Position numbers and translations under genes: made by a program
Shown: positions 1 through 64,000 of the stretch, one piece after another
How the letters are laid out: each line of letters begins with the position of its first letter
How positions within the stretch are numbered: position 1 is the stretch's first letter
From: Pseudomonadota bacterium
GTDB taxonomy: Bacteria; Desulfobacterota; Binatia; Binatales; Binataceae
Assembly (NCBI GenBank): GCA_021324855.1
Contig: JAJPIG010000005.1
Coordinates: 1-64,000, forward strand
Reading direction: 5' to 3'
Length of the DNA: 64,000 nt
The notes under the pieces: model-generated
Told to the model about the DNA's origin: nothing
Database searches by the model: none
Seen by the model: the letters and a program-made list of their open reading frames with translations, nothing else

Positions 1-2
1 CC

Positions 3-146
3 TTTTCCTATCCACCTACTCCCGCTATCCCTCTCCACGGCGTCATCCTCCGGCACCCGCGCAAAGGCGGGCGCAAGTTGTGGCTCAACTCGCCGGATCT
101 TGACGCCCTTTCACTTTTCCACCAACTCCGCGACGCTACCCAATAG
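3..146 (+). CDS. C-terminal fragment of an unrecognised protein, cut by the window edge
   Basis: An open frame enters from the left edge and stops at TAG (144-146), giving 47 residues. The tail contains GVILRHPRKGGRKLWLNSP and ends SLFHQLRDATQ. The basic, ordered composition looks like a real protein end, but I do not recognise the family. Its last residues are encoded by the 30-bp segment (111-140) that recurs at 2444-2473 in the same reading frame. The stop lies 7 nt before the next gene on the same strand. It could be chance coding; the missing N-terminus would decide. Confidence 0.35.
   Translation, partial: FSYPPTPAIPLHGVILRHPRKGGRKLWLNSPDLDALSLFHQLRDATQ
111..140. repeat. 30-bp direct repeat, copy A
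   Basis: The segment matches 2444-2473 at 29 of 30 positions; the one difference is G at 135 against A at 2468. The copies are in the same orientation, 2.3 kb apart. Each sits where a coding region breaks off or ends, so they may mark a recombination junction. Confidence 0.8.
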
Positions 147-153
147 GTGAAGC

Positions 154-579
154 ATGGAACGTCTGACGGGTCGCTGCCATTGCGGAAACCTTACCCTCGA
201 ATTCGAGACGGCGATCCCACTCGCCCAACTTCAAGTGCGCGAGGATCAGTGTTCCTTCTGCCGAAAACATGGCGTGCGGACGACTTCGGATCCGAGCGGG
301 CACTTGAGGATTTCAGCACGCGAGCCTGAGCAGGTGATTCGGTATCGGTTCGGGCTGGGAACCGCAGACTTCATGGTTTGCAGGCGCTGCGGCATCTACG
401 TTGCCGCCGTGCTCTCGCCGGACGAGGGTTCGGCGTACGCTACTGTGAACGTGAATTGTTTCGACCGAATGGCTGAACTGACGCAGACTGTCGCGTCCGT
501 CAGCTACGAGGCAGAGTCAGCTTCGGAGCGAATCGCCCGAAGGAGGGCGAGATGGACGCCGGCGCGCGTTGATCTTTGA
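154..579 (+). CDS. GFA/CENP-V family zinc protein (glutathione-dependent formaldehyde-activating enzyme-like)
   Basis: The 141-residue product has the cysteine layout of the GFA (Mss4-like) fold: GRCHCGN near residue 7, QCSFCRKHG near 32-40 and CRRCGIY near 76. These cysteines bind structural and catalytic zinc in characterised members. The family is named for Gfa, reported to act on glutathione and formaldehyde, but most homologues have no known substrate, so the specific reaction is not established here. Length is typical (130-150 aa). It lies in the low-G+C accessory patch, just downstream of a partial gene, with no metabolic partner beside it. Confidence 0.8.
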   Translation: MERLTGRCHCGNLTLEFETAIPLAQLQVREDQCSFCRKHGVRTTSDPSGHLRISAREPEQVIRYRFGLGTADFMVCRRCGIYVAAVLSPDEGSAYATVNVNCFDRMAELTQTVASVSYEAESASERIARRRARWTPARVDL

Positions 580-610
580 ATGGGGGAACGACATCTGGGG
601 ACGCGAGCTT

Positions 611-1360
611 CTAAGTGCGACTCTCTCCGGAAGAATAGTTTTGCGACCAAAGTTTGGCCGATTTGGCTTGAAGTTTTTCAAGCGTGTTGAGTGTTGCTGT
701 TGTCCTGTCCTGCAATTCCTTCGATAGCGGTGGGGTGTCATTGTGAATGAAAGCCAGAATGCCGAAAAATGCGAACCGGGAACTGCGTTCCACTGCATAC
801 CAGGCCTGCTGTATCGCGCGGTCACTGATGTCAGGCCCCGGTCGAAATTGAATCTGGCCGGCCTGCACAGTGTAGCCCCTGGCGCGTTCCACGATCGGGT
901 TGAGATGCTTGGCCATGCAGGCTTGCTGATATTGAGAGTAGAGGCGATCGGCGTCATCGGAATTGCCGACTGTGCCGTCCAGCGCTTGCCGTGTGAGAGT
1001 GCGTATCCGACCGAAGCTTGAACTTTCATCGGCGTGAGAGAGCCACTTGACCGCGTCGCCTTCGTTGTTGATTGCGGCAATTGTGACCCATCCCTCGAAA
1101 ATGCTTGCTGCATGGCCTAAGGCTTGAAGGGGATAGCCCCGTTCCGCGAGAATGATGCAGCACCTCAGATCATTCTGTATCCGCTGCAAGAGTAAAAGCC
1201 GGACGATGCGGGCCTTGGCTAGCTTTCCTGGCGTGTCTATTCCCAGGACCGCGCTGGCGAGATTGAGTATCTCAATCGCGACGGTGAATGGTTCTGCCAA
1301 TTCCTTGCTGAAGAAAGCAATCGCGTTTGATTCAAGATCATGAACAGATTTCTCTGCCAT
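611..1360 (-). CDS. Hypothetical alpha-helical protein (DUF5677-like?)
   Basis: The 249-residue protein is predicted to be nearly all helical and soluble, with no signal peptide or membrane segment. Residues about 50-95 (LLLLQRIQNDLRCCIILAER, then SIFEGWVTIAA) resemble the helical core of DUF5677-type proteins found in accessory and defence-associated regions, but the match is from memory and weak. It lies 97 nt downstream of the XRE-family gene on the same strand and may be co-transcribed with it. No catalytic motif is visible. The start at 1360 has only a weak ribosome-binding site. Confidence 0.5.
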   Translation of the reverse strand: MAEKSVHDLESNAIAFFSKELAEPFTVAIEILNLASAVLGIDTPGKLAKARIVRLLLLQRIQNDLRCCIILAERGYPLQALGHAASIFEGWVTIAAINNEGDAVKWLSHADESSSFGRIRTLTRQALDGTVGNSDDADRLYSQYQQACMAKHLNPIVERARGYTVQAGQIQFRPGPDISDRAIQQAWYAVERSSRFAFFGILAFIHNDTPPLSKELQDRTTATLNTLEKLQAKSAKLWSQNYSSGESRT

Positions 1361-1457
1361 ATTTCTGATTGAACTCTTCGTCCGCCGTGAAATGTTTTCG
1401 TCCGACTAGCGAACTCTCGGTTTCGGCTCGTTATCGAAACGAGTCACGTACTCCTCC

Positions 1458-1793
1458 CTATGCGACCTTTGTCCTTCGGCTGGCGTTGACGAAGCGGAGT
1501 TCGACGCGCTTGTTCAGCGCCTTGGCGATACGCCTGAGCATCGCCAGCGAATGCCCCTCGTAATCGGCGTCCTCCAGCCTGCTGATTACCGACGTGGTTG
1601 TGCCGACGAGTTTGGCGAGTTGCTCCTGGGTGAGGTCCGCGCGCTTGCGAAGCTCGTAAATCTTGCGCGCAACCGTGTCGTTCGCCTCAGCTTCGGCCAG
1701 TTCGGCCAATCTTTGAGGACGCCCCTCGTAGTAGCGCCGATGAATGATTTCAGCCGCGTCGCTGCTTGGATTTCGTTTACGAATATTCTTCAT
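1458..1793 (-). CDS. XRE-family HTH protein, HigA-like antitoxin
   Basis: From the ATG at 1793 this gives 111 residues. A helix-turn-helix domain (about residues 43-100) reads LRKRADLTQEQLAKLVGTT followed by SVISRLEDADYEGHSLAMLRRIA, the normal Cro/C1 pattern. The N-terminal helix (AAEIIHRRYYEGRPQRLAEL) is typical of antitoxin-type XRE proteins that accompany RelE/HigB or other toxins. An upstream extension to 1862 is open, but MKNIRKRN is the usual family start. No recognisable toxin precedes it; only a 63-codon unassigned frame lies at 1822-2013. It probably binds its own promoter and may now be an orphan antitoxin. Confidence 0.75.
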   Translation of the reverse strand: MKNIRKRNPSSDAAEIIHRRYYEGRPQRLAELAEAEANDTVARKIYELRKRADLTQEQLAKLVGTTTSVISRLEDADYEGHSLAMLRRIAKALNKRVELRFVNASRRTKVA

Positions 1794-2299
1794 GTGTCTC
1801 GCCGGAGGTTTCCCAGCTTCGTTATTTGGGCACGCTGAAGACTCCGATTCGCCTGTTGCCAAAATTGAAGGTAGCTAGCAACGTGGCCACAAAAATCCGC
1901 TTCTTGCCCGTGATAGCTGCGAGCCTCCAACCACCTCCGCCCTTTGCTTTCGTCATCCTATCGCCGCGCTTTGCGGGTTGGCCCTTGATAGTAATTTCCC
2001 CTGCCATGCCCATTACTCCTTTCGAGATTTCCGCTCCGCCTTCATGTTGTCACGCGTCCTGGTTGGGATGACGTAGGTCATGATTCCTTGAGGACGTTGA
2101 CGCTGCCGTACTCTCGGTAGAAGACTACCTTTGTTCGGCGTTGGGATTTTTTCTTCTAGCAGATTTCGCAAAATTGCTAAAGAATTTCCAGCCCAAAGTG
2201 TCCAAAAGTGTCCAAGACGATCTGAATTCAGGCGATTTGGGACGATGGTCTCAAGCAAGAAGGCCTTGATTTTCCGACGTTTTCTGACCTGAGGTGATC
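1794..2299. other. 506 bp without a confident gene, left of the tRNA-Ser fragment
   Basis: Two short minus-strand frames occur: 1822-2013 (63 codons, basic, Gly/Lys-rich) and 2013-2312 (99 codons, very basic). Neither resembles a known family. The first sits exactly where a toxin partner of the XRE gene would be expected, so it may be a decayed or unknown toxin. The stretch is visibly A+T-richer than the rest of the window. No terminator or tRNA 3' half was found. Confidence 0.4.
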
Positions 2300-2360
2300 T
2301 GGGAAAAGCCACCGTACCGAATTAGCAATCTGGTGCCTTCGACCACTCGGCTACCTCTCC
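2300..2360 (-). pseudogene. 5' fragment of tRNA-Ser(GCT)
   Basis: Read on the minus strand from 2360, the sequence begins GGAGAGGTAGCCGAGTGGTC and continues through a serine-type D arm (GAAGGC) to an anticodon loop TTGCTAA, anticodon GCT at 2324-2326. The anticodon stem CCAGA/TTCGG has one A-C mismatch and one G-T pair. A possible variable arm (GGTG...CACC) follows, but no T arm (GGTTCGA) and no 3' acceptor strand (CCTCTCC) follow. The gene is cut after the anticodon arm, as expected at an integration or deletion junction near the anticodon loop. Confidence 0.65.
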
Positions 2361-2443
2361 GGCGCGGTCGGGATGCCGATTGTCCGACCATGGCCCGCAT
2401 GTACGCAAGGCGGCGGCTGCCGGCGCGGGCGCTTGAGCGAACC

Positions 2444-2473
2444 TCACTTTTCCACCAACTCCGCGACACTACC
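2444..2473. repeat. 30-bp direct repeat, copy B
   Basis: This copy matches 111-140 with one substitution (A at 2468). On the plus strand both copies can encode SLFHQLRD[A/T]T. It coincides with the point where the minus-strand nuclease-like fragment (2464-2790) loses its expected sequence. Confidence 0.8.
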
Positions 2474-2790
2474 GGAAACAATCGACTGAAGGCACGAGCT
2501 GCTACTTTCGTATCGCTGGCGACAAGGCCAAACAGATTCACAGCGAATGCTTTGCTGGAATTTAGCGCTCTGAACCATCGGTGCTGCTTTGGGCGGTCGA
2601 TCAATCTCACCCAGCTCGGATCGAATAGATTCTCCCCTTCGAGTCCCTTTCTGAGGACCCACTCGCGCTTCTCTTCCAGGAACTGACCCTTCCCCGCAAG
2701 CCTCGCCCACTCGATTTGTCGCTCCTTCATCTGCTGGGCGAACCGCATGACATCAATGTTTAGCGCGAACCGCTCGCCGCAATGCTGCAA
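2464..2790 (-). pseudogene. N-terminal fragment of a putative restriction-endonuclease-like protein
   Basis: About 109 residues look like genuine protein, including QQMKERQIEWARLAGKGQFL near residue 19 and RALNSSKAFAVNLFG near 74-88. The latter recalls the conserved block of PGN_0703-type predicted restriction nucleases; this identification is tentative. After about residue 108 the frame runs straight into the 30-bp repeat and then into the tRNA-Ser promoter region, where the protein becomes low-quality. No catalytic PD-(D/E)XK residues are preserved. I read it as a gene truncated by the rearrangement that placed copy B here. Confidence 0.45.
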
Positions 2791-2902
2791 ATGCTGGAGA
2801 CGAGAAGCAATCGTGCATCGAGCAGTGCGGTCCTATTTGGGTGTCATTCCCGATGGCTCGCTGCGGTCTGATCGCTTCAACGTCCTCTCGTTTGTCTAGA
2901 GA

Positions 2903-2924
2903 ACAGCCAAAGTACAGCCAAAGT
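2903..2924. repeat. 11-bp tandem duplication
   Basis: The 11-mer ACAGCCAAAGT occurs twice in direct succession, between the truncated nuclease fragment and tRNA-Leu. Adjacent 2791-3005 otherwise shows no gene. Confidence 0.6.
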
Positions 2925-3005
2925 AACACCTCATTCTACCGTGTCTCGCGCTTGACATCGATCGCGCTGCGAGCTAAATCGCCAAGCATGACGCGGTATT
3001 TTGAA

Positions 3006-3090
<85 letters not shown>

Positions 3091-3190
3091 CTCTCGCCAT
3101 GACAGCCGAAGCACGCCGGCGCTCGTCGATCACCAAAGCATCAGCAGCCGCGAAGCGGCAAGCGCAGGGACTGAGTACCGCCAGCCGCGA

Positions 3191-3922
3191 TCACGTGCCG
3201 GACTGAGTCTGCATCCAGCCCTGCTGCGAGAAATAGCCGTTCAGTTGATCGACGACTTCCTTCGCCGTCTTGTCACCAAGTTCGCCGGTCGATGACTTGT
3301 AGGTCTTGATTGCGCCGAGTCCGGCGTTCGCGCCCACAATAACGGCGGCACCTGCGCCCGCCGCGGCGCCCGCGCCACCCGTCACGGCCGCGCCGGGCAT
3401 CTTGCCGCTCTCGGCGTGAGTCGTGAAATCGAGCAGCTTCTGATAGCCGTCGCTGCTCTTCTGATACATCGAAACGCTGGCATCGATGCTCGACGCGCCC
3501 GCGCCGAAGCCGATCACCAGGCGGCGCAGCCGATTGCCCTCATTGATGTCCTTGAACTCGCCATCAACCACGAGCAGGTTATCGCCGACCGGCGGCGTGC
3601 CGCGCTCGAGGCAGGTCGCCGACCAGCCTTCCTTCTGCAGCGTGCTCACGATCTCGAGGCATACGTTCTCCGCCGTGTCGCGCGCGAGCTTAATCTGCTG
3701 CGCGTCGATATTTTCGCCCGACATGTTGCGATAGGCGCGCTGAATGATGCTCTGGTTTAGCGTGATGTCGGACGGATCGGCAGCAAACGGATAGACCACG
3801 ATCGAGGATGGCCGCGATTGAGCCAGGGGTATGCTCCGATTTTGCAGCGTGGCGGTCGCTCCAGCGCATCCAGCCGCCGCGACCGCGAGCAGCACCAGCC
3901 ATGTCCGCTCGAGAACCGTCAT
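3191..3922 (-). CDS. DUF4410-like lipoprotein with glycine zipper
   Basis: The start at 3922 has a good Shine-Dalgarno (GAGGGGAG) 5-6 nt upstream. The 243-residue product begins with a lipoprotein signal (WLVLLAVAAAGC; Cys is the acylation site). The middle (IVVYPFAADPSD, later RRLVIGFGAGASSID) matches DUF4410 proteins. A Gly/Ala-rich zipper (about residues 178-205) could insert in membrane. The family is widespread in Gram-negative bacteria without known function. It follows the molybdopterin hydroxylase gene on the same strand after 70 bp. Confidence 0.7.
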   Translation of the reverse strand: MTVLERTWLVLLAVAAAGCAGATATLQNRSIPLAQSRPSSIVVYPFAADPSDITLNQSIIQRAYRNMSGENIDAQQIKLARDTAENVCLEIVSTLQKEGWSATCLERGTPPVGDNLLVVDGEFKDINEGNRLRRLVIGFGAGASSIDASVSMYQKSSDGYQKLLDFTTHAESGKMPGAAVTGGAGAAAGAGAAVIVGANAGLGAIKTYKSSTGELGDKTAKEVVDQLNGYFSQQGWMQTQSGT

Positions 3923-3992
3923 AAACTCCCCTCGCAGCTCCAAATGGTTAGCTGAATAATGAAGCAGATCGGCGCTGCTCTGGATACGTGGT

Positions 3993-6365
3993 TCAGGCAA
4001 GCATCGCGCGCCATCGCGACGAGCCGCTCAGCAGTTCGATGATGCGCAGCGGAGTCAGCGGAAACTCATCTATTTTGATTTCGAACGGCGCGAGCGCGTT
4101 CTCGACCGCGGCCACGATCGCGGCCGGCGCCGGAATCGTGCCGCCCTCGCCAGCGCCTTTTACGCCCAGCGGATTGATCGGGGTCGGCGTATGCAGATGC
4201 GCGATTGCGACCGGCGGCACCGCGCCGGCGGTCGGCAGCGTGTAGTCGGCGAAGTTGGCGGTGAGCGGCTGGCCGCCGGCATCGTAGGCCATCAGCTCGA
4301 ACAGCGCGTTGCCGATTCCATGCGCGACGCCGCCCTGAATCTGACCCTCGACGATCGTCGGATTGATGATATTGCCGCAATCGTGCGCGACCACATAGCG
4401 GACGATCCGCACCAGGCCGGTGTGGATATCGACCTCGACTTCGACTACGTGCGTGCCATTGCAGAAGGTCGATGCGCTCGGGACGAAGCTGACGGTCGCA
4501 TCGAGACCGGGGCTGATTCCGCGCGGCATCCATCCGCCGAGTCGCGCGCCCGAGAGCGAGTTTGCGAACAGTTCCTTGAGCGTGACGCCCGCCGCGGCAT
4601 CGCCCTTAAGATGAACGCGGCCGTCGGCGAGTTCGAGGTCGTCTTCGAGCGCTTCGAGATCCTGCGCCGCGAGCTTGAGCAGCTTGCGCCGCACCTCGTT
4701 CGCCGCCATCTGCACGGCCGAGCCGGCATTGGCGCCCGAGCGGCTCGACACCGTTCCGACGCCCATCGCGATCGCGCCCGTGTCGCCGCACGTTACGGAG
4801 ATGTCCTCGAGGCGAACCCCGAGCTGATCGGCGGCCACCTGCGCGAGCGTGGTCTTATGGCCCTGCCCTTGCGGACACGAACCGCTGTGCACCGCGATCT
4901 TTCCCGTCGGCAACACGCGCACGGTCGCGGCTTCGAACGGACCAAGTCCCGTACCTTCGACGAAATTGGCGACGCCGATGCCGAGATAACGGCCCGCCTC
5001 GCGCGCCGCCTTCTGCCGCGCGGGAAAATTCGCGTAGTCGGCGAGCTCGAGTCCCTTTGCCTGACAGGCGGGATAATCGCCGCTGTCGTAGGTGAGCATC
5101 TCGCCATGGCGATACGGCAGCCCGAGCGAGTACGGCATTTGATGGGGCTGGATGAAGTTGCGCCGGCGCAGCTCGGCGCGATCGATTCCCATCGCATCCG
5201 CCGCGCGATCCATCATGCGCTCCATCGCGAACACGCCCTGGATGCGGCCCGCGCCGCGCACCACGGTGTTGGGCACCGTGTTCGAGAAGGCGACCGTCAC
5301 TTCGAGGCGGAGATTCGGAATGACGTACGGACCGTGCATCGTGGCGGCCGCGGTATGCGGCGCGATAATTCCGATCGGCAGGTAAGCACCATTGTCGTGC
5401 AGCATCGTGCCGCGCACGCCGAGAATCCTGCCGGAGCCGTCGAGCGCGATCTCGACATCCCAGAACTGATCGCCCTCGCGCGTGGTCGAGAGAAAATGCT
5501 CGCGCCGATCTTCGAGCCATCGCACCGGCGCGCCGAGCATCTGCGCGATTGCCGCGACGACGCCCTCCTCCGGATAGAACGGCGCCTTGGGACCGAAGCC
5601 GCCGCCGACGTCGGGCGCGATCACGCGAACGCTTTCGAGGCTTCGATCGAGCAGCTCGGCGAGCACGCGCTGGTTGTTATGCGGCGCCTGGCACGATGAC
5701 CACACGGTCAGCCGGTCGCCGGCCGGATCGATCATCGCCGCCGCGCCGCGCCCTTCGATCGAGCTGGCGTTGCCGCGATGAGTCCGGAGCGAGACGCCGT
5801 AGACATGGTTGGTCGAGCGAAACGCCGCATCGACATCGCCCTTGATAAGCGAGAGGCGGCAGGCGACGTTATCGGCGGCATCGAGATGCACGCGCGGGGC
5901 GCCGGGCCGCACGGCCGCACGGCCATCGCCGAGCGCGGGCAGCTCCTCGTAATCGACCTCGATCAGCTCGGCGGCGTCCTCAGCGAGATAGCGGCTTTCC
6001 GCGACCACCGCCGCGATCGTTTGGCCGACGTAGCAGACCTCGTTGCGCGCGAGCAGCGGCTGCGTGACTTCGCTTTCCGAGCGATATGTGGTCTTCACCA
6101 CGCGCGGAATGACCGAACCCATCGGGATCGAACCGCGCGCCGACGGCGGCAGGTCATTCCAGGTGAGCACCGCGCGCACGCCGGCGAGCGCGCGGGCGCG
6201 GCTCACGTCGATCGCGCGGATACGCGCATGGGCATAATGACTGCGGAGAAACGCGACGTGGAGCAAGCCGGGCAGCTTCAGATCGCCGACATAGTTGCCG
6301 CGGCCGGTGAGGAGCGCCACGTCCTCGACCCGCCTGACACGGGCTCCCATCTCCCTCGCGCCCAT
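3993..6365 (-). CDS. Xanthine dehydrogenase/CoxL-family molybdopterin-binding subunit
   Basis: The protein (790 aa from the ATG at 6365) has the large-subunit fold of molybdenum hydroxylases. The N-terminal a/b hammerhead motif reads RVEDVALLTGRGNYVGDL. GGGFGPKAPFYPEE and the C-terminal GxKGAGEGGTIPAPAAI, which binds molybdopterin-cytosine dinucleotide and carries the catalytic Glu in the family, are present. The loop that carries AYxCSFR in true form I CO dehydrogenases is VVRGAGR, so this is a form II/other hydroxylase of unknown substrate. A GGGAG site sits before 6365; an upstream frame to 6461 has no better start. The usual FeS and FAD subunits are not adjacent. Confidence 0.9.
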   Translation of the reverse strand: MGAREMGARVRRVEDVALLTGRGNYVGDLKLPGLLHVAFLRSHYAHARIRAIDVSRARALAGVRAVLTWNDLPPSARGSIPMGSVIPRVVKTTYRSESEVTQPLLARNEVCYVGQTIAAVVAESRYLAEDAAELIEVDYEELPALGDGRAAVRPGAPRVHLDAADNVACRLSLIKGDVDAAFRSTNHVYGVSLRTHRGNASSIEGRGAAAMIDPAGDRLTVWSSCQAPHNNQRVLAELLDRSLESVRVIAPDVGGGFGPKAPFYPEEGVVAAIAQMLGAPVRWLEDRREHFLSTTREGDQFWDVEIALDGSGRILGVRGTMLHDNGAYLPIGIIAPHTAAATMHGPYVIPNLRLEVTVAFSNTVPNTVVRGAGRIQGVFAMERMMDRAADAMGIDRAELRRRNFIQPHQMPYSLGLPYRHGEMLTYDSGDYPACQAKGLELADYANFPARQKAAREAGRYLGIGVANFVEGTGLGPFEAATVRVLPTGKIAVHSGSCPQGQGHKTTLAQVAADQLGVRLEDISVTCGDTGAIAMGVGTVSSRSGANAGSAVQMAANEVRRKLLKLAAQDLEALEDDLELADGRVHLKGDAAAGVTLKELFANSLSGARLGGWMPRGISPGLDATVSFVPSASTFCNGTHVVEVEVDIHTGLVRIVRYVVAHDCGNIINPTIVEGQIQGGVAHGIGNALFELMAYDAGGQPLTANFADYTLPTAGAVPPVAIAHLHTPTPINPLGVKGAGEGGTIPAPAAIVAAVENALAPFEIKIDEFPLTPLRIIELLSGSSRWRAMLA

Positions 6366-6500
6366 CCAGCACGCTCCCAGTAGGAATTCGAGCGACCAAG
6401 CGCCCGGTGAAACGGACGATATCAGGCGGATGCGGGAATAGTGAAGCGAGCCATGGGTCAATTGCGTCCGCGATACGCCGCTTAATAAAATAATCGCACG

Positions 6501-7190
6501 ATGGCGCGATCGCTCAGCCGTTGCCGCAGTAGTCGGGGTGCAATGCTGGCTTTGAGTGCGATGGTTGCGCTTGGGGGTTGCAGCGTCGCGTCAGCGCCGC
6601 TTCCCGACACGCCGCACGTGGTCGCGACTCCGCAGTCCGGGATGGTCAACGTTGCAGCGCAATCGGGCAAACCGGTCGGATCGATCACGCCGGTCTACAT
6701 CTCGATCGCCAACGGCACCGACATTCCGCGCGTAGTCGCGCCCAACCAGGTTTTTGCGGTCAATGACGTTGGCGAGCGGGTCGCGCCGATTCCGAGCGGC
6801 GAGGCGGCGCGCGAAGCCGGCGGCGCAGGCGAACTCAAGGCCGCATTGGCAAGCGGCGCGGTAAGCGCGGGGGTCGGCGGCGGCATCGGCGCGGGACTCG
6901 GCGCCGCGGCTGGCTCGGCCTTCGGCGCGGTCGGACAGGGGGCGCTGTTGGGTGGCGCGATCGCCGGCGCGGAAGCGGTCCTCACCGGCGTCACAAGCGG
7001 AGTGGCGTCATCGCACAGGCAGGCAAATCAACAAATCAATTCGCTCGCGCTCAAGCCCGGCAAAATCTACCGCGGCTTTACACAAAGCGGCTATGTCTTT
7101 TTCCCCAAGGGCTCCTACACAGGACTCGAAGTGGTGCTGGTGAACGCGGAGACCGGCGACACCGAGGACATCAAGACACCGTGGCGCTGA
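6501..7190 (+). CDS. Lipoprotein with glycine-zipper segment
   Basis: The 229-residue product has a lipoprotein signal (MLALSAMVALGGC from Met15; Cys lipobox). A beta-type domain (residues 40-95) is followed by a long Gly/Ala zipper (about 110-165: SAGVGGGIGAGLGAAAGSAF). A C-terminal segment ends in the basic tail TPWR. The start may be 6543, which has a purine-rich GGGG upstream and gives a tighter signal peptide. It is transcribed divergently from the molybdopterin hydroxylase. No family name is recognised; an envelope location is likely. Confidence 0.65.
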   Translation: MARSLSRCRSSRGAMLALSAMVALGGCSVASAPLPDTPHVVATPQSGMVNVAAQSGKPVGSITPVYISIANGTDIPRVVAPNQVFAVNDVGERVAPIPSGEAAREAGGAGELKAALASGAVSAGVGGGIGAGLGAAAGSAFGAVGQGALLGGAIAGAEAVLTGVTSGVASSHRQANQQINSLALKPGKIYRGFTQSGYVFFPKGSYTGLEVVLVNAETGDTEDIKTPWR

Positions 7191-7206
7191 TGCCTGTGAG
7201 CTACCC

Positions 7207-8262
7207 GTGAGATTCGCGGTCGCGGCGCCCTGCTACATCGATTTCTACCGGCAGGCGATCGAACTCGAACGACTCGGCTTCGACGGCGTATGGCTGTTCG
7301 ACTCGCCGATGGTCCATTCGGACGTTTATGCGGCGCTCGCCCTGATCGCGGTGAACACCGAACGCATTCGGATCGCGCCCGGCGTTGCGGTCGCCCGCAA
7401 TCGCATCGCGCCGGTCACCGCGCACTCGATCGCGACCATCAACCAGCTCGCGCCGGGACGCGTAGCGCTCGGCTTCTCGACCGGCAACACTGCGCGACGG
7501 GCGATGGGGATGCCGCCGGTCGGGCTCCGCGAATTCCGCGACGAAGCAATCACGATCCGCGCGCTGCTCCGGGGCGAAAACGCGCCCTATCGGGAGGGCG
7601 AGCGCGAATCGATCGTGCGTCTCGTGCATCAGCATCACGGCTTCATCCGGCTCGAACCGCGCATTCCGTTAATCATGGGAGCGACGGCGCCGAAATCGCT
7701 CGCGATCGCGGGCGAAGTCGGCGACGGGCTCATCACGTCGGGCGCGAGTCCGGAAATACTGAAATCGTGGGTGGAGATCGCGCGCGCGGCGATACCGCCG
7801 GAGCGCCGCAGCGCTCCCTTTCACATCGCCGCGATGGTCGGCGTATACGTCACCGCATCCGGCGAGACCGCGGATTCGCCCGGTCCGCGCGAGGCGCTCG
7901 GTCCGTGGATAATCGCCCATCTGCGGCTGCGGCTCGACACGTTCAAGGGACCGGCCGACGCGATGGATCCGGTGCTGGCCGAGTTCGCTCGGGAAGTGGC
8001 GAAGCTGCCCGCGCCTAAGCATCTCAGGCTTTACGAGAATTACCAGATCGGCATCGGCGAGAATTTTCGGCGCTTCGTGACGCCCGAGGCGATCAACGCG
8101 ACCTGCCTGTGCGGCCCGCCCGACTTCGTCGCCGCGGGCATCCGCAAGGTCTTCGCGGCCGGGGCCGACGAAGTGATCCTGCGCCCGCACGCCGATGGCC
8201 GGACGCTCACCAATTATCGGCGCTTCGTGGAAACTGTGATGCGCCCGATGCGCGGCAGCTAG
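7207..8262 (+). CDS. LLM-class flavin/F420-dependent oxidoreductase (MER-like)
   Basis: A GTG start gives 351 residues of luciferase-like TIM-barrel. The N-terminal GFDGVWLFDSPMVHSDVY, the NTERIRIAPGVAVARNRIAP strand and LAPGRVALGFSTGNTARRAM are the pattern of methylenetetrahydromethanopterin-reductase-like members. These use F420H2 or FMNH2; the substrate cannot be read from sequence. It starts 16 nt after the glycine-zipper lipoprotein and may share its transcript. Two more LLM genes and cofC elsewhere in the window make F420 use plausible. Confidence 0.85.
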   Translation: MRFAVAAPCYIDFYRQAIELERLGFDGVWLFDSPMVHSDVYAALALIAVNTERIRIAPGVAVARNRIAPVTAHSIATINQLAPGRVALGFSTGNTARRAMGMPPVGLREFRDEAITIRALLRGENAPYREGERESIVRLVHQHHGFIRLEPRIPLIMGATAPKSLAIAGEVGDGLITSGASPEILKSWVEIARAAIPPERRSAPFHIAAMVGVYVTASGETADSPGPREALGPWIIAHLRLRLDTFKGPADAMDPVLAEFAREVAKLPAPKHLRLYENYQIGIGENFRRFVTPEAINATCLCGPPDFVAAGIRKVFAAGADEVILRPHADGRTLTNYRRFVETVMRPMRGS

Positions 8263-8306
8263 CGTCGTCGCCCACACTTCCGGGTTGGTCAGGGTGATTC
8301 CGGCTC

Positions 8307-8328
8307 AAAAGGCCACTTGACGGTGGCT
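8307..8328 (-). terminator. Weak intrinsic terminator after the small RHH-like gene
   Basis: On the minus strand GCCAC, a 6-nt loop and GTGGC are followed by CTTTT. The stem is short, so termination may be partial. It lies directly downstream of the 8331-8552 gene. Confidence 0.35.
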
Positions 8329-8330
8329 GT

Positions 8331-8552
8331 CTACTTGCGCTGCTTCGCGATCAGCTCGTCCAGGGCTTCGTTTACGAAATATTTGTCGGATGGATCGGCG
8401 GCCTCGGCCGGCTGGCGATGGCGCGCGATCCAATCCTCGATCGCGATCCGCGCCGCCTCCTGAATTCCGCCGATTCCAAGCGCGGCGGCCACCCGATTCA
8501 GTTCCGCGGCGAGTTCCTGCGGCAGCGTCAGCGCAATTTTTTCCTCCGCCAT
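8331..8552 (-). CDS. Small ribbon-helix-helix-like protein
   Basis: The 73-residue product starts at 8552 behind GAGAAAG. The N-terminus (EEKIALTLPQELAAELNRVA) alternates as expected for a MetJ/Arc-type strand, then helices (EAARIAIEDWIARHR). It is probably a DNA-binding regulator or antitoxin-like protein, but no toxin is next to it. The gene is divergent from the RNB exoribonuclease; only 37 nt separate the starts, so it may control that promoter. An open frame runs further upstream but overlaps the neighbour. Confidence 0.6.
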   Translation of the reverse strand: MAEEKIALTLPQELAAELNRVAAALGIGGIQEAARIAIEDWIARHRQPAEAADPSDKYFVNEALDELIAKQRK

Positions 8553-8589
8553 TCTTTCTCTATAGTGTTGCGTTCGCCTCACGGTCAAA

Positions 8590-10569
8590 ATGGAAATCAT
8601 CATGAGCGGCGGATCGAAGTACCTGGGCGCAATCGTCGAATATCTCGACCAGGGAAAGCTCCGCCCCGCGATGGTCGTGCGCGAGAACGACAGCCGCGTC
8701 GGCATCCTGGATTCCAGCGGACGCGAGAAGAGCGTGGCGCGCGATCTCATCCTGGTGCGTCATCCCGAGCATCGCGCCGATGCCGCCAATCTCGCCCCGG
8801 TTCTCGCTGAGATCGACGCCGAGCGCGGGCGGCTCGCCGCCGAGTTGGATCTCGATCTGCTGTGGGAAGTGGTGCACGAGCAGAATCGGCCGTTCACCGC
8901 CAACGAGCTGGCCGAGTTGTTCTTCGGCCGGCGCTCGGCGACCGCGACTGCCGTGGTGCTCGAAGCGCTGCTCAACGATCGGCTCTATTTCACGCGCCGT
9001 CATATGGATTTCATCGCGCGCAGCGCCGAACAGGTCGAGCGCCTGCGTCTGCAGCAGAGCCGCGAGCGTCTGAAGAGCGAAAGCGCGCGCCGCACACGAA
9101 CTCTCGTCAGGAGCATCCTCGACGGTGAGCCGTTGCCGCCCGAACCCGAGCGCTCAGAGTTGGCGGCGGAACTTAACGCTTACCTGAAGAATCCTTACAC
9201 GCGCCGACAGGAGATGGACGCGCTGCTCGCGCATGCGATGCCCGATGTGACGCCCGCCGAGATTGCGGTCGAGGTGCTCGATCGGCTCGGCGCGCTGCCC
9301 GATGTGCCGCGCTTCGCGTTGATCGGTGGATTGCCGAGTGGCTTCAGCGAGGCTGTCCGGAGCGAGGCGGTTGAAGTGGTCCCGCCCGAGCGCGCGGCGA
9401 TCGCTGATGAGTTGTTCGCGATTACGATCGACGATGAGGAGACGCTCGAAGTAGATGACGCCCTGAGCTGTGTTGTCGAGCCCGACGGCGTGCTGCGGGT
9501 CTGCGTCCATATCGCGCTGACGGCGGACTTCGTCCCGCGCGGCGGCGCGATGGACAAGGAGGCGGCCGGACGCGCCGCGACCGTCTATCTGCCTGAAGCG
9601 ACCATCTGGATGCTGCCGGAGGAAATCTCGTGCGTGCGCGCGAGTCTGATCGCGGGCGAGATGCGGTCGGTGCTCACTACCGACGTCCGCATCGGGGCGG
9701 GGGGCGAGATTTTGTCGCAGTCGATTTACCCCGGCCGGATGCGCATCGGGGCCCGGCTCGATTACCGCGGCGCCGACCGCATGCTCGCGGAAGGAACGAA
9801 CGGCGATTCCGATCCGATCCGCGCCGCGCTTTGGCGGCTGAACGGCGCGGCGGCCAAGCTGCGCGAGCGGCGCCGGCGCGCCGGGGCTGCGATGTTTCAC
9901 CGGCGCGAGTCGAAGGTTCGCGTGCGCGGCGACGAGATCGATATCGAGATTATCGACCATGATTCTCCGAGCCGTAACCTGGTCGCGGAATTCATGGTCT
10001 TGAGCAATCATGTCGCGGCCCGTTACGCCGCCGACCATCGCGTGCCGATGATCTATCGCGTGCAGCCCGGCAACGGCGGCGATCTGATGATGCAGCGCGC
10101 GCGACTATCGCTCTATCCCGAGTATCACGCGGGAATCGGGCTCGAATGCTATGCGCAACTCAGCTCGCCGATTCGCCGCTACGCCGACCTGGTCCTGCAA
10201 CGCCAGCTCATCGTCGCACTCGGTGAGACCGGGCCGCGGCCGTACGATGCGAACGAACTGCTGACGATTCTCGCGAATACCGAGAATGCGGAAATCGAGG
10301 CGAAGGAACTCGAGCGCCGCGCGAAGCGCTACTGGATACTGCGCTATCTCGAGCGCAACGCGATCGATCGAGAGCTCGCGGCGACCGCATTCCGCGACGG
10401 ACAGAGCGCCGAGCTCAACGATTACGCGATCCGCGGGTCATTGCACGGCGCGCCGCCGCTCCCGACCGAGGCGCAGATCACGGTGCGCATCGCTCGGATC
10501 GATCCGCTGCGGGGATTGCTCGTAATGAGTTACGCCGGCCCGGCCCACGAGGACCGGGGGTCCAGTTGA
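8590..10569 (+). CDS. RNB-domain exoribonuclease (RNase II/R family)
   Basis: The 659-residue protein has an N-terminal all-alpha/winged region (1-260) and an RNB catalytic domain starting near residue 275. The magnesium-binding cluster is clear: ITIDDEETLEVDDALSCVVE. LSSPIRRYADLVLQRQL near residue 525 is the other hallmark block. It hydrolyses RNA 3' to 5'. The usual cold-shock domains before RNB are not obvious, as in the shorter RNase II-type members of cyanobacteria and deltaproteobacteria. The start could be the in-frame ATG at 8602. Confidence 0.88.
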   Translation: MEIIMSGGSKYLGAIVEYLDQGKLRPAMVVRENDSRVGILDSSGREKSVARDLILVRHPEHRADAANLAPVLAEIDAERGRLAAELDLDLLWEVVHEQNRPFTANELAELFFGRRSATATAVVLEALLNDRLYFTRRHMDFIARSAEQVERLRLQQSRERLKSESARRTRTLVRSILDGEPLPPEPERSELAAELNAYLKNPYTRRQEMDALLAHAMPDVTPAEIAVEVLDRLGALPDVPRFALIGGLPSGFSEAVRSEAVEVVPPERAAIADELFAITIDDEETLEVDDALSCVVEPDGVLRVCVHIALTADFVPRGGAMDKEAAGRAATVYLPEATIWMLPEEISCVRASLIAGEMRSVLTTDVRIGAGGEILSQSIYPGRMRIGARLDYRGADRMLAEGTNGDSDPIRAALWRLNGAAAKLRERRRRAGAAMFHRRESKVRVRGDEIDIEIIDHDSPSRNLVAEFMVLSNHVAARYAADHRVPMIYRVQPGNGGDLMMQRARLSLYPEYHAGIGLECYAQLSSPIRRYADLVLQRQLIVALGETGPRPYDANELLTILANTENAEIEAKELERRAKRYWILRYLERNAIDRELAATAFRDGQSAELNDYAIRGSLHGAPPLPTEAQITVRIARIDPLRGLLVMSYAGPAHEDRGSS

Positions 10570-10616
10570 GCCGGGCCGTGCTCCCCCATCCGAGGCGGCG
10601 GTGGCGGCGGAGTCAG

Positions 10617-10823
10617 TTAAGCCTGAGCGCGGCCGAGAATCTCGATGCCATCCTGGCCGAGGCGCCAGCGATCGATTGATTCGACGTTGAAGCGCCAGTC
10701 GCTGCCGACTTTGAACGCCGGGAGACGTCCGCGCCGGAGCTGGCGATAGATGGTTGACGGATGGACCTTCAGGTACCCTGAAAGCTCTTTGACGGTCATC
10801 ACCTTGCTGTCTTCGTATGTCAT
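10617..10823 (-). CDS. Excisionase/HTH_17-type DNA-binding protein
   Basis: The 68-residue protein reads VMTVKELSGYLKVHPSTIYR, then GRLPAFKVGSDWRFNVESID, the winged-helix pattern of the excisionase (MerR-like) family. Such stand-alone proteins are common chromosomal regulators rather than phage Xis. The ATG at 10823 has GGGGAG immediately before it; ATG 10799 is an alternative. It converges on the RNB exoribonuclease. No target is inferable. Confidence 0.8.
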   Translation of the reverse strand: MTYEDSKVMTVKELSGYLKVHPSTIYRQLRRGRLPAFKVGSDWRFNVESIDRWRLGQDGIEILGRAQA

Positions 10824-11165
10824 CTCCCCACTCTCCCATGAACCGGTCGCTCCAGGCGGCCAGTTAGGTTGGACCGTCATGAAGCAATCGCTATGCCGCC
10901 AAGGTTGATTGGGATTTCGCAAATGCAGTCTGATTGGCTCATGATGAGTTAGCACGTGACGATCGAGGAGTCCCGGGCCATCGAAGATGTCCACAGGCAG
11001 TGGCATTCTTTGCTGGTCATCCTTGGGCAAAAATATCTGGAAATCACGGGTGAATTTACTCCCCGATGGTCGGGTTTCGCCTGTTGAATTCTATCCCCCG
11101 ATGATTTGCTTTGACGCGCTCCATCGCCAATTATGGGCATCCTGAGAAATCAGGAGGCGGGGCCG
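10824..11165. other. 340-bp intergenic region between the HTH gene and rnhB
   Basis: No gene is seen. The divergent arrangement means it should hold the promoters of both flanking genes. It has no strong hairpin. The AGGAGG at 11152-11157 is the ribosome-binding site of rnhB. Confidence 0.5.
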
Positions 11166-11792
11166 ATGAGCAAGCGGCCGGACCTGCGGTACGAACGCAG
11201 ACTGTGGCGATTAGGCATCGAGAGCGTTGCGGGATTGGATGAGGCGGGGGTGGGACCGATGGCCGGGCCGGTGGTCGCCGCGGCCGTAATCTTTCCCCCT
11301 GAAACCTTCGTCCGAGGAGTCCACGATTCGAAGCAGGTATCCGCTGAAACCCGGGAAAAGCTCTATCCGAAGATATTCGAGTGCGCCCGCGCTATCGGGG
11401 TGGGCCTGGCTGAACCGGAAGAAATCGACCGGCTGAACATTTATTGGGCAACGATGCTTGCGAGCGAACGCGCGATCGCGGCGCTTTGTCCGCCGCCTCA
11501 GCACGTGCTGGTCGATGGCAAGCGCATTCCGCGGCTGGCCGTTGAACAGACACGGATCGTCGGCGGTGATCGCAAGAGCTTCTGCATCGCGGCCGCATCG
11601 ATCATCGCGAAGGTAACCCGCGACCGGATCATGTGTGAGCACGATCAGCGCTACCCCGGGTACGGCTTCGGACAACACAAGGGTTATTGCACGGCTGATC
11701 ACTTCGATGCGTTGCGCCGGCTCGGACCGTCACCGATTCATCGACGATCGTTTGCGCCGGTTTTTGAAGCTGCGCAACAACGGCTGATATGA
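11166..11792 (+). CDS. rnhB: Ribonuclease HII
   Basis: Cleaves the RNA strand of RNA-DNA hybrids, including single ribonucleotides left in DNA. The 208-residue product has the RNase HII signature GLDEAGVGPMAGPVVAAAV (first Asp-Glu of the active site), the VDGKRIP block (third acidic residue) and SIIAKVTRDRIM...YPGYGFGQHKGY. The ATG at 11166 follows AGGAGG with 8 nt spacing; the frame is open to 11133 but without such a site. Confidence 0.95.
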   Translation: MSKRPDLRYERRLWRLGIESVAGLDEAGVGPMAGPVVAAAVIFPPETFVRGVHDSKQVSAETREKLYPKIFECARAIGVGLAEPEEIDRLNIYWATMLASERAIAALCPPPQHVLVDGKRIPRLAVEQTRIVGGDRKSFCIAAASIIAKVTRDRIMCEHDQRYPGYGFGQHKGYCTADHFDALRRLGPSPIHRRSFAPVFEAAQQRLI

Positions 11793-11892
11793 CCGGCGCG
11801 CGTCGTCACGGCGGCCTCGCATTTACCCTGGCGTCCTGCTTGCGCTACACTTCAAATTTGACTGTCCAGGACGGCGTGGGAGTGACTGAATT

Positions 11893-12915
11893 ATGGCGCT
11901 GGAACGTGACAAACTAACGGCCGAGCGCGCGCTGCTGACGCTCGGCGAGAGCGAATTGCTCGAACTCTACCGGCGCATGAACCTGATCCGGCGGTTTGAG
12001 GATCGCACCGCCGAGATGTACGCACGCGGCAAAATAACCGGATTTTGCCATCTCTATGCCGGCGAGGAAGCGGTGGCGGTCGGAGCGATTTTTGCGCTTT
12101 ACGATAAAGACTACGTGGTCTCGACCTACCGCGAGCACGGCCATTGCCTGGCCAAGGGCACGCCGCCGCGCAAGGTGATGGCCGAGCTGTTCGGCAAGGA
12201 GACCGGCATCTCACACGGCCGCGGCGGCTCGATGCATCTGTTCGATCCGAACCTGCGCTTCATGGGCGGCTACGCGATCGTCGGCGGCGGCCTGCCGCTT
12301 GCGGTCGGACTTGGACTGTCGATCGCGTACAAGGAAGAGCCGGAAGTGGTCTGCTGCTTCTTCGGCGACGGTGCGCTGCCGCAGGGAGCGTTCCACGAAT
12401 CGCTCAACATGGCGTCGCTCTGGAAGCTGCCGGTGATCTTCATCTGCGAGAATAATTTCTACGGCATGGGCACGCTGGTGCAGAACGCAATCTGCCAGCA
12501 GGAGCTTTACCGCTTCGCCGAGCCCTACAAGATGCCCGGGGTGCGCGTCGATGGGATGGACGTGCTGGCCGTTTACCAAGCCACGATGGAAGCGACAGCG
12601 CGCGCGCGCGAAGGCGAAGGCCCATCGCTGATCGAGGCGGTGACCTATCGCTATCGCGGCCATTCGATGTCTGATCCGGCCGAGTACCGCTCCAAGCGCG
12701 AGGAGCGCATCTGGCAGGAGCGCGATCCCATCAAGACGCTGCGCCGCCGTCTGGTCGGCGAGCGTCGCGTTCCCGAGAGCCGGCTGGAGGCGATCGAGCG
12801 CGAAGTTAATGCGATCATCGATGATGCCGTCCGTTATGCCGACGAAAGTCCGGAGCCCGCGCTCAGCGATCTGATGAAGAACGTTTACGTCGAAAACGGG
12901 GGGCCGCAGAGCTGA
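11893..12915 (+). CDS. pdhA: Pyruvate dehydrogenase E1 component, alpha subunit
   Basis: Catalyses thiamine-diphosphate-dependent decarboxylation of pyruvate with the beta subunit. In 340 residues, the ThDP/Mg motif runs from GDG (158-160) to ENN (186-188). RGGSMHLFD and the phosphorylation-loop equivalent YRGHSMSDPAEYRSKREE are conserved. A branched-chain 2-oxoacid specificity is possible, but the 340-aa length and GHSMSDP favour pyruvate. It heads a six-gene unit; its TGA overlaps the ATG of the beta subunit by one base. Confidence 0.93.
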   Translation: MALERDKLTAERALLTLGESELLELYRRMNLIRRFEDRTAEMYARGKITGFCHLYAGEEAVAVGAIFALYDKDYVVSTYREHGHCLAKGTPPRKVMAELFGKETGISHGRGGSMHLFDPNLRFMGGYAIVGGGLPLAVGLGLSIAYKEEPEVVCCFFGDGALPQGAFHESLNMASLWKLPVIFICENNFYGMGTLVQNAICQQELYRFAEPYKMPGVRVDGMDVLAVYQATMEATARAREGEGPSLIEAVTYRYRGHSMSDPAEYRSKREERIWQERDPIKTLRRRLVGERRVPESRLEAIEREVNAIIDDAVRYADESPEPALSDLMKNVYVENGGPQS

Positions 12916-13886
12916 TGGCTCAGATTTCCTATCGTGAAGCGTTGAACCAGGCGCTCGCCGAAGAGATGACGCGCGATGACCGCGTGTTCATCATGGGCGA
13001 GGAGGTCGGCTATTTCGGCGGCGCATTCAAGGTCACCGACGGGCTGCTTGCCACCTTCGGCGAAAAGCGCGTGCGCGATACGCCGATCTCGGAGCTTTCG
13101 ATCGTCGGCGCGGGAATCGGCGCGGCGATGGGCGGTCTCAAGCCGATCGTCGAGCTGATGACCGTCAATTTTGGCCTGTTAGCGATGGATCAAATTGTCA
13201 ATCACGCCGCCAAGATCCATTACATGTTCGGCGGCCAGGCCAAGGTGCCGATCGTGATCCGCGCGCCGCAAGGCGGCGGCCATCAGCTCGGCGCGCAGCA
13301 CAGCCAGAGCCTCGAAGCCTACTTCATGCACTGCCCGGGACTGCGCGTGGTGATTCCCGCCTCGCCCGCTGACGCCAAGGGACTGCTCAAGACCGCTATC
13401 CGTCAGGATGATCCGGTTATCTTTCTCGAGCACGAGTCGCTCTACGGAATGAAGGGCGAGGTGCCCGAAGGCGAGCATCTGGTGCCATTTGGCGTGGCCA
13501 ACCTGATGCGCCAGGGCAAGGACGTTACGATTATCAGCTATTCGAAGTGCGTGTACGATTCGATGCGCGCCGCGGAAGCGCTCGAAAATGAAGGGATCGA
13601 TGCCGAGGTGATCGATCTGCGCACGCTCAATCCGCTCGATATCGGCGCCTGCGTCGAATCGATCAAGAAGACCGCCAAGGCGATTATGGTTTACGAGGGA
13701 TGGCGTACGGGCGGAGCCGGCGCCGAAGTAGCGGCGCAAATCTACGAGGCCGCGTTTGACCATCTCGATGCGCCGATCGAGCGCGTGGCGACGAAGGACG
13801 TCCCGATGCCGTATAATGCGCGGATGGAGCGGGCCGCGTTGCCGAGCCCGGCTGACATCGTCAAGGTCGCCGAGCGCCTGGTCTAG
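12915..13886 (+). CDS. pdhB: Pyruvate dehydrogenase E1 component, beta subunit
   Basis: The 323-residue partner of PdhA. MGEEVGYFGGAFKVTDGL, RVRDTPISELSIVGAGIGAA and APQGGGHQLGAQHSQSLEAY are characteristic. Its C-terminal domain (AKAIMVYEGWRTGGAGAEVA) docks E2. The two-subunit E1 type is usual in alphaproteobacteria, Gram-positives and many uncultured phyla, unlike the single-chain AceE of gammaproteobacteria. The start overlaps the pdhA stop (TGATG), suggesting translational coupling. Confidence 0.94.
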   Translation: MAQISYREALNQALAEEMTRDDRVFIMGEEVGYFGGAFKVTDGLLATFGEKRVRDTPISELSIVGAGIGAAMGGLKPIVELMTVNFGLLAMDQIVNHAAKIHYMFGGQAKVPIVIRAPQGGGHQLGAQHSQSLEAYFMHCPGLRVVIPASPADAKGLLKTAIRQDDPVIFLEHESLYGMKGEVPEGEHLVPFGVANLMRQGKDVTIISYSKCVYDSMRAAEALENEGIDAEVIDLRTLNPLDIGACVESIKKTAKAIMVYEGWRTGGAGAEVAAQIYEAAFDHLDAPIERVATKDVPMPYNARMERAALPSPADIVKVAERLV

Positions 13887-13991
13887 GAGCGCGCCCAATC
13901 GCTTTGAAACGGCGGCGCTAACGTTCCGGTGCTCCTCTCCAGTTCGCGGCGCGCTGCTTTGCCTCAGCCATAACCAGGGAAGGACTTTACG

Positions 13992-15386
13992 ATGAGCGAG
14001 ATCACGATGCCGAAGCTCTCCGATACGATGGAGGAGGGCAAGATCATCCACTGGCTCAAGCATCCCGGCGACTCGATTCGCCACGGCGAAGCGATCGCCG
14101 AGGTCGAGACCGACAAGGCCGACATGGTGCTCGAGTCATTCGATGAAGGCGTGCTGGAAGAAATCCGACTGCCCGAGGGTCAGAGCGCGCCGGTTGGCGC
14201 AGTGATCGCGATCATGCGCAAGCCGGGCGCCGAGCGCGAGGAACCCGTCACGGCGATTCCGACTGCACACGAACCCGAAGAACCTGTCACTGCGATCCCA
14301 ACGGCCCGTGAGCCCGAAGAGCCCGTCACCGCGATACCGACCGCGCGCGAGCATCCGGCGCCCGCCGAGCAAGGCAACGGACTCGCGACACCGCCGCCGT
14401 TCCATCCCGCGATGAGTGCGCATCCGTCTGCCGCACCGACTGCGATGCCGGCGCCGCCGACCCGCGTCGTCCAGCCCGAGGCTCATCCGCCTGCACCGCG
14501 CCAGGTCGAGTCCGGCGATGGTTCGAAAATAAAAGCCTCCCCGCTCGCGCGCCGCGCTGCCGAAGAGGCGGGCATCGATTTGTCCGCGGTGCGCGGGACC
14601 GGTCCTGATGGCCGGGTGACAAAGCGCGACATCGACAACTTTCTCCGCGAGCAGCAGATGTTTCGCTTCCGGCGGCTGGTCGCGCCGCGCGAAGGCGCGC
14701 CTGGCTCGCGCGAAGAACTCTCTTCGATGCGCAAGACTATCGCGCAGCGGATGGCGCTCTCGAAGCGCGAAATCCCGCACTTTTACGTCACGGTCGAAAT
14801 CGACATGGAAGAGACGGTGCGCTTCAAGAACTCGCTCGAAGCGACCGAACTGTTCGACGAAGACGTCTCCTACAACGACATCATCATAAAGGCGACGGCG
14901 CTCGCGCTCAGCCGCTTCACGCGCATGAACGCCTCGTTCGAAAACGACGGCATCTCGATCTACCCCCACATCAATATCGGCGTTGCAGTTGCGGTCGAAG
15001 ACGGTCTGATTGTGCCGGTTATCCACGAATGCGAACGCAAGTCGCTGCCCGAGATTGCGCGCCACGCTCATCGCCTGGTGTCGAAGGCAGCGCAGGGCGG
15101 CTTCACCGCCGAGGAGCTTTCCGGCGGCACGTTCACGATTTCCAACATGGGCATGCTCGGCATCGAGCACTTCTCCGCGGTCATCGTGCCGGGCCAGGCT
15201 GCGATTCTCGCTGTCAGCGCGATCAAGGATCGTCCCGTGGTGCGCAACGGGCAGATCGTGATCGGCAAGACCATGATGGTCACGGTGTCGTGCGACCATC
15301 GCGTGATCGACGGCGTCGTGGCCGGCCGCTTCCTGCAGGAAATCAAGCGTTTCCTCGAAAATCCGGCGAGCCTGCTGGTCGGCTGA
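13992..15386 (+). CDS. pdhC: Dihydrolipoamide acetyltransferase (E2) of pyruvate dehydrogenase
   Basis: 464 residues in the standard order: one lipoyl domain (1-76; lipoylated Lys42 in ETDKADM), a flexible linker (77-170) with three tandem 13-residue repeats, a peripheral subunit-binding domain (about 175-212: SPLARRAAEEAGIDL...VTKRDID), then the catalytic CoA-acyltransferase domain ending in DHRVIDG (catalytic His and Asp). The start lies 105 bp after pdhB. Its lipoyl group is supplied by lipB/lipA downstream. Confidence 0.93.
   Translation: MSEITMPKLSDTMEEGKIIHWLKHPGDSIRHGEAIAEVETDKADMVLESFDEGVLEEIRLPEGQSAPVGAVIAIMRKPGAEREEPVTAIPTAHEPEEPVTAIPTAREPEEPVTAIPTAREHPAPAEQGNGLATPPPFHPAMSAHPSAAPTAMPAPPTRVVQPEAHPPAPRQVESGDGSKIKASPLARRAAEEAGIDLSAVRGTGPDGRVTKRDIDNFLREQQMFRFRRLVAPREGAPGSREELSSMRKTIAQRMALSKREIPHFYVTVEIDMEETVRFKNSLEATELFDEDVSYNDIIIKATALALSRFTRMNASFENDGISIYPHINIGVAVAVEDGLIVPVIHECERKSLPEIARHAHRLVSKAAQGGFTAEELSGGTFTISNMGMLGIEHFSAVIVPGQAAILAVSAIKDRPVVRNGQIVIGKTMMVTVSCDHRVIDGVVAGRFLQEIKRFLENPASLLVG
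14238..14354 (+). repeat. Three tandem 39-bp repeats in the E2 linker
   Basis: The unit encodes EEPVTAIPTA[H/R]E[P/H] three times (residues 83-121). The copies differ at a few third positions, so they have been kept in frame. Pro/Ala/Glu-rich linkers let the lipoyl domain swing between active sites. Confidence 0.85.
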
Positions 15387-15446
15387 CTCGAGCGCGGGGC
15401 GCACCTGCTGCGCCCTCCTCCCACCGGAATCTCCGAAGGATGATTC

Positions 15447-16859
15447 GTGGCTAACTCACGCTATGACCTGGTGGTGATCGGTTCCGGCCCGGGCGGCTAC
15501 GTCGCGGCGATTCGCGCAAGCCAGCTCGAGATGCGCGTTGCAGTAGTCGAACGCGATCGTCCGGGCGGGGTCTGCCTGAACTGGGGATGTATCCCATCCA
15601 AGGCGCTGCTGAATTCCGCCGAAACGATGGAAGCGATTCGCGGCGCGGCGAAGGAGCATGGCATCGAGGTCGGTGATATTCGCGTCGATTTCCAGCGCGT
15701 CATCGCGCGATCGCGCGAGGCCGCCGACAAGCTCTCGCGCGGCGTCCGCTACCTGTTGAAGAAAAATCACGTCGATCTTTACGAAGCCGACGCTGCTTTG
15801 AGCGGACCGCATACCGTCGCGTTAAAGCCCGCACCCGACAAGACTCCGCCGGAAGTTTCGATGCTCGAAGCGGAGAAAATTCTGATCGCGACCGGATCGG
15901 GCGAGCGGCTCTTCCCGGGAATGAAGATCGGCGACGGCGTGATGACAAGCCGCGAGGCGCTCGTCCACGATCGTTTGCCTGAATCGTTGGTGGTGATCGG
16001 CGCGGGTGCGGTCGGCCTGGAGTTCGCTTATTTTTATCGTGCGTTCGGCGTTGATGTGACCGTGGTCGAGCTGGAAAAGCAGATGCTCCCCGGGTTCGAT
16101 GCCGAAATCGCCGAAGAGTTGCGGCGCGCGTTCGTCAAACGCGGCGTGAAGGTGATGCTCGGGCATGGCTACCGGTCGATGGAGAAGCGTGGCGATCGAT
16201 GGGCGATTGCGCTCGATGCGGACGGACAGCCGGCCACGGTCGAGGCTGAGACGGTGCTGGTCGCAGTAGGACGAGTGCCGCTCAGTGCCTCAATCGGGCT
16301 CGAGCGCGCCGGCGTGGAAATCGGGCGCGGCGGGTTCATCACGATCGACGATTCATTCCGGACCAGCGCGCCAAGCATCTACGCGATCGGCGACGTCGCG
16401 CGCACGCCGTTGCTCGCGCACAAAGCCTCGGCCGAAGGCATCGCAGCGGTCGAGATCATGGCAGGTATCCGTGAACCCGGGTTCGATCTGCTTACAATCG
16501 CCGGATGCATCTATTGCGAGCCCGAGGTTGCCACGGTGGGACTCACAGAAGCACAGGCGCGCGCGCGTGGAATCGACGTGAAGGTCGGCAAAATTCCGTT
16601 CCGCGCGATCGGCAAGGCGGTCGCTGTCAACCAGGCCGAGGGTTTCGTCAAGCTGGTTGCGAGCCGCCAGTATAGCGAGGTAATCGGGTGCCAGATTATC
16701 GGGCATCGCGCAACCGATCTGATTTCCGAAGTGGTGCTGGGGCGCGCGCTCGAAACCACGACTGCCGAAATCGGCAGGACGCCGCATCCCCATCCGACGC
16801 TCTCCGAAGGTATTATGGAAGCAGCGCTAGCCGCCGAGGACGAGGCGATCAACTTTTGA
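15447..16859 (+). CDS. lpdA: Dihydrolipoyl dehydrogenase (E3)
   Basis: FAD enzyme that reoxidises dihydrolipoamide with NAD+. A GTG start gives 470 residues: FAD-binding GSGPGGYVAAIRA (12-24), redox pair in GVCLNWGCIPSK (Cys43, Cys48), NAD-binding VVIGAGAVGLEFAYFY and the C-terminal active-site GRTPHPHPTLSEGIMEA. All key residues are present. It lies 60 bp after E2 and one base before lipB. Confidence 0.95.
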   Translation: MANSRYDLVVIGSGPGGYVAAIRASQLEMRVAVVERDRPGGVCLNWGCIPSKALLNSAETMEAIRGAAKEHGIEVGDIRVDFQRVIARSREAADKLSRGVRYLLKKNHVDLYEADAALSGPHTVALKPAPDKTPPEVSMLEAEKILIATGSGERLFPGMKIGDGVMTSREALVHDRLPESLVVIGAGAVGLEFAYFYRAFGVDVTVVELEKQMLPGFDAEIAEELRRAFVKRGVKVMLGHGYRSMEKRGDRWAIALDADGQPATVEAETVLVAVGRVPLSASIGLERAGVEIGRGGFITIDDSFRTSAPSIYAIGDVARTPLLAHKASAEGIAAVEIMAGIREPGFDLLTIAGCIYCEPEVATVGLTEAQARARGIDVKVGKIPFRAIGKAVAVNQAEGFVKLVASRQYSEVIGCQIIGHRATDLISEVVLGRALETTTAEIGRTPHPHPTLSEGIMEAALAAEDEAINF

Positions 16860-16860
16860 G

Positions 16861-17577
16861 ATGAGCGAAGCGCGCAAACTTGGCATCGCACGGCTGGGAA
16901 CCGTTGAGTACACTGGCGCGCTCCGCCTGCAGGATGCGATGGTGCGCGCGCGGCTCGCCGATGCGATCGGCGACGCGCTGCTGCTGCTGGAGCATCCGCA
17001 CGTTTTCACGTTGGGGCGCGGCGCGGATCTCGGTTTTCTGCGCCATCGGCCGCACGGCATCGAGGTGCATCGCGTCTCGCGCGGCGGCCAGATTACCTAT
17101 CACGGGCCAGGCCAGCTAATCGGTTATCCGATTCTCAAGCTCGACGGCGCCGCGCGCGATGTCGGCCGTTATCTGCGCGATCTGGAAGCCACGATTATCA
17201 ATGCGCTCGGGGCGTTCGGAATCGTTGCCACGCGGCGCATCGGCATGACGGGCGTCTGGGTCGGCGACCAAAAGATTGCGTCGATCGGCGTGGGTTTGAG
17301 GCGCTGGGTCACGTTTCACGGTTTCGCACTCAACGTCGAGTGCGATCTGAAGTATTTCGATGCGATCGTACCGTGCGGGATTGCGGACTGCGAGATGACG
17401 TCGACAGCCGCGCTGGGTTATACGGAACTCTCCGTCGATCGCGTCGCGACCGTCATCGAACAGAGTTTCGCCGCTCGATTCGGGTACGAATCTGTCGAGT
17501 CAATCGGCGCCGCTTCGCTCTGGAACCTGATTGACGCCGATGTCGCGCGCTGCGAAGCTCGGAGTGAGATCACATGA
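16861..17577 (+). CDS. lipB: Lipoyl(octanoyl) transferase
   Basis: Moves octanoyl groups from acyl carrier protein to apo-domains such as PdhC Lys42. The 238-residue protein has SRGGQITYHGPGQLIGYPI, the catalytic lysine block VGDQKIASIGVG and the cysteine motif VPCGI. ATG follows the lpdA stop after one base. The last four bases overlap lipA (ATGA), so the two are translationally coupled. Confidence 0.95.
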   Translation: MSEARKLGIARLGTVEYTGALRLQDAMVRARLADAIGDALLLLEHPHVFTLGRGADLGFLRHRPHGIEVHRVSRGGQITYHGPGQLIGYPILKLDGAARDVGRYLRDLEATIINALGAFGIVATRRIGMTGVWVGDQKIASIGVGLRRWVTFHGFALNVECDLKYFDAIVPCGIADCEMTSTAALGYTELSVDRVATVIEQSFAARFGYESVESIGAASLWNLIDADVARCEARSEIT

Positions 17578-18452
17578 TCGCCGGGCGCAAGCATCCCGAC
17601 TGGATCAAGGTCCGCGCGCCGGTCTCGCCCGAGTATTTCCGCACCCGGGCGCTGCTCGGAGAGATGCGGCTTCACACCGTATGCCAGGAGGCCGCCTGCC
17701 CCAACATCGGCGAATGTTTCTCGCATCGAACGGCCACATTCATGCTGATGGGCGACGTCTGCACGCGCAATTGTCCGTACTGCAACGTCACGCATGGCAA
17801 GGCGCGCCCGCTCGATCCCGACGAGCCGCGGCGAATCGCGGAAGCCTCGGCGCGGCTCGGGCTGACACACATCGTCGTAACTTCGGTTGATCGGGACGAC
17901 CTGCCCGACGGCGGCGCGAGCCATTTCGCAGCCACGGCCGTCGCGATCAAGATGCTTCAGCCGGCAGTGCGGGTCGAAGTGCTGGTGCCTGATTTTAAGG
18001 GCGATCATCTCGCGGTCGAGACCGTGATCCGTGCGCCGGTCGATATCTACAATCACAACATCGAAACCGTGCCGCGGCTCTATCGCACCGCACGCCCGGG
18101 CGGACATTACGAGCGCTCGCTCGACGTGCTGGGCCATGCGCGCCGCTTCGCCGTCCAACTCAACCGTCAACTGCTCACCAAGGCGGGTGTGATGCTGGGG
18201 CTTGGCGAAGAACTCGACGAAGTGCTCCGCGTGATGCGCGACTTGCGCTCGATCGATTGCGATATTTTGACGCTTGGTCAGTACCTGCGGCCGACCCGCG
18301 ATCATCTTCCGGTTGCGCGCTATGTGCCGCCTGAGGAATTCGCGGAATTGCGCCGTGCGGGACTTGCCATGGGCTTTCGACACGTCGAGTCGGGCCCGCT
18401 GGTCCGCAGTTCCTATCACGCATGGGAGCATGTGAAACCCACGGCTGCATGA
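17574..18452 (+). CDS. lipA: Lipoyl synthase (radical SAM)
   Basis: Inserts two sulfurs into protein-bound octanoate. The 292-residue protein shows both iron-sulfur cluster motifs: the auxiliary cluster C37-x4-C42-x5-C48 (VCQEAACPNIGEC) and the radical SAM C63-x3-C67-x2-C70 (CTRNCPYC). The C-terminal FRHVESGPLVRSSYHA contains the serine that ligates the auxiliary cluster in the family. It closes the pdh-lip operon. Confidence 0.96.
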   Translation: MIAGRKHPDWIKVRAPVSPEYFRTRALLGEMRLHTVCQEAACPNIGECFSHRTATFMLMGDVCTRNCPYCNVTHGKARPLDPDEPRRIAEASARLGLTHIVVTSVDRDDLPDGGASHFAATAVAIKMLQPAVRVEVLVPDFKGDHLAVETVIRAPVDIYNHNIETVPRLYRTARPGGHYERSLDVLGHARRFAVQLNRQLLTKAGVMLGLGEELDEVLRVMRDLRSIDCDILTLGQYLRPTRDHLPVARYVPPEEFAELRRAGLAMGFRHVESGPLVRSSYHAWEHVKPTAA

Positions 18453-18778
18453 CGCGTTAGCCTGCGGAAGTTCGCGTCGGCCTCCATTTCGTTTGCGGGA
18501 GAATTGTTGCAGGTTCGCCAGCAATTGGGCTCATTCATGCAACATCCTGATTCGAACGTCGCACTTGGGCCTTCGCCCGAGGCAAGGTGGCATCCAGAGC
18601 CGTCCGCGCTAATCGATTTTCGATATCAAGCGCTAATTTAGGCAAATCGTATCTCTCGTAAGTGTCGGAATTCGTTACTGAATCACCAGATCGCATCGGC
18701 TGCACATCGTCGTGTTTATGGAACATCTCTTGCTGGAATCAGCTTGGCTTGAAATCCCAATATGCTTCGGGGTGGGAG
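18453..18778. other. Intergenic region after lipA, 326 bp
   Basis: No gene is supported. A small hairpin (CTTGGGC-CTTC-GCCCGAG, near 18565-18590) lacks a T tract, so I do not call it a terminator. The second half is A+T-richer and probably holds the promoter of the coiled-coil protein that follows. Confidence 0.4.
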
Positions 18779-19567
18779 ATGAACCTGAAACTCGATGAGT
18801 TGAGAAAGCTCTTGCTCCAACCCGAGCCGCCGATGATTCGCGTGCAGGAGCGTCGGAGCGGAAGTCCGATTGCCAGTCCGCTACTCGGCGGTTTAAGCAG
18901 CAACGGAACCGAATCGAATGGCGATGGTGACGGGAGTGGCAGTGGTGTTGAGCCAAAAAATCCCTCCGTGGAGAGAGGTGCGGTTGTGGCGAATAGTCTG
19001 ACGAGCGAGGTTTTGAATTACGTGACGACCGCGGCCGATGGAGCTGCCGAAGCGAAGAGCCAGTATCAGCTCGCTGCCGCCGTCGCCAAGGTCTTCGAGC
19101 CGACCCGAACCTTCCAGGAGTCGCTTACGCGTCTGACCAAGACATTCGAGCAGGTCGACATCCTCGGGCAGAGCGCTTCTCGCGCGCTGGCGCCGATGAA
19201 GGCATTCGCAGAGCAAATAGCGCATATTGCGCAGAACTTCGGACCGATGAAGGCCTTCCAGGATCAGCTCGCGCAACTCGCATCCAACTTCGAGCCGATG
19301 AAGGGCCTGCACGAGCAGCTCGCCCAGATTGGCCAGGCCTTTCACGACCATCTGATCGAACTATCCCGTACGCTCGAACCGGCTAGGAAGCTGCAAGGCA
19401 AGGTGGCAGAGCTTGCGCGCGGCCTTGAGTCGGTGAGCGAGATGCAGGCAGAGTTCGAACGTTTGGCCGAGAGCTTCAAAGTCGGCGTGGCGCCATCCAA
19501 GGACGCGCCGGCCGCTGCTGCCGGCAATGGCGGCGTCGGCTACGCCAACGGCTCTGCGCTTTCCTGA
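18779..19567 (+). CDS. Hypothetical coiled-coil protein with heptad-like repeats
   Basis: The ATG at 18779 follows GGGGTGGGAG; an upstream extension to 18662 is open but not convincing. The 262-residue product has an acidic/Gly/Ser-rich N-terminal third. A long helical region follows in which a unit like APMKAFAEQIAHIAQNF, GPMKAFQDQLAQLASNF and EPMKGLHEQLAQIGQAF repeats at about 17 residues. The tail is Ala/Gly-rich and disordered. There is no signal or catalytic motif. The helical repeats recall phasin-like or scaffold proteins, but no family is recognised. Confidence 0.6.
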   Translation: MNLKLDELRKLLLQPEPPMIRVQERRSGSPIASPLLGGLSSNGTESNGDGDGSGSGVEPKNPSVERGAVVANSLTSEVLNYVTTAADGAAEAKSQYQLAAAVAKVFEPTRTFQESLTRLTKTFEQVDILGQSASRALAPMKAFAEQIAHIAQNFGPMKAFQDQLAQLASNFEPMKGLHEQLAQIGQAFHDHLIELSRTLEPARKLQGKVAELARGLESVSEMQAEFERLAESFKVGVAPSKDAPAAAAGNGGVGYANGSALS

Positions 19568-19583
19568 GAGCTGACACGCGACC

Positions 19584-19623
19584 AAAAAAACGCCCGCTTC
19601 GTCGATCCGAAGCGGGCGTTTTT
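19584..19623. terminator. Bidirectional intrinsic terminator
   Basis: A perfect 13-bp stem AACGCCCGCTTCG/CGAAGCGGGCGTT with loop TCGATC, preceded by an A run and followed by a T run. It lies between the converging coiled-coil gene and mlaA and can stop transcription from both sides. Confidence 0.93.
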
Positions 19624-19644
19624 GTAATCAAAATTTGGCGGCAG

Positions 19645-20463
19645 CTACGGTCCAAACACGGTCCCCTCGTCGACCTTCCTCTGCTGATTTGCGCGCCGCT
19701 GCATGTAACCGTCCTGCACCGCGCCGTAGAGATCGATCGCGTAGCGGTCGACCTCTTCAAATAGATTCAAATGCAGTGAGCGGTAGTTGATCCCGGCCAA
19801 AGCAAACTGGCCGACGTTGGCCGGAATGTAGACATACCACGGTGTCAGCCAATCGAGCGGATTCATCGCGCCGTCCGCGACCAGGCCGACCGTATCGCGG
19901 ATCGTCGATGGTCCTAGGAACGGCAGCACCACGTAAGGCCCGGTCGGCACACCGTAATGGCCGAGCGTCAGCCCGAAGTCGTCGCGATTCTCCTTGAGAC
20001 CGAACCACGTATCCGCAACATCGAACAGCCCGGCGACGCCGAGCGTGGTGTTGATCCCGAAGCGGGCCACTTCCGTGCCGGCTCGCGTCAGACGAAGCTG
20101 GAACAGATTGTTCGCGAAGCGCGGGATGACACCGACATTGCTGAAGAAATTCCCGACGCTCTCACGCGCAGGCCGCGGCACCACGGCTGCGTAGCCGCGG
20201 GCGATAGGCGACACGACGTACTGATCAACCTTGAGGTTGAAGTTCAGCATCGTGCTGTTGAAGGGCTCGAGCGGGTCTGGGTACGGTTGGCCGTTGTTCG
20301 GACCGGGCGGCGGGCCGGAGGTTGGCGGAGGCGATGCGGCTGCGCCGCTTTCACCGGCCATCGCGGGCGACACACAAATCATCGCCGCCATCATGATTAC
20401 CGCCATGAAGCCGCCGAGCGACAAGCCATCGCGAACCGAGCAGCTCTCTCGCTGCAACTTCAT
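19645..20463 (-). CDS. mlaA: MlaA/VacJ-family outer-membrane lipid asymmetry protein
   Basis: Removes misplaced phospholipid from the outer leaflet and passes it to MlaC. The 272-residue protein carries DPLEPFNSTMLNFNLKVDQY, FFSNVGVIPRFANNLFQ, DDFGLTLGHYGVPTGPYVVLPFLGPSTIRD split across its middle; these are MlaA hallmarks. The signal peptide (VIMMAAMICVSPAMA|GES) looks like a type I site, with no lipobox, unlike E. coli MlaA. The start at 20463 has an AGGTAGG site. Last gene of the cofC-mla operon. Confidence 0.93.
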   Translation of the reverse strand: MKLQRESCSVRDGLSLGGFMAVIMMAAMICVSPAMAGESGAAASPPPTSGPPPGPNNGQPYPDPLEPFNSTMLNFNLKVDQYVVSPIARGYAAVVPRPARESVGNFFSNVGVIPRFANNLFQLRLTRAGTEVARFGINTTLGVAGLFDVADTWFGLKENRDDFGLTLGHYGVPTGPYVVLPFLGPSTIRDTVGLVADGAMNPLDWLTPWYVYIPANVGQFALAGINYRSLHLNLFEEVDRYAIDLYGAVQDGYMQRRANQQRKVDEGTVFGP

Positions 20464-20562
20464 TTTGAACCTACCTTCCACCTTCAATTTTTCGGCCCCT
20501 CCCCCGCTCTGGCGGACGCAGCCAACTATAATAGCTTGCAACGGCATTGACTAGTCACGCTT

Positions 20563-21222
20563 TCAGGATTCTCCCAAAGCATTGGCCAATTGCGTACTCT
20601 TTGCCCTGAGATCCGCCATCAAGGTTGGGAAGCCCTTGTTGTTGATCACGCGGTTAAACTGATTGCGATAGTTCGCGATGATACTGATCGAGTCGACTGT
20701 GACATCGTAGATTTTCCACTGACCGCCTATGTATTTCAGCCGATAGTCGAGCGCGATCGGTTCGCCGCCCTGGGGCTGATTCACTTTCGAACTCACCTGG
20801 CTGTAGCCGGGCGCGAGCTGGATGGTCTTGGTGAACGTGACCGTCTGACCCCGGTAGTCCGAAACCTTGCTCAGGTAGGAATCCTCAATGAACTGCGTAA
20901 AGACGCGGGTGAATTCCTGCCGCTGAGCCGGCGTGAGATCGCGCCAATGATAGCCGAGGGCCGAGCGCGACATCTCGGTGAAATCGAAACTCTGCTCAAC
21001 TACGCCGCGTAGCCGCTCCTGTTTCTCGTGTGTTGTCATGTTGCTGCCAAGCACGCTCAGCGCCTGGTTAACCAGCGTCCTGGCGACCGCCGTGGGGTCG
21101 CCGGAATCAGCGCGGGCGGCGATTCCGATCGCTATCGCGATCGATACTGCTGTCAAGCCGCCCAGCGCGCGGCGTACGAAAGAACCACGATCGACGAATA
21201 AGACGCTTCTGTTTCCGTTCAT
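20563..21222 (-). CDS. mlaC: MlaC-like periplasmic phospholipid shuttle
   Basis: The 219-residue secreted protein (signal RRALGGLTAVSIAIAIGIAARA) has MlaC/Ttg2D features: DFTEMSRSALGYHWRDLTPAQ, EFTRVFTQFIEDSYL and GGQWKIYDVTVDSISIIANYR. It carries lipid between the MlaA complex and the inner-membrane MlaFED transporter. It is 11 nt downstream of mlaD and 99 bp upstream of mlaA. Confidence 0.94.
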   Translation of the reverse strand: MNGNRSVLFVDRGSFVRRALGGLTAVSIAIAIGIAARADSGDPTAVARTLVNQALSVLGSNMTTHEKQERLRGVVEQSFDFTEMSRSALGYHWRDLTPAQRQEFTRVFTQFIEDSYLSKVSDYRGQTVTFTKTIQLAPGYSQVSSKVNQPQGGEPIALDYRLKYIGGQWKIYDVTVDSISIIANYRNQFNRVINNKGFPTLMADLRAKSTQLANALGES

Positions 21223-21233
21223 ACTACCCTTAC

Positions 21234-21713
21234 TTATTGTCCTTGCTTTTGCTTTTCCTTTGGAGCTCCCCCCGAGCCCAGACTGTTGATTACCTGACCG
21301 ATCGCATCCTCAAGCACGAACGCGGATTGGGTCTGCATGATTGTGCCGCCGTTGGGCAATGTATCCCCGCTGCCGAGTTGTATGGCAACGTACTTGTCGC
21401 CAATGATGCCACTCGATTTGATCCCGGCGATCGCCTCACTGTCGACCTGCACGCCTTTGTCAATGAAGAGCCCGACATGGGCGCGGTCGTTCTGCAGCGA
21501 GATCGATTGTACATGGCCGACCGGCACACCCGCGATTTCCACCCGGTCGTTGTTCTTGAGCCCGGCAATATTGTCAAAATTGGCGAACAGTACGTAGCCG
21601 GGGCTGCCGAAAATATTGACATTACCGAGCCGGAACGAAAGGAAGGCGAGCGCAGCAATTCCGAGGATTGCGAAGATCCCGACTATAAGCTGAGTCGTGC
21701 GAGTCGCGTACAT
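21234..21713 (-). CDS. mlaD: MlaD, MCE-domain lipid transport subunit
   Basis: 159 residues: one N-terminal membrane helix (QLIVGIFAILGIAALAFLSF) and a single MCE domain (about 38-118: FANFDNIAGLKNNDRVEIAG, GIIGDKYVAIQLG). The hydrophobic C-terminal helix forms the hexamer pore in E. coli. The tail is Gly/Lys-rich. It is 8 nt from mlaF. Confidence 0.94.
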   Translation of the reverse strand: MYATRTTQLIVGIFAILGIAALAFLSFRLGNVNIFGSPGYVLFANFDNIAGLKNNDRVEIAGVPVGHVQSISLQNDRAHVGLFIDKGVQVDSEAIAGIKSSGIIGDKYVAIQLGSGDTLPNGGTIMQTQSAFVLEDAIGQVINSLGSGGAPKEKQKQGQ

Positions 21714-21721
21714 GCTTGCAG

Positions 21722-22522
21722 TTACCCGGTGACTGCCGGGACCTCATCCTCCCCCGACGCTTTCCCTGCGAGAAAGCGTTCGAATGTTTCATCGTGAGCC
21801 GCAGTCACCTCGGCAACCGTGCCATGCAGGCGCATTCTGCCTTCGTGCATGAACGCGATTCGGTCCGAGATCTCGAATACGTCCGGCACGTCGTGGCTGA
21901 CCAGCACCGCAGTCAGGCCAAACCGCTGCTGGGTGCGCCGCACCAGCGCGTGAATCGATCCGATCCGCGTCGGGTCGAGGCCGGTGGTCGGCTCGTCCAG
22001 CATCAAAATGCCTGGCCGATGAATTAGCGCGCGCGCGAGCGCGGCCCGCTTCTGCATCCCGCCGCTCAACTCCGACGGATACTTCTTCTCCATCCCTTCG
22101 AGCCCGACCGCAGCCAGCATCTCGCGCACCCGAGCCGCAATTTCATCGCGGCTGAGGCTGGTCTTCTCGACCAGCGGAAAGGCGACGTTGTCGAACACCG
22201 GCATCGAGTCGAACAGCGCGCCGGATTGAAACAACATCCCGAACTTCTCGCGCACCGCATCGAGCGCGCGCCCGCCGAGCGCCGTGACATCGATACCCTC
22301 GATGACAATCCGCCCTGAATCCGGCCGCAGCAGCAAATTCAGATGCTTCAGAAAAACGGTCTTGCCGCAGCCGCTCGGTCCCACGATCGTGGTGATCTGG
22401 CCGCGCGGAAAATCGATATCGACGCCGCGCAGCACCTCTTGCGCGCCGAAGCGCCGGCGCAGGTCGCGAACCTCAATCGCATTGGCTCCCCCGTTTCGAT
22501 CAACCCCCATGGAACCGCTCAT
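21722..22522 (-). CDS. mlaF: MlaF, ABC transporter ATPase for lipid transport
   Basis: From the ATG at 22522 the protein is 266 residues. Walker A GPSGCGKTVFLKHLN, signature LSGGMQKRAALARAL, Walker B ILMLDEPTTGLDP and the switch VSHDVPDVFEIS are intact. It powers the MlaE permease. The start lies 2 nt past the mlaE stop, so the two are coupled; a longer frame overlaps mlaE and is not needed. Confidence 0.95.
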   Translation of the reverse strand: MSGSMGVDRNGGANAIEVRDLRRRFGAQEVLRGVDIDFPRGQITTIVGPSGCGKTVFLKHLNLLLRPDSGRIVIEGIDVTALGGRALDAVREKFGMLFQSGALFDSMPVFDNVAFPLVEKTSLSRDEIAARVREMLAAVGLEGMEKKYPSELSGGMQKRAALARALIHRPGILMLDEPTTGLDPTRIGSIHALVRRTQQRFGLTAVLVSHDVPDVFEISDRIAFMHEGRMRLHGTVAEVTAAHDETFERFLAGKASGEDEVPAVTG

Positions 22523-22524
22523 CG

Positions 22525-23304
22525 TTACAGAAGTATCGACGTCATAAAATAGTCCCACACCAGTACAAGTACGCTGGACATCACCACCGCCTCGGTGGTG
22601 GCGCGGCTCACCCCGGTCGCCATCCGCTCCGCATGGTAGCCCTTGTAACAGCAGACCCACATTACTACCAGCCCGAAGACCAGCGCCTTGTAGATGCCGG
22701 TGGCGATATCGTGCGCGTCCATGTTCTGGGCAATCCCGTTCAGATAACTGGAGCCCGGCGCACCCATCAAGTCGACGCCGATCACGTAACCGCCAAGAAT
22801 CCCGATGACATCGAAAATCGCGGTCAGCAGTGGAAAGCTGATCAGGCCCGCGATCACGCGCGGCGATACCAGGTACTGAATCGGATTGATCGCCATCACG
22901 GTCAGCGCGTCGATCTGCTCGGTGGCCTGCATTGAGCCGAGCTCCGCGGCCATCGCGGAACCCGCCCGCGCCGCGATCATCAACGCCGTCAGCACCGGCC
23001 CCAACTCGCGCACCAGCGTGAGCGCCACCACTGTCCCGAGGGCGCCTTCCGACTCGAAGCGCCGGAGCGTGTTGTAGCCCTGAAGCCCGAGCACCATGCC
23101 CGTGAAGGTGCCAATCAGCAGAATCAGAAAGGTCGATTCTGCGCCGATGATTCGAATCTGACGAATTGCCAGGCGCGGCTTAAACGGCGGCACTACGATG
23201 TAGAACAACGCAGTAAACAGAAAGATGAAAAAGTTGCCCAGAATGACAACCCCGTCGATAATCAGCGCTCCCAGACGCGCGATCGAAGCGACCACAAAAT
23301 TCAT
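22525..23304 (-). CDS. mlaE: MlaE, permease of the lipid ABC transporter
   Basis: 259 residues with five or six membrane segments. ALTLVRELGPVLTALMIAARAGSAMAAELGSM is the MlaE/YrbE core (about 95-125), followed by EQIDALTVMAINPIQYLVSPR. It forms the inner-membrane channel with MlaF and MlaD. Its start is 10 nt after the stop of cofC, so the operon appears to begin with a cofactor gene. Confidence 0.95.
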   Translation of the reverse strand: MNFVVASIARLGALIIDGVVILGNFFIFLFTALFYIVVPPFKPRLAIRQIRIIGAESTFLILLIGTFTGMVLGLQGYNTLRRFESEGALGTVVALTLVRELGPVLTALMIAARAGSAMAAELGSMQATEQIDALTVMAINPIQYLVSPRVIAGLISFPLLTAIFDVIGILGGYVIGVDLMGAPGSSYLNGIAQNMDAHDIATGIYKALVFGLVVMWVCCYKGYHAERMATGVSRATTEAVVMSSVLVLVWDYFMTSILL

Positions 23305-23314
23305 CGCTAAATTT

Positions 23315-23953
23315 TCAGGCCTGAGCCAAACCGAGACGCGAAAGCTGATTGAAGGTATGGGTCGAACTAGGGATGCGGACGAAGTCAGCCAGGTCGCTCA
23401 TTAAATCGAGGTCCATCGACGGGCCGCTCAGACGCACGATCTCGCATCGGATGCCCGCCTGTTCGCAGCTTTCGAGATGGCGCATCAAACTATGCCGTCC
23501 GAATCGTGTTGCGATAACGTCCGGCGGTCGACGAGCGATCATATTGGTGCCCGAGAGCTCGCGCGAGGGGGCCAACGCCACGCCTTGTTCGTCGTGCGTC
23601 GCAGCGAACATCGCATCGATGTCCGCGCCGGTCACAAGCGGGATGTCCGACAGCACCACGCAGACGGTTTTCGCGCCTTCGGCGATCAGCGCTTCGGTAC
23701 CCAACCGCACTGCGGCATTCAGGCCGCGCGGAAACCGCTCATCAATCGTCATTGCGCCAGCCGCGCGCGCCATCGCAAGCAGCTCATGGTCCGAACTGAC
23801 CAGCGCAACCTGATCCGGCGCCTCGGCACTCATCGCGGCGCTCAGGACATCGCGGAACATCGCTTCGGCCAGCGCTCGGCGTTCGCCAGCCGGCATCGCC
23901 AGCCGGGTTTTGGCGAATTCGAGCTGCTTGGCAGCAATCAGCACGATACGCAC
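23315..23953 (-). CDS. cofC: CofC-type phospholactate/phosphoenolpyruvate guanylyltransferase
   Basis: Activates 2-phospholactate or phosphoenolpyruvate for coenzyme F420 synthesis. The 212-residue Rossmann-like protein starts MRIVLIAAKQLEFAKTRLA, the CofC/FbiD nucleotide-binding start. It has CVVLSDIPLVTGADIDAMF, PSRELSGTNMIARRPPDVI and LDLMSDLADF. A related sugar nucleotidyltransferase cannot be excluded, but NM-rich PSRELSGTN is specific. It heads the mla operon. Three LLM enzymes in the window are possible F420 users. Confidence 0.82.
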   Translation of the reverse strand: MRIVLIAAKQLEFAKTRLAMPAGERRALAEAMFRDVLSAAMSAEAPDQVALVSSDHELLAMARAAGAMTIDERFPRGLNAAVRLGTEALIAEGAKTVCVVLSDIPLVTGADIDAMFAATHDEQGVALAPSRELSGTNMIARRPPDVIATRFGRHSLMRHLESCEQAGIRCEIVRLSGPSMDLDLMSDLADFVRIPSSTHTFNQLSRLGLAQA

Positions 23954-24133
23954 GGCGCTTTCTTATAACGCAAGCTTCACGTCACGCCAAGCCAGGCGGT
24001 CCGCGTCGACTACGATGCTTGACTATTTTTGACCATCCCTCAACATGATGAGAATCGGCTTTTCCCGCCGGGGATCCTGAAGATGATCGAAAGCGCCAAG
24101 TGGAACAGGGGCAGAAAAGGAGTGTGGACGGTG

Positions 24134-25042
24134 ATGCGCAACGCGACTTTTACTTCGTCAGGCTGGATGAAAAGTTTGCTTCCAGCCCGAATCAGGGCCA
24201 GCCTGATGACTGCCGGCTCGATTCTTCTCGCAGCCGGCTTGCTCACCGGATGCGCTCATAAATCGCCTGAAGACTATATAAAGGCTGGCGACCAGGCGAT
24301 GCAATCGTCGGGTTTCTCGCAGGCCGAAGCGGATTATCAACAGGCGGTTCAGCTCGATCCAAACAATGCGCGTGCGCACGTCGCGCTCGCGAATGCCTAT
24401 ATCGCCGAGAAAAAGAACGACGAGGCCAAGGCTGAGCTGATGAAGGCGCTCGAACTCGATCCCAAAAGCGCCGGCGGACACGCCGCGCTGGGAGATCTTT
24501 ACCTCGACGCTGGCGAAACCGGAGCCGCTGAAGAGCAGTATCGCGCCGCGGTGGCGCTGGATACCGGCAATCCCGCATATCGCATCATGCTCGCGCGCGT
24601 CCTGACGCGAACCAACAAGCTCGGCGCGGCCGAAGTCGAACTGCGGACAGCGGTCGGACTGGAGCCGCGCAACGCCGCGGCCCACTATGCGCTCGCATCG
24701 CTGCTGATGGCGGAACCGAATCGCCAGGAAGAGGCGCAGATCGAGATGGCTGCGGCGCAAGCGCTGAATCCCAATCTGGCGACTCCTACGCCAGCGGCAA
24801 CCCCGACCGCGGCCGCCGCACTTGGCGCGCCACCTCCGGCATACAAGGTCCGGCCGATCAGAAAGCGGTTTGAGCTGACCAAGAATTCTCCGGTCTATCA
24901 GAACCCGGATCAGACCAGCGCCGTCCTCGCGCAGGTGCATCGCGGACGCTGGGTCAACGTCATCGGTATCTCGGGCGATTGGCTGCAGATTCGGATGCGC
25001 AACGGCACGGTCGGATTCATCCCCACCGCGGCCGCGGAATGA
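24134..25042 (+). CDS. TPR lipoprotein with C-terminal SH3-like domain
   Basis: 302 residues. The signal LMTAGSILLAAGLLTGC is a lipobox. Then come about five TPR units (about residues 45-215), for example ADYQQAVQLDPNNARAHVAL and AEAKAELMKALELDP-like repeats. A Pro/Ala linker is followed by a bacterial SH3 domain (KNSPVYQNPDQTSAVLAQVHRG...GDWLQIRMRNGTVGFI). It may organise an envelope complex. The start may be GTG 24131 behind AAGGAG, or upstream TTG. It is divergent from the cofC-mla operon. Confidence 0.75.
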   Translation: MRNATFTSSGWMKSLLPARIRASLMTAGSILLAAGLLTGCAHKSPEDYIKAGDQAMQSSGFSQAEADYQQAVQLDPNNARAHVALANAYIAEKKNDEAKAELMKALELDPKSAGGHAALGDLYLDAGETGAAEEQYRAAVALDTGNPAYRIMLARVLTRTNKLGAAEVELRTAVGLEPRNAAAHYALASLLMAEPNRQEEAQIEMAAAQALNPNLATPTPAATPTAAAALGAPPPAYKVRPIRKRFELTKNSPVYQNPDQTSAVLAQVHRGRWVNVIGISGDWLQIRMRNGTVGFIPTAAAE

Positions 25043-25059
25043 CGTAAAGGTCTGAGTGC

Positions 25060-26226
25060 ATGCGGGTAGGGATCGCGACGTCGACCCGGTTTCACATTTT
25101 CGATCTCGCCCGCGAGATGGAGCGGCTCGGTCATCTTCAAAATCTTTATACTGGCTATCCGCGTTCGCGGGTTGACGTCGTCCCGCGATCTAAGGTCCGC
25201 AGTTTTCCGTGGTTCGTAACAGCCACGGCCCTTGCCGCACGCGCACATATATCGGCGCCTGCGTGGTTCAAGGCGAATGACGCAGTAAGTTTCGATCGGT
25301 GGGTCACGCGAAATCTGGAGCCCTGCGACGTCTTCCATGCGCTCTCGAGCTACGGGCTCGAGAGCCATCAGGCGGCGCGTGAGCGATACGGCGCGCTCAC
25401 GGTGTGCGATCGCGGTTGCTCGCATATGCTCTTCCAGCAGGAGATTGGGCGGGAGGAATGCGAGCGATGGGGATTCCCGATGACGCCGACTCATCCGCGC
25501 ATCATCGAGCGCGAACTGGCTGAGTACGAAACCTGCGACCTGATCACAATCCCGTCGCGCTTCGCATGGCGGAGCTTCGTGGCTAAGGGGGTGCCCGAAA
25601 GCAAGCTGCGACTTAATCCCTACGGTGTCGATATCCAGGCTTTTCGCCCGGTCCCCAAGGGCGACGATATCTTTCGCGTCCTCTTCGTCGGCCATCTGAG
25701 CGCGCGCAAGGGCCTCCTCTATCTGCTCCAGGCGGTCAAGTCGCTGCGCCTGCCGAAGTTTGAACTCTGGTTGATTGGGTCCAAAATGCGGGAGACTCCA
25801 GCAATCGTAGCGGGACACGAGGATCTCTTCCGCTACCAGGGCGTGATTCCACGAACGGAGCTGTACAAATATTACAGTCAGGGCTCGGTGCTGGTGTTGC
25901 CATCAATCGAAGACGGTTTCGGCATGGTAATGGCGGAGGCGATGGCGTGCGGGCTGCCCGTGATCGCATCCACCAACACGGGTGGCGAGGATCTTTTCAC
26001 CGACGGCGTCGAGGGATTTATCGTTCCGATCCGTAATCCGGAGGCGATTCGCGAGAAGCTCGTCGATTTGTACGAGCATCCGGAAAAACGCGAAGCGATG
26101 GGCCGCGCGGCGTTGGCGCGCGTCCGTTCCCTCGATGGATGGGGCAATTACGGACGCAAGATGGCTGAGTGCTATGCCGCGGAACTGGAGCGGCGCGCTA
26201 CCCGAGCCTCCTCGCTCGCCTCCTGA
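25060..26226 (+). CDS. Glycosyltransferase family 4
   Basis: 388 residues. The C-terminal GT-B domain has FRVLFVGHLSARKGLLYLLQAV, YQGVIPRTELYKYYSQGSVLVLPS and the EX7E-type donor site EDGFGMVMAEAMACGLPVIA. The N-terminus binds acceptor: MRVGIATSTRFHIFDLAREM. The donor sugar and product are unknown. It starts 17 nt after the TPR lipoprotein and may be co-transcribed. A 25-nt inverted repeat lies inside it (25341-25365). Confidence 0.87.
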   Translation: MRVGIATSTRFHIFDLAREMERLGHLQNLYTGYPRSRVDVVPRSKVRSFPWFVTATALAARAHISAPAWFKANDAVSFDRWVTRNLEPCDVFHALSSYGLESHQAARERYGALTVCDRGCSHMLFQQEIGREECERWGFPMTPTHPRIIERELAEYETCDLITIPSRFAWRSFVAKGVPESKLRLNPYGVDIQAFRPVPKGDDIFRVLFVGHLSARKGLLYLLQAVKSLRLPKFELWLIGSKMRETPAIVAGHEDLFRYQGVIPRTELYKYYSQGSVLVLPSIEDGFGMVMAEAMACGLPVIASTNTGGEDLFTDGVEGFIVPIRNPEAIREKLVDLYEHPEKREAMGRAALARVRSLDGWGNYGRKMAECYAAELERRATRASSLAS

Positions 26227-26236
26227 GGCGCCGTCG

Positions 26237-26974
26237 ATGAGCAACCCGCTCCAGGAGCCGGGAATCGTAACGGAGCGCGTATCGTTCGCGGGCGCCACCG
26301 GCGAAATCAGCGCATATGTCGCGCGGCCGAATGCGAATCGAGCGCATCCGGCGCTGATCGTCGTGCATGAGATGTGGGGGCTGACCGAGCACATCTGCGA
26401 CGTGACGCGGCGCTTCGCGCGAGTCGGATACTTCGCGATCGCGCCCGACCTCTATTCGCGCTTCGGTCATCCTGTGACGCAGGATCGCGACACCGCGTTC
26501 AAACTGATGGACGCGCTAAAGATCGCCGATGGAATCGACGACCTGATGCGGACTATCGAATGGATCGGTCGGCAGCCGAACGCGATCGCCGATCGGGTCG
26601 GGATGACCGGCTTCTGCATGGGCGGCACCTATTCGATCGAGATGGCTTGCGAGCCGGCGGGCCTCAAGGCCGCGGCGCCGTTCTATGGCCAGGTAGCTGA
26701 TGACGATCGATTACGCGCGCTGCGCTGCCCGATTCTCTATATCGGCGCAGAACTCGATTGGTGGGCGCCGAAGGAGCAGGCCTTGCGGCTTCAGGCGGCG
26801 CTGGAAAAATTCGGCAAGGCCGGCGAGGTGATCATCTACCCGAAAGTCCCGCACGCATTTTTCAACGACGCCCGCCCTGAAGTCTATCGAGAATCAGAAG
26901 CCCGCGACGCATGGGCGAAAGCCCTCGGATTTCTCGAGCGGCATTTGAAAGCCGGCGTCGCGTCCCCTGATTAG
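26237..26974 (+). CDS. Dienelactone hydrolase family protein
   Basis: 245-residue alpha/beta hydrolase. The nucleophile cysteine is in GFCMGG (residue about 128), the acid is GAELDWW (about 171-176) and the histidine is in VPHAF (about 205). Glu in VVHEMWGL, which tunes the cysteine, is conserved. Characterised members open dienelactones in chloroaromatic degradation; homologues have broad esterase roles. It begins 10 nt after the glycosyltransferase stop. The substrate is unknown. Confidence 0.88.
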   Translation: MSNPLQEPGIVTERVSFAGATGEISAYVARPNANRAHPALIVVHEMWGLTEHICDVTRRFARVGYFAIAPDLYSRFGHPVTQDRDTAFKLMDALKIADGIDDLMRTIEWIGRQPNAIADRVGMTGFCMGGTYSIEMACEPAGLKAAAPFYGQVADDDRLRALRCPILYIGAELDWWAPKEQALRLQAALEKFGKAGEVIIYPKVPHAFFNDARPEVYRESEARDAWAKALGFLERHLKAGVASPD

Positions 26975-27056
26975 CTTCATCCACCGGCATCCGCGAAACG
27001 GGATTCCTCGCCCAGGGCAAGCCCCGATTCCTCGTCGCGTTTCATCCCTGCTTCTC

Positions 27057-28415
27057 CTAATTGCTGGGACAGTTGGCTTGGCCCACTCCCGGACAGGCGG
27101 GCACGTCGCCCGGATCGAACGAGGCGGGTGGTGACGCCAAATCGCAGTGGCGTGCGTGATTCACGAATTTTTGCCAGGTCAGGGTCGCCACCTGCACGCC
27201 TTTGCCTTCAGCCTGGCTGCCGACTTCCACGTAGCCGCACCAGTGCTCGACCCGAACCGACCACGCCGGACAAATTGGGCAGGGGATCGCCGGCAGCGGG
27301 TTGGGAATCCCGTTCGCAGTAATAGCGCTTTGTCCCGTGATCACGTCCTTGATATCGCTGGGGTTGGACAGATTAGGGTGAGCGCCCGCCAATTGTCCGA
27401 TGTTCCAATTGGTGTCCTCGTCCTTGATCGGGGTTGTAACCGTGAAAACTTCGCGCACGTCAACGTTCTTCGGCAGTACGCACCCGAACTGGTCATCGAG
27501 TTCGTAGAAGATGGTGGATTTGTAGCCGGAAAAAAGGTTCGGCACGTCCGAAATTGGCTTGTTCGGTTTAATCGAGGCAGGCATCTTCCCAGTCAGCTTG
27601 AACGGCGCCGAAGTTACATTATTCACCGACACTGTGACCGTGATGTTGTTCTGCGGAATCGAACAATTGCCGCCTGGCGAACCGGGAGGAGCGCTGTTGA
27701 GCTCCAGCTTTACGGTGTTGTTAGTGGTAGTCTCAGTCGCTTCCCCGTTTGAAAATTGCGCGAAGTCCGCGCCGTCGGTAATCGTCCATGAGTAGCTTTT
27801 CTCGCCTGATGGTATGGCGGTAAGGGTTACTTTGGTTTCGCCCTCCCACCCTCGCGGAGTTATGCCGTTGAACCACCACACCTCCTGCGGACCTTTAATC
27901 TGCGGCGCCACGATCAATTGCGTGCTGGAAGGACTAAACGGGTAGTTACCGCAAATGTTTCCGTTCCCCGAAGGCACCAGCGTGTACTTTTGAATTTTTG
28001 TCTCCGGCGCGGTCTTAAGACACATCGTGAACGACGTGGGCTGACTCGAAGTCAGATGCAGCGGATTGGGATCGAAGAAATTTTTGCACGGCGGAGGAGA
28101 GCTGGCTCCCGGCGGCACGCCGCTCAGGGAAAATGTAATTGTATCCAGTTGCGGGACGCCGTTTATGTAACAATACGCCTGCAGACCCCAGGTAACTGCT
28201 TGTCCACCCGTTATGTTGCAAGGCACACCGTATACGCACTTCACTGTAGTTGGAGACGAAGATGGCGCGGACAGCCCGCCTTGAGACGCCGCACCGACCC
28301 CGTTTTGCGGGACGGATTGCGGTTCCTGAGCACGTGTCCAGGTGGCGGCGGTTAAGATCAGCGCCAAGCAAAGGGCGAATGCGCTCACATCCGAAAACCA
28401 GCTTCGTACTTTCAT
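27057..28415 (-). CDS. Secreted hypothetical protein with Ig-like regions
   Basis: 452 residues with a signal peptide (FALCLALILTAATWTRAQ). The rest is Pro/Thr/Ser/Asn-rich beta protein: SYSWTITDGADFAQFSNGEA looks like a PKD/Ig-like strand pattern, and cysteines are spaced as in extracellular proteins. The C-terminus has CPICPAWSVRVEHWCGYVEV. No catalytic motif is recognised. Base composition is less G+C-rich than its neighbours, and codon use is less biased, which hints at recent acquisition or a repetitive evolutionary origin. Confidence 0.6.
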   Translation of the reverse strand: MKVRSWFSDVSAFALCLALILTAATWTRAQEPQSVPQNGVGAASQGGLSAPSSSPTTVKCVYGVPCNITGGQAVTWGLQAYCYINGVPQLDTITFSLSGVPPGASSPPPCKNFFDPNPLHLTSSQPTSFTMCLKTAPETKIQKYTLVPSGNGNICGNYPFSPSSTQLIVAPQIKGPQEVWWFNGITPRGWEGETKVTLTAIPSGEKSYSWTITDGADFAQFSNGEATETTTNNTVKLELNSAPPGSPGGNCSIPQNNITVTVSVNNVTSAPFKLTGKMPASIKPNKPISDVPNLFSGYKSTIFYELDDQFGCVLPKNVDVREVFTVTTPIKDEDTNWNIGQLAGAHPNLSNPSDIKDVITGQSAITANGIPNPLPAIPCPICPAWSVRVEHWCGYVEVGSQAEGKGVQVATLTWQKFVNHARHCDLASPPASFDPGDVPACPGVGQANCPSN

Positions 28416-28558
28416 TCTTCAGCTTCCTGTAGGAACTCCCGATTCCAGAACGTCAAATACATCTAAATAGATTGAATAACAGCGCTTTGCAAGACTACAG
28501 GCTCGTTGGCCTCTTAAAAACAACTCGAGACAGACGAATCGCTTCGCCCTGATGAGAT

Positions 28559-29341
28559 TCAGCTCGGCGAGTCGAAGACAAACCGATTGTTAACCGGCTG
28601 GACCGGGCGCGCCGTATTATTCGTTGACCAGCAGGCGTACCCTGATGCCTCGAATGCCTGGATTTGATCGGCTGACATCTGGATTGGCTGCTTCATCACG
28701 GTCCAGAGCACGGTTTCGGGGCATCCGATGGTTGCCGGATCCGGTCCCGGCGTAGTCAGCGAACCATCGTAGCTAAAGCGTGCGCGGTTCTTCGGGATAA
28801 GGCCGGTCAGCTTAAAATTGACCGTTGAGGGATCCGATCCGCTGGGCGGCACGATGATGTCCTTATCCGGTTTGCCTTCCCTTACGAACACTCCTACCAC
28901 TGCGATCTGTCCCGCCTGACTGACGTGCACGAAGTGCAGCTCTAGCGGAAACGATTCGCCGTTGATCGTATGCTCGCTTGGCGTATGCGCGTGGATGTTG
29001 ATGAGGTTGTATTGGACGCCGCCCAGAACAATGGAGTTTCCTGCGCCATGGTTTTCCAGCGTCTGGTCGTCATGGTCCAGCGTGACGACATCTGCGACGT
29101 TGTAATTGAATTTGAGCCGCGGAAGCACAGTCCGGATTGTGCTTGAGGTGTTGATATCGATCGGCGACTGGCGGACGCCGAGTCCACATAACACTGGAAA
29201 CAGCGTACCCCACTCAGCAGGGCCGTTGTTTGTATAGTCCCATCCGGGCTCGCTCGGACATCCGGCGGCAAACAGCATGGACGGCGTTGCGGCGCCCAGC
29301 GCCGACACGATGGCGGCAGCGATCAGAACGCGATTTCTCAT
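28559..29341 (-). CDS. Secreted alpha-carbonic anhydrase
   Basis: Interconverts CO2 and bicarbonate in the periplasm or outside. 260 residues with signal (AAAIVSALGAATPSMLFA). Zinc ligands match human CA II: NIHAHTPSEHT gives two histidines, ELHFVH the third. QSPIDINT and GSLTTPGPDP with the Thr of the catalytic network are conserved. It is monocistronic or paired with the secreted protein downstream. The extra C-terminus is short. Confidence 0.93.
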   Translation of the reverse strand: MRNRVLIAAAIVSALGAATPSMLFAAGCPSEPGWDYTNNGPAEWGTLFPVLCGLGVRQSPIDINTSSTIRTVLPRLKFNYNVADVVTLDHDDQTLENHGAGNSIVLGGVQYNLINIHAHTPSEHTINGESFPLELHFVHVSQAGQIAVVGVFVREGKPDKDIIVPPSGSDPSTVNFKLTGLIPKNRARFSYDGSLTTPGPDPATIGCPETVLWTVMKQPIQMSADQIQAFEASGYACWSTNNTARPVQPVNNRFVFDSPS

Positions 29342-29373
29342 CGGATCCCCCTCTTCGAGCTAACGTAAAACCC

Positions 29374-31296
29374 CTATGCGCAATTGTGAGCAGCCGGACG
29401 TGGCAATGCAATGCCATCCAAGCCGAGCGCCTGCTTGAGAGCGTCATCCGGAATTATCGGGCCATTCAGGTAGATCAGGCGTCCCTCGTTCGGCTCGCGC
29501 TCGCGGAGCCATCGGGCGACGATGGTCAGGGTTTCGATTTCTCCGCGCGCCACGGGCCGCGCGCGGTAACGCTCATAATTATCCGCGATGAATCGCGCCG
29601 CCTCTTGCGCAACTTCCGGCGAATCGCACCGGCGCGTCATCGCGAGCCGCCCGCTCAGCACAACATAGAGCATCCGATCGTCGCCATTCCCCGTCACGAT
29701 CACCAGGTTGTTCTCGGTCACCACCTGCGAGAGCCGCGTCACGCGGGCAGAGAGCATCGCGAGCGACTCGAGATCGCGATGGAGCCGTCGCGCTTCCTCG
29801 AAGCGCATCGCAGCCGACGCCTGATCACGGGCCCGCGCCAGCTCGCCGAGAAGCGGCCCGCTCCGGCCGCGGAGGAATTCGAGTGCTTTACTGACCCGCG
29901 CCGCATATTCGTCTTCATCGACGGAGACGTTGCACGGCATCGCGCAATGCCCCATCTGACCGTAGATGCAGGGCGCAAACTCGGCGTCGGGTGCGAGGCG
30001 TCCGCTGCAGGTGCGCAGTCCGAGCAGCTTCGAGAGCACGCGAATCGAGCGGTCGAGATTGCCGCGTCCGACGAACGGGCCGAGATGCATCACGCCGCGC
30101 CGCGTCGTGATCTTCGTGCTCGACGTGATTTTCGGGAATCGATCCGAAAGATCGATCTTCAGGAACCAGGCGTTGGGCCCGTTCTTGAGCATCCGGTTGT
30201 ACGGCGGCTTGAATTCGCGAATCAGCGCCGCCTCATCGAGCGCCGCCTCCAGCGTTGAGCGTGCAGGCCGCGTTTCGATCGCATAAACGTGGCTTACAAG
30301 GTCCGCGACCCTGGCCTTGGTACCCATCCCGCCGTTGAAATATGAACTGACGCGATCGCGGAGCCGGCGCGCCTTGCCGACGTAGAGCAACTCGCCGCGC
30401 TCGTTGCGCATCAAGTAAACGCCCGGCGCCTGCGGCAGCGCCGCGATCGCCTCGGGCGCGACGTGTCGTTCGAGCCGGCGCCCGGCAGGGGTGCGTCCGT
30501 GCAGATCGAGCAATCGGTCGAGCCGCGCGACGCCCATCCCGGCGGCCATCTCGAGAAAAATCGAAAGCAGCTCGGCGGCCATCCGCGCGTCGCCCAACCC
30601 GCGATGGCGTCCCTCGGTCGACAGCCCGAAATGCTCTGCGAGCGCATCAAGCCGGCGGCGTTTGATCGAGGGCAGCATCCGGCGCGAAAGCCGCAGCGTG
30701 CACAGGACGGGATTGAGCAGGCCGAGGCCGAAGAGGCGGCGGAACTCGAAATCGAGAAAGCCGAAATCGAAGGCGGCATTGTGCGCGACCATCACTGCGT
30801 CACCGAGGAAGGTGCGAAACGCGGGCAGGACGTCTTCGATGGGCGGCGCATCCGTTACCATCTCGTTGGTGATCGATGTGAGCCGCGTGATGAACGACGG
30901 AATCGGCGCGCGCGGGCGGATGAGGCTCTGGAAGCTCTCACCGATGCGCCGCCCGATCATCCGGTAAGCGCCGATCTCGATAATCGTGCCTGGCCCGGGC
31001 CGACCGCCGAGGGTCTCGAGATCGACCACCACGAAGTTAGCGGCATCCAACGGGATGCGCAGGCTAACGTTGCTGCTGAGCGACCAGAAGCCGGTCGCGG
31101 CGTCAAATGAGAAATGTGGATCGTCGCCGAGCAGGCGGCCGAGAATGCGCGGGCCGAGTTCCGGATCGGAGCCGGCGCCGCGAAACAGCAGCGCCATCAA
31201 CTCGTCGATGCCGGCGCCGGCCGGCCGCTCGGCCAGAAATGAGTAGATTCGTTCGCGCGCAGTCGCGCCGCTCCGATCCTCGACCCCCGTCAGCAT
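29374..31296 (-). CDS. DnaQ-like exonuclease fused to UvrC-N (GIY-YIG) nuclease
   Basis: 640 residues. N-terminal part is unknown (1-85). An RNase T/DnaQ exonuclease follows (about 88-255: VVDLETLGG carries the DxE, then AHNAAFDFGFLDFEF, HRGLGDARM). A GIY-YIG domain comes next (ALPQAPGVYLMRNERGELLYVGKARRLRDRVSSYF), then UvrC-type cysteines and a UVR-like region. This is the Cho-like fusion, proposed to incise damaged DNA independently of full UvrC. The ATG at 31296 follows GGAGGTGGCG; a GTG two codons earlier is less likely. Confidence 0.88.
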   Translation of the reverse strand: MLTGVEDRSGATARERIYSFLAERPAGAGIDELMALLFRGAGSDPELGPRILGRLLGDDPHFSFDAATGFWSLSSNVSLRIPLDAANFVVVDLETLGGRPGPGTIIEIGAYRMIGRRIGESFQSLIRPRAPIPSFITRLTSITNEMVTDAPPIEDVLPAFRTFLGDAVMVAHNAAFDFGFLDFEFRRLFGLGLLNPVLCTLRLSRRMLPSIKRRRLDALAEHFGLSTEGRHRGLGDARMAAELLSIFLEMAAGMGVARLDRLLDLHGRTPAGRRLERHVAPEAIAALPQAPGVYLMRNERGELLYVGKARRLRDRVSSYFNGGMGTKARVADLVSHVYAIETRPARSTLEAALDEAALIREFKPPYNRMLKNGPNAWFLKIDLSDRFPKITSSTKITTRRGVMHLGPFVGRGNLDRSIRVLSKLLGLRTCSGRLAPDAEFAPCIYGQMGHCAMPCNVSVDEDEYAARVSKALEFLRGRSGPLLGELARARDQASAAMRFEEARRLHRDLESLAMLSARVTRLSQVVTENNLVIVTGNGDDRMLYVVLSGRLAMTRRCDSPEVAQEAARFIADNYERYRARPVARGEIETLTIVARWLREREPNEGRLIYLNGPIIPDDALKQALGLDGIALPRPAAHNCA

Positions 31297-31413
31297 CGCC
31301 ACCTCCGCCCCATCGGCTTTCGTCTTCCGTTCGCTTTAGCAGAGCGCGGGCGGTACAACAATCGCGACTGGTTTTTGGGCTCCGGCTCGAGCTAAAATCT
31401 CGGTCACAAGGAC

Positions 31414-31953
31414 ATGACTATGGAACGAATTGAACTGACGCGCGATTGCGAGGCGACCCAGGTCCCGATGGGCGATAAGGTCGTGCTCGAAAAAGGCTGC
31501 GAAGTGATGATCACGCAGTCGCTCGGCGGGACCTTCACGGTTCAGGTGCCGGCGTACAACGGACTTTTCCGCATCGCGGCCCACGATGCGGACGCGCTCG
31601 GCAAGACGCCCGCGCAGGCGGCGACGCCGGTCGGCGGTGCCGATCTTGAATCGATGGTCTGGGAGGCGCTCAAGACCTGCTATGACCCGGAGATCCCGGT
31701 CAATGTGGTCGATCTCGGACTCATCTACGGGATGGAGATTCATCCCGACGCAGACGGCGCGAGCCGCGTCAACGTCAAGATGACGCTGACGGCGCAGGGC
31801 TGCGGGATGGGCGCGACCATCGCGCTCGATGCGCGCGAGAAGCTGATGATGCTGCCGGGCGTTTCAGAAGCGAACGTCGAGCTGGTGTGGGATCCGCCGT
31901 GGAATCCGCAGATGATCTCTCCGGAAGGCCGCGAACGTTTGGGATTGGATTGA
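31414..31953 (+). CDS. sufT: SufT-type iron-sulfur maturation protein (MIP18/DUF59)
   Basis: 179 residues. The C-terminal DUF59 domain has KTCYDPEIPVNVVDLGLIYG and MTLTAQGCGMG, whose cysteine is the metal-binding candidate. The N-terminal extension (about 1-75) is typical of the longer SufT. It assists Fe-S maturation, plausibly of enzymes such as LipA. It is divergent from the exonuclease fusion and 57 bp before rplU. Confidence 0.85.
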   Translation: MTMERIELTRDCEATQVPMGDKVVLEKGCEVMITQSLGGTFTVQVPAYNGLFRIAAHDADALGKTPAQAATPVGGADLESMVWEALKTCYDPEIPVNVVDLGLIYGMEIHPDADGASRVNVKMTLTAQGCGMGATIALDAREKLMMLPGVSEANVELVWDPPWNPQMISPEGRERLGLD

Positions 31954-32010
31954 TCCGCTCCGTTGACATCGTCAAGCCCGACCAATAATTAAAGGGGTTC
32001 GGGTTTCATC

Positions 32011-32328
32011 ATGTTCGCAATCGTAAAAACAGGCGGCAAGCAATACCGCGTTGCGGTCGGCGACCAGATCACGGTCGAGCGGATCGAGGGAGACGTCGGC
32101 AGCCACATCGAGCTCGCCCAGGTCCTCGCGCTCGGCGATACCGAGGCGCCGGCGGTCGGCACGCCGCTGGTCGCAGGCTCATCGGTCAAGGCCAGGATCG
32201 TCCAGCAGCCGCGCGGCAGCAAGGTAATCGTCTTCAAGAAAAAGCGGCGCAAGAACTATCGCCGCAAGCATGGCCATCGTCAGGACCTGACGGTCCTCAA
32301 GATAGAGGAGATCAGCCGTGGCGCATAA
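32011..32328 (+). CDS. rplU: 50S ribosomal protein L21
   Basis: 105 residues: [20 protein letters not shown] and the C-terminal [16 protein letters not shown] rRNA-binding tail are diagnostic. A GGGG site precedes the ATG. Its last 11 nt overlap rpmA. Confidence 0.97.
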
Positions 32329-32611
32329 GAAAGGGCAAGGCTCGACGCGCAACGGACGCGACAGTCCGGGGCAGCGGCGCGGGATCAAGATTTACGCGGG
32401 ACAGTCGGTACACGCCGGTAACATCCTCGTGCGCCAACTCGGCACGCGGATCCATCCGGGACGCAATGTCGGGATGGGCCGCGACTACACGCTCTACGCG
32501 CGCATCGATGGGGTCGTGAAATACGAGCCGTATCGCGGCGGCCGCCGGCAGGTAAGCGTCCAGGAGATAGGGCCGGCCGAAGCCGCAAGCGAAAGACCCG
32601 CCGCCGGCTGA
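32318..32611 (+). CDS. rpmA: 50S ribosomal protein L27
   Basis: 97 residues from GTG (32318), [21 protein letters not shown] onward; [20 protein letters not shown] is conserved. The N-terminus reaches the peptidyl-transferase centre. Translation is coupled to rplU by the 11-nt overlap. The tail is slightly longer than usual. Confidence 0.97.
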
Positions 32612-32636
32612 GCGCGGCTGTCATCGCGAGCATCCA

Positions 32637-32666
32637 AGCCCCGTGGCAACCCGCGGGGCTTTTTTG
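32637..32666 (+). terminator. Intrinsic terminator after rpmA
   Basis: AGCCCCGTGG, loop CAAC, CCGCGGGGCT (10 bp with one G-T pair), followed by six T. It separates the ribosomal pair from the LLM gene and obg, which are usually joined. Confidence 0.93.
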
Positions 32667-32707
32667 TATCTGACGCATAGAGCGAATCGGCCCGCGGGAG
32701 GTTTCCG

Positions 32708-33736
32708 ATGCGATTAGGCGTGCAGGTCGGCTATTCGGGCGCGCAAGTCAGACTGCCGATTGAGACGATCCAGGAGGCGGAGCGCCTGGGCTTCGAATCG
32801 GTCTGGACCGCTGAAGCCTACGGCTCCGACGCCGTCTCAACCATCGCGTGGATCGGTGCGCTCACCAGCCGCATCAAGCTGGGGACGGCGATCATGCAAA
32901 TGCCGGCGCGGACTCCGGCGATGACCGCAATGACCGCGATGACGATCGATCAACTCTCAGGCGGGCGCTTCATCCTCGGCATCGGACCGTCCGGCCCGCA
33001 GGTGGTCGAGGGATGGCACGGTGTTTCGTACGGCAAGCCGCTCGTGCGGACGCGCGAGTACATCGCGATTCTGCGCAAAATCTTCGCGCGCGAGGCAGCG
33101 GTCGAATTTGCGGGGCATGAATATCAGATTCCGTACAAGGGCGCCGATGCGAGCGGACTCGGCAAACCGCTCAAGAGCATCATCCATGGCCGCGCCGACC
33201 TGCCGATCTACTGCGCATCGGTGAATCCACGCGCCATCGCGCTAAGCGCGGAGATCGCAGACGGGCTGATGCCGATGTGGTTCGTGCCCGAGCGCTTCGA
33301 TCTGTTCAAGCCGCATCTCGAAGAAGGTTTTCGCCGAAGCGGAGGCAAACGGACTATTGTGAACTTCGAGTTCGCGCCCTTCGTGACCTGCGTCGTCGGC
33401 GACGATCTCGACGCGTGCCGCGCGCCGATCAAGGCGCATCTCGCCCTTTACATCGGCGGGATGGGCGCGCGCGATCGGAATTTCTACAAGACGTATACCG
33501 CACGCCTCGGCTATGAAGGCGAAGTGCAGAAAATCCAGGACCTGTTCCTCGCCGGCAGGCGCGATGAAGCGCAGGCGGCGGTTCCGGATCGGTTGGTCGA
33601 TGAAATCGCGCTGGTCGGACCGCGCGCGCGAATCGCGGAACGACTCGAAGCCTGGAAAGCTTCGCCGGTGACCGCGATGCTTATCAGCGCGCGCCAGCCC
33701 GAGGCGCTGCGGATGCTCGCCGAACTCTGTCTCTAA
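32708..33736 (+). CDS. LLM-class F420-dependent oxidoreductase
   Basis: 342-residue luciferase-like barrel: [53 protein letters not shown] and [21 protein letters not shown] match the Rv3520c-like F420-dependent group. The substrate is unknown. RBS GGGAGG at 32697-32702. It sits between rpmA and obg, behind a terminator. Codon use is like its neighbours, so a long-settled insertion is likely. Confidence 0.86.
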
Positions 33737-33787
33737 GCCATCCCGCGGTCGGCGGCCCGCTTTTCCGCCTGATATAATGGCCCGGTT

Positions 33788-34804
33788 GTGGCGCGCTTTA
33801 TCGATGAGACGAAAGTTTACGTTCGCGCCGGCAAAGGCGGCGACGGCGCGATCGCGTTCCTGCGCGAAAAGTATCGCCCGTTCGGCGGACCCGCCGGCGG
33901 CGACGGTGGACGCGGCGGCGACGTGATCCTCGAAGTCGATGAAGGTCTCCTGACGCTGCTCGATTTCAAGTACAAGCCGCGGCTGATCGCCGGCAATGGC
34001 GAACCCGGTCGCGGCAAGCATCAGTATGGCAGCGCGGGCCGCGATCTCGTGGTGCGCGTGCCGCCTGGCACGCTCGCCTTCGATGAAGAGACCGGTCAGT
34101 TGCTTGCCGACCTGGTGATGCCGGGGAGCCGCGCGGTCATCGCGCGCGGCGGCGCAGGCGGGCGCGGCAATATGCACTTCGCTTCGCCGACCCGGCGCGC
34201 GCCGCGAATCGCGACGCCGGGGACGGCCGGCGAGCAGCGCACCGTGCGCCTCGAGTTGCGGCTGGTCGCCGATGTCGGACTGGTGGGTTTGCCGAACGCC
34301 GGCAAATCGACGCTGCTCGCGGCGCTCACCGCGGCGCATCCGAAAATCGCGCCCTATCCGTTCACCACGCTCACCCCGAACATCGGGCGCGTGATGACGG
34401 CCAGCGGCGAGAGCTTCACGATCGCGGACATCCCAGGGCTCATCGAGGGCGCGCACCTCGGCCACGGCCTCGGCATCCGCTTCCTGCGCCATCTTTCGCG
34501 AACCAGCATTTTGGTCTACGTCCTCGATGCGAGCGGCGACGCCGGGAAGGATTTCGCAATCGTGCGCGATGAGATCGGGGCTTTCGATGCCGCGCTGCTC
34601 GAACGCCCGGCGCTCATTGCGCTGAACAAGCTCGATCTGGTCACTCCCCAGGCCGCGAACCGGCTCGCAATCCGGATCGCGAAGCGCGCCGGCTTACGCG
34701 TCTTCCCCATCTCCGCGATGAAACGCCGCGGCCTTGCCGAGCTCGCCGCCGAACTCGAGCGGATGCTCGGAATCGGCGCGGAAGCGGTCGAATGTCGCAG
34801 CTAA
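33788..34804 (+). CDS. obgE: GTPase Obg/CgtA
   Basis: Ribosome-assembly and stress GTPase. GTG start; 338 residues: Gly-rich Obg fold (1-158), GTPase domain with GLPNAGKST (G1), DIPGLIEGA (G3) and NKLD (G4). Members with 338 aa lack the long C-terminal OCT domain. Its last 13 nt overlap proB. Confidence 0.96.
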   Translation: MARFIDETKVYVRAGKGGDGAIAFLREKYRPFGGPAGGDGGRGGDVILEVDEGLLTLLDFKYKPRLIAGNGEPGRGKHQYGSAGRDLVVRVPPGTLAFDEETGQLLADLVMPGSRAVIARGGAGGRGNMHFASPTRRAPRIATPGTAGEQRTVRLELRLVADVGLVGLPNAGKSTLLAALTAAHPKIAPYPFTTLTPNIGRVMTASGESFTIADIPGLIEGAHLGHGLGIRFLRHLSRTSILVYVLDASGDAGKDFAIVRDEIGAFDAALLERPALIALNKLDLVTPQAANRLAIRIAKRAGLRVFPISAMKRRGLAELAAELERMLGIGAEAVECRS

Positions 34805-35931
34805 GCTACAAGGCCGCGCTGCTGGAACGCGCGCGCCGAGTCGTGCTCAAGGTCGGGAGCGCGGTGCTCTCGGACAACGAAGGCCTGCGCCCCGGCGTGA
34901 TCGACGATCTCGCGGCGCAGGTCGACGGCGCGATCGCCGCGGGGCGCGAAGTCGTGATCGTGACTTCGGGCGCGATCGCGGCGGGACGGGCGCGGCTCGG
35001 CAAGCTTCGCGGCACGACCATCGCGGCGCGCCAGGCGGCGGCCGCCGCCGGACAGATCGAGTTGATGGCGGCATGGGCGCGCTCGTTTGCCGCGCGCGGC
35101 TGCACTGTCGCGCAACTGCTGCTCACGCATGAGGATTTTTCCGATCGCCGGCGGCGTAACAACGCACGTCAGACTTTCGCCACGCTTCTCGGCGCGGGTG
35201 TGATCCCGATCGTCAATGAAAACGATACCGTTTCGGTCGACGAGATTCGCCTCGGCGACAACGACATGCTTTCGTCGTTGGTGGCGACGCTGGTCGGCGC
35301 GCAATTGCTTGTAATTCTCACCGACGTGGCGGGCGTGCTGTCGGGCGATCCGCGCAAGCGTCCCGACGCGCATCTGATCCCCCTCATCGCTGACGTCGAA
35401 GCGCCGATGCGCGGGCTGGTCGCCGAGAGCGCCGGACCGCTCGGCAGCGGCGGGATGGCGACCAAGCTCAAGGCGGCGCGCCAGGCGGTGCGCTCCGGAA
35501 TTGCAGTCGCGATCACGTCGGGGAGGGATCGCAGAGGCCTCGCGGAGGTGCTCGATCCGGCGTGCGAGACAGGCACACTCATCCTGCCGACGCCCAAACG
35601 GCTCCGCAGCCGCAAGCATTGGATCGCTTATGCGCTCCGTCCGGCAGGCGCGCTGATGCTCGACAAGGGGGCCAGCGAAGCGCTGCGCAATTCGGGACGG
35701 AGCCTGCTCGCCTCGGGCATCCGCGACGTCAGCGGCGAGTTTTCCGGCGGCGATTGTGTGCGCTTGCTCGATGCCGAAGGCGTCGAGTTCGGCCGCGGCA
35801 TTGTCAATTATCCGGCCGCCGACGTCCTGAAGGTGAAAGGACGCCACTCCTACGAGATTCCACGCTTGCTCGGATACAAGGTAGCCGACGAAATCATTCA
35901 TCGCGACAACCTGGTGCTGCTGAGGAGTTAA
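34792..35931 (+). CDS. proB: Glutamate 5-kinase
   Basis: First step of proline synthesis, phosphorylating L-glutamate. 379 residues: amino-acid kinase domain (1-265: VLKVGSAVLSDN, VTSGAIAAGRARLG, NENDTVSVDEIRLGDNDMLS) plus C-terminal PUA domain (about 285-372). It overlaps obg and is one base before proA, so the proline genes are coupled. Confidence 0.96.
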   Translation: MSQLSYKAALLERARRVVLKVGSAVLSDNEGLRPGVIDDLAAQVDGAIAAGREVVIVTSGAIAAGRARLGKLRGTTIAARQAAAAAGQIELMAAWARSFAARGCTVAQLLLTHEDFSDRRRRNNARQTFATLLGAGVIPIVNENDTVSVDEIRLGDNDMLSSLVATLVGAQLLVILTDVAGVLSGDPRKRPDAHLIPLIADVEAPMRGLVAESAGPLGSGGMATKLKAARQAVRSGIAVAITSGRDRRGLAEVLDPACETGTLILPTPKRLRSRKHWIAYALRPAGALMLDKGASEALRNSGRSLLASGIRDVSGEFSGGDCVRLLDAEGVEFGRGIVNYPAADVLKVKGRHSYEIPRLLGYKVADEIIHRDNLVLLRS

Positions 35932-35932
35932 A

Positions 35933-37186
35933 GTGACGCTTGAAGACGAGATCATTGGCCGGCTCAACTCCGTGCGCGAAGCGGCGCGCCGGCTTGCGCT
36001 CGCGCCGACCGAGCGCAAGAACGCGATGCTCACGAAGCTGGCCGGCGCGATAAAAAGTTCGGGCGCCGAAATAATCGCGGCGAACCGCCACGATGTCGAA
36101 GCGGCCGAACGCGCCGGCAACGGCAAGGCGTTCGTCGAGCGGTTGACGCTCAACGCTCAACGCGTCGCGGCGATGGCCCGCAGTGTCGAAGAGATCGCCA
36201 CGCTCCCTGACCCGGTCGGTGAGATAATTGAAAAATGGCAGCGGCCGAACGGGCTTGAGATCGCGAAGGTGCGGGTGCCGCTGGGCGTAATCGCGATCGT
36301 CTACGAATCGCGGCCCAACGTCACGATTGATGCGGCCGCGCTGACCCTCAAATCCGGTAACGGCGTGGTGCTGCGCGGCGGCAGCGAGGCGCTCAAGACC
36401 AACGTATGTCTCGCGCGGCTCGTGAGCGATGCGCTCAGAGCCGCCGGTTTGCCGCCCGATGCCGCGTTCTTCGTCGCGAACCCCGATCGCGAGGTGATTC
36501 AGGTTTTGAAGCGACAGCCCGCGCTGATCGATCTGATCATTCCGCGCGGCGGTCAGGCGCTGAAACGCGCGCTCGAAGGCTCCGCCGTGCCGCTGCTGCC
36601 GCATTTCGACGGCATCTGTCATACCTATGTCGATCGCGCGGCGGATCTCGCGATGGCGCAGGAGATCTGTTTCAACGCCAAGTGCAGCCGCCCCTCGGTC
36701 TGCAACGCAATGGAGAATCTGCTCGTGCACGCGACTATCGCGCGCGAGTTCCTGCCTGCGATGGCGCAGCGGTTTATCACGGAGGGCGTGGAGCTGCGCG
36801 GGTGCGAGCGGACGTGTGCGATCGTGCCTGATGCGCGCCCGGCGACCGAGGCCGATTGGGACACTGAGTATCTCGACCTGGTGCTCGCGATCCGGATCGT
36901 CGATTCGCTTGACGAAGCGATCGAGTTTATCTCGCGACACGGATCGCATCTGGCAGACGCGATCGTCACCAACGACGCGCAGGCGGCGGCGCGCTTTGAA
37001 CGCGAGGTCGATTCGGCTACGGTGTACGTCAATGCTTCGACGCGGTTCACCGACGGCTTCGAATTCGGTTTCGGCGCCGAAACGGGAATTTCGACCAATC
37101 GCCTTCATGCGCGCGGTCCGATGGGCCTGCGTGAGCTGACCACCTACAAATACGTGATTCATGGCCACGGACAGGTACGCATTTGA
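35933..37186 (+). CDS. proA: Gamma-glutamyl phosphate reductase
   Basis: Reduces glutamyl-5-phosphate with NADPH. 417 residues, GTG start behind GAGGAG. VPLGVIAIVYESRPNVTIDA, RGGSEALKTN and the catalytic cysteine in RPSVCNAMENLL are present. GFGAETGISTNRLHARGPMG marks the C-terminal end. Confidence 0.96.
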   Translation: MTLEDEIIGRLNSVREAARRLALAPTERKNAMLTKLAGAIKSSGAEIIAANRHDVEAAERAGNGKAFVERLTLNAQRVAAMARSVEEIATLPDPVGEIIEKWQRPNGLEIAKVRVPLGVIAIVYESRPNVTIDAAALTLKSGNGVVLRGGSEALKTNVCLARLVSDALRAAGLPPDAAFFVANPDREVIQVLKRQPALIDLIIPRGGQALKRALEGSAVPLLPHFDGICHTYVDRAADLAMAQEICFNAKCSRPSVCNAMENLLVHATIAREFLPAMAQRFITEGVELRGCERTCAIVPDARPATEADWDTEYLDLVLAIRIVDSLDEAIEFISRHGSHLADAIVTNDAQAAARFEREVDSATVYVNASTRFTDGFEFGFGAETGISTNRLHARGPMGLRELTTYKYVIHGHGQVRI

Positions 37187-37213
37187 CGGAACCGGCGGGG
37201 CATCGATAGCACG

Positions 37214-37858
37214 ATGCGCGTAGGGCTGTTCGGCGGCAGCTTCAATCCAATCCATTTCGGCCATCTGCGCTCCGCCGAGGAGGTTCGCGAGGCGCTTAAC
37301 CTCGATCTGATCTATTTCGTTCCCGCCGCCTCGCCGCCCCATAAAGTCGAAGGCGAGCTCGCTCCCGCGGAGCATCGGCTCGCGATGGTGCGGCTGGCGA
37401 CCAAGGGCAATCGTCACTTCATGGTTTCGGATACCGAGATTCGCCGCCTCGGACGATCGTACACCGTCGACACTACGCGCCATTTCCTTCAGACGCTCCG
37501 CCAGCCATCGACCTTGTTCCTGATGCTCGGCGCCGACCTGTTCGTCGATCTCGAAACCTGGAAGGAGGCGGCCACGCTGGTCACGCTCTGCAACCTCGTG
37601 GTGCACAGCCGGGTGGCGGCGGACGATACTGAATCGGGTCATCACGCGACCGTGGTTGCCGTTCTAAAACGCTTTGGTTACATTAAGCAGCAGGATCATT
37701 ACGTGCATCCGAGCGGTCAGACGCTGTCCTTCGTCGAAACCACGATCCTGCCAATCTCAGCCACGCTCATCCGTGATAAACTCCGCCGGAGGGAATCGAT
37801 TCGCTATCTGGTGCCCAATGATGTGCTGGATTATATCGAGCGTCATGGACTGTACTGA
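37214..37858 (+). CDS. nadD: Nicotinate-nucleotide adenylyltransferase
   Basis: Adenylates nicotinate mononucleotide in NAD synthesis. 214 residues: GLFGGSFNPIHFGHL holds the HxGH nucleotidyltransferase motif (residues 16-20). ILPISATLIRDKLRRRESIR is the ISATxxR motif. Twenty-eight bases after proA, fifteen before rsfS. Confidence 0.95.
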   Translation: MRVGLFGGSFNPIHFGHLRSAEEVREALNLDLIYFVPAASPPHKVEGELAPAEHRLAMVRLATKGNRHFMVSDTEIRRLGRSYTVDTTRHFLQTLRQPSTLFLMLGADLFVDLETWKEAATLVTLCNLVVHSRVAADDTESGHHATVVAVLKRFGYIKQQDHYVHPSGQTLSFVETTILPISATLIRDKLRRRESIRYLVPNDVLDYIERHGLY

Positions 37859-37873
37859 GAGCCGCCGATAGTT

Positions 37874-38284
37874 GTGAATTCGCGGGATAAGGCCATCGCC
37901 GCGGCAGAAGGCGCGCTCGATCGGAAGGCGTACGACGTGAAGGTGCTCGAAGTCGAGCATCTGAATTCGATCGCGGATTACTTCCTGATTGCGACCGGCC
38001 GTTCCGATGTTCAGGTGCAGGCCATCGCGCGCGGAATCGAAGAGCGGCTCGAACGCGAGGGCCTGCGTCCGATGTCAGTTGAAGGGTTGAATCTCGCTCA
38101 CTGGGTGGTGCTCGATTACGACGATGTCGTGATTCACATCTTCTTCGAACCGACCCGCGAATTTTACCGGCTCGAAGACAACTGGCTCGATGCGCGCGAG
38201 GTGAAGCTGCCGGAGCCGTGGCATTCGCAGGCGCGCGATCTTCGCCTGCGCGGCGGCCCCGCCCACGCCGGCTATCATGCCTGA
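37874..38284 (+). CDS. rsfS: Ribosomal silencing factor RsfS
   Basis: Binds L14 and blocks subunit joining when nutrients are low. 136 residues from GTG; the core VLEVEHLNSIADYFLIATGRSDVQVQAIA and GLNLAHWVVLDYDDVVIHIF is typical. Gene order nadD-rsfS is common. The last 10 bases overlap the converging methyltransferase gene. Confidence 0.95.
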   Translation: MNSRDKAIAAAEGALDRKAYDVKVLEVEHLNSIADYFLIATGRSDVQVQAIARGIEERLEREGLRPMSVEGLNLAHWVVLDYDDVVIHIFFEPTREFYRLEDNWLDAREVKLPEPWHSQARDLRLRGGPAHAGYHA

Positions 38285-39414
38285 CCCCGGCATACGAAGA
38301 TCTCGGCGAAAGCACCGAGAATCGAGACCTTCAATACCCGCTCGGGCGCGATCGCGCGATCGGCGATAAGCTCCCGCATCAGCGCGCGCTCCCCCGTCAG
38401 CATCACCATCCGTCCGCCCGGCGCAAGCACGCGCTTGAACTCCTCGATCAGCCGTGGATAAAGACGGCGGTTGTCGCGATGCGATCCGAATTTCATTCCC
38501 CATGGCAGGTTGGTGACGATCGCGCTCACGCTGCGGTCCGCGAGCGGCATCGCAACCGCATCCCAAACGCGTAGCTCGATCGGTTTGTAGCGCGGGCCGA
38601 CGTTGAGCCGCGCCGCCGCCAGCGCCTCGGAATCGTGATCGCCGCCGAGCAGCAGCTTGTAGCGTCCGAGTTCTGCGCGCTCGATCAGGATCGTTCCGAT
38701 GCCGCACGCCGGATCGAGCACCACATCGTCATCGCGGGGCCCGGAGAGCCAGGCGAGCGCCGCGGCGACTGCAGGACGCAGCGAGCCCGGCCGATCAGCG
38801 ATCTTGTATTCGCGATGGCGCATGCGATCGTCGCTCAACCGGAGCATTGCGATGAATTCATCGCCGATGAGCGTCGCCCAGATTTCGAGGTCGGCGCGCT
38901 CCTCGTCAAGATGCCATGCGTGGTCGGCGCGTTCGATGACGCCCTTGTCGACGGCGCGCTTAAAATCCACGCGGCGAAACTCGTGCTCCCCCGCCATCCG
39001 CGCGACGACGCGGAATCGCAATCGCCGTCCGGAGCGGCTCCCGGGCATTAAGCGCGTCCTCGCCTGCAACGCCCATTCCAAATGCCATGTGTCGCGGACG
39101 GCCGCACGGACCGCTTCGAGGTCGCCATCAATCGCACGACGATAAGCCATGACCGCGAACAGATCTTCAGCGCATCGGAGTTTCAGCAGCGCCGGCGAGC
39201 ATCGCGCGGTGAAGATGCCGAGCCCCGAGCGCTCAGGCATCACACGGTCGGTGAGCGGGCGTGCCCCAGGAATTCGCGCCGCGGCTTCTTCAAGCGCGAT
39301 TCCTTCAAGCCCGGGCTGCGTCTGAATGGCGTAGAGATCGGCGCCCAACCGGAGCGCGCGTCCGGCAGGATGCGCATCGGTCGTTGCGGCGGTCGGTTTT
39401 TCGGAGCGAGGCAA
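38275..39414 (-). CDS. THUMP-type RNA methyltransferase (RlmL/Trm14-like)
   Basis: 379 residues. An N-terminal THUMP-like RNA-binding region (about 30-170) is followed by a Rossmann methyltransferase: DDDVVLDPACGIGTILIERAE (SAM motif I) and TNLPWGMKFGS, the (N/D)PP(Y/F)-like catalytic motif in its NLPWG variant used by N2-guanine methylases. tRNA or rRNA G is the expected target. Its 3' end overlaps rsfS by 10 bp in tail-to-tail arrangement. Only 25 bp precede the efp stop on the same strand. Confidence 0.85.
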   Translation of the reverse strand: MPRSEKPTAATTDAHPAGRALRLGADLYAIQTQPGLEGIALEEAAARIPGARPLTDRVMPERSGLGIFTARCSPALLKLRCAEDLFAVMAYRRAIDGDLEAVRAAVRDTWHLEWALQARTRLMPGSRSGRRLRFRVVARMAGEHEFRRVDFKRAVDKGVIERADHAWHLDEERADLEIWATLIGDEFIAMLRLSDDRMRHREYKIADRPGSLRPAVAAALAWLSGPRDDDVVLDPACGIGTILIERAELGRYKLLLGGDHDSEALAAARLNVGPRYKPIELRVWDAVAMPLADRSVSAIVTNLPWGMKFGSHRDNRRLYPRLIEEFKRVLAPGGRMVMLTGERALMRELIADRAIAPERVLKVSILGAFAEIFVCRGQA

Positions 39415-39439
39415 GGACCAGACCGGTCCTGACGGCGAT

Positions 39440-40003
39440 CTATTTCGCGCGCGCCACGTACTCGTGCGTCTCGGTGTTGATCGTGATCAGGTCGCCTTCG
39501 GAGACGAAGTGCGGCACCTGCACGACCAGTCCCGTCTCGGTTGTCGCCGGCTTGAGCGTGTTGGTCACGGCCGCGGTTTTGATTCCCGGGTCGGTCTGCG
39601 TCACGCGCAGATCGATGGTCTTGGGCGGCCGCACGTTGAGCGGTGTGGTCTCGTAAAACTCGACCTCGACCTTGAGGTTGGGGGTGAGAAACGGCAGCAC
39701 GTCTTCGATCAATTCGCCCGGAATCGCGATCTGATCGAAGGTTTCAGTATTCATGAAATGGTACTGGTCGCCGTCCGCGTAGAGGAACTCCATCTCGACC
39801 TGACTCAGGATGATCCGCTCGACGCGATCTTCCGAGCGGAACCGGTTCTCGGTCTGCGAGCCGGTCTTGAGGTTGCGCAGCTTGGTTTGCACCATCCCGC
39901 GCCAGTTACCCGGTGTGATGTGGCTGATGGTCATCACGCGCCAGAGATCCTTGTTGTACTCGATCACGAATCCCGGACGAAGCTGGGTGGCCTGAATCAA
40001 CAT
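39440..40003 (-). CDS. efp: Elongation factor P
   Basis: Rescues ribosomes stalled at polyproline. 187 residues in three OB-like domains (KOW/EF-P N, central, C-terminal with GLVVQVPHFVSEGDLITINT). The domain I loop tip is TPGNWRGMVQ, so the residue that is Lys34 (beta-lysylated), Arg32 (rhamnosylated) or Lys in other groups is Asn here. No EpmA, EarP or YmfI-like modifier is visible in the window. Probably in operon with the methyltransferase. Confidence 0.95.
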   Translation of the reverse strand: MLIQATQLRPGFVIEYNKDLWRVMTISHITPGNWRGMVQTKLRNLKTGSQTENRFRSEDRVERIILSQVEMEFLYADGDQYHFMNTETFDQIAIPGELIEDVLPFLTPNLKVEVEFYETTPLNVRPPKTIDLRVTQTDPGIKTAAVTNTLKPATTETGLVVQVPHFVSEGDLITINTETHEYVARAK

Positions 40004-40078
40004 AATTTCAATCTAATCACGAAGAGGCTGTCGGGAGCATCAACCCTAACGGATGGCGGCCGGGCATTCAAGTATCGA

Positions 40079-41557
40079 TCACGGCAACAAGCGCTGCCAC
40101 CAGGGCATGTTCGGCGGCGGATAGCCGTTGCCATAGCCGCCATAGCCGTAGCCGTATGGCGATCGATAACCGTACGGATTGTTGTAGCCGTACGGGTTTG
40201 CATATGGATTGCCATACGGGTACGGATTCCCCGCGTATGGATTTGCGTAAGGACTCGCGCCGTAGACATACGGGTTCGCGCCATAAACGTAAGGATTCAC
40301 GACCAAGGGCGTCGTTCCGTAGAGCGGAGCGGAGCCGGCGCTTCCCAGATCGACCGAGGTCTCGACGAAATTGCCGCCAACCCCGTAAGCGCGGATTGTC
40401 GCTTCGCTGCCCAGCATCTGAAACGTGGTATCAAAGCTGATCGCGCCGGAGCCGCGGCTGATGGGAATCGTTTGCGCGAGCCGCCCATCGACGTAAACGC
40501 CGGCCCGCCGCACGCCGCTACCGACAATCTGACCCGTCACTTCGTAGCGCCGTGGAATCGCGCTCACCTGGTTCACGCTTAGAAGATTGATTTGAACTCC
40601 TGCGAGCACCCCGGGATTGTAATTCGGCGGACGCGCCGGGATCGCGCTCGGGATCACCGCAGTGTTGCTGGACTCCAGCGAGGGCGCCGCAACAGCCGTG
40701 CCGGTATCGGCCCCGGCTGAGGCCGGCGAATCGCCGCGCATCACCTCGACGCCGGACGCCGACGCCACCTCCGCTGGAGATTCAAGCATCGCTTCGCTGC
40801 TGCGCCCGTTTTGATCATACACGCGCAACACCATTCCCGGCTGCACGCCAGTCAGCTTGAGATCAAAGTTGACGCGTTGCTCGCCGACGATGCGATCGAG
40901 ATGTAGCGCCTGAAGTCGATGCCGGCCGGAATAGATTCCAGCCGATTTCAGATTCGTTCCCGCGAACCATCCTTTGACTTGGAGCGCGCCACCCTCCCGG
41001 GTGCGCGACGTGATTGCGACCTGCGGTCCACCGTTGAGACTCGCCGCGGAAGCGGCCAGTCCCGACGGTGGCGCCGATGCCCCGGATGACGGGCCGGATG
41101 CGGCGGTATCTACCGCCGGCGGACCGGCGGTAGATACCGCCACGTTCGGCTTCACCTCCGCGGCGAGCGAATCGAGCGCGCTCTTAAGCGCGCGCCATCG
41201 CGATGCGGCGGCGGCGTCCGGATGCGCGCTGAGCGCGCCGTCGACCGCGGCCCTGTCGGCCGCAAGCGACGCCATCGCGCTTGCTGCGCCGCTCTGATCA
41301 CCGCGCTTCAGTGCGGTGGCCAAAGTCTGCGCATCGCCGGCGAATCCCGCCACCGGTCCGACGAGCGGATTCGAGCCTGAACCGCTGATACTGTTAAGGA
41401 ACGCGAAAGCTTGATCGCTAAGATGACTCGCAGCAGCTGCCGGTTCGGAAGCGGCCCACGCCAACCCTCCGATTAGTCCGGCCAGCGCGAGCACGGCGAG
41501 GATTACCCGCACCTGTTGCCATCGCCCCCCCGCCGAGACGTGCCGGATCCAATTCAT
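40079..41557 (-). CDS. Hypothetical envelope protein with Tyr/Pro/Gly/Asn-rich repeat tail
   Basis: 492 residues: N-terminal membrane anchor (about 17-35, VILAVLALAGLIGGLAWA), an Ala/Ser-rich region, beta-type stretches (residues about 170-410), and a tail from about residue 417 made of NPYVYGANPYVYGASPYANP-type units ending NMPWWQRLLP. The tail resembles secreted adhesive or structural low-complexity proteins, not an enzyme. Function unknown. It is 9 nt after a small membrane protein gene. An 18-bp palindrome lies within it. Confidence 0.65.
   Translation of the reverse strand: MNWIRHVSAGGRWQQVRVILAVLALAGLIGGLAWAASEPAAAASHLSDQAFAFLNSISGSGSNPLVGPVAGFAGDAQTLATALKRGDQSGAASAMASLAADRAAVDGALSAHPDAAAASRWRALKSALDSLAAEVKPNVAVSTAGPPAVDTAASGPSSGASAPPSGLAASAASLNGGPQVAITSRTREGGALQVKGWFAGTNLKSAGIYSGRHRLQALHLDRIVGEQRVNFDLKLTGVQPGMVLRVYDQNGRSSEAMLESPAEVASASGVEVMRGDSPASAGADTGTAVAAPSLESSNTAVIPSAIPARPPNYNPGVLAGVQINLLSVNQVSAIPRRYEVTGQIVGSGVRRAGVYVDGRLAQTIPISRGSGAISFDTTFQMLGSEATIRAYGVGGNFVETSVDLGSAGSAPLYGTTPLVVNPYVYGANPYVYGASPYANPYAGNPYPYGNPYANPYGYNNPYGYRSPYGYGYGGYGNGYPPPNMPWWQRLLP
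40085..40310 (-). repeat. Short tandem repeats encoding the (N/S)PYxYG tail
   Basis: Degenerate 12-24 bp units encode alternating NPY/YG motifs, about 75 codons in length. The reading frame is kept although the DNA varies, so the repeat is selected at protein level. Confidence 0.75.
41102..41141. repeat. Perfect 18-bp inverted repeat, 4-nt spacer, inside a gene
   Basis: GGCGGTATCTACCGCCGG, spacer CGGA, then its exact reverse complement. It lies in the Ala/Ser/Pro-rich part of the 40079-41557 gene, encoding AVSTAGPPAVDTA. Confidence 0.95.
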
Positions 41558-41566
41558 GCCTGGGTT

Positions 41567-41719
41567 TCAATTCTGGCCCGTTCGCTGCGGCTCCTTGTAG
41601 CGCGCGACCACGAGCTTGATCTGGCGCGAGAGTTTCAGAAAAACTTCGCCCTCGTCATAAACGAACAGGATTACAGTAATCGCAATCCCAATAATCACCC
41701 CGAAAATGAAGGCACCCAT
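41567..41719 (-). CDS. Small single-pass membrane protein
   Basis: 50 residues: MGAFIFGVIIGIAITVILFV is a membrane helix, followed by acidic YDEGEVF and a basic tail (SRQIKLVVARYKEPQR). The start is the ATG at 41719, with a weak ribosome site; a longer frame further up is shadow of the divergent ygfZ. It ends 9 nt before the repeat-tail protein gene and probably shares its promoter. No family is recognised. Confidence 0.55.
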   Translation of the reverse strand: MGAFIFGVIIGIAITVILFVYDEGEVFLKLSRQIKLVVARYKEPQRTGQN

Positions 41720-41881
41720 ATAGTCGGCCCTCCCGTGGACCGTCTGAGTATACGAAAATGCGCCGCGCGATAGAACAACTCGTCTCGCACCCAGCCGGAG
41801 CCATAGCACCGGACCGCGTTGTCGTCGCCGGTTCGGGTTTGTTAATTTTAAATTGTTAATATCGATCTTCACGGCGATGAG

Positions 41882-42877
41882 ATGACTCACGAACCCGACC
41901 CGGTCGCTACCGCGGCCGTCGATGGCCGTATCTATCGCGCGATCCACGCCGGCGCAGCATGGCGGATACTCGACGATCGCGCCCTGGTTCGTGTGATCGG
42001 CAGCGACCGCGTCAGCTTTCTCCATGGGATGCTGAGCAACGACGTTCGCGGGATGCAACCCGGCGATGCCGCCCCGGCGCTGGTGCTCAACGAGCGCGCT
42101 CATGTAATCGCGGACCTGTTCGTCTATGCCGAGCCCGACGACTTCCTCATCGAGATCGATCGCGAGCTCTGGCCGCGCGCCCGCGCGCATCTGGAACGCT
42201 TGCTCGTCGCCGATGACGTCGAATTCGAGGAACTCGCAGATTGGACCGTGCTCGATGTCGAGGGTCCGCGCGCGGTCGAACTTGTCAGCCGTACGCATCC
42301 GCAGATCGCCGCGCTCGACTTGTGGCGCTTCGTTTCGGACGGTGATCTCAGAATCGCACATCTGCCGCGTTACGATTGGCCCGCAGTGACCGCGCTCGGC
42401 AATCGCAAGTCGATTGCCGCCGTCGTTCACGAACTGGAAGCGCACGCGCCCGAGGCTCAGAAAGCGGATGCGGCGGCGTTCGAAACGTTGCGCGTCGAAC
42501 GCGGTCTTGCCCGCGTCGGAATCGATACCGGCGAGAAGACCCTGGCGCTCGAAGCGCGCTTCGAGCGCGCCATTTCCCTCAACAAGGGATGCTACGTTGG
42601 GCAGGAGACGCTCGAGCGCGCGACTGCGCACGGTTCGCTCAAAAAGAAATTATTTGGTCTGCGGCTGGTTTGCGGCACGCCGCCGGCGATCGGCGCAGTG
42701 GTGGAACTCGACGGTCACGAGGTTGGAACTATCACCAGCGTCGCCTCATCGCCCGGCCAAGGGACGCTTGGGTTGGGGATAATCCATCATAGCGCATGGG
42801 CGCCGGGTACCGCGGTCATGATAAAGGATTCGGCAGGGGCGCGGCCGGCGACGGTGAGCGATCTGCCCTTCAAGTAG
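41882..42877 (+). CDS. ygfZ: YgfZ/GcvT-fold tetrahydrofolate-binding protein
   Basis: 331 residues of aminomethyltransferase-like fold. The signature KGCYVGQETLERATAHG is that of YgfZ, which supports Fe-S enzyme repair or assembly; the cysteine is essential there. IGSDRVSFLHGMLSNDV is the GcvT-like start. It precedes the small desulforedoxin-like gene by 17 bp, a plausible joint role in iron-sulfur or redox handling. Confidence 0.9.
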   Translation: MTHEPDPVATAAVDGRIYRAIHAGAAWRILDDRALVRVIGSDRVSFLHGMLSNDVRGMQPGDAAPALVLNERAHVIADLFVYAEPDDFLIEIDRELWPRARAHLERLLVADDVEFEELADWTVLDVEGPRAVELVSRTHPQIAALDLWRFVSDGDLRIAHLPRYDWPAVTALGNRKSIAAVVHELEAHAPEAQKADAAAFETLRVERGLARVGIDTGEKTLALEARFERAISLNKGCYVGQETLERATAHGSLKKKLFGLRLVCGTPPAIGAVVELDGHEVGTITSVASSPGQGTLGLGIIHHSAWAPGTAVMIKDSAGARPATVSDLPFK

Positions 42878-42894
42878 TACTTTAAGGAGCATCG

Positions 42895-43038
42895 ATGTCG
42901 AACGCTTTGGGCAAACGTTATCAATGCGAGAAGTGCGGCACTGAGGTGTTGTGCAACAAAGCCGGCGATGGCGTGGTCGAGTGCTGCGACGCGCCGATGA
43001 AGCTGAAGGAAGCCAAACCCCTGCCCTCTTCCGACTGA
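42895..43038 (+). CDS. Desulforedoxin-like small iron protein, copy 1
   Basis: 47 residues. A rubredoxin-type site is made by YQCEKCG (Cys11, Cys14) and VECCDAPM (Cys30, Cys31), spaced as in desulforedoxin, where four Cys bind one iron. There is also an extra Cys20. AAGGAG at 42883-42888 lies 6 nt before the ATG. It resembles the N-terminal domain of desulfoferrodoxin. It is a paralogue of the 47785 gene. Role in electron transfer is inferred. Confidence 0.8.
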   Translation: MSNALGKRYQCEKCGTEVLCNKAGDGVVECCDAPMKLKEAKPLPSSD

Positions 43039-43112
43039 CCTCGTCTGGTTGCGGGTTCGGCTGGCGGCGCGTGAGGATCGCTGGCGGAGGATGCGGCGGG
43101 GGGGTGCTGAAG

Positions 43113-44657
43113 ATGGAAAAGGCTGACCTGGTTCTGCACGAAGGGCAGATTCTCGGACATCCGGACAGCGACTCGGTCGCGGTAACCGCAGGCACGATCG
43201 TCGCCTGCGGTCTGTTCTCCGATCTCAAGGGGTTGGTCGGCCCGCGCACCCACCTTATCCGACTGGCGGGCCGCACCGTGGCGCCCGGGCTCGTCGATTC
43301 GCATCTGCACTTCCTCGAGGCCGCCGCGGCTGCCACCGGAGTATCAATCTGGCGCTGCCGGACGATTCCTGATCTGCTCGCCGGCCTGCGCATCGCTGCC
43401 AGCAAGACGCCGCCCGGCAACTGGCTCCGGGCCTTCGGATGCGATGAGGCGTTGATGCACGAGCGGCGCGGCCCGACCCTTGCCGAACTGGATCAGGCGG
43501 TGCCGCGCAATCCTCTGCGATTGCGGCATTCTACGCTTCATGCGTCATGGCTCAATTCGCGGGCGCTCAAACATTTCAAGCTCGATGGCGCGGAAGTAAA
43601 AACGCCGCCGGGCGGCTTCATCGAAAGCGATGCGAACGGACGCCCGACCGGATTGGTCGTCGGCATGGAAGAGGCAATCAGCGCCGGACTGCCGCTGGTC
43701 ACTGCCGCCGAGCTTGAATCTCGCGCACGCACCTTCAGCCGCGAGCTTGCGTCGGCGGGCGTGACCGCTTTCACCGATGCGACCGTTCGCAACGGTCCCG
43801 ACGAAGTTAAGCTGTTCGCCAAGCTCGCCGCCGGCGCGGCAATCTCGCAGCGCATCGGCGTGATGGTCGGGGCGCGGTATCTGGAGACTGCGGAACAATC
43901 GGCCGTGGCGGCATCCCAGGCCGGGATGCGCATCGCAGGAATCAAGTTCATGCCGGGGGTGTCCTACGGCGCGGGCCCGATCGCGCGGCGGGTCGCGACG
44001 GCACTCGCGCGCGGCTTCGATTGCGCGTTTCATGTGACCGAAGTCGAGGATCTCGAATGGGCGCTGACGGCGATCGAGGAGGCGCACTCGAGTTTCGGCG
44101 CGAGCGCGGCCGCCGTCTGCCGCATCGAGCACGGCGGCATGATACCGGCTGATTACATCGACCGGGTTGCCGCGACCGGGGCGTGGGTCGTGACCAATCC
44201 CGGCTTCATCTATTATCGCGGCGCCAAGTACCTCGATGAGCCCGGGCTCTGGCCTTCGCTCTATCGCGCGCGAAGCCTGGCAGCGGCGGGAATCAATCTC
44301 GCCGGCGGGACAGATGCGCCGGTGACGCCCGCGCGTCCGCTGGCGGCGATGGCGGCAGCGATCGCTCGAGCGTCGCTCGAGGGTGATCAAATTGCGGTCG
44401 AGGAAGCGCTCGCTCCATCCGACGCACTCGCCCTGTTCACAGTCCACGGTGCGCGCCTCGCCCGACTGGTTGCGGGCACGATCGCGATCGGCAGTCTCGC
44501 CGATCTGATCGTGGTGCCGAAGTCGCCGCTCGAGCTGGGCGCATCCGATTTGCACAATCTGCCGGTCGACATCACGATTATCGGCGGGCGGGTGGTCTAC
44601 GAGCGGGGCCGGCCGGCGATCGCCAGCGTTTCCAGCGCGGAGCTCCATTCGGTCTGA
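43113..44657 (+). CDS. Amidohydrolase family 3 (YtcJ-like) metal hydrolase
   Basis: 514 residues. The N-terminal metal site is VAPGLVDSHLHFLE; a beta-barrel lysine/His region (CAFHVTEVEDLEWA) and the last Asp (GGTDAPVTPARPLA) follow, as in amidohydrolase 3. Substrate is unknown; it may release an acid or amide feeding the CoA enzymes behind it. ATG at 43113 is chosen because the upstream frame overlaps the desulforedoxin gene. Confidence 0.86.
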   Translation: MEKADLVLHEGQILGHPDSDSVAVTAGTIVACGLFSDLKGLVGPRTHLIRLAGRTVAPGLVDSHLHFLEAAAAATGVSIWRCRTIPDLLAGLRIAASKTPPGNWLRAFGCDEALMHERRGPTLAELDQAVPRNPLRLRHSTLHASWLNSRALKHFKLDGAEVKTPPGGFIESDANGRPTGLVVGMEEAISAGLPLVTAAELESRARTFSRELASAGVTAFTDATVRNGPDEVKLFAKLAAGAAISQRIGVMVGARYLETAEQSAVAASQAGMRIAGIKFMPGVSYGAGPIARRVATALARGFDCAFHVTEVEDLEWALTAIEEAHSSFGASAAAVCRIEHGGMIPADYIDRVAATGAWVVTNPGFIYYRGAKYLDEPGLWPSLYRARSLAAAGINLAGGTDAPVTPARPLAAMAAAIARASLEGDQIAVEEALAPSDALALFTVHGARLARLVAGTIAIGSLADLIVVPKSPLELGASDLHNLPVDITIIGGRVVYERGRPAIASVSSAELHSV

Positions 44658-44658
44658 A

Positions 44659-45402
44659 GTGACTCCTTTTTCCACTGTCCGCTTCGAACGATGCGGCGCG
44701 ATTGCGTGGGTCATCCTGAACCGGCCCGCGCAGCTCAACGCGTACAACATCGCGATGCGCGACGATCTCGAGCAGGTGATGGACGCCCTCCACGACGATC
44801 CCGAAGTTCGCGCGATGGTAATGACCGGAGCGGGCAGCGCCTTTTCGACCGGCGGAGATCTGACCGAGTTCGGCTCTGCGCCGTCGCCGATCGTCGCGCG
44901 CTGGGTGCGCTTTCGGCGCGATGTCTGGGGCAAGCTTTTGGCTTTGCCGATCCCAACCATCGCAGCCGTCCACGGCTTCACGGTCGGCGGCGGACTTGAG
45001 ATGGCGCTGTTGTGCGACGTCGCGATCGCCGCCAACGACACACGCATCTGTCTGCCGGAGACCCGCCTCGGCATGATTCCCGGCGTCGGCGGCACGCAGA
45101 CCGTGGCGCGCCGGGCCGGACTCGGCCGCGGACTCGATTTGTGCCTCACCGGGCGATGGATTGACGCCCGCGAAGCGATGCTTGTAGGACTGGTCGATGA
45201 GGTGGTGCCGAAGGCAGCACTCAGACGATCGGCGGCGCGGCTTGCGCGAAAGATGGCCGCGATGCCGCGCGAGGTTGTCGCGCTCGTCAAGACCGCGGTG
45301 CGCGAGGGCCTCGAGCTCGACCTCCGTAGCGGACTCGCGCTCGAACGCCGCCTCGGCTCGCGCCTGACGCGAAGTTTGAACAGCGAGATAATCGATTCTT
45401 GA
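44659..45402 (+). CDS. Enoyl-CoA hydratase/isomerase family protein
   Basis: 247 residues from GTG, one base after the amidohydrolase stop. Oxyanion hole parts TGAGSAFSTGGDLTEF and VHGFTVGGGLEMALLCDVAIA are intact. LPETRLGMIPGVGGTQTVAR carries the catalytic Glu. It hydrates or isomerises an enoyl-CoA in beta-oxidation-type degradation. The TGA overlaps the next gene by four bases. Confidence 0.92.
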   Translation: MTPFSTVRFERCGAIAWVILNRPAQLNAYNIAMRDDLEQVMDALHDDPEVRAMVMTGAGSAFSTGGDLTEFGSAPSPIVARWVRFRRDVWGKLLALPIPTIAAVHGFTVGGGLEMALLCDVAIAANDTRICLPETRLGMIPGVGGTQTVARRAGLGRGLDLCLTGRWIDAREAMLVGLVDEVVPKAALRRSAARLARKMAAMPREVVALVKTAVREGLELDLRSGLALERRLGSRLTRSLNSEIIDS

Positions 45403-46940
45403 ACACCGTAAATTTCATAACCATCCCGGCATCGATCGTTCCCGATTACGAAATTCTGGTCTTCGGCGAGCGGCGTCTGACCTACGCCGATCTCAATGAT
45501 CGCGCGGCGCGAATCGCGGCGACGCTGCGCGCGGTCGGCGCCAGGCGCGGCGACGTTATCGCAGCGCTGGACACGAATTCCGACCTCTACGTTGCGGCCT
45601 ACTATGCCGCCGCGCGCGCCGGGATGACGTTCCTACCGCTCAACTATCGCGCGCGCGAGCCCGAGCTCGAATACATGCTGAAGGCCGCCGGCGCGCGACT
45701 CCTGATCGCGGGCGATCGCTACCTCGATCTTGCCGCGCGGCTCCGCTCGCGGGTCAATCTTGAGGCGCTCATCGCCACCGGCCGCGGCAATTCCGAGATT
45801 TCCAATCTCACCTCCCTGATGGAATCCAGCGCGCCGGATGAGACCGAAGCCGAGGTTGATGACGAAGAAACTTCGGTGCTCATGTACACCAGCGGCACCA
45901 CATCGAATCCCAAAGGCGTGATGCTCAGTTATCGCGACTTCACGGCTTACGTGACCGCCAACGTTGAGATGGCCGACGGGAGCGATCGCGGCGTCGCGCT
46001 GGTGTGCGTGCCGTTCTACCACATCGCCGGAATGACGGCGTTGATGACGAACCTCTGGACCGGGCGCAGGATGGTCGTGATGCCGCAGTTTGACGCCGCG
46101 CAATGGTTCCGCCTGGTCGCGAACGAGCGCGTCACGCACGCATTCGTCGTACCGACCATGATGAAGCAGCTTCTCGACCATCCGGATTTCGCGCGTGCCG
46201 ATCTGTCGAGTTTGCGCAACCTCGCGTATGGCGGCGCGCCGATGCCCTTCGCGGTCATCCGCAAGGCGATCGAGGCCTTCCCACCCGAGGTCGGATTCGT
46301 CAACGCGTACGGCCAGACCGAAACTACATCGTCGCTGACGATGCTCGGTCCCGACGATCATCGTCTGACCGGCGAGCCCGCCGAGCTCGAACTCAAACTC
46401 AAGCGGCTCAATTCGATCGGGCGGCCGCTGCCCGATGTCGAGGTGCGCGTGCGCGACGATGGCGGCAATTGGCTCCAGCGCGGCGCGATCGGCGAGATCG
46501 TGATTCGCACCGCGCGCATCATGAAAGGCTATGCCGGCCGCGCGGACGATGCGGCGCTCGCCGACGGATGGCGCGCGACCGGAGACCTCGGCTGGATCGA
46601 CGAGGAAGGGTACATCTTTTTCGCGGGCCGCAAGGACGACATGATCATCCGCGGCGGCGAAAACATCGCACCCGCCGAAGTCGAGGCCGTCCTGATGAGT
46701 CATCCCGCGGTCGATGAGGCGGCGGTGATCGGCGTCCCGTCGATCGAATGGGGTCAGACGGTAAAGGCGTTTGTGGTTTTGCGGCCGGGTGCGCAAGCCA
46801 CGGCCGAAGAGCTGATCGCCTTTTGCCGCGAGCGTCTGGCGAGCTTCAAGCGTCCCGAGCGCGTCGAATTCGTCGACGAGCTGCCCAAGAATCCGCTCGG
46901 CAAGATTCTGCGCCAGCGTCTGCGCGAGCAGGCGCCGTAG
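45399..46940 (+). CDS. Acyl-CoA synthetase (AMP-forming)
   Basis: 513 residues from TTG (45399; TTGA overlap with the preceding gene). ATP-binding MYTSGTTSNPKGVMLSYRD, AYGQTETTS, TGDLGWIDEEGYIFFAGRKDDMIIRGGENI split by the hinge, and catalytic Lys in NPLGKILRQRL are all present. It activates a carboxylic acid to its CoA ester before the hydratases act. Substrate chain length is not inferable. Confidence 0.93.
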   Translation: MNTVNFITIPASIVPDYEILVFGERRLTYADLNDRAARIAATLRAVGARRGDVIAALDTNSDLYVAAYYAAARAGMTFLPLNYRAREPELEYMLKAAGARLLIAGDRYLDLAARLRSRVNLEALIATGRGNSEISNLTSLMESSAPDETEAEVDDEETSVLMYTSGTTSNPKGVMLSYRDFTAYVTANVEMADGSDRGVALVCVPFYHIAGMTALMTNLWTGRRMVVMPQFDAAQWFRLVANERVTHAFVVPTMMKQLLDHPDFARADLSSLRNLAYGGAPMPFAVIRKAIEAFPPEVGFVNAYGQTETTSSLTMLGPDDHRLTGEPAELELKLKRLNSIGRPLPDVEVRVRDDGGNWLQRGAIGEIVIRTARIMKGYAGRADDAALADGWRATGDLGWIDEEGYIFFAGRKDDMIIRGGENIAPAEVEAVLMSHPAVDEAAVIGVPSIEWGQTVKAFVVLRPGAQATAEELIAFCRERLASFKRPERVEFVDELPKNPLGKILRQRLREQAP

Positions 46941-46942
46941 CG

Positions 46943-47725
46943 TTGGCAGTCAGACGCAATTCGCGGCCGCCGCGCGCGCGCCGCGCGCGCGGCGGCCGCG
47001 AGCTGATCGTCGAGGCGCGCGGGCGTTTCGTCCTCGCGACGCTCAACCGCCCGCGCGCCGGAAATCGAATCACGCCCGTAATGGCGAGCCAGCTCATCGA
47101 GCTCGCCGAACGTGTCGAAGATGACGACGAAATCCTGATGCTCGCGATCACCGGAGCCGGTGCGGTTTTCTGCATCGGTTTCGAACCCGGCGTCGATTCG
47201 CGCCTCGTCGAATCGCTCGCCGCGCTCGCCAAGCCGACCCTCGCGATTATCAACGGCGACGCTTTCGACGAGGGGCTCGAACTCGCGCTCGCTCTCGACC
47301 TGCGGATTGCCGCCGCACGGGCGCGATTCGCGATGACCCAGCCGCAGCGCGGACGTTTGCCGCGCTTTGGCGGCACGCAGCGTTTGCCGCGCATCATCGG
47401 CGCCCCGCGCGCCCTGCGGATGCTGCTGACGGGCGAAGCGATCGACGGACGCGCCGCGCTTGCCTCCGGACTGGTCGGCGAGCTTGCCGCCTCGCCGGCG
47501 CGGCTGCGAAAGCTGGCGGCGGAACGGATCGAATCGCTTTTGAAGCGCGCGCCGCTCGCCGTTCGGATGGCGAAGGAGGCGGTCATCAAGGGCTACGATA
47601 TGACGCTCGTGCAAGGTATAAGGCTGGAGGAAGATCTTTACGCGCTGCTCCAGACCACCGCGGATCGGAGCGAAGGGGTGCGGGCGTTTCTCGACAAGCG
47701 TCGCCCGCTCTTCAAGGGAAGTTGA
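46943..47725 (+). CDS. Divergent enoyl-CoA hydratase-like protein
   Basis: About 260 residues from TTG (46943), two bases after the synthetase stop; no ATG or GTG suits better. Crotonase fold: ATLNRPRAGNRI, GAGAVFCIGFEPG, INGDAFDEGLELALALDLRI, FGGTQRLPRIIGAP. The second oxyanion glycine is Asp (GDAFDEG) and the expected catalytic Glu is Gln (TQPQRGRLP), so hydratase activity is doubtful. It may be regulatory or act on another CoA ester. The first 20 codons contain a 39-nt G+C palindrome. Confidence 0.8.
   Translation: MAVRRNSRPPRARRARGGRELIVEARGRFVLATLNRPRAGNRITPVMASQLIELAERVEDDDEILMLAITGAGAVFCIGFEPGVDSRLVESLAALAKPTLAIINGDAFDEGLELALALDLRIAAARARFAMTQPQRGRLPRFGGTQRLPRIIGAPRALRMLLTGEAIDGRAALASGLVGELAASPARLRKLAAERIESLLKRAPLAVRMAKEAVIKGYDMTLVQGIRLEEDLYALLQTTADRSEGVRAFLDKRRPLFKGS
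46962..47000. repeat. 39-nt pure G+C palindrome (19-bp arms, 1-nt centre)
   Basis: CGCGGCCGCCGCGCGCGCG, C, then its exact reverse complement, at the 5' end of the divergent hydratase gene. It encodes a basic Arg/Ala/Pro run before the fold begins. Confidence 0.95.
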
Positions 47726-47784
47726 TGCGCGTAGAGTCCGTCGGATAAATGACGGAGAAAATTTTGGAACGTAGATGACGAAAT

Positions 47785-47901
47785 ATGGCGAATACGCTGG
47801 GTAAGATTTACGAATGCTCCAAGTGCGGCTCGCGAGTGATCGTGACCAAAGCCGGAAACGGCACGCTCAAATGCTGCGGCGCTCCGATGCAGCAGAAATA
47901 G
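47785..47901 (+). CDS. Desulforedoxin-like small iron protein, copy 2
   Basis: 38 residues, close to desulforedoxin itself (36 aa). IYECSKCGSRVIVTKAGNG then LKCCGAPM gives Cys-x2-Cys and Cys-Cys, the four ligands of a rubredoxin-like iron. It is about half identical to copy 1 and lies at the other end of the catabolic operon, 59 bp after the hydratase-like gene. Confidence 0.82.
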   Translation: MANTLGKIYECSKCGSRVIVTKAGNGTLKCCGAPMQQK

Positions 47902-47917
47902 CCGTTTAGCCGATTCG

Positions 47918-48841
47918 ATGGCCGCGGGCGAGCATCCGTTGTTGATCGATTTGATCCTGCCGCCGTGGCGTCGCTTCGAAATCATCAGCCATCGCACACC
48001 CCGGGAGGCGATCGCGGCGTTGCGCGATGCGACCGAGGAGCGGCGCTTTTTCCGGATGCCGTTTTCGGACGCGCGCGAGTTCGAGGGCGTAGTCGACGGC
48101 GACCGCTTTGCGATTAGCCGCGTGATCCGTTATCGCAATTCGCTGCGCCCGCTGATTCTCGGGCGCGTCGAGGCGGCGCCGGCCGGCACGCGCATCGGGA
48201 TCGTGATGCGCCCCGACTGGATGGCGCTGATCTCGATCGTTCTGATCCTGACGGTCGCGATGACCATCCTGGTTCTTACCGAGATCGGAGTCGGCGCCGT
48301 GCATGGCCGCTCGGCCGGCTTCGGGCTTATCGTCGCGGTGTTGGCCGGCAGCTACCTGATGATCAGCATACCGTTCGGACTGGAGGCGCGGCGGGCGAGT
48401 GCAGCGCTGCGGCGCCTGCTATGCGCCAAAGAACTGATCCACGCGCCGGGCCGGGAACCTGCGGCAGGTGCGTATCGGCGTACCTACGAGGCGCAGCTTC
48501 AGGCGGGTGCTCCGTATGCAAAGCAGCAGATGCGGCATCAGTCACGCATCCGCCGCGCCTTCATCGCCTACCTCATCGTGGTTTCGCTCATTGGCTTCAG
48601 CGCCTTCGCATACTTCGGCGTGACCTACAGCTCCGGCGCAAAGAGTCCCAACGTCTCGCAGAGCGCCGCCCTTACGAATCACGGCGCGACGGTCTATGTC
48701 ACGCCGCAGCAGAAATTCATAGTCACTCTTCTGCAGGCGCTGATGTTCGGTGGGATCATCTCGGCGATGCTGGGCGGGCTGGTTATCGACCGGATGCTCG
48801 GCGTGCCGCTGTTCTCGAATCCAACCCGCCGTTGGAGTTGA
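47918..48841 (+). CDS. Hypothetical multi-pass membrane protein
   Basis: 307 residues. An N-terminal soluble domain (1-100) resembles the small beta-barrel region seen ahead of membrane segments. There are about four hydrophobic segments: LISIVLILTVAMTILVLTEI, LIVAVLAGSYLMISIPFGL, FIAYLIVVSLIGFSAFAYF and a C-terminal ALMFGGIISAMLGGLVIDRM. No family is recognised. It starts 16 nt after the desulforedoxin-like copy 2. Confidence 0.65.
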   Translation: MAAGEHPLLIDLILPPWRRFEIISHRTPREAIAALRDATEERRFFRMPFSDAREFEGVVDGDRFAISRVIRYRNSLRPLILGRVEAAPAGTRIGIVMRPDWMALISIVLILTVAMTILVLTEIGVGAVHGRSAGFGLIVAVLAGSYLMISIPFGLEARRASAALRRLLCAKELIHAPGREPAAGAYRRTYEAQLQAGAPYAKQQMRHQSRIRRAFIAYLIVVSLIGFSAFAYFGVTYSSGAKSPNVSQSAALTNHGATVYVTPQQKFIVTLLQALMFGGIISAMLGGLVIDRMLGVPLFSNPTRRWS

Positions 48842-48847
48842 GCGATC

Positions 48848-49699
48848 TCAGATCGCGTTGAAACCTTCGCGGCTGAAGAGCACGCGCCCGACGCCGAGAC
48901 GCGCGTGCAACGCTCTCATCAAATCGTTCTCTGCGCCCGGCCGGAACCATCCCTCGAACCCGGAACGCTCGTACAGCGCGCCGATTTCCAGCGCGCGCGA
49001 TCGCCGGCCGTTTGCGCCGTCGCCGTCGAAGTAGGTATCGACGATTACGCGGTCGGCGATACTGTCGAGAAGGTCGGCAAAGCGCTCCGCGCGATTCGGC
49101 AACATCGGCGCGATTGCGATTTGGGTGAAAATTCCGGCGGCCCGCAGCCGGCGAGCGGTCAGGATACGGCGTGCGACCGAGGGCGACGTCGGGGTGAGCA
49201 TGCGCCGGACCGAATCGTCGTCGGTCTCGATCGTGAGCGAGACGATCGCGCGGTCACCGAGCGCATGAATCAGATCGATATCGCGCTCGACGATCGGACT
49301 CCGCGTCTGGACCAGAATTCGGCGCGGCGGAGCGGTCACGAACGCTTCCAACGCGGCGCGTGTCAGCCCGAGTCGTCGTTCGATTCCCTGGTACGGGTCG
49401 GTCGCGCTCGACATGAAGATCGTCGCAGCGTCGAGCCGTCCGGTCGCCTCGAGCTCCGCAAGCTCGCGCGCCAATAACGTTGGAAGGTTGCGCTTGGCGA
49501 TCACCCAACTGCCCCAAGGGCCGTTTTCCGCGCGCGCCACAGGGAGCATCCGCACGTAGCAGTACGGGCATCCCCCGTGCTCGCCGAACGCGCATCCGAC
49601 GTACGGATTGAGGGTGAAGCCGAAACCCTTGAGGAAGCCGCCGGTGGGAGTGAGAGCACGCGTCGCGTCCCGCAGAAGGTAACGTCGCGAACGCGGCAT
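48848..49699 (-). CDS. Radical SAM protein (Rv2578c/SPL-like)
   Basis: 283 residues from ATG 49699. The cluster motif reads GCAFGEHGGCPYCYVR, that is Cys-x7-Cys-x2-Cys, in place of the usual Cys-x3-Cys-x2-Cys. SSATDPYQGIERRLGLTRAA and VQTRSPIVERDIDLIHAL are the family blocks near the SAM barrel. A longer frame up to 49849 is open but overlaps the divergent gene start. Substrate unknown. Confidence 0.8.
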   Translation of the reverse strand: MPRSRRYLLRDATRALTPTGGFLKGFGFTLNPYVGCAFGEHGGCPYCYVRMLPVARAENGPWGSWVIAKRNLPTLLARELAELEATGRLDAATIFMSSATDPYQGIERRLGLTRAALEAFVTAPPRRILVQTRSPIVERDIDLIHALGDRAIVSLTIETDDDSVRRMLTPTSPSVARRILTARRLRAAGIFTQIAIAPMLPNRAERFADLLDSIADRVIVDTYFDGDGANGRRSRALEIGALYERSGFEGWFRPGAENDLMRALHARLGVGRVLFSREGFNAI

Positions 49700-49847
49700 T
49701 TCTGGCCCGAGAACCGCGGTGAGCGATGGCGTCGACGCCGGACTCACGGTCGCTCTCAGCTTAATCCAGATGAACGATGGAAGCGACTTGGCTTCTCTCT
49801 GTTCTGTGCGATTGACTTCGCTATGCTCGCGAACCAACAATAGGCCC

Positions 49848-50270
49848 ATGCGGCGATGGGCAATCAGTTTAGGTTTGGCGCTCGTCCTCGGTCTCGCACC
49901 GATCGTGCACGCGCAATTCGCCCAGGATCAGCAGGATCCGAGTGAGTACGACGAAGACGACTCGCAGCCCCTGAAGGTCGCGAGCTACTTTATCGCGCCG
50001 ATAGGTTTCGCCCTCGAATGGACGGTAACGCGTCCGCTGAATTACCTGGCGACCAGGACCCCGCTTGCGCCAGCGATGAATCCCGAAGCCGATCAATTCT
50101 ACGGGCCGCCCAAGATGGCCCAGTTGCCGCCGCCCGACAAGTTTGCACCCGAGCCCTACGAAGCTAACCCGTCCGAAGCGAAAGTTCCGCTCGTCGGCCA
50201 GCCGCCGCCGAAGGGTCCCGAGATTCAGCCCGCTCCTCCGCCGCCCACCGGGCAATCGGCGTTGCATTGA
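49848..50270 (+). CDS. Small secreted proline-rich protein
   Basis: 140 residues with signal (AISLGLALVLGLAPIVHAQ). An acidic stretch (PSEYDEDDSQPLK) precedes VASYFIAPIGFALEWTVTRPL, which may associate with membrane. The C-terminal 60 residues are Pro-rich. No family recognised. Divergent from the radical SAM gene; only 148 bp separate the starts. Confidence 0.6.
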   Translation: MRRWAISLGLALVLGLAPIVHAQFAQDQQDPSEYDEDDSQPLKVASYFIAPIGFALEWTVTRPLNYLATRTPLAPAMNPEADQFYGPPKMAQLPPPDKFAPEPYEANPSEAKVPLVGQPPPKGPEIQPAPPPPTGQSALH

Positions 50271-50344
50271 GGCCCGCTTCCGCTTCTATTCTGTCGATGA
50301 CCTCCGCGGCCTGAACCGGTCGTTTTCATCCGCTCGTTTCGCCG

Positions 50345-51148
50345 ATGCCCAAAACCAACGTCGGTGCGATAAACCTGAACTACGAAACGTTCGGCAGCGG
50401 CGATCCGTTGCTGCTGATCATGGGCTTCGGGATGCCGGGGGTTGCGTGGACTCCCGTGCTCCCGTTTCTTAGCGGCTTCAAGTCGATCTATTTCGACAAT
50501 CGTGGCACCGGCAATTCAGACCGGCCGGAGGGCGCTTACACGATTGGCGCGATGGCCGACGATGCGGCGGGATTGCTCGATGCGCTCAAGATCGAAAAGG
50601 CGAAGGTATACGGCGTCTCGATGGGCGGGATGATCGCGCAGGAGCTTACGCTGCGTCATCCGGAGCGTGTCGAGAAGCTGGTGCTCGGATGCACGGCGGC
50701 GGGGGGATCGACCGCCCGAATGGCGCCGTTCGACGTGCTTGAGAAACTCATCGCGAGCGTCCGACTGATGGCGACCAAGCCGGAAGAGGCGCTGGATGTT
50801 TTAATCCCCCTGCTGTACCCGGCGGACTTCATCGGCAAGCATCCGGAGATCAAGCCGTTGATGCTAGCCGGACTCAAGATGGCGCCGCCGACGCCGCCGG
50901 AGACCGCAGATCGCACGGTGGCGGGCCTAATCCAGTTCAATACGTACGACCGATTGCCGCAGATCAAATGCCCGGTGCTGATCGTCCATGGCACGGCGGA
51001 TCGGATAATACCGGCCGAGAACGCGAATATCATGAAGGGGCGACTTCCGAACGCCGAAGTCATGTTGATACCTGACGCGGGTCACGGCTACTGGGCCGCC
51101 GATCCGATCGGGATTCATCAGCGGATCTCAGCGTGGCTGAAGAATTAA
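50345..51148 (+). CDS. Alpha/beta hydrolase
   Basis: 267 residues. Nucleophile elbow GVSMGG (Ser92), oxyanion DNRGTGNS, acid in HGTADRIIP and base in DAGHGYW. Resembles 3-oxoadipate enol-lactonase and related esterases, but the substrate is not inferable. It begins 75 bp after the secreted Pro-rich protein. Confidence 0.88.
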   Translation: MPKTNVGAINLNYETFGSGDPLLLIMGFGMPGVAWTPVLPFLSGFKSIYFDNRGTGNSDRPEGAYTIGAMADDAAGLLDALKIEKAKVYGVSMGGMIAQELTLRHPERVEKLVLGCTAAGGSTARMAPFDVLEKLIASVRLMATKPEEALDVLIPLLYPADFIGKHPEIKPLMLAGLKMAPPTPPETADRTVAGLIQFNTYDRLPQIKCPVLIVHGTADRIIPAENANIMKGRLPNAEVMLIPDAGHGYWAADPIGIHQRISAWLKN

Positions 51149-51216
51149 TTAAATTAAGAAAACGCCGGCCATCTCGGCGGGCGCTGAACCCCAGTCCGCC
51201 GAAATGGCGAAAAATT

Positions 51217-51648
51217 TCAGGCGCGGTGGGCGCGCCTGGCGCCGCGGCGCGTGCGGATGCTGATCTTGCCGTTGCGGACCACGGGCGACCGTCGGGCGAG
51301 CCGCCGAGTCGCGATGCCGCTGAGCTGCTCCTCGCGCCATCGGAGCAGACCGGAACGCAGGTAACGCGGCTCGATCCCCAACGTCTCGCAGACGGTATTG
51401 AAGGAGAATGGGCCGTCGCTGTCGTCGTTGCAGAGCCACTCTTCGGCTTCGCTGAAAAGGCGCTTGCGCGCGCCGTTGCGAGTGACCGCATTATTCTGGA
51501 AGCACCGAAGCGCGTCCTCAAGCACCGCCATCATCAGACGCTTCACCGGACGCATCACGCTATCGTCGCGGCGCTCGTCGTAATACTGTTCGGGCGTCAG
51601 CACTTCAGGTGTAAAGAGCGATCCTAGTACGCCGCTTTCCCAATCCAT
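51217..51648 (-). CDS. Conserved-looking hypothetical regulator-like protein
   Basis: 143 residues from the ATG at 51648 (MDWESGVLGSLFTPEV). Core LFSEAEEWLCNDDSDGPFSF, then NTVCETLGIEPRYLRSGLLRW looks like a helix-turn-helix pair, and the tail is very basic (RRGARRAHRA). I believe similar proteins occur in Acidobacteria and Deltaproteobacteria, function unknown. The basic C-terminus suggests nucleic-acid binding. It stands alone. Confidence 0.6.
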   Translation of the reverse strand: MDWESGVLGSLFTPEVLTPEQYYDERRDDSVMRPVKRLMMAVLEDALRCFQNNAVTRNGARKRLFSEAEEWLCNDDSDGPFSFNTVCETLGIEPRYLRSGLLRWREEQLSGIATRRLARRSPVVRNGKISIRTRRGARRAHRA

Positions 51649-52269
51649 GGTGGACCTGTTCTCCCCTCTCGCTTTCCGGCCTTGGCGTGTGCCGCTGCTG
51701 CGGCTTTTGAAAAGAATGGCAGCAATGCGCGTGCCGATCGGCGCGCCCAATCAGAACGGAATTGAATTTGCCGACAATTCGTTCCAATTCAGCCGAAAAG
51801 CGCCGACTCGGCGCCGGATTTGTCGACGATCGGTGCAGACGGAGCATCGATCCCGTCTATGAGATTCATTCATCGCCCTATCGCCGCTTTGGCATAATCG
51901 CGAATTTTCAACGATTTCGGGCGCTTTCCATAGTCTGCCTAGTATAGCGGCAGGTTGCGCCAATCTAGATTGGAAAGCCCGGCTCTTATTCGATTGGGGT
52001 CAGCGGGTATCGCTTAAACGAATCTAACCACGCTTTTTTGGCATCCATCAGCCAGAAAAATGGCGCCGAGAGTTGCCAACCGGATAGTGAAAAATTTGCG
52101 ATGCTAGGCGCTGATTAGCCGAAAATTATCGGCGTGACTATGGTGTAAAAGCTACAACAGAGTTGCAGTTCTGCACGCTTTCCGACTTCTCACTCGTAGC
52201 GGCAGTCCGAGAAGTGAGCAGCGGGCTGCATAATTCGACCCTGCCGGATTTTCTTACAGCCGGTCTCCT
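51649..52269. other. Intergenic stretch, 621 bp, relatively A+T-rich
   Basis: No coding frame has convincing protein character. The right half (about 51950-52260) is clearly A+T-richer than the window. Short imperfect repeats exist but no stable hairpin with T tract. It should contain the promoter of the 51648 gene; the rest is unassigned. Confidence 0.4.
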
Positions 52270-53022
52270 TTACTGCATTGTGCCGCTTCCGTCGGGACCG
52301 TGAGGACCGAGCTTTCGCTCCTCGATCTTGAACGTCAGGATATCGATCAGGCGCGCGACGCGCTCAGGGCCTGCCTCCAAAAGGGTCTGCTTTTCGATTG
52401 GCGCAATATCCAGGTGGAAACATAGCAGATTGATTAGCGCCGCACCGCCAAGTCCGCGCTCCTCAACCAGCGTATTCCAAGCCTGTTCGGCGGAATTAGT
52501 TCCAAGGTACCCGAACAGAATCTCCCGGATGGTCTCCATTGTCTCGGGATCGGTCGCCAGTGCCGAACCGCCGACCGGACGCCATTCGATCTCGCCCCGC
52601 CGATAAGTCCGATCGCGAAGCTCACGGATGACCCGGAACTCGCTAAGACCTTCGAGGACCAGATTGTAACGTCCGTCCGGCAGACGTTCGAGCTCGTCGA
52701 TGCGTCCGGCGCATCCGATATCGAAGATATCCGGCCGCGCGTAGTAATCCTCTTCCCAGTTTGCCTTCAGCAGGACCATCCCCACGATGCCGCTGCTTTC
52801 GTCGATGTCGGCGATCATTTGGCGATAGCGCGGCTCAAAGATGTGCAGCGGTACGCGCAAGCCGGGAAACATCACGAAGTTTGGCAGCGGGAACAATGGA
52901 ATTATGCTGGGAAGCTCAGCCACGGCATCGCTCTGAAAGCGGCTCCGGTCGATTCTGAGGTTAGAAGCAGTCGTCGCAGGCGTCAAGCTGGAAATCACGC
53001 AATGACTCGTGTCGACGCGCAC
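52270..53022 (-). CDS. Lon N-terminal (LAN) domain protein
   Basis: 250 residues from GTG 53022, or about 217 from GTG 52923, which is closer to the conserved start IIPLFPLPNFVMFPGLRVPL. HIFEPRYRQMIADIDE and IGCAGRIDELERLPDGRYNLVL are typical of the stand-alone substrate-binding domain of Lon-like proteins. No protease part is present. It may bind peptides or participate in quality control. Confidence 0.85.
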   Translation of the reverse strand: MRVDTSHCVISSLTPATTASNLRIDRSRFQSDAVAELPSIIPLFPLPNFVMFPGLRVPLHIFEPRYRQMIADIDESSGIVGMVLLKANWEEDYYARPDIFDIGCAGRIDELERLPDGRYNLVLEGLSEFRVIRELRDRTYRRGEIEWRPVGGSALATDPETMETIREILFGYLGTNSAEQAWNTLVEERGLGGAALINLLCFHLDIAPIEKQTLLEAGPERVARLIDILTFKIEERKLGPHGPDGSGTMQ

Positions 53023-53190
53023 GGTGTTCGCTGGTACGCCGTCAGACTATACTGGTTACGTAAATCTGGCGGTAAGAGCTGCAACGAAGACGCCGATCAT
53101 CTGGAAAGAAAGCAGTCGTGATATCTGTCAGGAGGACCCCCAACATCAGAAAGCGGGCCGCGCACAATTCTCAAGAGCAGGTGGCGAAAC

Positions 53191-54663
53191 ATGCCGACTG
53201 ATCTCTTTATAGGCGGCGCGTATCGGTCGGCCGCTCACAATGCACGCTTTCCGGTGATCGAACCGGCGACCGAACGCGAATTGGCGCAGGTAGCGATCGC
53301 CGCCGAGCAGGATGTTGCCGACGCCGTCGAAGCGGCGCGCGTCGCGGCTGATAGCGGGCCCTGGCCCGCGATGAACGCGGAAGCGCGCGCACGAATCCTC
53401 AACCGGATGGCCGACGGTATCGAGCGACGCGCGAAGGAACTCGGCACGCTCGAGGCCCGCGATGTCGGTAAGCCGGTCAGCGAATGCGTGAATCACGACA
53501 TCGCGCGCGCGGCAAAAAACATCCGGTTCTTCGCCGCGGCCGCTGAAGCATGGACCCAGGAGGCGTCGTTCAGCGACGCGAAGTTTCTCGGCGCAGATCT
53601 GAAGCTGATGAGCGTGACGGCGCGGAGTCCGCTGGGCGTCGGCGCGATCATTATCCCCTGGAATTCGCCGCTGATGCTGGCGACGTGGAATCTCGGCCCG
53701 TGCCTCGCAACCGGCAACACCTGCGTGCTTAAACCCTCCGAACTCGCGCCGCTCACATCGCTCGCGCTCGGCGAGATCGCCGCCGAAGCAGGATTGCCGC
53801 CCGGCGTGCTCAACGTGATAACCGGGCTCGGCGCAACCGGCGCCGCACTGGTGAATCATCCGGACGTCGACGCGATTGCGTTTACGGGAGGCGTCGGAAC
53901 CGGCCGCAGCGTGATGGCCGCCGCATCGGGATCGCTCAAGCGCGTCACGCTCGAACTGGGCGGCAAATCGCCGAACCTGGTGTTTTCCGATGCCGACTTG
54001 AAGCGTTCAGCCGCAGGCGTCGCGCGATCGATCTTTCGCAGCCAAGGTCAGTCATGTGTCGCCGGCTCGCGTCTGCTGATCGATCGGCGGATCGCCGATG
54101 AGTTTCTTGCGCTACTGCTTGAACAGGTTTCAAAAATCAGAATTGGTGATCCGCTCGATGCCGCCACCGAGTATGGCCCGCTGATTTCGGCAAGCCATCG
54201 CGAACGTGTCCATGCCTTTGTCACCGAGGCCGTGGCCGCCGGGGCGACATTGCTTTGCGGCGGCTCCGTGCCATCGAAACCGGAGCGCGGTTACTACTAT
54301 TTGCCAACGATTCTCGACAACATCGACGAAAAGTCGCGCGCCGTGTGCGAAGAGATCTTCGGTCCCGTGCTGACCGTCCAACGCTTCGACGATGAAGAAG
54401 ATGCGATTGCAAAAGCCAACGCCACTCGCTTCGGACTCTCGGCCTACATCTGGACCACGCGCATCGAACGCGCGCTCCGAGTTGCGAATCGGCTCAAGGC
54501 CGGAATGGTCTGGGTCAACAGCTTTTTCCTGCGCGATCTGCGGACTCCGTTCGGCGGCGCGCGCCAGAGCGGACTCGGACGCCAGGGCGGACGCTACAGC
54601 CTCGAGTTCTGGACCGAGCCGCGGATGATCTGCATGACCTATGGGGAGGACAGCCATGGGTGA
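53191..54663 (+). CDS. Aldehyde dehydrogenase (HpaE-like)
   Basis: 490 residues. Catalytic Cys289 in SQGQSCVAGSR, Glu255 in ELGGKSPN, Asn158 in IPWNSP and the NAD-binding GGVGTGRSV. The neighbours suggest 5-carboxymethyl-2-hydroxymuconate semialdehyde or a comparable ring-cleavage product, but ALDH specificity is weakly encoded. Its last 8 nt overlap the dioxygenase gene. Divergent from the Lon-domain gene. Confidence 0.92.
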   Translation: MPTDLFIGGAYRSAAHNARFPVIEPATERELAQVAIAAEQDVADAVEAARVAADSGPWPAMNAEARARILNRMADGIERRAKELGTLEARDVGKPVSECVNHDIARAAKNIRFFAAAAEAWTQEASFSDAKFLGADLKLMSVTARSPLGVGAIIIPWNSPLMLATWNLGPCLATGNTCVLKPSELAPLTSLALGEIAAEAGLPPGVLNVITGLGATGAALVNHPDVDAIAFTGGVGTGRSVMAAASGSLKRVTLELGGKSPNLVFSDADLKRSAAGVARSIFRSQGQSCVAGSRLLIDRRIADEFLALLLEQVSKIRIGDPLDAATEYGPLISASHRERVHAFVTEAVAAGATLLCGGSVPSKPERGYYYLPTILDNIDEKSRAVCEEIFGPVLTVQRFDDEEDAIAKANATRFGLSAYIWTTRIERALRVANRLKAGMVWVNSFFLRDLRTPFGGARQSGLGRQGGRYSLEFWTEPRMICMTYGEDSHG

Positions 54664-55528
54664 GGTGGTTGCCGCGATTCTGACCACGCATGTGCCGCGC
54701 CTGATGATTCACGATCTCGAAGCGCGCCGCGCTTACATGGGCAGGCAGATATCCACCTTTTACGAGGCGATGGAACGCGTCGAACGGGAGCGCCTGCAGG
54801 CGCTCCCGTTCGACACCTTCGTGCTCTTCGATACGCATTGGTTCACGACCGTCGAATACGTGCTGAACGCACACGAACGGCTCGCCGGCGTCTACACCTC
54901 GGAAGAGTTGCCGCAGATGCTGCACGACCATCCGTATGACTACCCGGGCGATCCCGACCTCGCGCACGCGATCGAGCTTGCGGCACGGCGGAACGGCGTG
55001 CGCGCCGTTGCATCGAGCCATCGGAACCTGCCGATCCACTATCCGACGCTCAACGTGATGTACTATTTCAATCCCGGCGCGCGGCGGCGCGTGCTCTCGA
55101 TCGGCGTCTGCCAGACGGCCTCGGTCGAAAACGATCTCGCCTTCGGCGCGGCGCTCGGCGAGGCAATTCGATTGAGCGATCGGCGTGTCGTGCTGATCGC
55201 ATCAGGCGGCCTGTCGCATCGATTTTGGGAATACGATCGAATCCTGGAGCGGGCCTCTGCATCGCCCGACGACATCTACTCGGAGGAGAATCGCGCCTAC
55301 GATGCGAAGATCATCGAATGGCTTAAGGCGGGACATCACGATGAGGTGCTCGCGAATGCGAACGACTTCCGCCGCCGATGCTCGCCGGAGGGCCGCTTCT
55401 CACATTACCTGATGATGGCGGGTGCGATGGGCGGTGCGGGATGGAACTGGCGCGGCGAACAGTTCGGCTCGTACGAGGCGGCGCTCGGCACCGGCCAGGC
55501 GATCATCTACTTCGCACGTCCGTCGTGA
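54656..55528 (+). CDS. Class III extradiol ring-cleavage dioxygenase (LigB-type)
   Basis: 290 residues from ATG 54656 behind GGGGAGGA. Iron ligands: His12 (ILTTHVPRL), His61 (FDTHWFTT), and a C-terminal Glu in the family; HYPTLNVMYYF and ASGGLSHRFWEYD are conserved blocks of the homoprotocatechuate 2,3-dioxygenase-like group. It opens a catechol ring meta to a hydroxyl. Adjacent hydroxylase and aldehyde dehydrogenase fit a meta pathway. Confidence 0.88.
   Translation: MGEVVAAILTTHVPRLMIHDLEARRAYMGRQISTFYEAMERVERERLQALPFDTFVLFDTHWFTTVEYVLNAHERLAGVYTSEELPQMLHDHPYDYPGDPDLAHAIELAARRNGVRAVASSHRNLPIHYPTLNVMYYFNPGARRRVLSIGVCQTASVENDLAFGAALGEAIRLSDRRVVLIASGGLSHRFWEYDRILERASASPDDIYSEENRAYDAKIIEWLKAGHHDEVLANANDFRRRCSPEGRFSHYLMMAGAMGGAGWNWRGEQFGSYEAALGTGQAIIYFARPS
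54779..54814. repeat. 36-nt perfect palindrome inside the dioxygenase gene
   Basis: GTCGAACGGGAGCGCCTG followed with no spacer by its exact reverse complement CAGGCGCTCCCGTTCGAC. It encodes VERERLQALPFD. Confidence 0.95.
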
Positions 55529-55662
55529 ATCCTTCGCCGGCATCAAGCCAGGCTTCCTCCTCACATTCAGAGCGGAGGCTGCTGAAGCGAAGAATGACGG
55601 GCCGAGATCCTGAGTGTGCGCAGGTCGGCGGCATGCGATCCTGCGCTGCGGTCAGAATTAAC

Positions 55663-55968
55663 AGATCCTTCACAACCTATCCGATCACCGAGATGGGCTT
55701 TCTCAGGGTAAGCCTATCTCCCGCGTTTGGCGCGAGCTTCGAGGATGCGATGGCGGCGCCGGCCGCCATCCCCGGCATGCGCGCCCATCGGTTCCTGCCT
55801 GATGCAACACGCGCGCAATCCTTGCCTCGCGTCCGCGCCAGCAAGGACGTCACCGATGCGCACCTGGTTCATCTGGCGCGGCGCAACGGGCTGAAGCTCG
55901 CAACCTTCGATGCCGCCATGTGCGGTCACCCATGGGCGCGCGGCGTCGCGGAAGATCCAACCGGGTAA
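55663..55968 (+). pseudogene. N-terminally truncated VapC (PIN-domain) toxin
   Basis: About 100 residues match the C-terminal half of a PIN-domain toxin: TYPITEMGFLRV and TDAHLVHLARRNGLKLATFD, with the Asp of the last acidic pair. The N-terminal part carrying the first catalytic Asp is absent and no antitoxin gene is nearby. A frame is open back to 55633 but reads unlike PIN protein. So the toxin is dead. It lies between two catabolic genes, so it may be an insertion relic. Confidence 0.75.
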
Positions 55969-56107
55969 GCGACGCGCAAACGACCCGCAAGACCCTTTGC
56001 ATCGCTTCGGCGCCGGTCGAAATTACAGAACGGGGCCAATCGATGACGCCCGGAGAGGCTTTGCACTTCTCATCCGGCGCGGGATACTACGCGCATCGGA
56101 GGTGGCC

Positions 56108-57550
56108 ATGGGCGCACGATCGGGCAATAACTACCTGAGCGCGCTGCGCAAGCTCAAAGCGGACATCTGGATCGCCGGCGCGAAAGTCGGCGACGTCACC
56201 ACCCATCCCGCCTTCGAGCGCTGCGCGCGCTCGATAGCCTCGCTCTACGACCTCCAGATGGAAGCGCCGGAGGCGATGACCTATCGCACCGACGACGGCG
56301 ACCGCGCCGGCCTCTCGTTCATCCAGCCGAAGAGCGTCGAGGATGTCGCGCGGCGTGGGCGCATGATGAAGCGATGGGCCGATTACGCCGGCGGTATGCT
56401 GGGACGCGCGCCCGACTATCTCAATTGCAGCATCGCTGCGATGGCGGCGGCTCACGACTTCTTCGCCGAATCGGATCCGCGCTACGGCGACAACATCGTC
56501 AATTACTATCGCGAGGCCCGCAAGCACGACTGGTGCGCGACGCATACGCTGGTAAATCCGCGCGCGAGCCGCGCCAAAACCTGGGGCGGTCATACCGATG
56601 CCAATCTCGCGCTGCGCCTGGTCGAAAAAACCCGCGACGGAATTATCGTCAACGGATGCCGCCTGCTGGCGACGCTCGCCCCGCTGTCAGAGGAGATGCT
56701 GGTCTTCCCGTCGACCGTGCTGCGCGTCGAGCCCGAGGCCGAGCCGTTCGCGCTCGCGTTTGCAATCAACTGCGACGCGAAGGGTCTGCGCTTTCTCTGC
56801 CGCGAGACATTCGATCTGAATCGTTCGCATTTCGACCATCCGCTGTCCTCGCGCTTCGAGGAGATGGACGCGCTCGCGATCTTCGATAACGTGCTGGTGC
56901 CGTGGGAGCGCGTCTTCCTGTGCGGCGATCCGGCGCGATGCAACGCGCTTTACGGCACTACCAATGCCGTCGTCCACATGATGCATCAGGTGGTGGTGAA
57001 GAACGTCGCCAAGAGCGAATTCATGCTCGGGCTCGCCGCGCGGATCGCCGAGGTCAGCGACGCGTTGAGCCTGCAGCATGTGCGCGAGCGGCTGGCGGAG
57101 ATGATCGAGGTGACCGAGATGATGCGCGCGTTCCTGCGCGCCGGCGAAGCCGACGCCGCCGCCGATCGCTGGGGGATGTTCACGCCGTCGCGGCCGCCGC
57201 TCGACGTCGCGCGCAATCTCTTCCCAAAGCTCTATCCCCGGATGGTCGAGATCATCCAGCTCAACAGCTCGTCGAGCATGATGGCGATTCCGTCGGAAGC
57301 CGATTTCAACAGTCCGATTCGCGCTGAGATCGATCGCTACCTGCCCGGCGCGGACGTTGAGGCGCGCGAGCGCGTTGCGCTCTATCGCCTGGCCTGGGAT
57401 GCGGCGTGCAGCTCGTTTGCGGGACGCCAGTTGCTGTACGAGCGATTTTTCTTCGGCGATCCGGTGAAGATGGCGAGCGCGCTGGTCGACAACACGAATC
57501 TGAAGCCGCTGGTGGAGCGCGTCAACGCGTTTCTGAAGCGCGCGGATTAA
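56108..57550 (+). CDS. 4-hydroxyphenylacetate 3-hydroxylase (HpaB) family monooxygenase
   Basis: 480 residues from ATG 56108 (GGAGGTGGCC upstream). FADH2-dependent fold: KTWGGHTDANLALRLVEKTR, STVLRVEPEA, FDLNRSHFDHPLSSRF and VPWERVFLCGDP are HpaB/PvcC-like. It would hydroxylate a phenolic compound to a catechol, the substrate type of the neighbouring dioxygenase. The flavin reductase (HpaC) is not adjacent; a FMN reductase lies at 61989. Other family members include 4-hydroxybutyryl-CoA dehydratase; the key cysteines of that group are not evident. Confidence 0.85.
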   Translation: MGARSGNNYLSALRKLKADIWIAGAKVGDVTTHPAFERCARSIASLYDLQMEAPEAMTYRTDDGDRAGLSFIQPKSVEDVARRGRMMKRWADYAGGMLGRAPDYLNCSIAAMAAAHDFFAESDPRYGDNIVNYYREARKHDWCATHTLVNPRASRAKTWGGHTDANLALRLVEKTRDGIIVNGCRLLATLAPLSEEMLVFPSTVLRVEPEAEPFALAFAINCDAKGLRFLCRETFDLNRSHFDHPLSSRFEEMDALAIFDNVLVPWERVFLCGDPARCNALYGTTNAVVHMMHQVVVKNVAKSEFMLGLAARIAEVSDALSLQHVRERLAEMIEVTEMMRAFLRAGEADAAADRWGMFTPSRPPLDVARNLFPKLYPRMVEIIQLNSSSSMMAIPSEADFNSPIRAEIDRYLPGADVEARERVALYRLAWDAACSSFAGRQLLYERFFFGDPVKMASALVDNTNLKPLVERVNAFLKRAD

Positions 57551-57565
57551 GCGGCCGATGTGGCC

Positions 57566-57608
57566 GGCAGGGGCGGGGCGGCGCGCAGTGCGCCGCTCCG
57601 CCCCTGCC
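57566..57608. repeat. 19-bp inverted repeat with one G-T pair, intergenic
   Basis: GGCAGGGGCGGGGCGGCGC, loop GCAGT, then a matching right arm (one G opposite T). It follows the hpaB-like stop by 15 bp and precedes trmB. No T run follows, so factor-independent termination is doubtful; it may block 3' decay. Confidence 0.85.
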
Positions 57609-57644
57609 CTCACCGGCGCCGGGGATTTACGGAAGCATCTCACG

Positions 57645-58280
57645 ATGGCTCGATTACGCAAGGCGGCGCGCGTTTGGCGGAGCCGCGACGCGCGCGCCGC
57701 GGCAGAACAGGTGATGGTTGCGACGGATGCCGCCGCTTTCATACTGGACCTCGCGGCGCTCTTCGATCGCAGCGCACCGCTCGAAGTCGAGCTCGGCGCG
57801 GGCCGCGGCGATTTCATCATCGAGCGCGCAGCCGCCAATCCGGAGCGCAACTTCCTCGCTGTCGAACTCGCAGGCTCGGTCGCGCGCGTGCTCGCCGCGC
57901 GCGCCGGCCGCCGCGAACTCAGCAACCTCCGCGTGCTGCAGGCCGACGCGCGCACGATCGTCAACCTGCTGATGCCCGACGCGGCAGTCGCGGTCTATCA
58001 TATCTACTTCCCCGATCCATGGCCCAAGGCGCGTCACGAAAAGCATCGAATGATGTCGCCATCGATGGCCGCCGGCATCGCGCGCACGCTGATTCCGGGC
58101 GGGACGATTCACGTCGCCAGTGACGTCGAAGAGTGGGCGGCTGCGATGTTCGCGATGCTGTGCGAGGCCGGCTTCGTGAGAATCGGTGGCGAAGCGGCGG
58201 GCGCCCGCTTCACCGGCTTCGCGCGCAAATATATCGCCGCCGGCAAGCCGATTTTCGCTGCAAGTTTCCGGCGTTTCTGA
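57645..58280 (+). CDS. trmB: tRNA (guanine-N7)-methyltransferase
   Basis: 211 residues from ATG 57645. VELGAGRGDFIIERAAANPE is SAM motif I with the TrmB variation; VYHIYFPDPWPKARHEKHRM contains the hallmark DPWPKxRHxKxR. It methylates G46 of tRNAs. The start lies after the hairpin and uses GGAAG. Confidence 0.94.
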   Translation: MARLRKAARVWRSRDARAAAEQVMVATDAAAFILDLAALFDRSAPLEVELGAGRGDFIIERAAANPERNFLAVELAGSVARVLAARAGRRELSNLRVLQADARTIVNLLMPDAAVAVYHIYFPDPWPKARHEKHRMMSPSMAAGIARTLIPGGTIHVASDVEEWAAAMFAMLCEAGFVRIGGEAAGARFTGFARKYIAAGKPIFAASFRRF

Positions 58281-58334
58281 CGATCAAGTGCGCTGTTGAC
58301 TATCGCGACTCGCGGCTTGCGCTGGCGGGATGGG

Positions 58335-59915
58335 ATGTCTACCCTAATCGGCTGTCCGATGATGAGTCGCGAGCGACTGATAGCATTGGCGCTGGTGTTG
58401 GCGTTTGCCGGCGCCGGATGCAGCCAGCGTAAAGTACCAACCGGTGAGGACTACTGGAGTCAGGCCCAAGCCTATTTTGCGAGCAGCCAGTATCGTGGCG
58501 CGATCGACAACTATCAGCATCTGATCGATCAGTACCCGTTCAGCCCTTATGCCGAAGAGGCCGAACTTAGAATCGGGCTCGCCTACTACAAGATGCATGA
58601 GTACGCGCAAGCAGCTGCTTCGCTCAACGATTTCGAGCGGATGCATCCGACCAGCAAAAACTTGGCGCTCGCGACCTACTATCTTGGCATGACCTACTAT
58701 GATCAGGTCGGCAGCCCGGATCGCGATCAGAGCAAAACCGCACTGGCGCTCCAGCAGTTCGAGACCATCGAGCGGCGTTTTCCCGAAAGCGAATTCGGCG
58801 AACTAGCCCGCCAGCGCATCGTGATCTGCCGCGAATTGCTGGCCCGCAACGAGCTGATGATAGGCGATTTCTATGCCTCACGGGCGAACTTCCGCGCCGA
58901 CGAATCGCGGATGGCTGAGCTGATGGAGAAATATCCGGACACACCGGTGGCTCCGGAGGCGCTCTACAAGCTCGGTTTATCGCTGGAGAAAGAGGGCAAG
59001 AAATATTCCGCCGCGCAGGCTTACACTGCCCTCACAATGCACTATCCCAAGAGCATCTACGTCAAACCGGCCAAAGCCGCACTGGCCAAGCTGAATCAGC
59101 CGGTCGACACCGAGGAAGACCCGCTGCGGATGGTGCTCGCGGAGAGCGGCTTTAATCCCGATCAGAGCTCGGCTTTCGATCGCCAGGTGGTCGGTGCGCG
59201 ACTCGCCTCGGCCGCCGATATGGCGGAAGGCGCATATGGCGCAGACGGACTTCCGGTCCTGACGCGTGGACCGAAGAACGTGCAGACCGCATCGGTCGAA
59301 CCGCCGACCGAGACCGGCCCGATTACATTGCGTACGATACGGCTCTCATCGGCGGATCCGCCGCTCTCTGTTATTTTCGATCTGAGCGCACCCGTCCGTT
59401 ATGAGAAGGAGTTTCAGAGCGGCCCGAGTTCGGCGACGCTAACGCTGCATCTCAAGAACACCGCGCCTTCGCTCCATCTGGATTCGCACCTGGTGTTCGA
59501 CAAATCGATCTTCCGCGATGTGCAGGTGAGTCCGGACGGCCATGACACGACCGTCACCATTAACACCACGGCAGTCTCGCGCTTCGCGATCGTTCCGCTC
59601 GAAGAACCGGCGCGATTGCTCATAACCTTCGCGCCGCCGGAAAGCGAGAATGGCGAGGCGACGGCCTCCGAGATGGGCGCATCGCTACCGCCGCCGCCTC
59701 CGGAAGTCCCGCCGACGCCATCCAGCATGGATTCGGCGGCATCAGATTCCGAGCCGGCATCGGCAGCCGCGGCTGAGGCGCCCGCGCCAGCCACCGAGCC
59801 GGATTCCGGTCCGCCTGCGATCGCCGACCCATCGGCGGATTCGATGCCCGCGCCGGCGCCGTCTGATAATCCCACCGATGCGCCCGCCGGGGTGCCCGCG
59901 ACCCCACAGCCTTAG
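58335..59915 (+). CDS. BamD-like lipoprotein fused to an AMIN domain and Pro/Ala tail
   Basis: 526 residues from ATG 58335 (58362 gives a tighter signal LIALALVLAFAGAGC). TPR region like BamD/YfiO (about 40-260): AIDNYQHLIDQYPFSPYAEE, SLNDFERMHPTSKNLALATY, PDTPVAPEALYKLGLSLEKE. An AMIN-like beta domain follows (about 330-430: ITLRTIRLSSADPPLSVIFD). Then an acidic Pro/Ala/Ser tail of about 90 residues. BamD normally has about 240 residues and assembles outer-membrane proteins; AMIN targets proteins to septa or pili. The combination is unusual. Confidence 0.78.
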   Translation: MSTLIGCPMMSRERLIALALVLAFAGAGCSQRKVPTGEDYWSQAQAYFASSQYRGAIDNYQHLIDQYPFSPYAEEAELRIGLAYYKMHEYAQAAASLNDFERMHPTSKNLALATYYLGMTYYDQVGSPDRDQSKTALALQQFETIERRFPESEFGELARQRIVICRELLARNELMIGDFYASRANFRADESRMAELMEKYPDTPVAPEALYKLGLSLEKEGKKYSAAQAYTALTMHYPKSIYVKPAKAALAKLNQPVDTEEDPLRMVLAESGFNPDQSSAFDRQVVGARLASAADMAEGAYGADGLPVLTRGPKNVQTASVEPPTETGPITLRTIRLSSADPPLSVIFDLSAPVRYEKEFQSGPSSATLTLHLKNTAPSLHLDSHLVFDKSIFRDVQVSPDGHDTTVTINTTAVSRFAIVPLEEPARLLITFAPPESENGEATASEMGASLPPPPPEVPPTPSSMDSAASDSEPASAAAAEAPAPATEPDSGPPAIADPSADSMPAPAPSDNPTDAPAGVPATPQP

Positions 59916-59935
59916 TGTAGTGAATCGCTCTTGAT

Positions 59936-61243
59936 CTACTCGAAGACGGAATCGAAGTTGATGCCGAGGAAGCTCAGCACGACTTCCGTATAGAGCTTCA
60001 ATCCCCAGTAGAAGCCGTCGATCGGCAGCCGCTCGTCGTTGCCATGATAGAGCGAGCCGAACGGCGTCATCGGGCCGAGCTTGACCGGAGAAAAGCCGTA
60101 GCAAGCCGCACCGAGGCGCGTGTAGAACTTGCTATCGGTCGCCCCGGGAAGCATCCAGGGAACGGCTGCCGCGCCTGGATCGGCGGCTTCGATGCGCGCG
60201 GCGATCAATCGATACAGCGGCGTATCGATGCTCGATTCCGACGCCGGCGCGCTCTTCAGCACTTCGAGCGTCGGCTCCTGGCCGACGATCGAGCGCAACT
60301 CCGCGAGAAAGCTCGCGACATCTTCGCCGGGCAGCGTGCGCCCGTCGAGAATCACCGATGCCTCGCCCGGTATCACGTTGTCCTTGTAACCCGCGCTCAC
60401 GATCGTCGGAGTGACGGTGTTCGATAGCATCGGACGGAACAGCGCCGTAGCTGTATCGCGCGTGAGGCCGAGCGCGGCGAAGGTCCGGCGTAGCGGCGGC
60501 GTGACCTGCACCCGCATCTGCGCGTGCGCGATGCGCGTGATGAGCTCGGCCATCCGCGTGATCGCAGTCGTCGGGCGCGGAATCGAGCCATGGCCGGGCG
60601 CGGCCGCGACCGTCATCCGGACGGTAACGAAGCCCTTCTCCGCGATCTGGATCGGATAGAAGCGCCGGCCGCCAAGATACATCGTGAAGCCGCCGACCTC
60701 GTTCAGCACGAAACCCGCGCGCACCAACTCGGGATGCCGCTCGACCAGGAACTGCGCACCGAACTGCGACCCGGATTCCTCGTCGGCGGTCGCGGCTACG
60801 ATGACATCGCGATCACCCACCAAACCCGCGCGTCGGAGGGCGATCAGCAGCGCAAGGTCCATCGCGCACTTCGCCTTCATGTCGATTGCGCCGCGGCCCC
60901 ATACGCATCCGTCGGCGATCTCTGCGCCGAATGGCGCGCGCGTCCATCGTTGCGGCTCCGCCGGGACAACGTCGGTATGCGATGCGAGCATCAGCGGCGG
61001 CAGCTCAGGGCGATGCCCGCGCAGGCGCGCGATCAGATTGGTGCGTCCGGGCGCGGCTTCAACACACGCCGCATCGATCCCCGCGGCTTCGAGCCGCGCG
61101 GCCAGATAATCGGCAACCAGGCGCTCGTTGCCGGGCGGATTGCTGGTATCGAGCCGGACCAGATCGCGAAACCAGTCGAGCGTCCGGCGCTCGAACGCCT
61201 CCCACGGCGTGCGCAGCGCGATCGATGAAGACGGGGCGGCCAA
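59936..61243 (-). CDS. M20-family metallopeptidase
   Basis: 435 residues from TTG. Zinc ligands: LASHTDVVPA, WGRGAIDMKAKCAM and TADEESGSQFG. A dimerisation domain follows (about 200-310). Related to ArgE/DapE and carboxypeptidase S; substrate not inferable. It is 7 nt after the DsbA-like gene and is the last gene of a minus-strand group. Confidence 0.88.
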   Translation of the reverse strand: MAAPSSSIALRTPWEAFERRTLDWFRDLVRLDTSNPPGNERLVADYLAARLEAAGIDAACVEAAPGRTNLIARLRGHRPELPPLMLASHTDVVPAEPQRWTRAPFGAEIADGCVWGRGAIDMKAKCAMDLALLIALRRAGLVGDRDVIVAATADEESGSQFGAQFLVERHPELVRAGFVLNEVGGFTMYLGGRRFYPIQIAEKGFVTVRMTVAAAPGHGSIPRPTTAITRMAELITRIAHAQMRVQVTPPLRRTFAALGLTRDTATALFRPMLSNTVTPTIVSAGYKDNVIPGEASVILDGRTLPGEDVASFLAELRSIVGQEPTLEVLKSAPASESSIDTPLYRLIAARIEAADPGAAAVPWMLPGATDSKFYTRLGAACYGFSPVKLGPMTPFGSLYHGNDERLPIDGFYWGLKLYTEVVLSFLGINFDSVFE

Positions 61244-61250
61244 AACCGGA

Positions 61251-61925
61251 CTACGGCTCGAGCAAACCCTCGAAGATGCGCGCGGGCTCGGCGCCCTCGC
61301 TCACCACCCGGTTGAGCGCTGCGAGCATGAGCTGAGGGTCTTGCGCACCGGAGAGCGCGTAGCGGCCATTGAGGATGAAGAACGGCACGCCGCTTACGCC
61401 AAGCTTCTGCGCCAGCATCTCTTCGGCGCGGACCTCATCGACACCGCGCTCACCTTCGAGGAACAACTCGGCGGCGCTTGTCTCGATGCCGCCCTGCGGC
61501 GCGATCGCGGCGAGGGTCGCGCGATCGCCGATGTCGCGGCCTTCGATGAAATAGGCGCGGAAGAGCACCTCGGAGAGCGCATTCTGATCGCCCTCGCGCT
61601 CGGCCATCCAGAGCAGACGATGAGCATCGAAGGTGTTGGGAGTCTTGGCGATCAGATCGTAACGGAACGCGATTCCATCGCCGGCGCCGGTCTCGGTGAT
61701 GCGCTGATAGATCTCTTTGGCGCGTTCCGGGCCGCCGAACTTCGCAGCGACATAGCGCTCACGATCCATCCCGCCGCGCGGCATGTCAGGGTTTAGCTCG
61801 AACGGACGCCAGGTAATGTGCACCCGATGGCCCTCGAGCTGCGCAATCGCCTTCTCGAGACGCCGTTTGCCGATAAAGCACCAGGGACAGACGACGTCGG
61901 AAACGATGTCGATACTGATATCCAC
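61251..61925 (-). CDS. DsbA-family protein, FrnE-like
   Basis: 224 residues: SDVVCPWCFIGKRRLEKAIA has the CPWC redox motif, and LWMAEREGDQNALSEVLFRA is the helical insertion. GVSGVPFFILNGRYALSGAQ holds the cis-proline. No signal peptide, so cytoplasmic. Adjacent to M20 peptidase; role unknown. Confidence 0.9.
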   Translation of the reverse strand: MDISIDIVSDVVCPWCFIGKRRLEKAIAQLEGHRVHITWRPFELNPDMPRGGMDRERYVAAKFGGPERAKEIYQRITETGAGDGIAFRYDLIAKTPNTFDAHRLLWMAEREGDQNALSEVLFRAYFIEGRDIGDRATLAAIAPQGGIETSAAELFLEGERGVDEVRAEEMLAQKLGVSGVPFFILNGRYALSGAQDPQLMLAALNRVVSEGAEPARIFEGLLEP

Positions 61926-61988
61926 CGGGCGGTCTCCTTTTCGGATCAGTCTACCGCGTGCGCCACCCCGGTTGTACAGCGCGAGAAT

Positions 61989-62570
61989 TCAGCTTTTGCG
62001 AGAAGCGAGCGGGAGCGGGCCGAGATAATTCGTCGCGTCCGAGGCGAGCGCGCGCATCTTGAGGACCGCCGCGGCCAGCGCACGCAGATCGTGGCGCGCG
62101 TTCTCGGTCGGCTCGCCCTCGGCGAAGTCAGCCGACGCCAAGTAGACGCTCGATGGCGCGGTGAAGGCGCCGAACCAGGCGAGGACATCGCGCAGATGCC
62201 AGTCCGCGCCGAGATAATGATGAGCTGTCGCGCCCATCGCGACGATCCCGCACGGCTTCCCCATCAAGGTTTCGATCGGGAGCTGATCGAGCAGGTTCTT
62301 TAGCGCGCCGGTAAAGGTTGCACGGTAGACCGGCGTCGCGATCACCACCGCATCGGCAGCGCGCACCCGGGCAACGACGGCGGCGGTGTCGTCACCATAC
62401 TCCTCGGGCGCGCGCCCGTCCGCGAAAGCAATTCTGTAGTCGGCAAGGTTGATCAGATCGGTCACGAGGTCTGGTTCGATCTCGCGGGCCAGCTCGCACA
62501 TCCGGGTCATCGCCTTGTTGAGCCGTCCCGGCTTGGTGACGGCACCCACGATCACAACCAGTTTCGCCAT
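61989..62570 (-). CDS. NAD(P)H-dependent FMN reductase
   Basis: 193-residue flavodoxin-like protein: VVIVGAVTKPGRLNKAM is the phosphate loop, VIATPVYRATFTGALKNLLDQLP the flavin block and GKPCGIVAMGATAHHYLG the second half. Related to SsuE/ArsH reductases that feed FMNH2 to two-component monooxygenases. It could serve the HpaB-like enzyme or the adjacent LLM genes; inference only. Confidence 0.9.
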   Translation of the reverse strand: MAKLVVIVGAVTKPGRLNKAMTRMCELAREIEPDLVTDLINLADYRIAFADGRAPEEYGDDTAAVVARVRAADAVVIATPVYRATFTGALKNLLDQLPIETLMGKPCGIVAMGATAHHYLGADWHLRDVLAWFGAFTAPSSVYLASADFAEGEPTENARHDLRALAAAVLKMRALASDATNYLGPLPLASRKS

Positions 62571-62594
62571 AGTTCCACCGTCTATGATGTCTGC

Positions 62595-63374
62595 CTAAAA
62601 GCGTTTTGGGATGTTCGTGAAGACCTGCTCGTCGACGCGCTCCGGCGGCGGATAGGCCTTCTTGCTGTGTGTCAGCCCCAGCTCCAGGAACATCACGCAA
62701 AGCTCGAAGGCGACCAACCCCGGATTTATGACCGGCACCGGCATCCGCTCGATCAGGTGCGCGTGCGATCGATGCATCGTGGTGGAGCCGAGGATCAACA
62801 CTTCTGCGCCATCCTCGTCGACCGCGCGGCGGCCTGCCTCCTCGAGCTTGCCGAACACGATGTCCTCCTTGCCCTCGAGCAGCGCGGCGGTGTCGGGACG
62901 CACGCCGATCGAACGAATCGAGGCCACCCGATGATGCAGGCCCTCCGCCGTGATGATCTTGTCATAGAGCAGTTTCCACGGTTCCCACATCGTGATGATC
63001 GAAAATTTCTTGCCAAGCATACACGCAGTCAGAAACGAACTGTGCGCGCTGCCGAGCACCGGGATTTTGAGCAGCGAACGAAGCGGCGCGACTCCGGAAT
63101 CGCTCATGCTGTTCACGCAGATGGCGTCGTAACCTTCCTGCTCGGCGCGCATCCCGGCCTCCGCGACCATCGCATCGGCAAGCGCCGTCTCGTAGAGCGA
63201 GTCGAGGATGTAAGCGCCGCTGCGTGTGCCGAAGAACTCGACCTCGATCCCGGGACGCATCAGATGAGCGGGAATCTGCGCGGCGAAGCGCGGCAAGGCC
63301 TCGGGCGGCATCGGCACCGGCAGCAGCATCTTGATGCGGCGCCTGGCAACCGACTGGGAGCTGGGGGAACTCAT
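62595..63374 (-). CDS. Asp/Glu (hydantoin) racemase-fold protein lacking both catalytic cysteines
   Basis: 259 residues. The two catalytic cysteines of the family should lie in blocks like ACFxDPG and LGCTxM. Here they read NSMSDSG (Ser89) and LGSTTM (Ser197). The fold is otherwise clear: SLLKIPVLGSAHSSFLTACM and MPVPVINPGLVAFELCVMF. So racemisation by thiols is unlikely; maleate isomerase- or decarboxylase-like chemistry also needs at least one Cys. Twenty-four bases upstream of the FMN reductase. Confidence 0.82.
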   Translation of the reverse strand: MSSPSSQSVARRRIKMLLPVPMPPEALPRFAAQIPAHLMRPGIEVEFFGTRSGAYILDSLYETALADAMVAEAGMRAEQEGYDAICVNSMSDSGVAPLRSLLKIPVLGSAHSSFLTACMLGKKFSIITMWEPWKLLYDKIITAEGLHHRVASIRSIGVRPDTAALLEGKEDIVFGKLEEAGRRAVDEDGAEVLILGSTTMHRSHAHLIERMPVPVINPGLVAFELCVMFLELGLTHSKKAYPPPERVDEQVFTNIPKRF

Positions 63375-63548
63375 GCTTGTATCGCACTCGGGCGCGGGAC
63401 CGGATTATGCGGTCGGCTGCGCCAGGCGGTCAAGCCCGTTCGCAGGGTGCCCGTAAATCAGGCGTCGGCCGCATTAAGCTGTCCAACACTTGTGCAAACC
63501 CGCGATTACGATTACTAATCGATCAGCAACCCTCGGGAGGTTCCGCGA

Positions 63549-64000
63549 ATGAAGTTCGTTTTCCACATCCTGCCAGCCTATCCAGCCACACCGGAAGAGC
63601 GCGAGCGGCTTGCGCCGATCGCTCATCGCACCGACAAGACGCAGCAGATGCTGGATGAAATGCTCGATATCACGCAACATTGCGAGGATATCGGGTTCGA
63701 CGCGGTAACCTTCTCGGAGCATCATTTTTACACCGAAGGATGCGAGGCGGGCGCAACACCGACGCCTCATTTGATCCGGCTGCTGCTCAACACCAAGCGC
63801 ATCAAGATTGGACCGCTCGGCTTCGTGCTGCCGACTTGGGATCCGATCCGGCTCGCACTCGACGTCGCGTGGGCAGATCAGATGAGCAAGGGGCGTGCGA
63901 TCTGCGGACTTGCGCGCGGCGTCTTTCCGCGCTGGGTCAATGTGCTCGGACAGCATTACGGCGTCGAGCTCGGCAGTGCCGGTGCGGGCTCGCCTGCCGA
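63549..64000 (+). CDS. LLM-class flavin-dependent oxidoreductase, cut at window end
   Basis: At least 150 residues from ATG 63549 (GGGAGG upstream): CEDIGFDAVTFSEHHFYTEG, TKRIKIGPLGFVLPTWDPIR and ADQMSKGRAICGLARGVFPR are luciferase-family blocks. Third LLM gene of the window. Divergent from the racemase-fold gene. The C-terminus is missing. Confidence 0.88.
   Translation, partial: MKFVFHILPAYPATPEERERLAPIAHRTDKTQQMLDEMLDITQHCEDIGFDAVTFSEHHFYTEGCEAGATPTPHLIRLLLNTKRIKIGPLGFVLPTWDPIRLALDVAWADQMSKGRAICGLARGVFPRWVNVLGQHYGVELGSAGAGSPA

Follow-up and report, generated by a model that had tools for sequence, protein, structure and literature searches.

The window (i.e. the whole 64,000-nt stretch that was analysed) carries a run of six genes on the minus strand, with cofC at its head and five genes of Mla type behind it. 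cofC (23315..23953, minus strand) has a GTG start and encodes 212 aa matching the 2-phospho-L-lactate/PEP guanylyltransferase of F420 synthesis. It is followed on the same strand by mlaE (permease, 22525..23304; PF02405, 269 bits; TIGR00056 over its cut-off), mlaF (ATPase, 21722..22522; Pfam ABC_tran), mlaD (MCE-domain protein, 21234..21713; PF02470), mlaC (periplasmic carrier, 20563..21222; PF05494, 157.7 bits) and mlaA (outer-membrane lipoprotein, 19645..20463; PF04333, 223.9 bits). Intergenic gaps are 10 nt for cofC-mlaE, 2 nt for mlaE-mlaF, 8 nt for mlaF-mlaD, 11 nt for mlaD-mlaC and 99 nt for mlaC-mlaA, the last being counted to an mlaA start set at the ATG at 20463 (a longer ORF reaches 20547). 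The first-pass annotation had read cofC as the leading gene of an Mla operon; the Pfam and NCBI models bear out this arrangement, and its gap figures (10, 2–11 and 99 nt) proved exact when the coordinates were re-read. Its range of 20463–23953 left out the body of mlaA down to 19645, a promoter-like element at 23962–23990 and a hairpin at 19586–19623.

In E. coli the Mla order is mlaFEDCB, with mlaA. The run resembles that system in bringing permease, ATPase, MCE protein, periplasmic carrier and lipoprotein together, and differs from it in its E-F-D-C-A order, in having cofC in front and in lacking mlaB. No MlaB (STAS) protein was found within the run, whose flanking genes encode a TPR protein and a protein with no family match over cut-off. 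Scores against the E. coli-type equivalog models all fell short of the cut-offs, with 217 of 441 bits for MlaF (nonetheless the best NCBIfam match of that protein), 124.6 of 135 for MlaD (TIGR04430), 57.4 of 195 for MlaC (whose best NCBIfam match, HpnM, was also under cut-off) and 130.9 of 375 for MlaA. By these scores, the genes are of Mla type but outside the E. coli subgroup. The genome has a second MlaE homologue, which counts against the promoter dependence of mla proposed below.

The identity of CofC was examined with curated models, active-site residues and the remainder of the pathway. The protein scored 137.2 bits against TIGR03552 (F420_cofC; NCBI cut-off 105) and 90.8 bits against PF01983 (Pfam cut-off 22), and ORF 23315–23953 was the sole CofC over cut-off found in this genome. 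PEP-site residues of M. tuberculosis FbiD are given in PMC8764529, with K, D, T, S, D and D as the substrate/Mg-binding set; their places were set via motifs and the 7p97 alignment, FbiD itself lying outside that alignment. At these mapped places the FbiD residues are present in the CofC of Binataceae, the family of uncultured bacteria to which the window belongs, with K15, D103, T136, S155, D181 and D183 each found in 39/39 Binataceae. By the same mapping, this CofC carries L at the position of L92 and G at that of G163, like the PEP/2-phospholactate enzymes, and G where the 3-phosphoglycerate enzyme carries S162. The L92 place is occupied by E, not L, at all 31 loci of three other Binatia families (f5, f116 and f117) in which cofC lies beside cofE. 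The Binataceae gene differs from FbiD in heading an mla operon rather than standing beside cofD or cofE.

The partner genes of cofC (i.e. cofD, cofE, cofG and cofH) are all present in the window's genome, as a cofG-cofH-cofD-cofE group on a separate contig with no cofC among them; cofH scored 457 bits against TIGR03551 (cut-off 374). The full cofC-D-E-G-H set is now placed in this Binataceae genome. A search of the same genome with the F420:NADPH oxidoreductase model (npdG) found no match. Among the papers searched, none combined Binatia with F420, and one combined Binatota with F420. Judged by the curated model, the mapped active-site residues and the matching cof set, CofC is predicted to be an ordinary F420 guanylyltransferase. 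A CofC-like nucleotidyltransferase whose function has shifted to lipid or surface chemistry is very improbable; the weak scores to the TIGR04282, GlmU and MocA models on which such a shift could draw are 17–25 bits as against 137 for F420_cofC, the mapped active site is intact throughout Binataceae, and this only CofC over cut-off occurs in a genome having cofD, cofE, cofG and cofH.

Conservation of the cofC-mlaE pair was assessed in genomes from within the phylum; a scan of genome contigs gave four close relatives. mlaE stood immediately after cofC in 39/39 Binataceae genomes with a cofC match, an adjacency exceeding chance. Outside the family no MlaE was found anywhere in the sequence examined round each of 78 cofC loci. 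The gene, of the same CofC family, has other homes there, adjoining cofE at 31/31 loci of f5, f116 and f117; further non-Binataceae cofC genes lie near coaD (42 of 45), mostly also near rsmD, and cofD neighbours cofC at 2 of the 78 loci. Elsewhere in the class, a differently ordered mla run lies ~24 kb from cofC in three f7 genomes, cofE and mlaE are 14–26 kb apart in several f108 and f115 genomes, and cof and mla are far apart in two f117 genomes. In families without CofC, a stand-in beside cofG was sought at four loci, and none of the neighbours read was CofC-like; the neighbours included a sigma-54 activator and a hybrid histidine kinase, with a protein of ~225 aa and no Pfam family over cut-off near cofG at three of the four.

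Such conservation could reflect a plainly inherited neighbourhood, i.e. an unrearranged stretch of chromosome with neither a shared transcript nor selection on the pair. The left neighbour of cofC, a divergent TPR/SH3 lipoprotein-like gene (24029..25042, plus strand; Pfam TPR and SH3; true start uncertain), adjoins cofC in 37/38 Binataceae genomes with enough sequence and is thus kept much as mlaE is. As this gene is unable to share a transcript with cofC, adjacency alone is no proof of an operon. Markers a few kb away argue against simple inheritance, being seen less often: an exonuclease/UvrC-like gene, whose product scores below the exonuclease and UvrC cut-offs, was unseen in 12/33 genomes (present in 21) and lipA in 10/31 (present in 21), although some genomes counted without a marker may carry it just past the sequence examined.

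The cofC-mlaE gap and the CofC tree supplied a history for the pair. A branch with SH-aLRT 99 set all CofC proteins of Binataceae apart from the others, and by this phylogeny they form one clade. The gap is open (96–299 nt) in seven basal genomes and small (3–40 nt) in 30/30 measured of the other 32. The 32 small-gap genomes formed a single clade (support 99/99), none of 200 bootstrap trees (0%) united the seven open-gap genomes in a clade of their own, and the node making them a basal grade had support of 86/74. With the open-gap genomes basal and the small-gap genomes one clade, the gap was most simply closed once. For an inherited neighbourhood these data cut both ways, since adjacency holds even across the open gaps but the closed gap is uniformly short; with the conserved element described below also against it, we regard that explanation as unlikely, though by no means negligible. 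The first-pass annotation had suggested that the pairing was historical or reflected shared need, and had named as refuting results a pair private to this genome or a protein grouping with non-F420 nucleotidyltransferases. Neither was observed, given the pair in 39/39 Binataceae and the curated match, mapped active site and cof set of the protein. The historical part was largely upheld by the single CofC clade and the one simplest gap change, and shared need gained no direct support.

Upstream of cofC lies a promoter-like element, TTGGCG, 17 nt and TATAAG (23962..23990, minus strand), which ends 8 nt before the GTG. Visual inspection of 15 upstream stretches, aligned on the cofC start, first revealed the element, which was then counted in all 39. 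A TATAA/TATAG box occurs 6–11 nt before the cofC start in 39/39 Binataceae, including all 24 genomes outside the by-eye set, and TTGG lies upstream of the box at a spacer of 17–18 in 30/39, while control windows and spacings round the element gave 0–1 of 39. Unlike in Binataceae, a TATAA-type box was found before cofC in 0/31 and 0/43 cases in two other cofC homes, the former being the cof operon of f5, f116 and f117 (4–20 nt before the inferred start). In the window, TTGG-N18-20-TATAA matched once (0.13 expected; one or more matches in 12/100 shuffles), and the strict pattern, counted to see whether such elements are usual in this genome, occurred three times genome-wide (once for a backward control). 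The window holds 26 TATAA/TATAG boxes, of which only two lie 3–10 nt before an ORF of at least 90 aa (i.e. cofC and an ORF at 33788). A standard sigma-70 scan listed no site before cofC because its rule requires a final T, which is missing in 38/39 Binataceae; the position following the box holds A or G in 36/39 and T in one, so this is not a canonical -10 box. Within the open cofC-mlaE gaps, no TATAA-type box was found in six of seven genomes, a search that would miss other promoter types.

Other signals bear on the extent of the transcript. A terminator-like hairpin with a 16-pair stem and a U run (19586..19623, minus strand) lies between mlaA and a convergent gene. The fold of 19578–19630 reached -33.8 kcal/mol (z -8.5), with 0/200 shuffles equally low, and the hairpin was missing from the list of the standard scan. 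That scan gave a promoter-like site before mlaA (20553–20525, minus strand) and a terminator-like site in mlaE (23253–23230), both of types occurring near or below the chance number. The mlaC-mlaA gap is ≤50 nt in just 3/14 measurable small-gap genomes, and mlaA may therefore have a separate transcription start.

A functional coupling, in which the cell requires F420 and outer-membrane lipid transport jointly (e.g. through an F420-dependent membrane-lipid, hopanoid or pigment step), would account for retention of the pair throughout Binataceae. PF00296, the luciferase-like family, is matched 82 times in the genome, and the single member tested passed the F420-dependent oxidoreductase cut-off (TIGR03559), but the family also includes FMN enzymes. 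Also against coupling, the other four F420 genes are located away from mla, the other families examined keep cofC elsewhere (next to cofE or in the vicinity of rsmD-coaD), the operon has no F420 enzyme by NCBIfam/Pfam models, and a literature search found no paper treating cofC and mlaE together. We consider coupling highly doubtful. The conserved promoter-like element would be a simpler reason for persistence of the pair than shared need, and the element and operon look more like a shared on-switch than shared chemistry.

We infer that the element is a promoter, that cofC and mla form one transcript and that promoter dependence keeps the pair. Probably, going by these sequence comparisons, mla expression became dependent on the promoter of cofC, locking the two together. 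CofC would work with CofD, CofE, CofG and CofH, whose genes lie on a different contig, and in an ancestor of Binataceae cofC would have come to stand in front of the mla operon. As the putative promoter sits flush against the cofC start codon, the mRNA would have little or no leader, and read-through would transcribe the mla genes. A later single deletion would have shrunk the cofC-mlaE spacer to a few nucleotides. As no promoter specific to mlaE can be recognised, departure of cofC would silence mla, and the tie would be a promoter lock and not a metabolic partnership. A more far-reaching proposal, that a leaderless Binataceae-specific promoter co-tunes F420 tail synthesis with outer-membrane lipid repair and makes cofC the regulated F420 step, is distinctly unlikely.

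The locus would represent a natural case of an unrelated gene locked into an operon by one juxtaposition, one spacer loss and a conserved promoter-like element. The downstream mla genes appear to be dependent on that element, and the open-gap state survives in basal genomes of the family.

Contig C33 of a 3.75-Mb draft genome (completeness 96%) contains the window. Reading of ORFs and family profiles confirmed each of the six genes and five gaps that the first-pass annotation had described for the minus-strand run of cofC (23315-23953), mlaE, mlaF, mlaD, mlaC and mlaA. A class-wide TIGR03552 search of 148 genomes (E up to 1e-20) gave matches in 116, of which 114 were over the cut-off; a sample of 395 genomes of the phylum added one genome over the cut-off from outside the class (G035). 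The surroundings of cofC were compared using tblastn for 115 other class genomes and G035. MlaE was located on the same strand downstream of cofC in 38/38 other Binataceae genomes (39/39 with the window). Outside this family MlaE was near cofC at 0/78 loci, a zero that is firm for 74 of the 78 because 4 have <1 kb downstream (17 have <2 kb on one side). Two Binataceae genomes, with completeness of 83% and 53%, had no cofC match. The same family includes a contig of 'Candidatus Binatus soli' (L007), which NCBI taxonomy assigns to Binataceae, class Binatia. In a quick CofC tree of 116/117 rows (one 147-aa row was omitted), the Binataceae proteins formed one side of a branch with an SH-aLRT of 99.

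In other families, cofE adjoined cofC at 31/31 loci from f5 (23), f116 (1) and f117 (7). At a further 45 loci (f2, f6, f7, f108, f112, f113, f114 and f115), an RsmD query matched near cofC in 38 and a CoaD query gave a divergent match upstream of cofC, 1.2-2.9 kb off, in 42; two of the three loci missed with CoaD had <120 bases upstream. For one locus, both CoaD and RsmD passed their NCBIfam cut-offs. At genomes G457 and G035 cofC was adjoined by cofD, and at G035 by cofE too. With its mla, cofE and rsmD-coaD settings, cofC thus has three homes within the class. An mla run was present ~24 kb from cofC in three f7 genomes, with the order F-E-D-A-C in the one genome read (G526), and several genomes of f108 and f115 had mlaE 14-26 kb from cofE; cof and mla may thus belong to a chromosomal region of old standing.

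The window CofC exceeded the F420_cofC equivalog cut-off (137.2 vs 105 bits), and its closest solved structure was 7p97, a 3-phosphoglycerate guanylyltransferase. The PEP- and Mg-binding residues of M. tuberculosis FbiD, as listed in PMC8764529 and mapped via motifs and the 7p97 alignment, were all found in the CofC of 39/39 Binataceae members. A site occupied by serine in the 3-phosphoglycerate enzyme was glycine in 39/39, which points to PEP or 2-phospholactate as the probable substrate. A single run of cofG, cofH, cofD and cofE was located on contig C22 of the window genome, with a polyprenyl-synthase-like gene after it; cofC was not present at this run, and the TIGR03552 search detected no second CofC over the cut-off in this genome. 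The curated match, the residues, the cofGHDE set without cofC and the lack of a second CofC indicate that the window cofC most likely serves the F420 pathway. In the CofC alignment, the place of FbiD L92 was E in 31/31 proteins of the cofE home and that of G163 was E in 13/45 of the rsmD-coaD home; those CofC may have other substrates. Luciferase-like PF00296 gave 82 matches in the 3.75-Mb window genome, with some matches being fragments of a single gene. In the window, the profile search placed such matches at 32708-33736, 7207-8262 and from 63621 (all +), and the protein at 32708 passed the F420-dependent oxidoreductase cut-off (TIGR03559).

Additionally, cofE was detected in 22 genomes of five other class families (f4, f3, f109, f111 and f110), with cofG-cofH-cofD-cofE at all four loci read (L201-L204; f4, f3, f109 and f111). 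No CofC was found in these 22 genomes at E up to 1e-20 except in G457, with 5/22 absences set by elimination among the matches listed; the G457 match was partial and on a 6-kb contig. PF01983 had no match in 5 of 12 of these genomes and weak, mostly partial matches (17-28 bits) in 7, of which 5 were over the 22-bit cut-off, as were matches in 4 control genomes. If F420 is made without a recognisable CofC, a different enzyme would be required.

The neighbourhood of the pair served as a control. A divergent TPR/SH3 lipoprotein-like gene (24029-25042, +) adjoined cofC in 37/38 Binataceae genomes with enough sequence, the window counted. An exonuclease/UvrC-like gene was present within about 6 kb in 21/33 and lipA was retained near cofC-mla in 21/31 (window counted in both), whilst the glycosyltransferase adjoining the TPR gene in the window was found in none of 32 other Binataceae genomes; a gene just past the end of the available sequence was scored as missing in these counts. 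The outer markers are less well kept than the cofC-mla pair. As the TPR gene is also retained though unable to share a transcript, adjacency by itself does not demonstrate an operon; moreover, the genomes are related, so the counts do not represent independent events.

The distance from cofC to the projected first MlaE codon was 7-28 nt in 32/39 Binataceae genomes and 129-299 nt in 7/39; to the nearest mlaE start codon, it was 3-40 nt in the 30 of those 32 that could be measured and 96-299 nt in 7/7 of the others. In a MlaE and MlaF tree rooted on f5, f116, f117 and f108, the 32 small-gap genomes formed a single clade (support 99/99) and the 7 open-gap genomes formed two basal groups. The node uniting one open-gap group with the small-gap genomes had a support of 86/74, and monophyly of the 7 open-gap genomes occurred in 0% of 200 bootstrap trees. 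A single closing of the gap explains this pattern; a gap closed from early on would need two openings.

A promoter-like element (TTGGCG, 17 nt, TATAAG; 23962-23990, -) ends 8 nt before the cofC GTG, and a repeated TTGG...TATAA directly before the cofC start was first noticed in 15 Binataceae upstream stretches. In 39/39 Binataceae genomes there was a TATAA-type box whose end lay 4-20 nt upstream of the start, as compared to 0, 0, 1, 1, 0, 0 and 1 of 39 in seven control windows extending to 132 nt upstream. The same box was found in 0/31 loci of the cofE home (farther windows 0-1) and 0/43 of the rsmD-coaD home (farther windows 0-4), where cofC starts, projected from the window protein, could lie some codons off; these counts omit 4/117 loci (two with too little upstream DNA, plus G457 and G035). 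The distance from the end of the TATAA/TATAG box to the cofC start was 6-11 nt in 39/39 Binataceae genomes. TTGG was present upstream of the box in 30/39 (17 nt in 28, 18 nt in 2) and at eleven other spacings in 0 or 1 of 39. The base following the box was A in 21, G in 15, C in 2 and T in 1; as it is rarely T, the box is not a canonical -10 box. Given the usual distance between a -10 box and the transcription start, the putative mRNA would start on the cofC GTG or a few bases upstream of it and be leaderless or nearly so. Within the cofC-mlaE gap, a TATAA-type box was present in 1/7 open-gap genomes, 211 nt before mlaE.

At the other end of the unit, a 16-pair hairpin with a U run lies between mlaA and a convergent gene (-33.8 kcal/mol, z -8.5 vs shuffles). 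This hairpin was absent from the output of a simple promoter/terminator scan, which on the mla strand gave one promoter-like site upstream of mlaA and one terminator-like site within mlaE, with site counts close to or lower than those in shuffled sequence. Just 3/14 measurable small-gap genomes had <=50 nt between mlaC and mlaA, so a single transcript may not extend to mlaA.

A search limited to open-licence literature found no paper with cofC and mlaE together or with Binatia and F420 together; one paper contained both Binatota and F420. In the best-supported reading, the cofC promoter came to drive mla and the spacer was then lost. Transcription of the mla genes from this promoter would have made the cofC-mlaE spacer dispensable, leading to its loss on one occasion, after which departure of cofC would cut mla off. 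We infer the promoter activity, the shared cofC-mla transcript and the cause of the pair's persistence; such a promoter-based account would not depend on F420 and lipids being chemically connected.

Follow-up and report, generated by a model that had tools for sequence, protein, structure and literature searches.

A perfect 36-nt palindrome inside a dioxygenase gene of a Binataceae genome: a probable footprint of hairpin-templated quasi-palindrome correction

The closest precedent for the palindromes described here is provided by the mitochondrial genes of Nematomorpha, in which coding palindromes are gained and lost between species, are either perfect or absent, and have been proposed to arise by template switching (PMC6649704). 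Template switching at quasi-palindromes is established in E. coli (PMC7202029) and in yeast coding DNA (PMC8604942), and it has been argued to create and maintain the stems of RNA genes (PMC8794818). As summarised in PMC7202029, which cites Ripley 1982 and Dutra and Lovett 2006, quasi-palindrome correction is known from thyA and lacZ reporters in E. coli; inverted repeats are comparatively few inside the reading frames of this bacterium (PMC6060812). Palindromic DNA of another kind, the Rickettsia palindromic elements, is inserted and loses its repeat identity over time, according to the account in PMC6649704. The phylum Binatota, to which this lineage probably belongs, has been described (PMC8262859), and a literature search, which was not exhaustive, returned no paper on such palindromes in Binatota or any other bacterial chromosome.

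Here, we analysed a palindrome in a 64,000-nt stretch of a Binataceae genome (the window). The palindrome and its host gene are as follows.

54656-55528, plus strand: LigB-family extradiol dioxygenase gene, HpaD-like (PF02900), host of the palindrome; the first ATG of the open reading frame is at 54641
54779-54814, no strand assigned: perfect palindrome of 36 nt (18+18, spacer 0), in frame in the dioxygenase gene, with VERERLQALPFD on both strands

The initial annotation had described a spacerless 36-nt palindrome inside a dioxygenase gene, and the match is exact: the region consists of GTCGAACGGGAGCGCCTG followed by CAGGCGCTCCCGTTCGAC, the two arms are exactly complementary, and the full palindrome reads GTCGAACGGGAGCGCCTGCAGGCGCTCCCGTTCGAC. 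It corresponds to codons 42-53 of the gene (numbered from 54656), and because its start coincides with a codon boundary of the open reading frame, both strands encode the same residues. The product matches PF02900 over nearly its full length (aa 7-274, 116.7 bits, cut-off 26.3), and its score of 172.7 bits against TIGR02298 is below the cut-off of 315.95 for the equivalog level of HpaD_Fe (3,4-dihydroxyphenylacetate 2,3-dioxygenase). The gene is flanked by genes for an HpaE-like aldehyde dehydrogenase and an HpaB-type 4-hydroxyphenylacetate monooxygenase, and the setting is therefore an ordinary aromatic-degradation cluster; the HpaE-like, HpaD-like and HpaB-1 genes are consecutive at 53191-57550 of the window and make up a cluster of the 4-hydroxyphenylacetate degradation type.

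The window holds three further palindromes inside genes, none with an assigned strand.

46961-47001: palindrome of 20+20 with a 1-nt spacer, within the opening codons of an open reading frame for an enoyl-CoA hydratase
41102-41141: palindrome of 18+18 with a 4-nt spacer, in a minus-strand hypothetical protein gene
42545-42568: spacerless palindrome of 12+12, in a folate-binding YgfZ-like gene (named by reading its sequence)

Thus, the earlier claim that the dioxygenase palindrome is the third long one within genes in 14 kb was borne out at 41102-41141, 46961-47001 and 54779-54814 alike. The palindrome at 42545-42568 is close to the chance range, in that shuffled sequences give about 2 palindromes with arms of at least 12 nt per Mb. 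The open reading frame holding 46961-47001 would have a TTG start, and the gene around 41102-41141 (40079-41557, minus strand) encodes a hypothetical protein that has no Pfam match and carries an Asn/Pro/Tyr/Gly-rich repeat at its C terminus. Separately, an intergenic inverted repeat at 19586-19623 (16+16, 6-nt loop, A/T tails) resembles a bidirectional intrinsic terminator.

A census, which the initial annotation had proposed for the whole genome, was run over 1.17 Mb (31%) of the host genome of 3.75 Mb in 38 contigs, with the sample picked by contig position and comprising 1.03 Mb of coding DNA. Genes were called by a simple codon model of our own, and palindromes were counted if they were perfect, lay inside genes and had a spacer of at most 8 nt. 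In the coding sample, the arms measure 16-26 nt in 14 palindromes, 11 of them outside the window, and 12-15 nt in just 4. Synonymous shuffles that keep protein and codon usage (12 replicates) gave none with arms of at least 16 nt and a mean of 1.9 with arms of at least 12 nt, and codon-order shuffles agreed with them. Similarly, no arms of at least 16 nt were present in approximately 1.14 Mb of comparator coding DNA from two genomes of the family, two of the class and 80 loci of many bacteria (binomial p 3e-5); among these comparators, the family member G013 had none in 173 kb and the class member G039 none in 176 kb. When mismatches were allowed in stems of 18 pairs, 10 stems paired at 18/18, five at 17/18 and three at 16/18, with counts below that at the shuffle level, and long stems in this genome are mostly perfect or absent. 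When wider spacers were also examined, the excess of inverted repeats lay at spacers of 0-20 nt. The palindromes are clustered, with four pairs less than 300 bp apart versus 0.05 expected, a pattern that could stem from tolerant regions or from bursts.

These counts bear on the idea that G+C-rich codons with reversed complements (GAG/CTC, CGC/GCG, CTG/CAG) yield palindromes unaided. The arms are indeed 79% G+C, and the dioxygenase site is already quasi-palindromic in the family by its amino acids, with 8.8 of 18 pairs expected from the column composition of the homologues. However, the comparison of 14 observed palindromes with none in the shuffles contradicts this idea genome-wide, as does the absence of long arms from G039, which has 72% G+C, and we consider it hardly tenable. 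The palindrome at 54779-54814 is not due to chance and belongs to a genome-wide pattern.

At the dioxygenase site, we compared 25 homologues, i.e. those of 24 other genomes of the family (67-75% identity) and one named record (L072). They align without gaps across the palindrome, except for L017, which is one codon shorter. Their pairing ranges from 7 to 14 of the 18 positions with a mean of 9.6, versus 18/18 in this genome, and independent draws from the homologue columns would pair all 18 positions with a probability of approximately 3e-8. Judging from the aligned homologues, the amino acids thus make the site a quasi-palindrome, and none of the genomes compared but this one has it in perfect form. 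The initial annotation had pointed to relatives with similar amino acids, no palindrome and a chance frequency as the comparison to make; its idea of a common process survives this comparison. In G014, which lies well apart from this genome on the gene tree (distance 0.66), a perfect palindrome of 12+12 with different letters has the identical centre. Arm history was judged by column counts and pairwise comparison. Both arms contain bases seldom seen in the family, and G014 and a Rokubacteria outgroup also have portions of the right arm (CAG, ACG-like), so that a single simple copying event is insufficient and the palindrome may have been formed in several steps. Specifically, we do not claim one left-to-right copying event, given the family-rare bases of the left arm and the right-arm CAG and ACG of the outgroup. 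We also dropped the argument that the proline codon CCG required three base changes, as two relatives have NCG at that codon.

Three other genes with long palindromes were compared across genomes.

L040:3302-3353, this genome: palindrome of 26+26 in murF
L173:18587-19126, this genome: RNase H gene, with palindromes of 17+17 and 23+23
L249:1522-1749, L262:1328-1519, L264:2327-2625 and L267:45-99, four genomes: palindrome loci in the DUF4838 gene

In murF of the same-genus genome G001, the collinear palindrome is imperfect, with 19/26 pairs. Eight of the 52 bases differ between the two genomes, and all eight fall in the seven mismatched pairs, which they complete, with none at the paired sites. 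The sister genomes G019 and G029 have a murF palindrome in common (L234:1620-1666 and L242:1620-1666), and a G-C pair in one corresponds to an A-T pair in the other at partner positions 15 and 33. In this genome, the essential gene murF carries three perfect inverted repeats (17+17, 17+17 and 26+26) within the 183 bp at L040:3171-3353. Where the RNase H gene of this genome has the 23+23 palindrome, the inverted repeat of G001 is imperfect and the segment is shorter in most other members; in the C-terminal part of this gene the inverted copy is absent or shorter in most of the family. In the DUF4838 gene, different long perfect palindromes are present at approximately the same N-terminal linker place in four genomes; this linker is either a recurrent hotspot or the site of an old palindrome with arms drifting together.

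We considered whether a palindromic mobile element resembling the Rickettsia palindromic elements had been inserted in these genes. Such elements have sequence in common. The palindromic DNA is in frame inside genes, and the RNase H and DUF4838 cases have extra sequence relative to some members. An insertion-like history would suit only some cases, for instance the C-terminal part of RNase H. At the dioxygenase and murF sites, there is no insertion, and the arms of the palindromes have no common sequence, the longest word in common being 9 nt, as in random coding segments; this also upholds the initial annotation in its view that the palindromes differ and do not form one repeat family. Given collinear sites and unrelated arms, insertion of a mobile element is unsupported, and as an explanation for the dioxygenase palindrome we regard it as extremely improbable.

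Based on these data, we suggest that the palindrome at 54779-54814 is probably a footprint of hairpin-templated quasi-palindrome correction by intramolecular template switching during DNA synthesis. In this model, the amino-acid pattern E-R-L-x-x-L-x-F would give rise to an imperfect palindrome at the dioxygenase site throughout the family. During synthesis, the strand would fold back, or the polymerase would quit its template and copy the nascent strand's complementary arm instead. Replacement of the mismatches, in one or a few steps, would then leave the two arms equal. The dioxygenase frame stays intact because no base is added, and a few residues are altered. Since the relatives are collinear and already imperfectly palindromic, the arms of the dioxygenase and murF palindromes appear to have been equalised by replacement. 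The initial annotation had spoken of hairpin-templated duplication; a common hairpin-template process is supported by the census, the stem spectrum and murF, whereas duplication is unsupported, as arms were converted and nothing was inserted at the dioxygenase and murF sites. The model draws on the perfect palindrome, its collinear imperfect relatives, the genome-wide excess, the few intermediate stems, the murF pair with G001 and the two-sided change in the sister genomes. From these observations we infer the polymerase step, its direction (i.e. the arm copied), how many events took place and that the process is still active; the comparisons were made between species and genera, a distance at which single events are not seen.

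An alternative to template switching is that selection for a functional mRNA or DNA hairpin, i.e. an attenuator, a processing site or a protein-binding site, keeps the arms complementary. Folded as single-stranded DNA, 54779-54814 forms a strong stem (-22.8 kcal/mol, z = -5.8 versus shuffles), and the identical centre of the palindrome in G014, the recurrence of different palindromes at one place in DUF4838 and the paired change that preserves the murF stem in G019 and G029 would all suit selection on a hairpin. Paired changes of this kind can, however, be produced by template switching alone (PMC8794818). Moreover, 23 of the 25 other dioxygenase homologues pair at most 11 of the 18 positions, G001 has no perfect stems in the three genes compared, and the palindromes lie in unrelated genes, at the start, in the middle or at the end. 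Features of a regulatory hairpin or an intrinsic terminator were not found, as the palindrome lies within the gene and none of the 25 homologues has a perfect stem. Selection for a hairpin is disfavoured because nearly all dioxygenase homologues are without the stem, G001 has no perfect stems in the genes compared and positions in the unrelated genes vary, and we therefore consider it improbable.

Fold-back artefacts of assembly or amplification do create inverted repeats, and the named records of the family are almost all metagenome assemblies, as is the genome studied here. A fold-back chimera would break collinearity; the dioxygenase gene, by contrast, is full-length and collinear on both sides of the site. 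In addition, such palindromes are present in several separate genomes of the family, one pair of which has partner-matched differences. Judged from assemblies rather than reads, an artefact is unlikely given the unbroken genes and the partner-matched differences between separate assemblies, and for this palindrome we rate it as very unlikely.

To our knowledge, the template-switch process acts in all bacteria, and an explanation for the palindrome richness of this lineage may be sought in its repair genes. Among 41 genomes of the family, SbcD scored above the cut-off only in G004, long SbcC-like matches were found only in G004 and G007, and the large subunit of exonuclease VII was above the cut-off in 40. 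Loss of exonuclease VII is rejected, as xseA is present. Absence of the hairpin nuclease SbcCD may permit palindromes, but it does not explain the excess over relatives: nearly the whole family is without SbcCD, yet unselected samples of other members contain few palindromes, and G039, in which no SbcD match was above the cut-off, also has no arms of at least 16 nt. Thus, loss of SbcCD as the sole cause is unsupported, and its near-absence in the family is only a lead. Long palindromes of other members are mainly at the murF and DUF4838 loci, and none are at the dioxygenase, PMT and YgfZ loci, where other genomes have no arms of at least 14 nt in approximately 331 kb. Because murF and DUF4838 were selected for their palindromes in this genome, the rates for other members are uncertain. 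In yeast, quasi-palindrome mutations are associated with the loss of RNase H2 (PMC3820800); that the RNase H gene is among those with palindromes here is probably a coincidence. Tentatively, we speculate that the replication and repair make-up of the Binataceae lineage, for instance the lack of SbcCD, might raise the frequency of intramolecular template switching to the point where coding palindromes keep being formed and stay perfect even as their arms drift together, which would amount to chromosome-wide, protein-altering conversion comparable to that proposed for nematomorph mitochondria.

A palindrome-rich bacterial lineage would show a mutational process studied mostly in reporters acting chromosome-wide and altering several residues at once. 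It would also carry a warning, as paired compensatory changes, which commonly count as proof that an RNA stem is functional, can come from mutation alone. Moreover, the sharp contrasts among related genomes would offer a comparative way to search for the repair genes responsible.

Several known systems share design features with the one described here. As in quasi-palindrome correction in E. coli, an imperfect inverted repeat would become perfect by copying of one arm, with collinear sequence and clustered base changes; however, the E. coli cases are single hotspots in reporter genes, while here there is a standing chromosome-wide excess with arms of up to 26 nt. As in yeast, where template-switch multinucleotide mutations were inferred between strains along a tree (PMC8604942), homogenisation of arms alters neighbouring protein residues, although here the comparison is between species and genera. 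The Rickettsia palindromic elements are likewise palindromic DNA in frame in bacterial genes, and they differ from the palindromes here in that the latter involve no insertion at the dioxygenase and murF sites and have arms without common sequence. The nematomorph palindromes are similar in that perfect inverted repeats with unrelated sequences lie in functional protein genes, are many beyond shuffle expectation, are perfect or absent, come and go between species and have template switching as their proposed origin. They are, by contrast, mitochondrial and up to 284 bp long, while those described here are in a G+C-rich bacterial chromosome and, as sampled, have arms of 16-26 nt. Thus, the palindromes of this genome work like the nematomorph type without being a member of it, and a process that is known in kind is here unusually visible in its extent in a bacterial chromosome.
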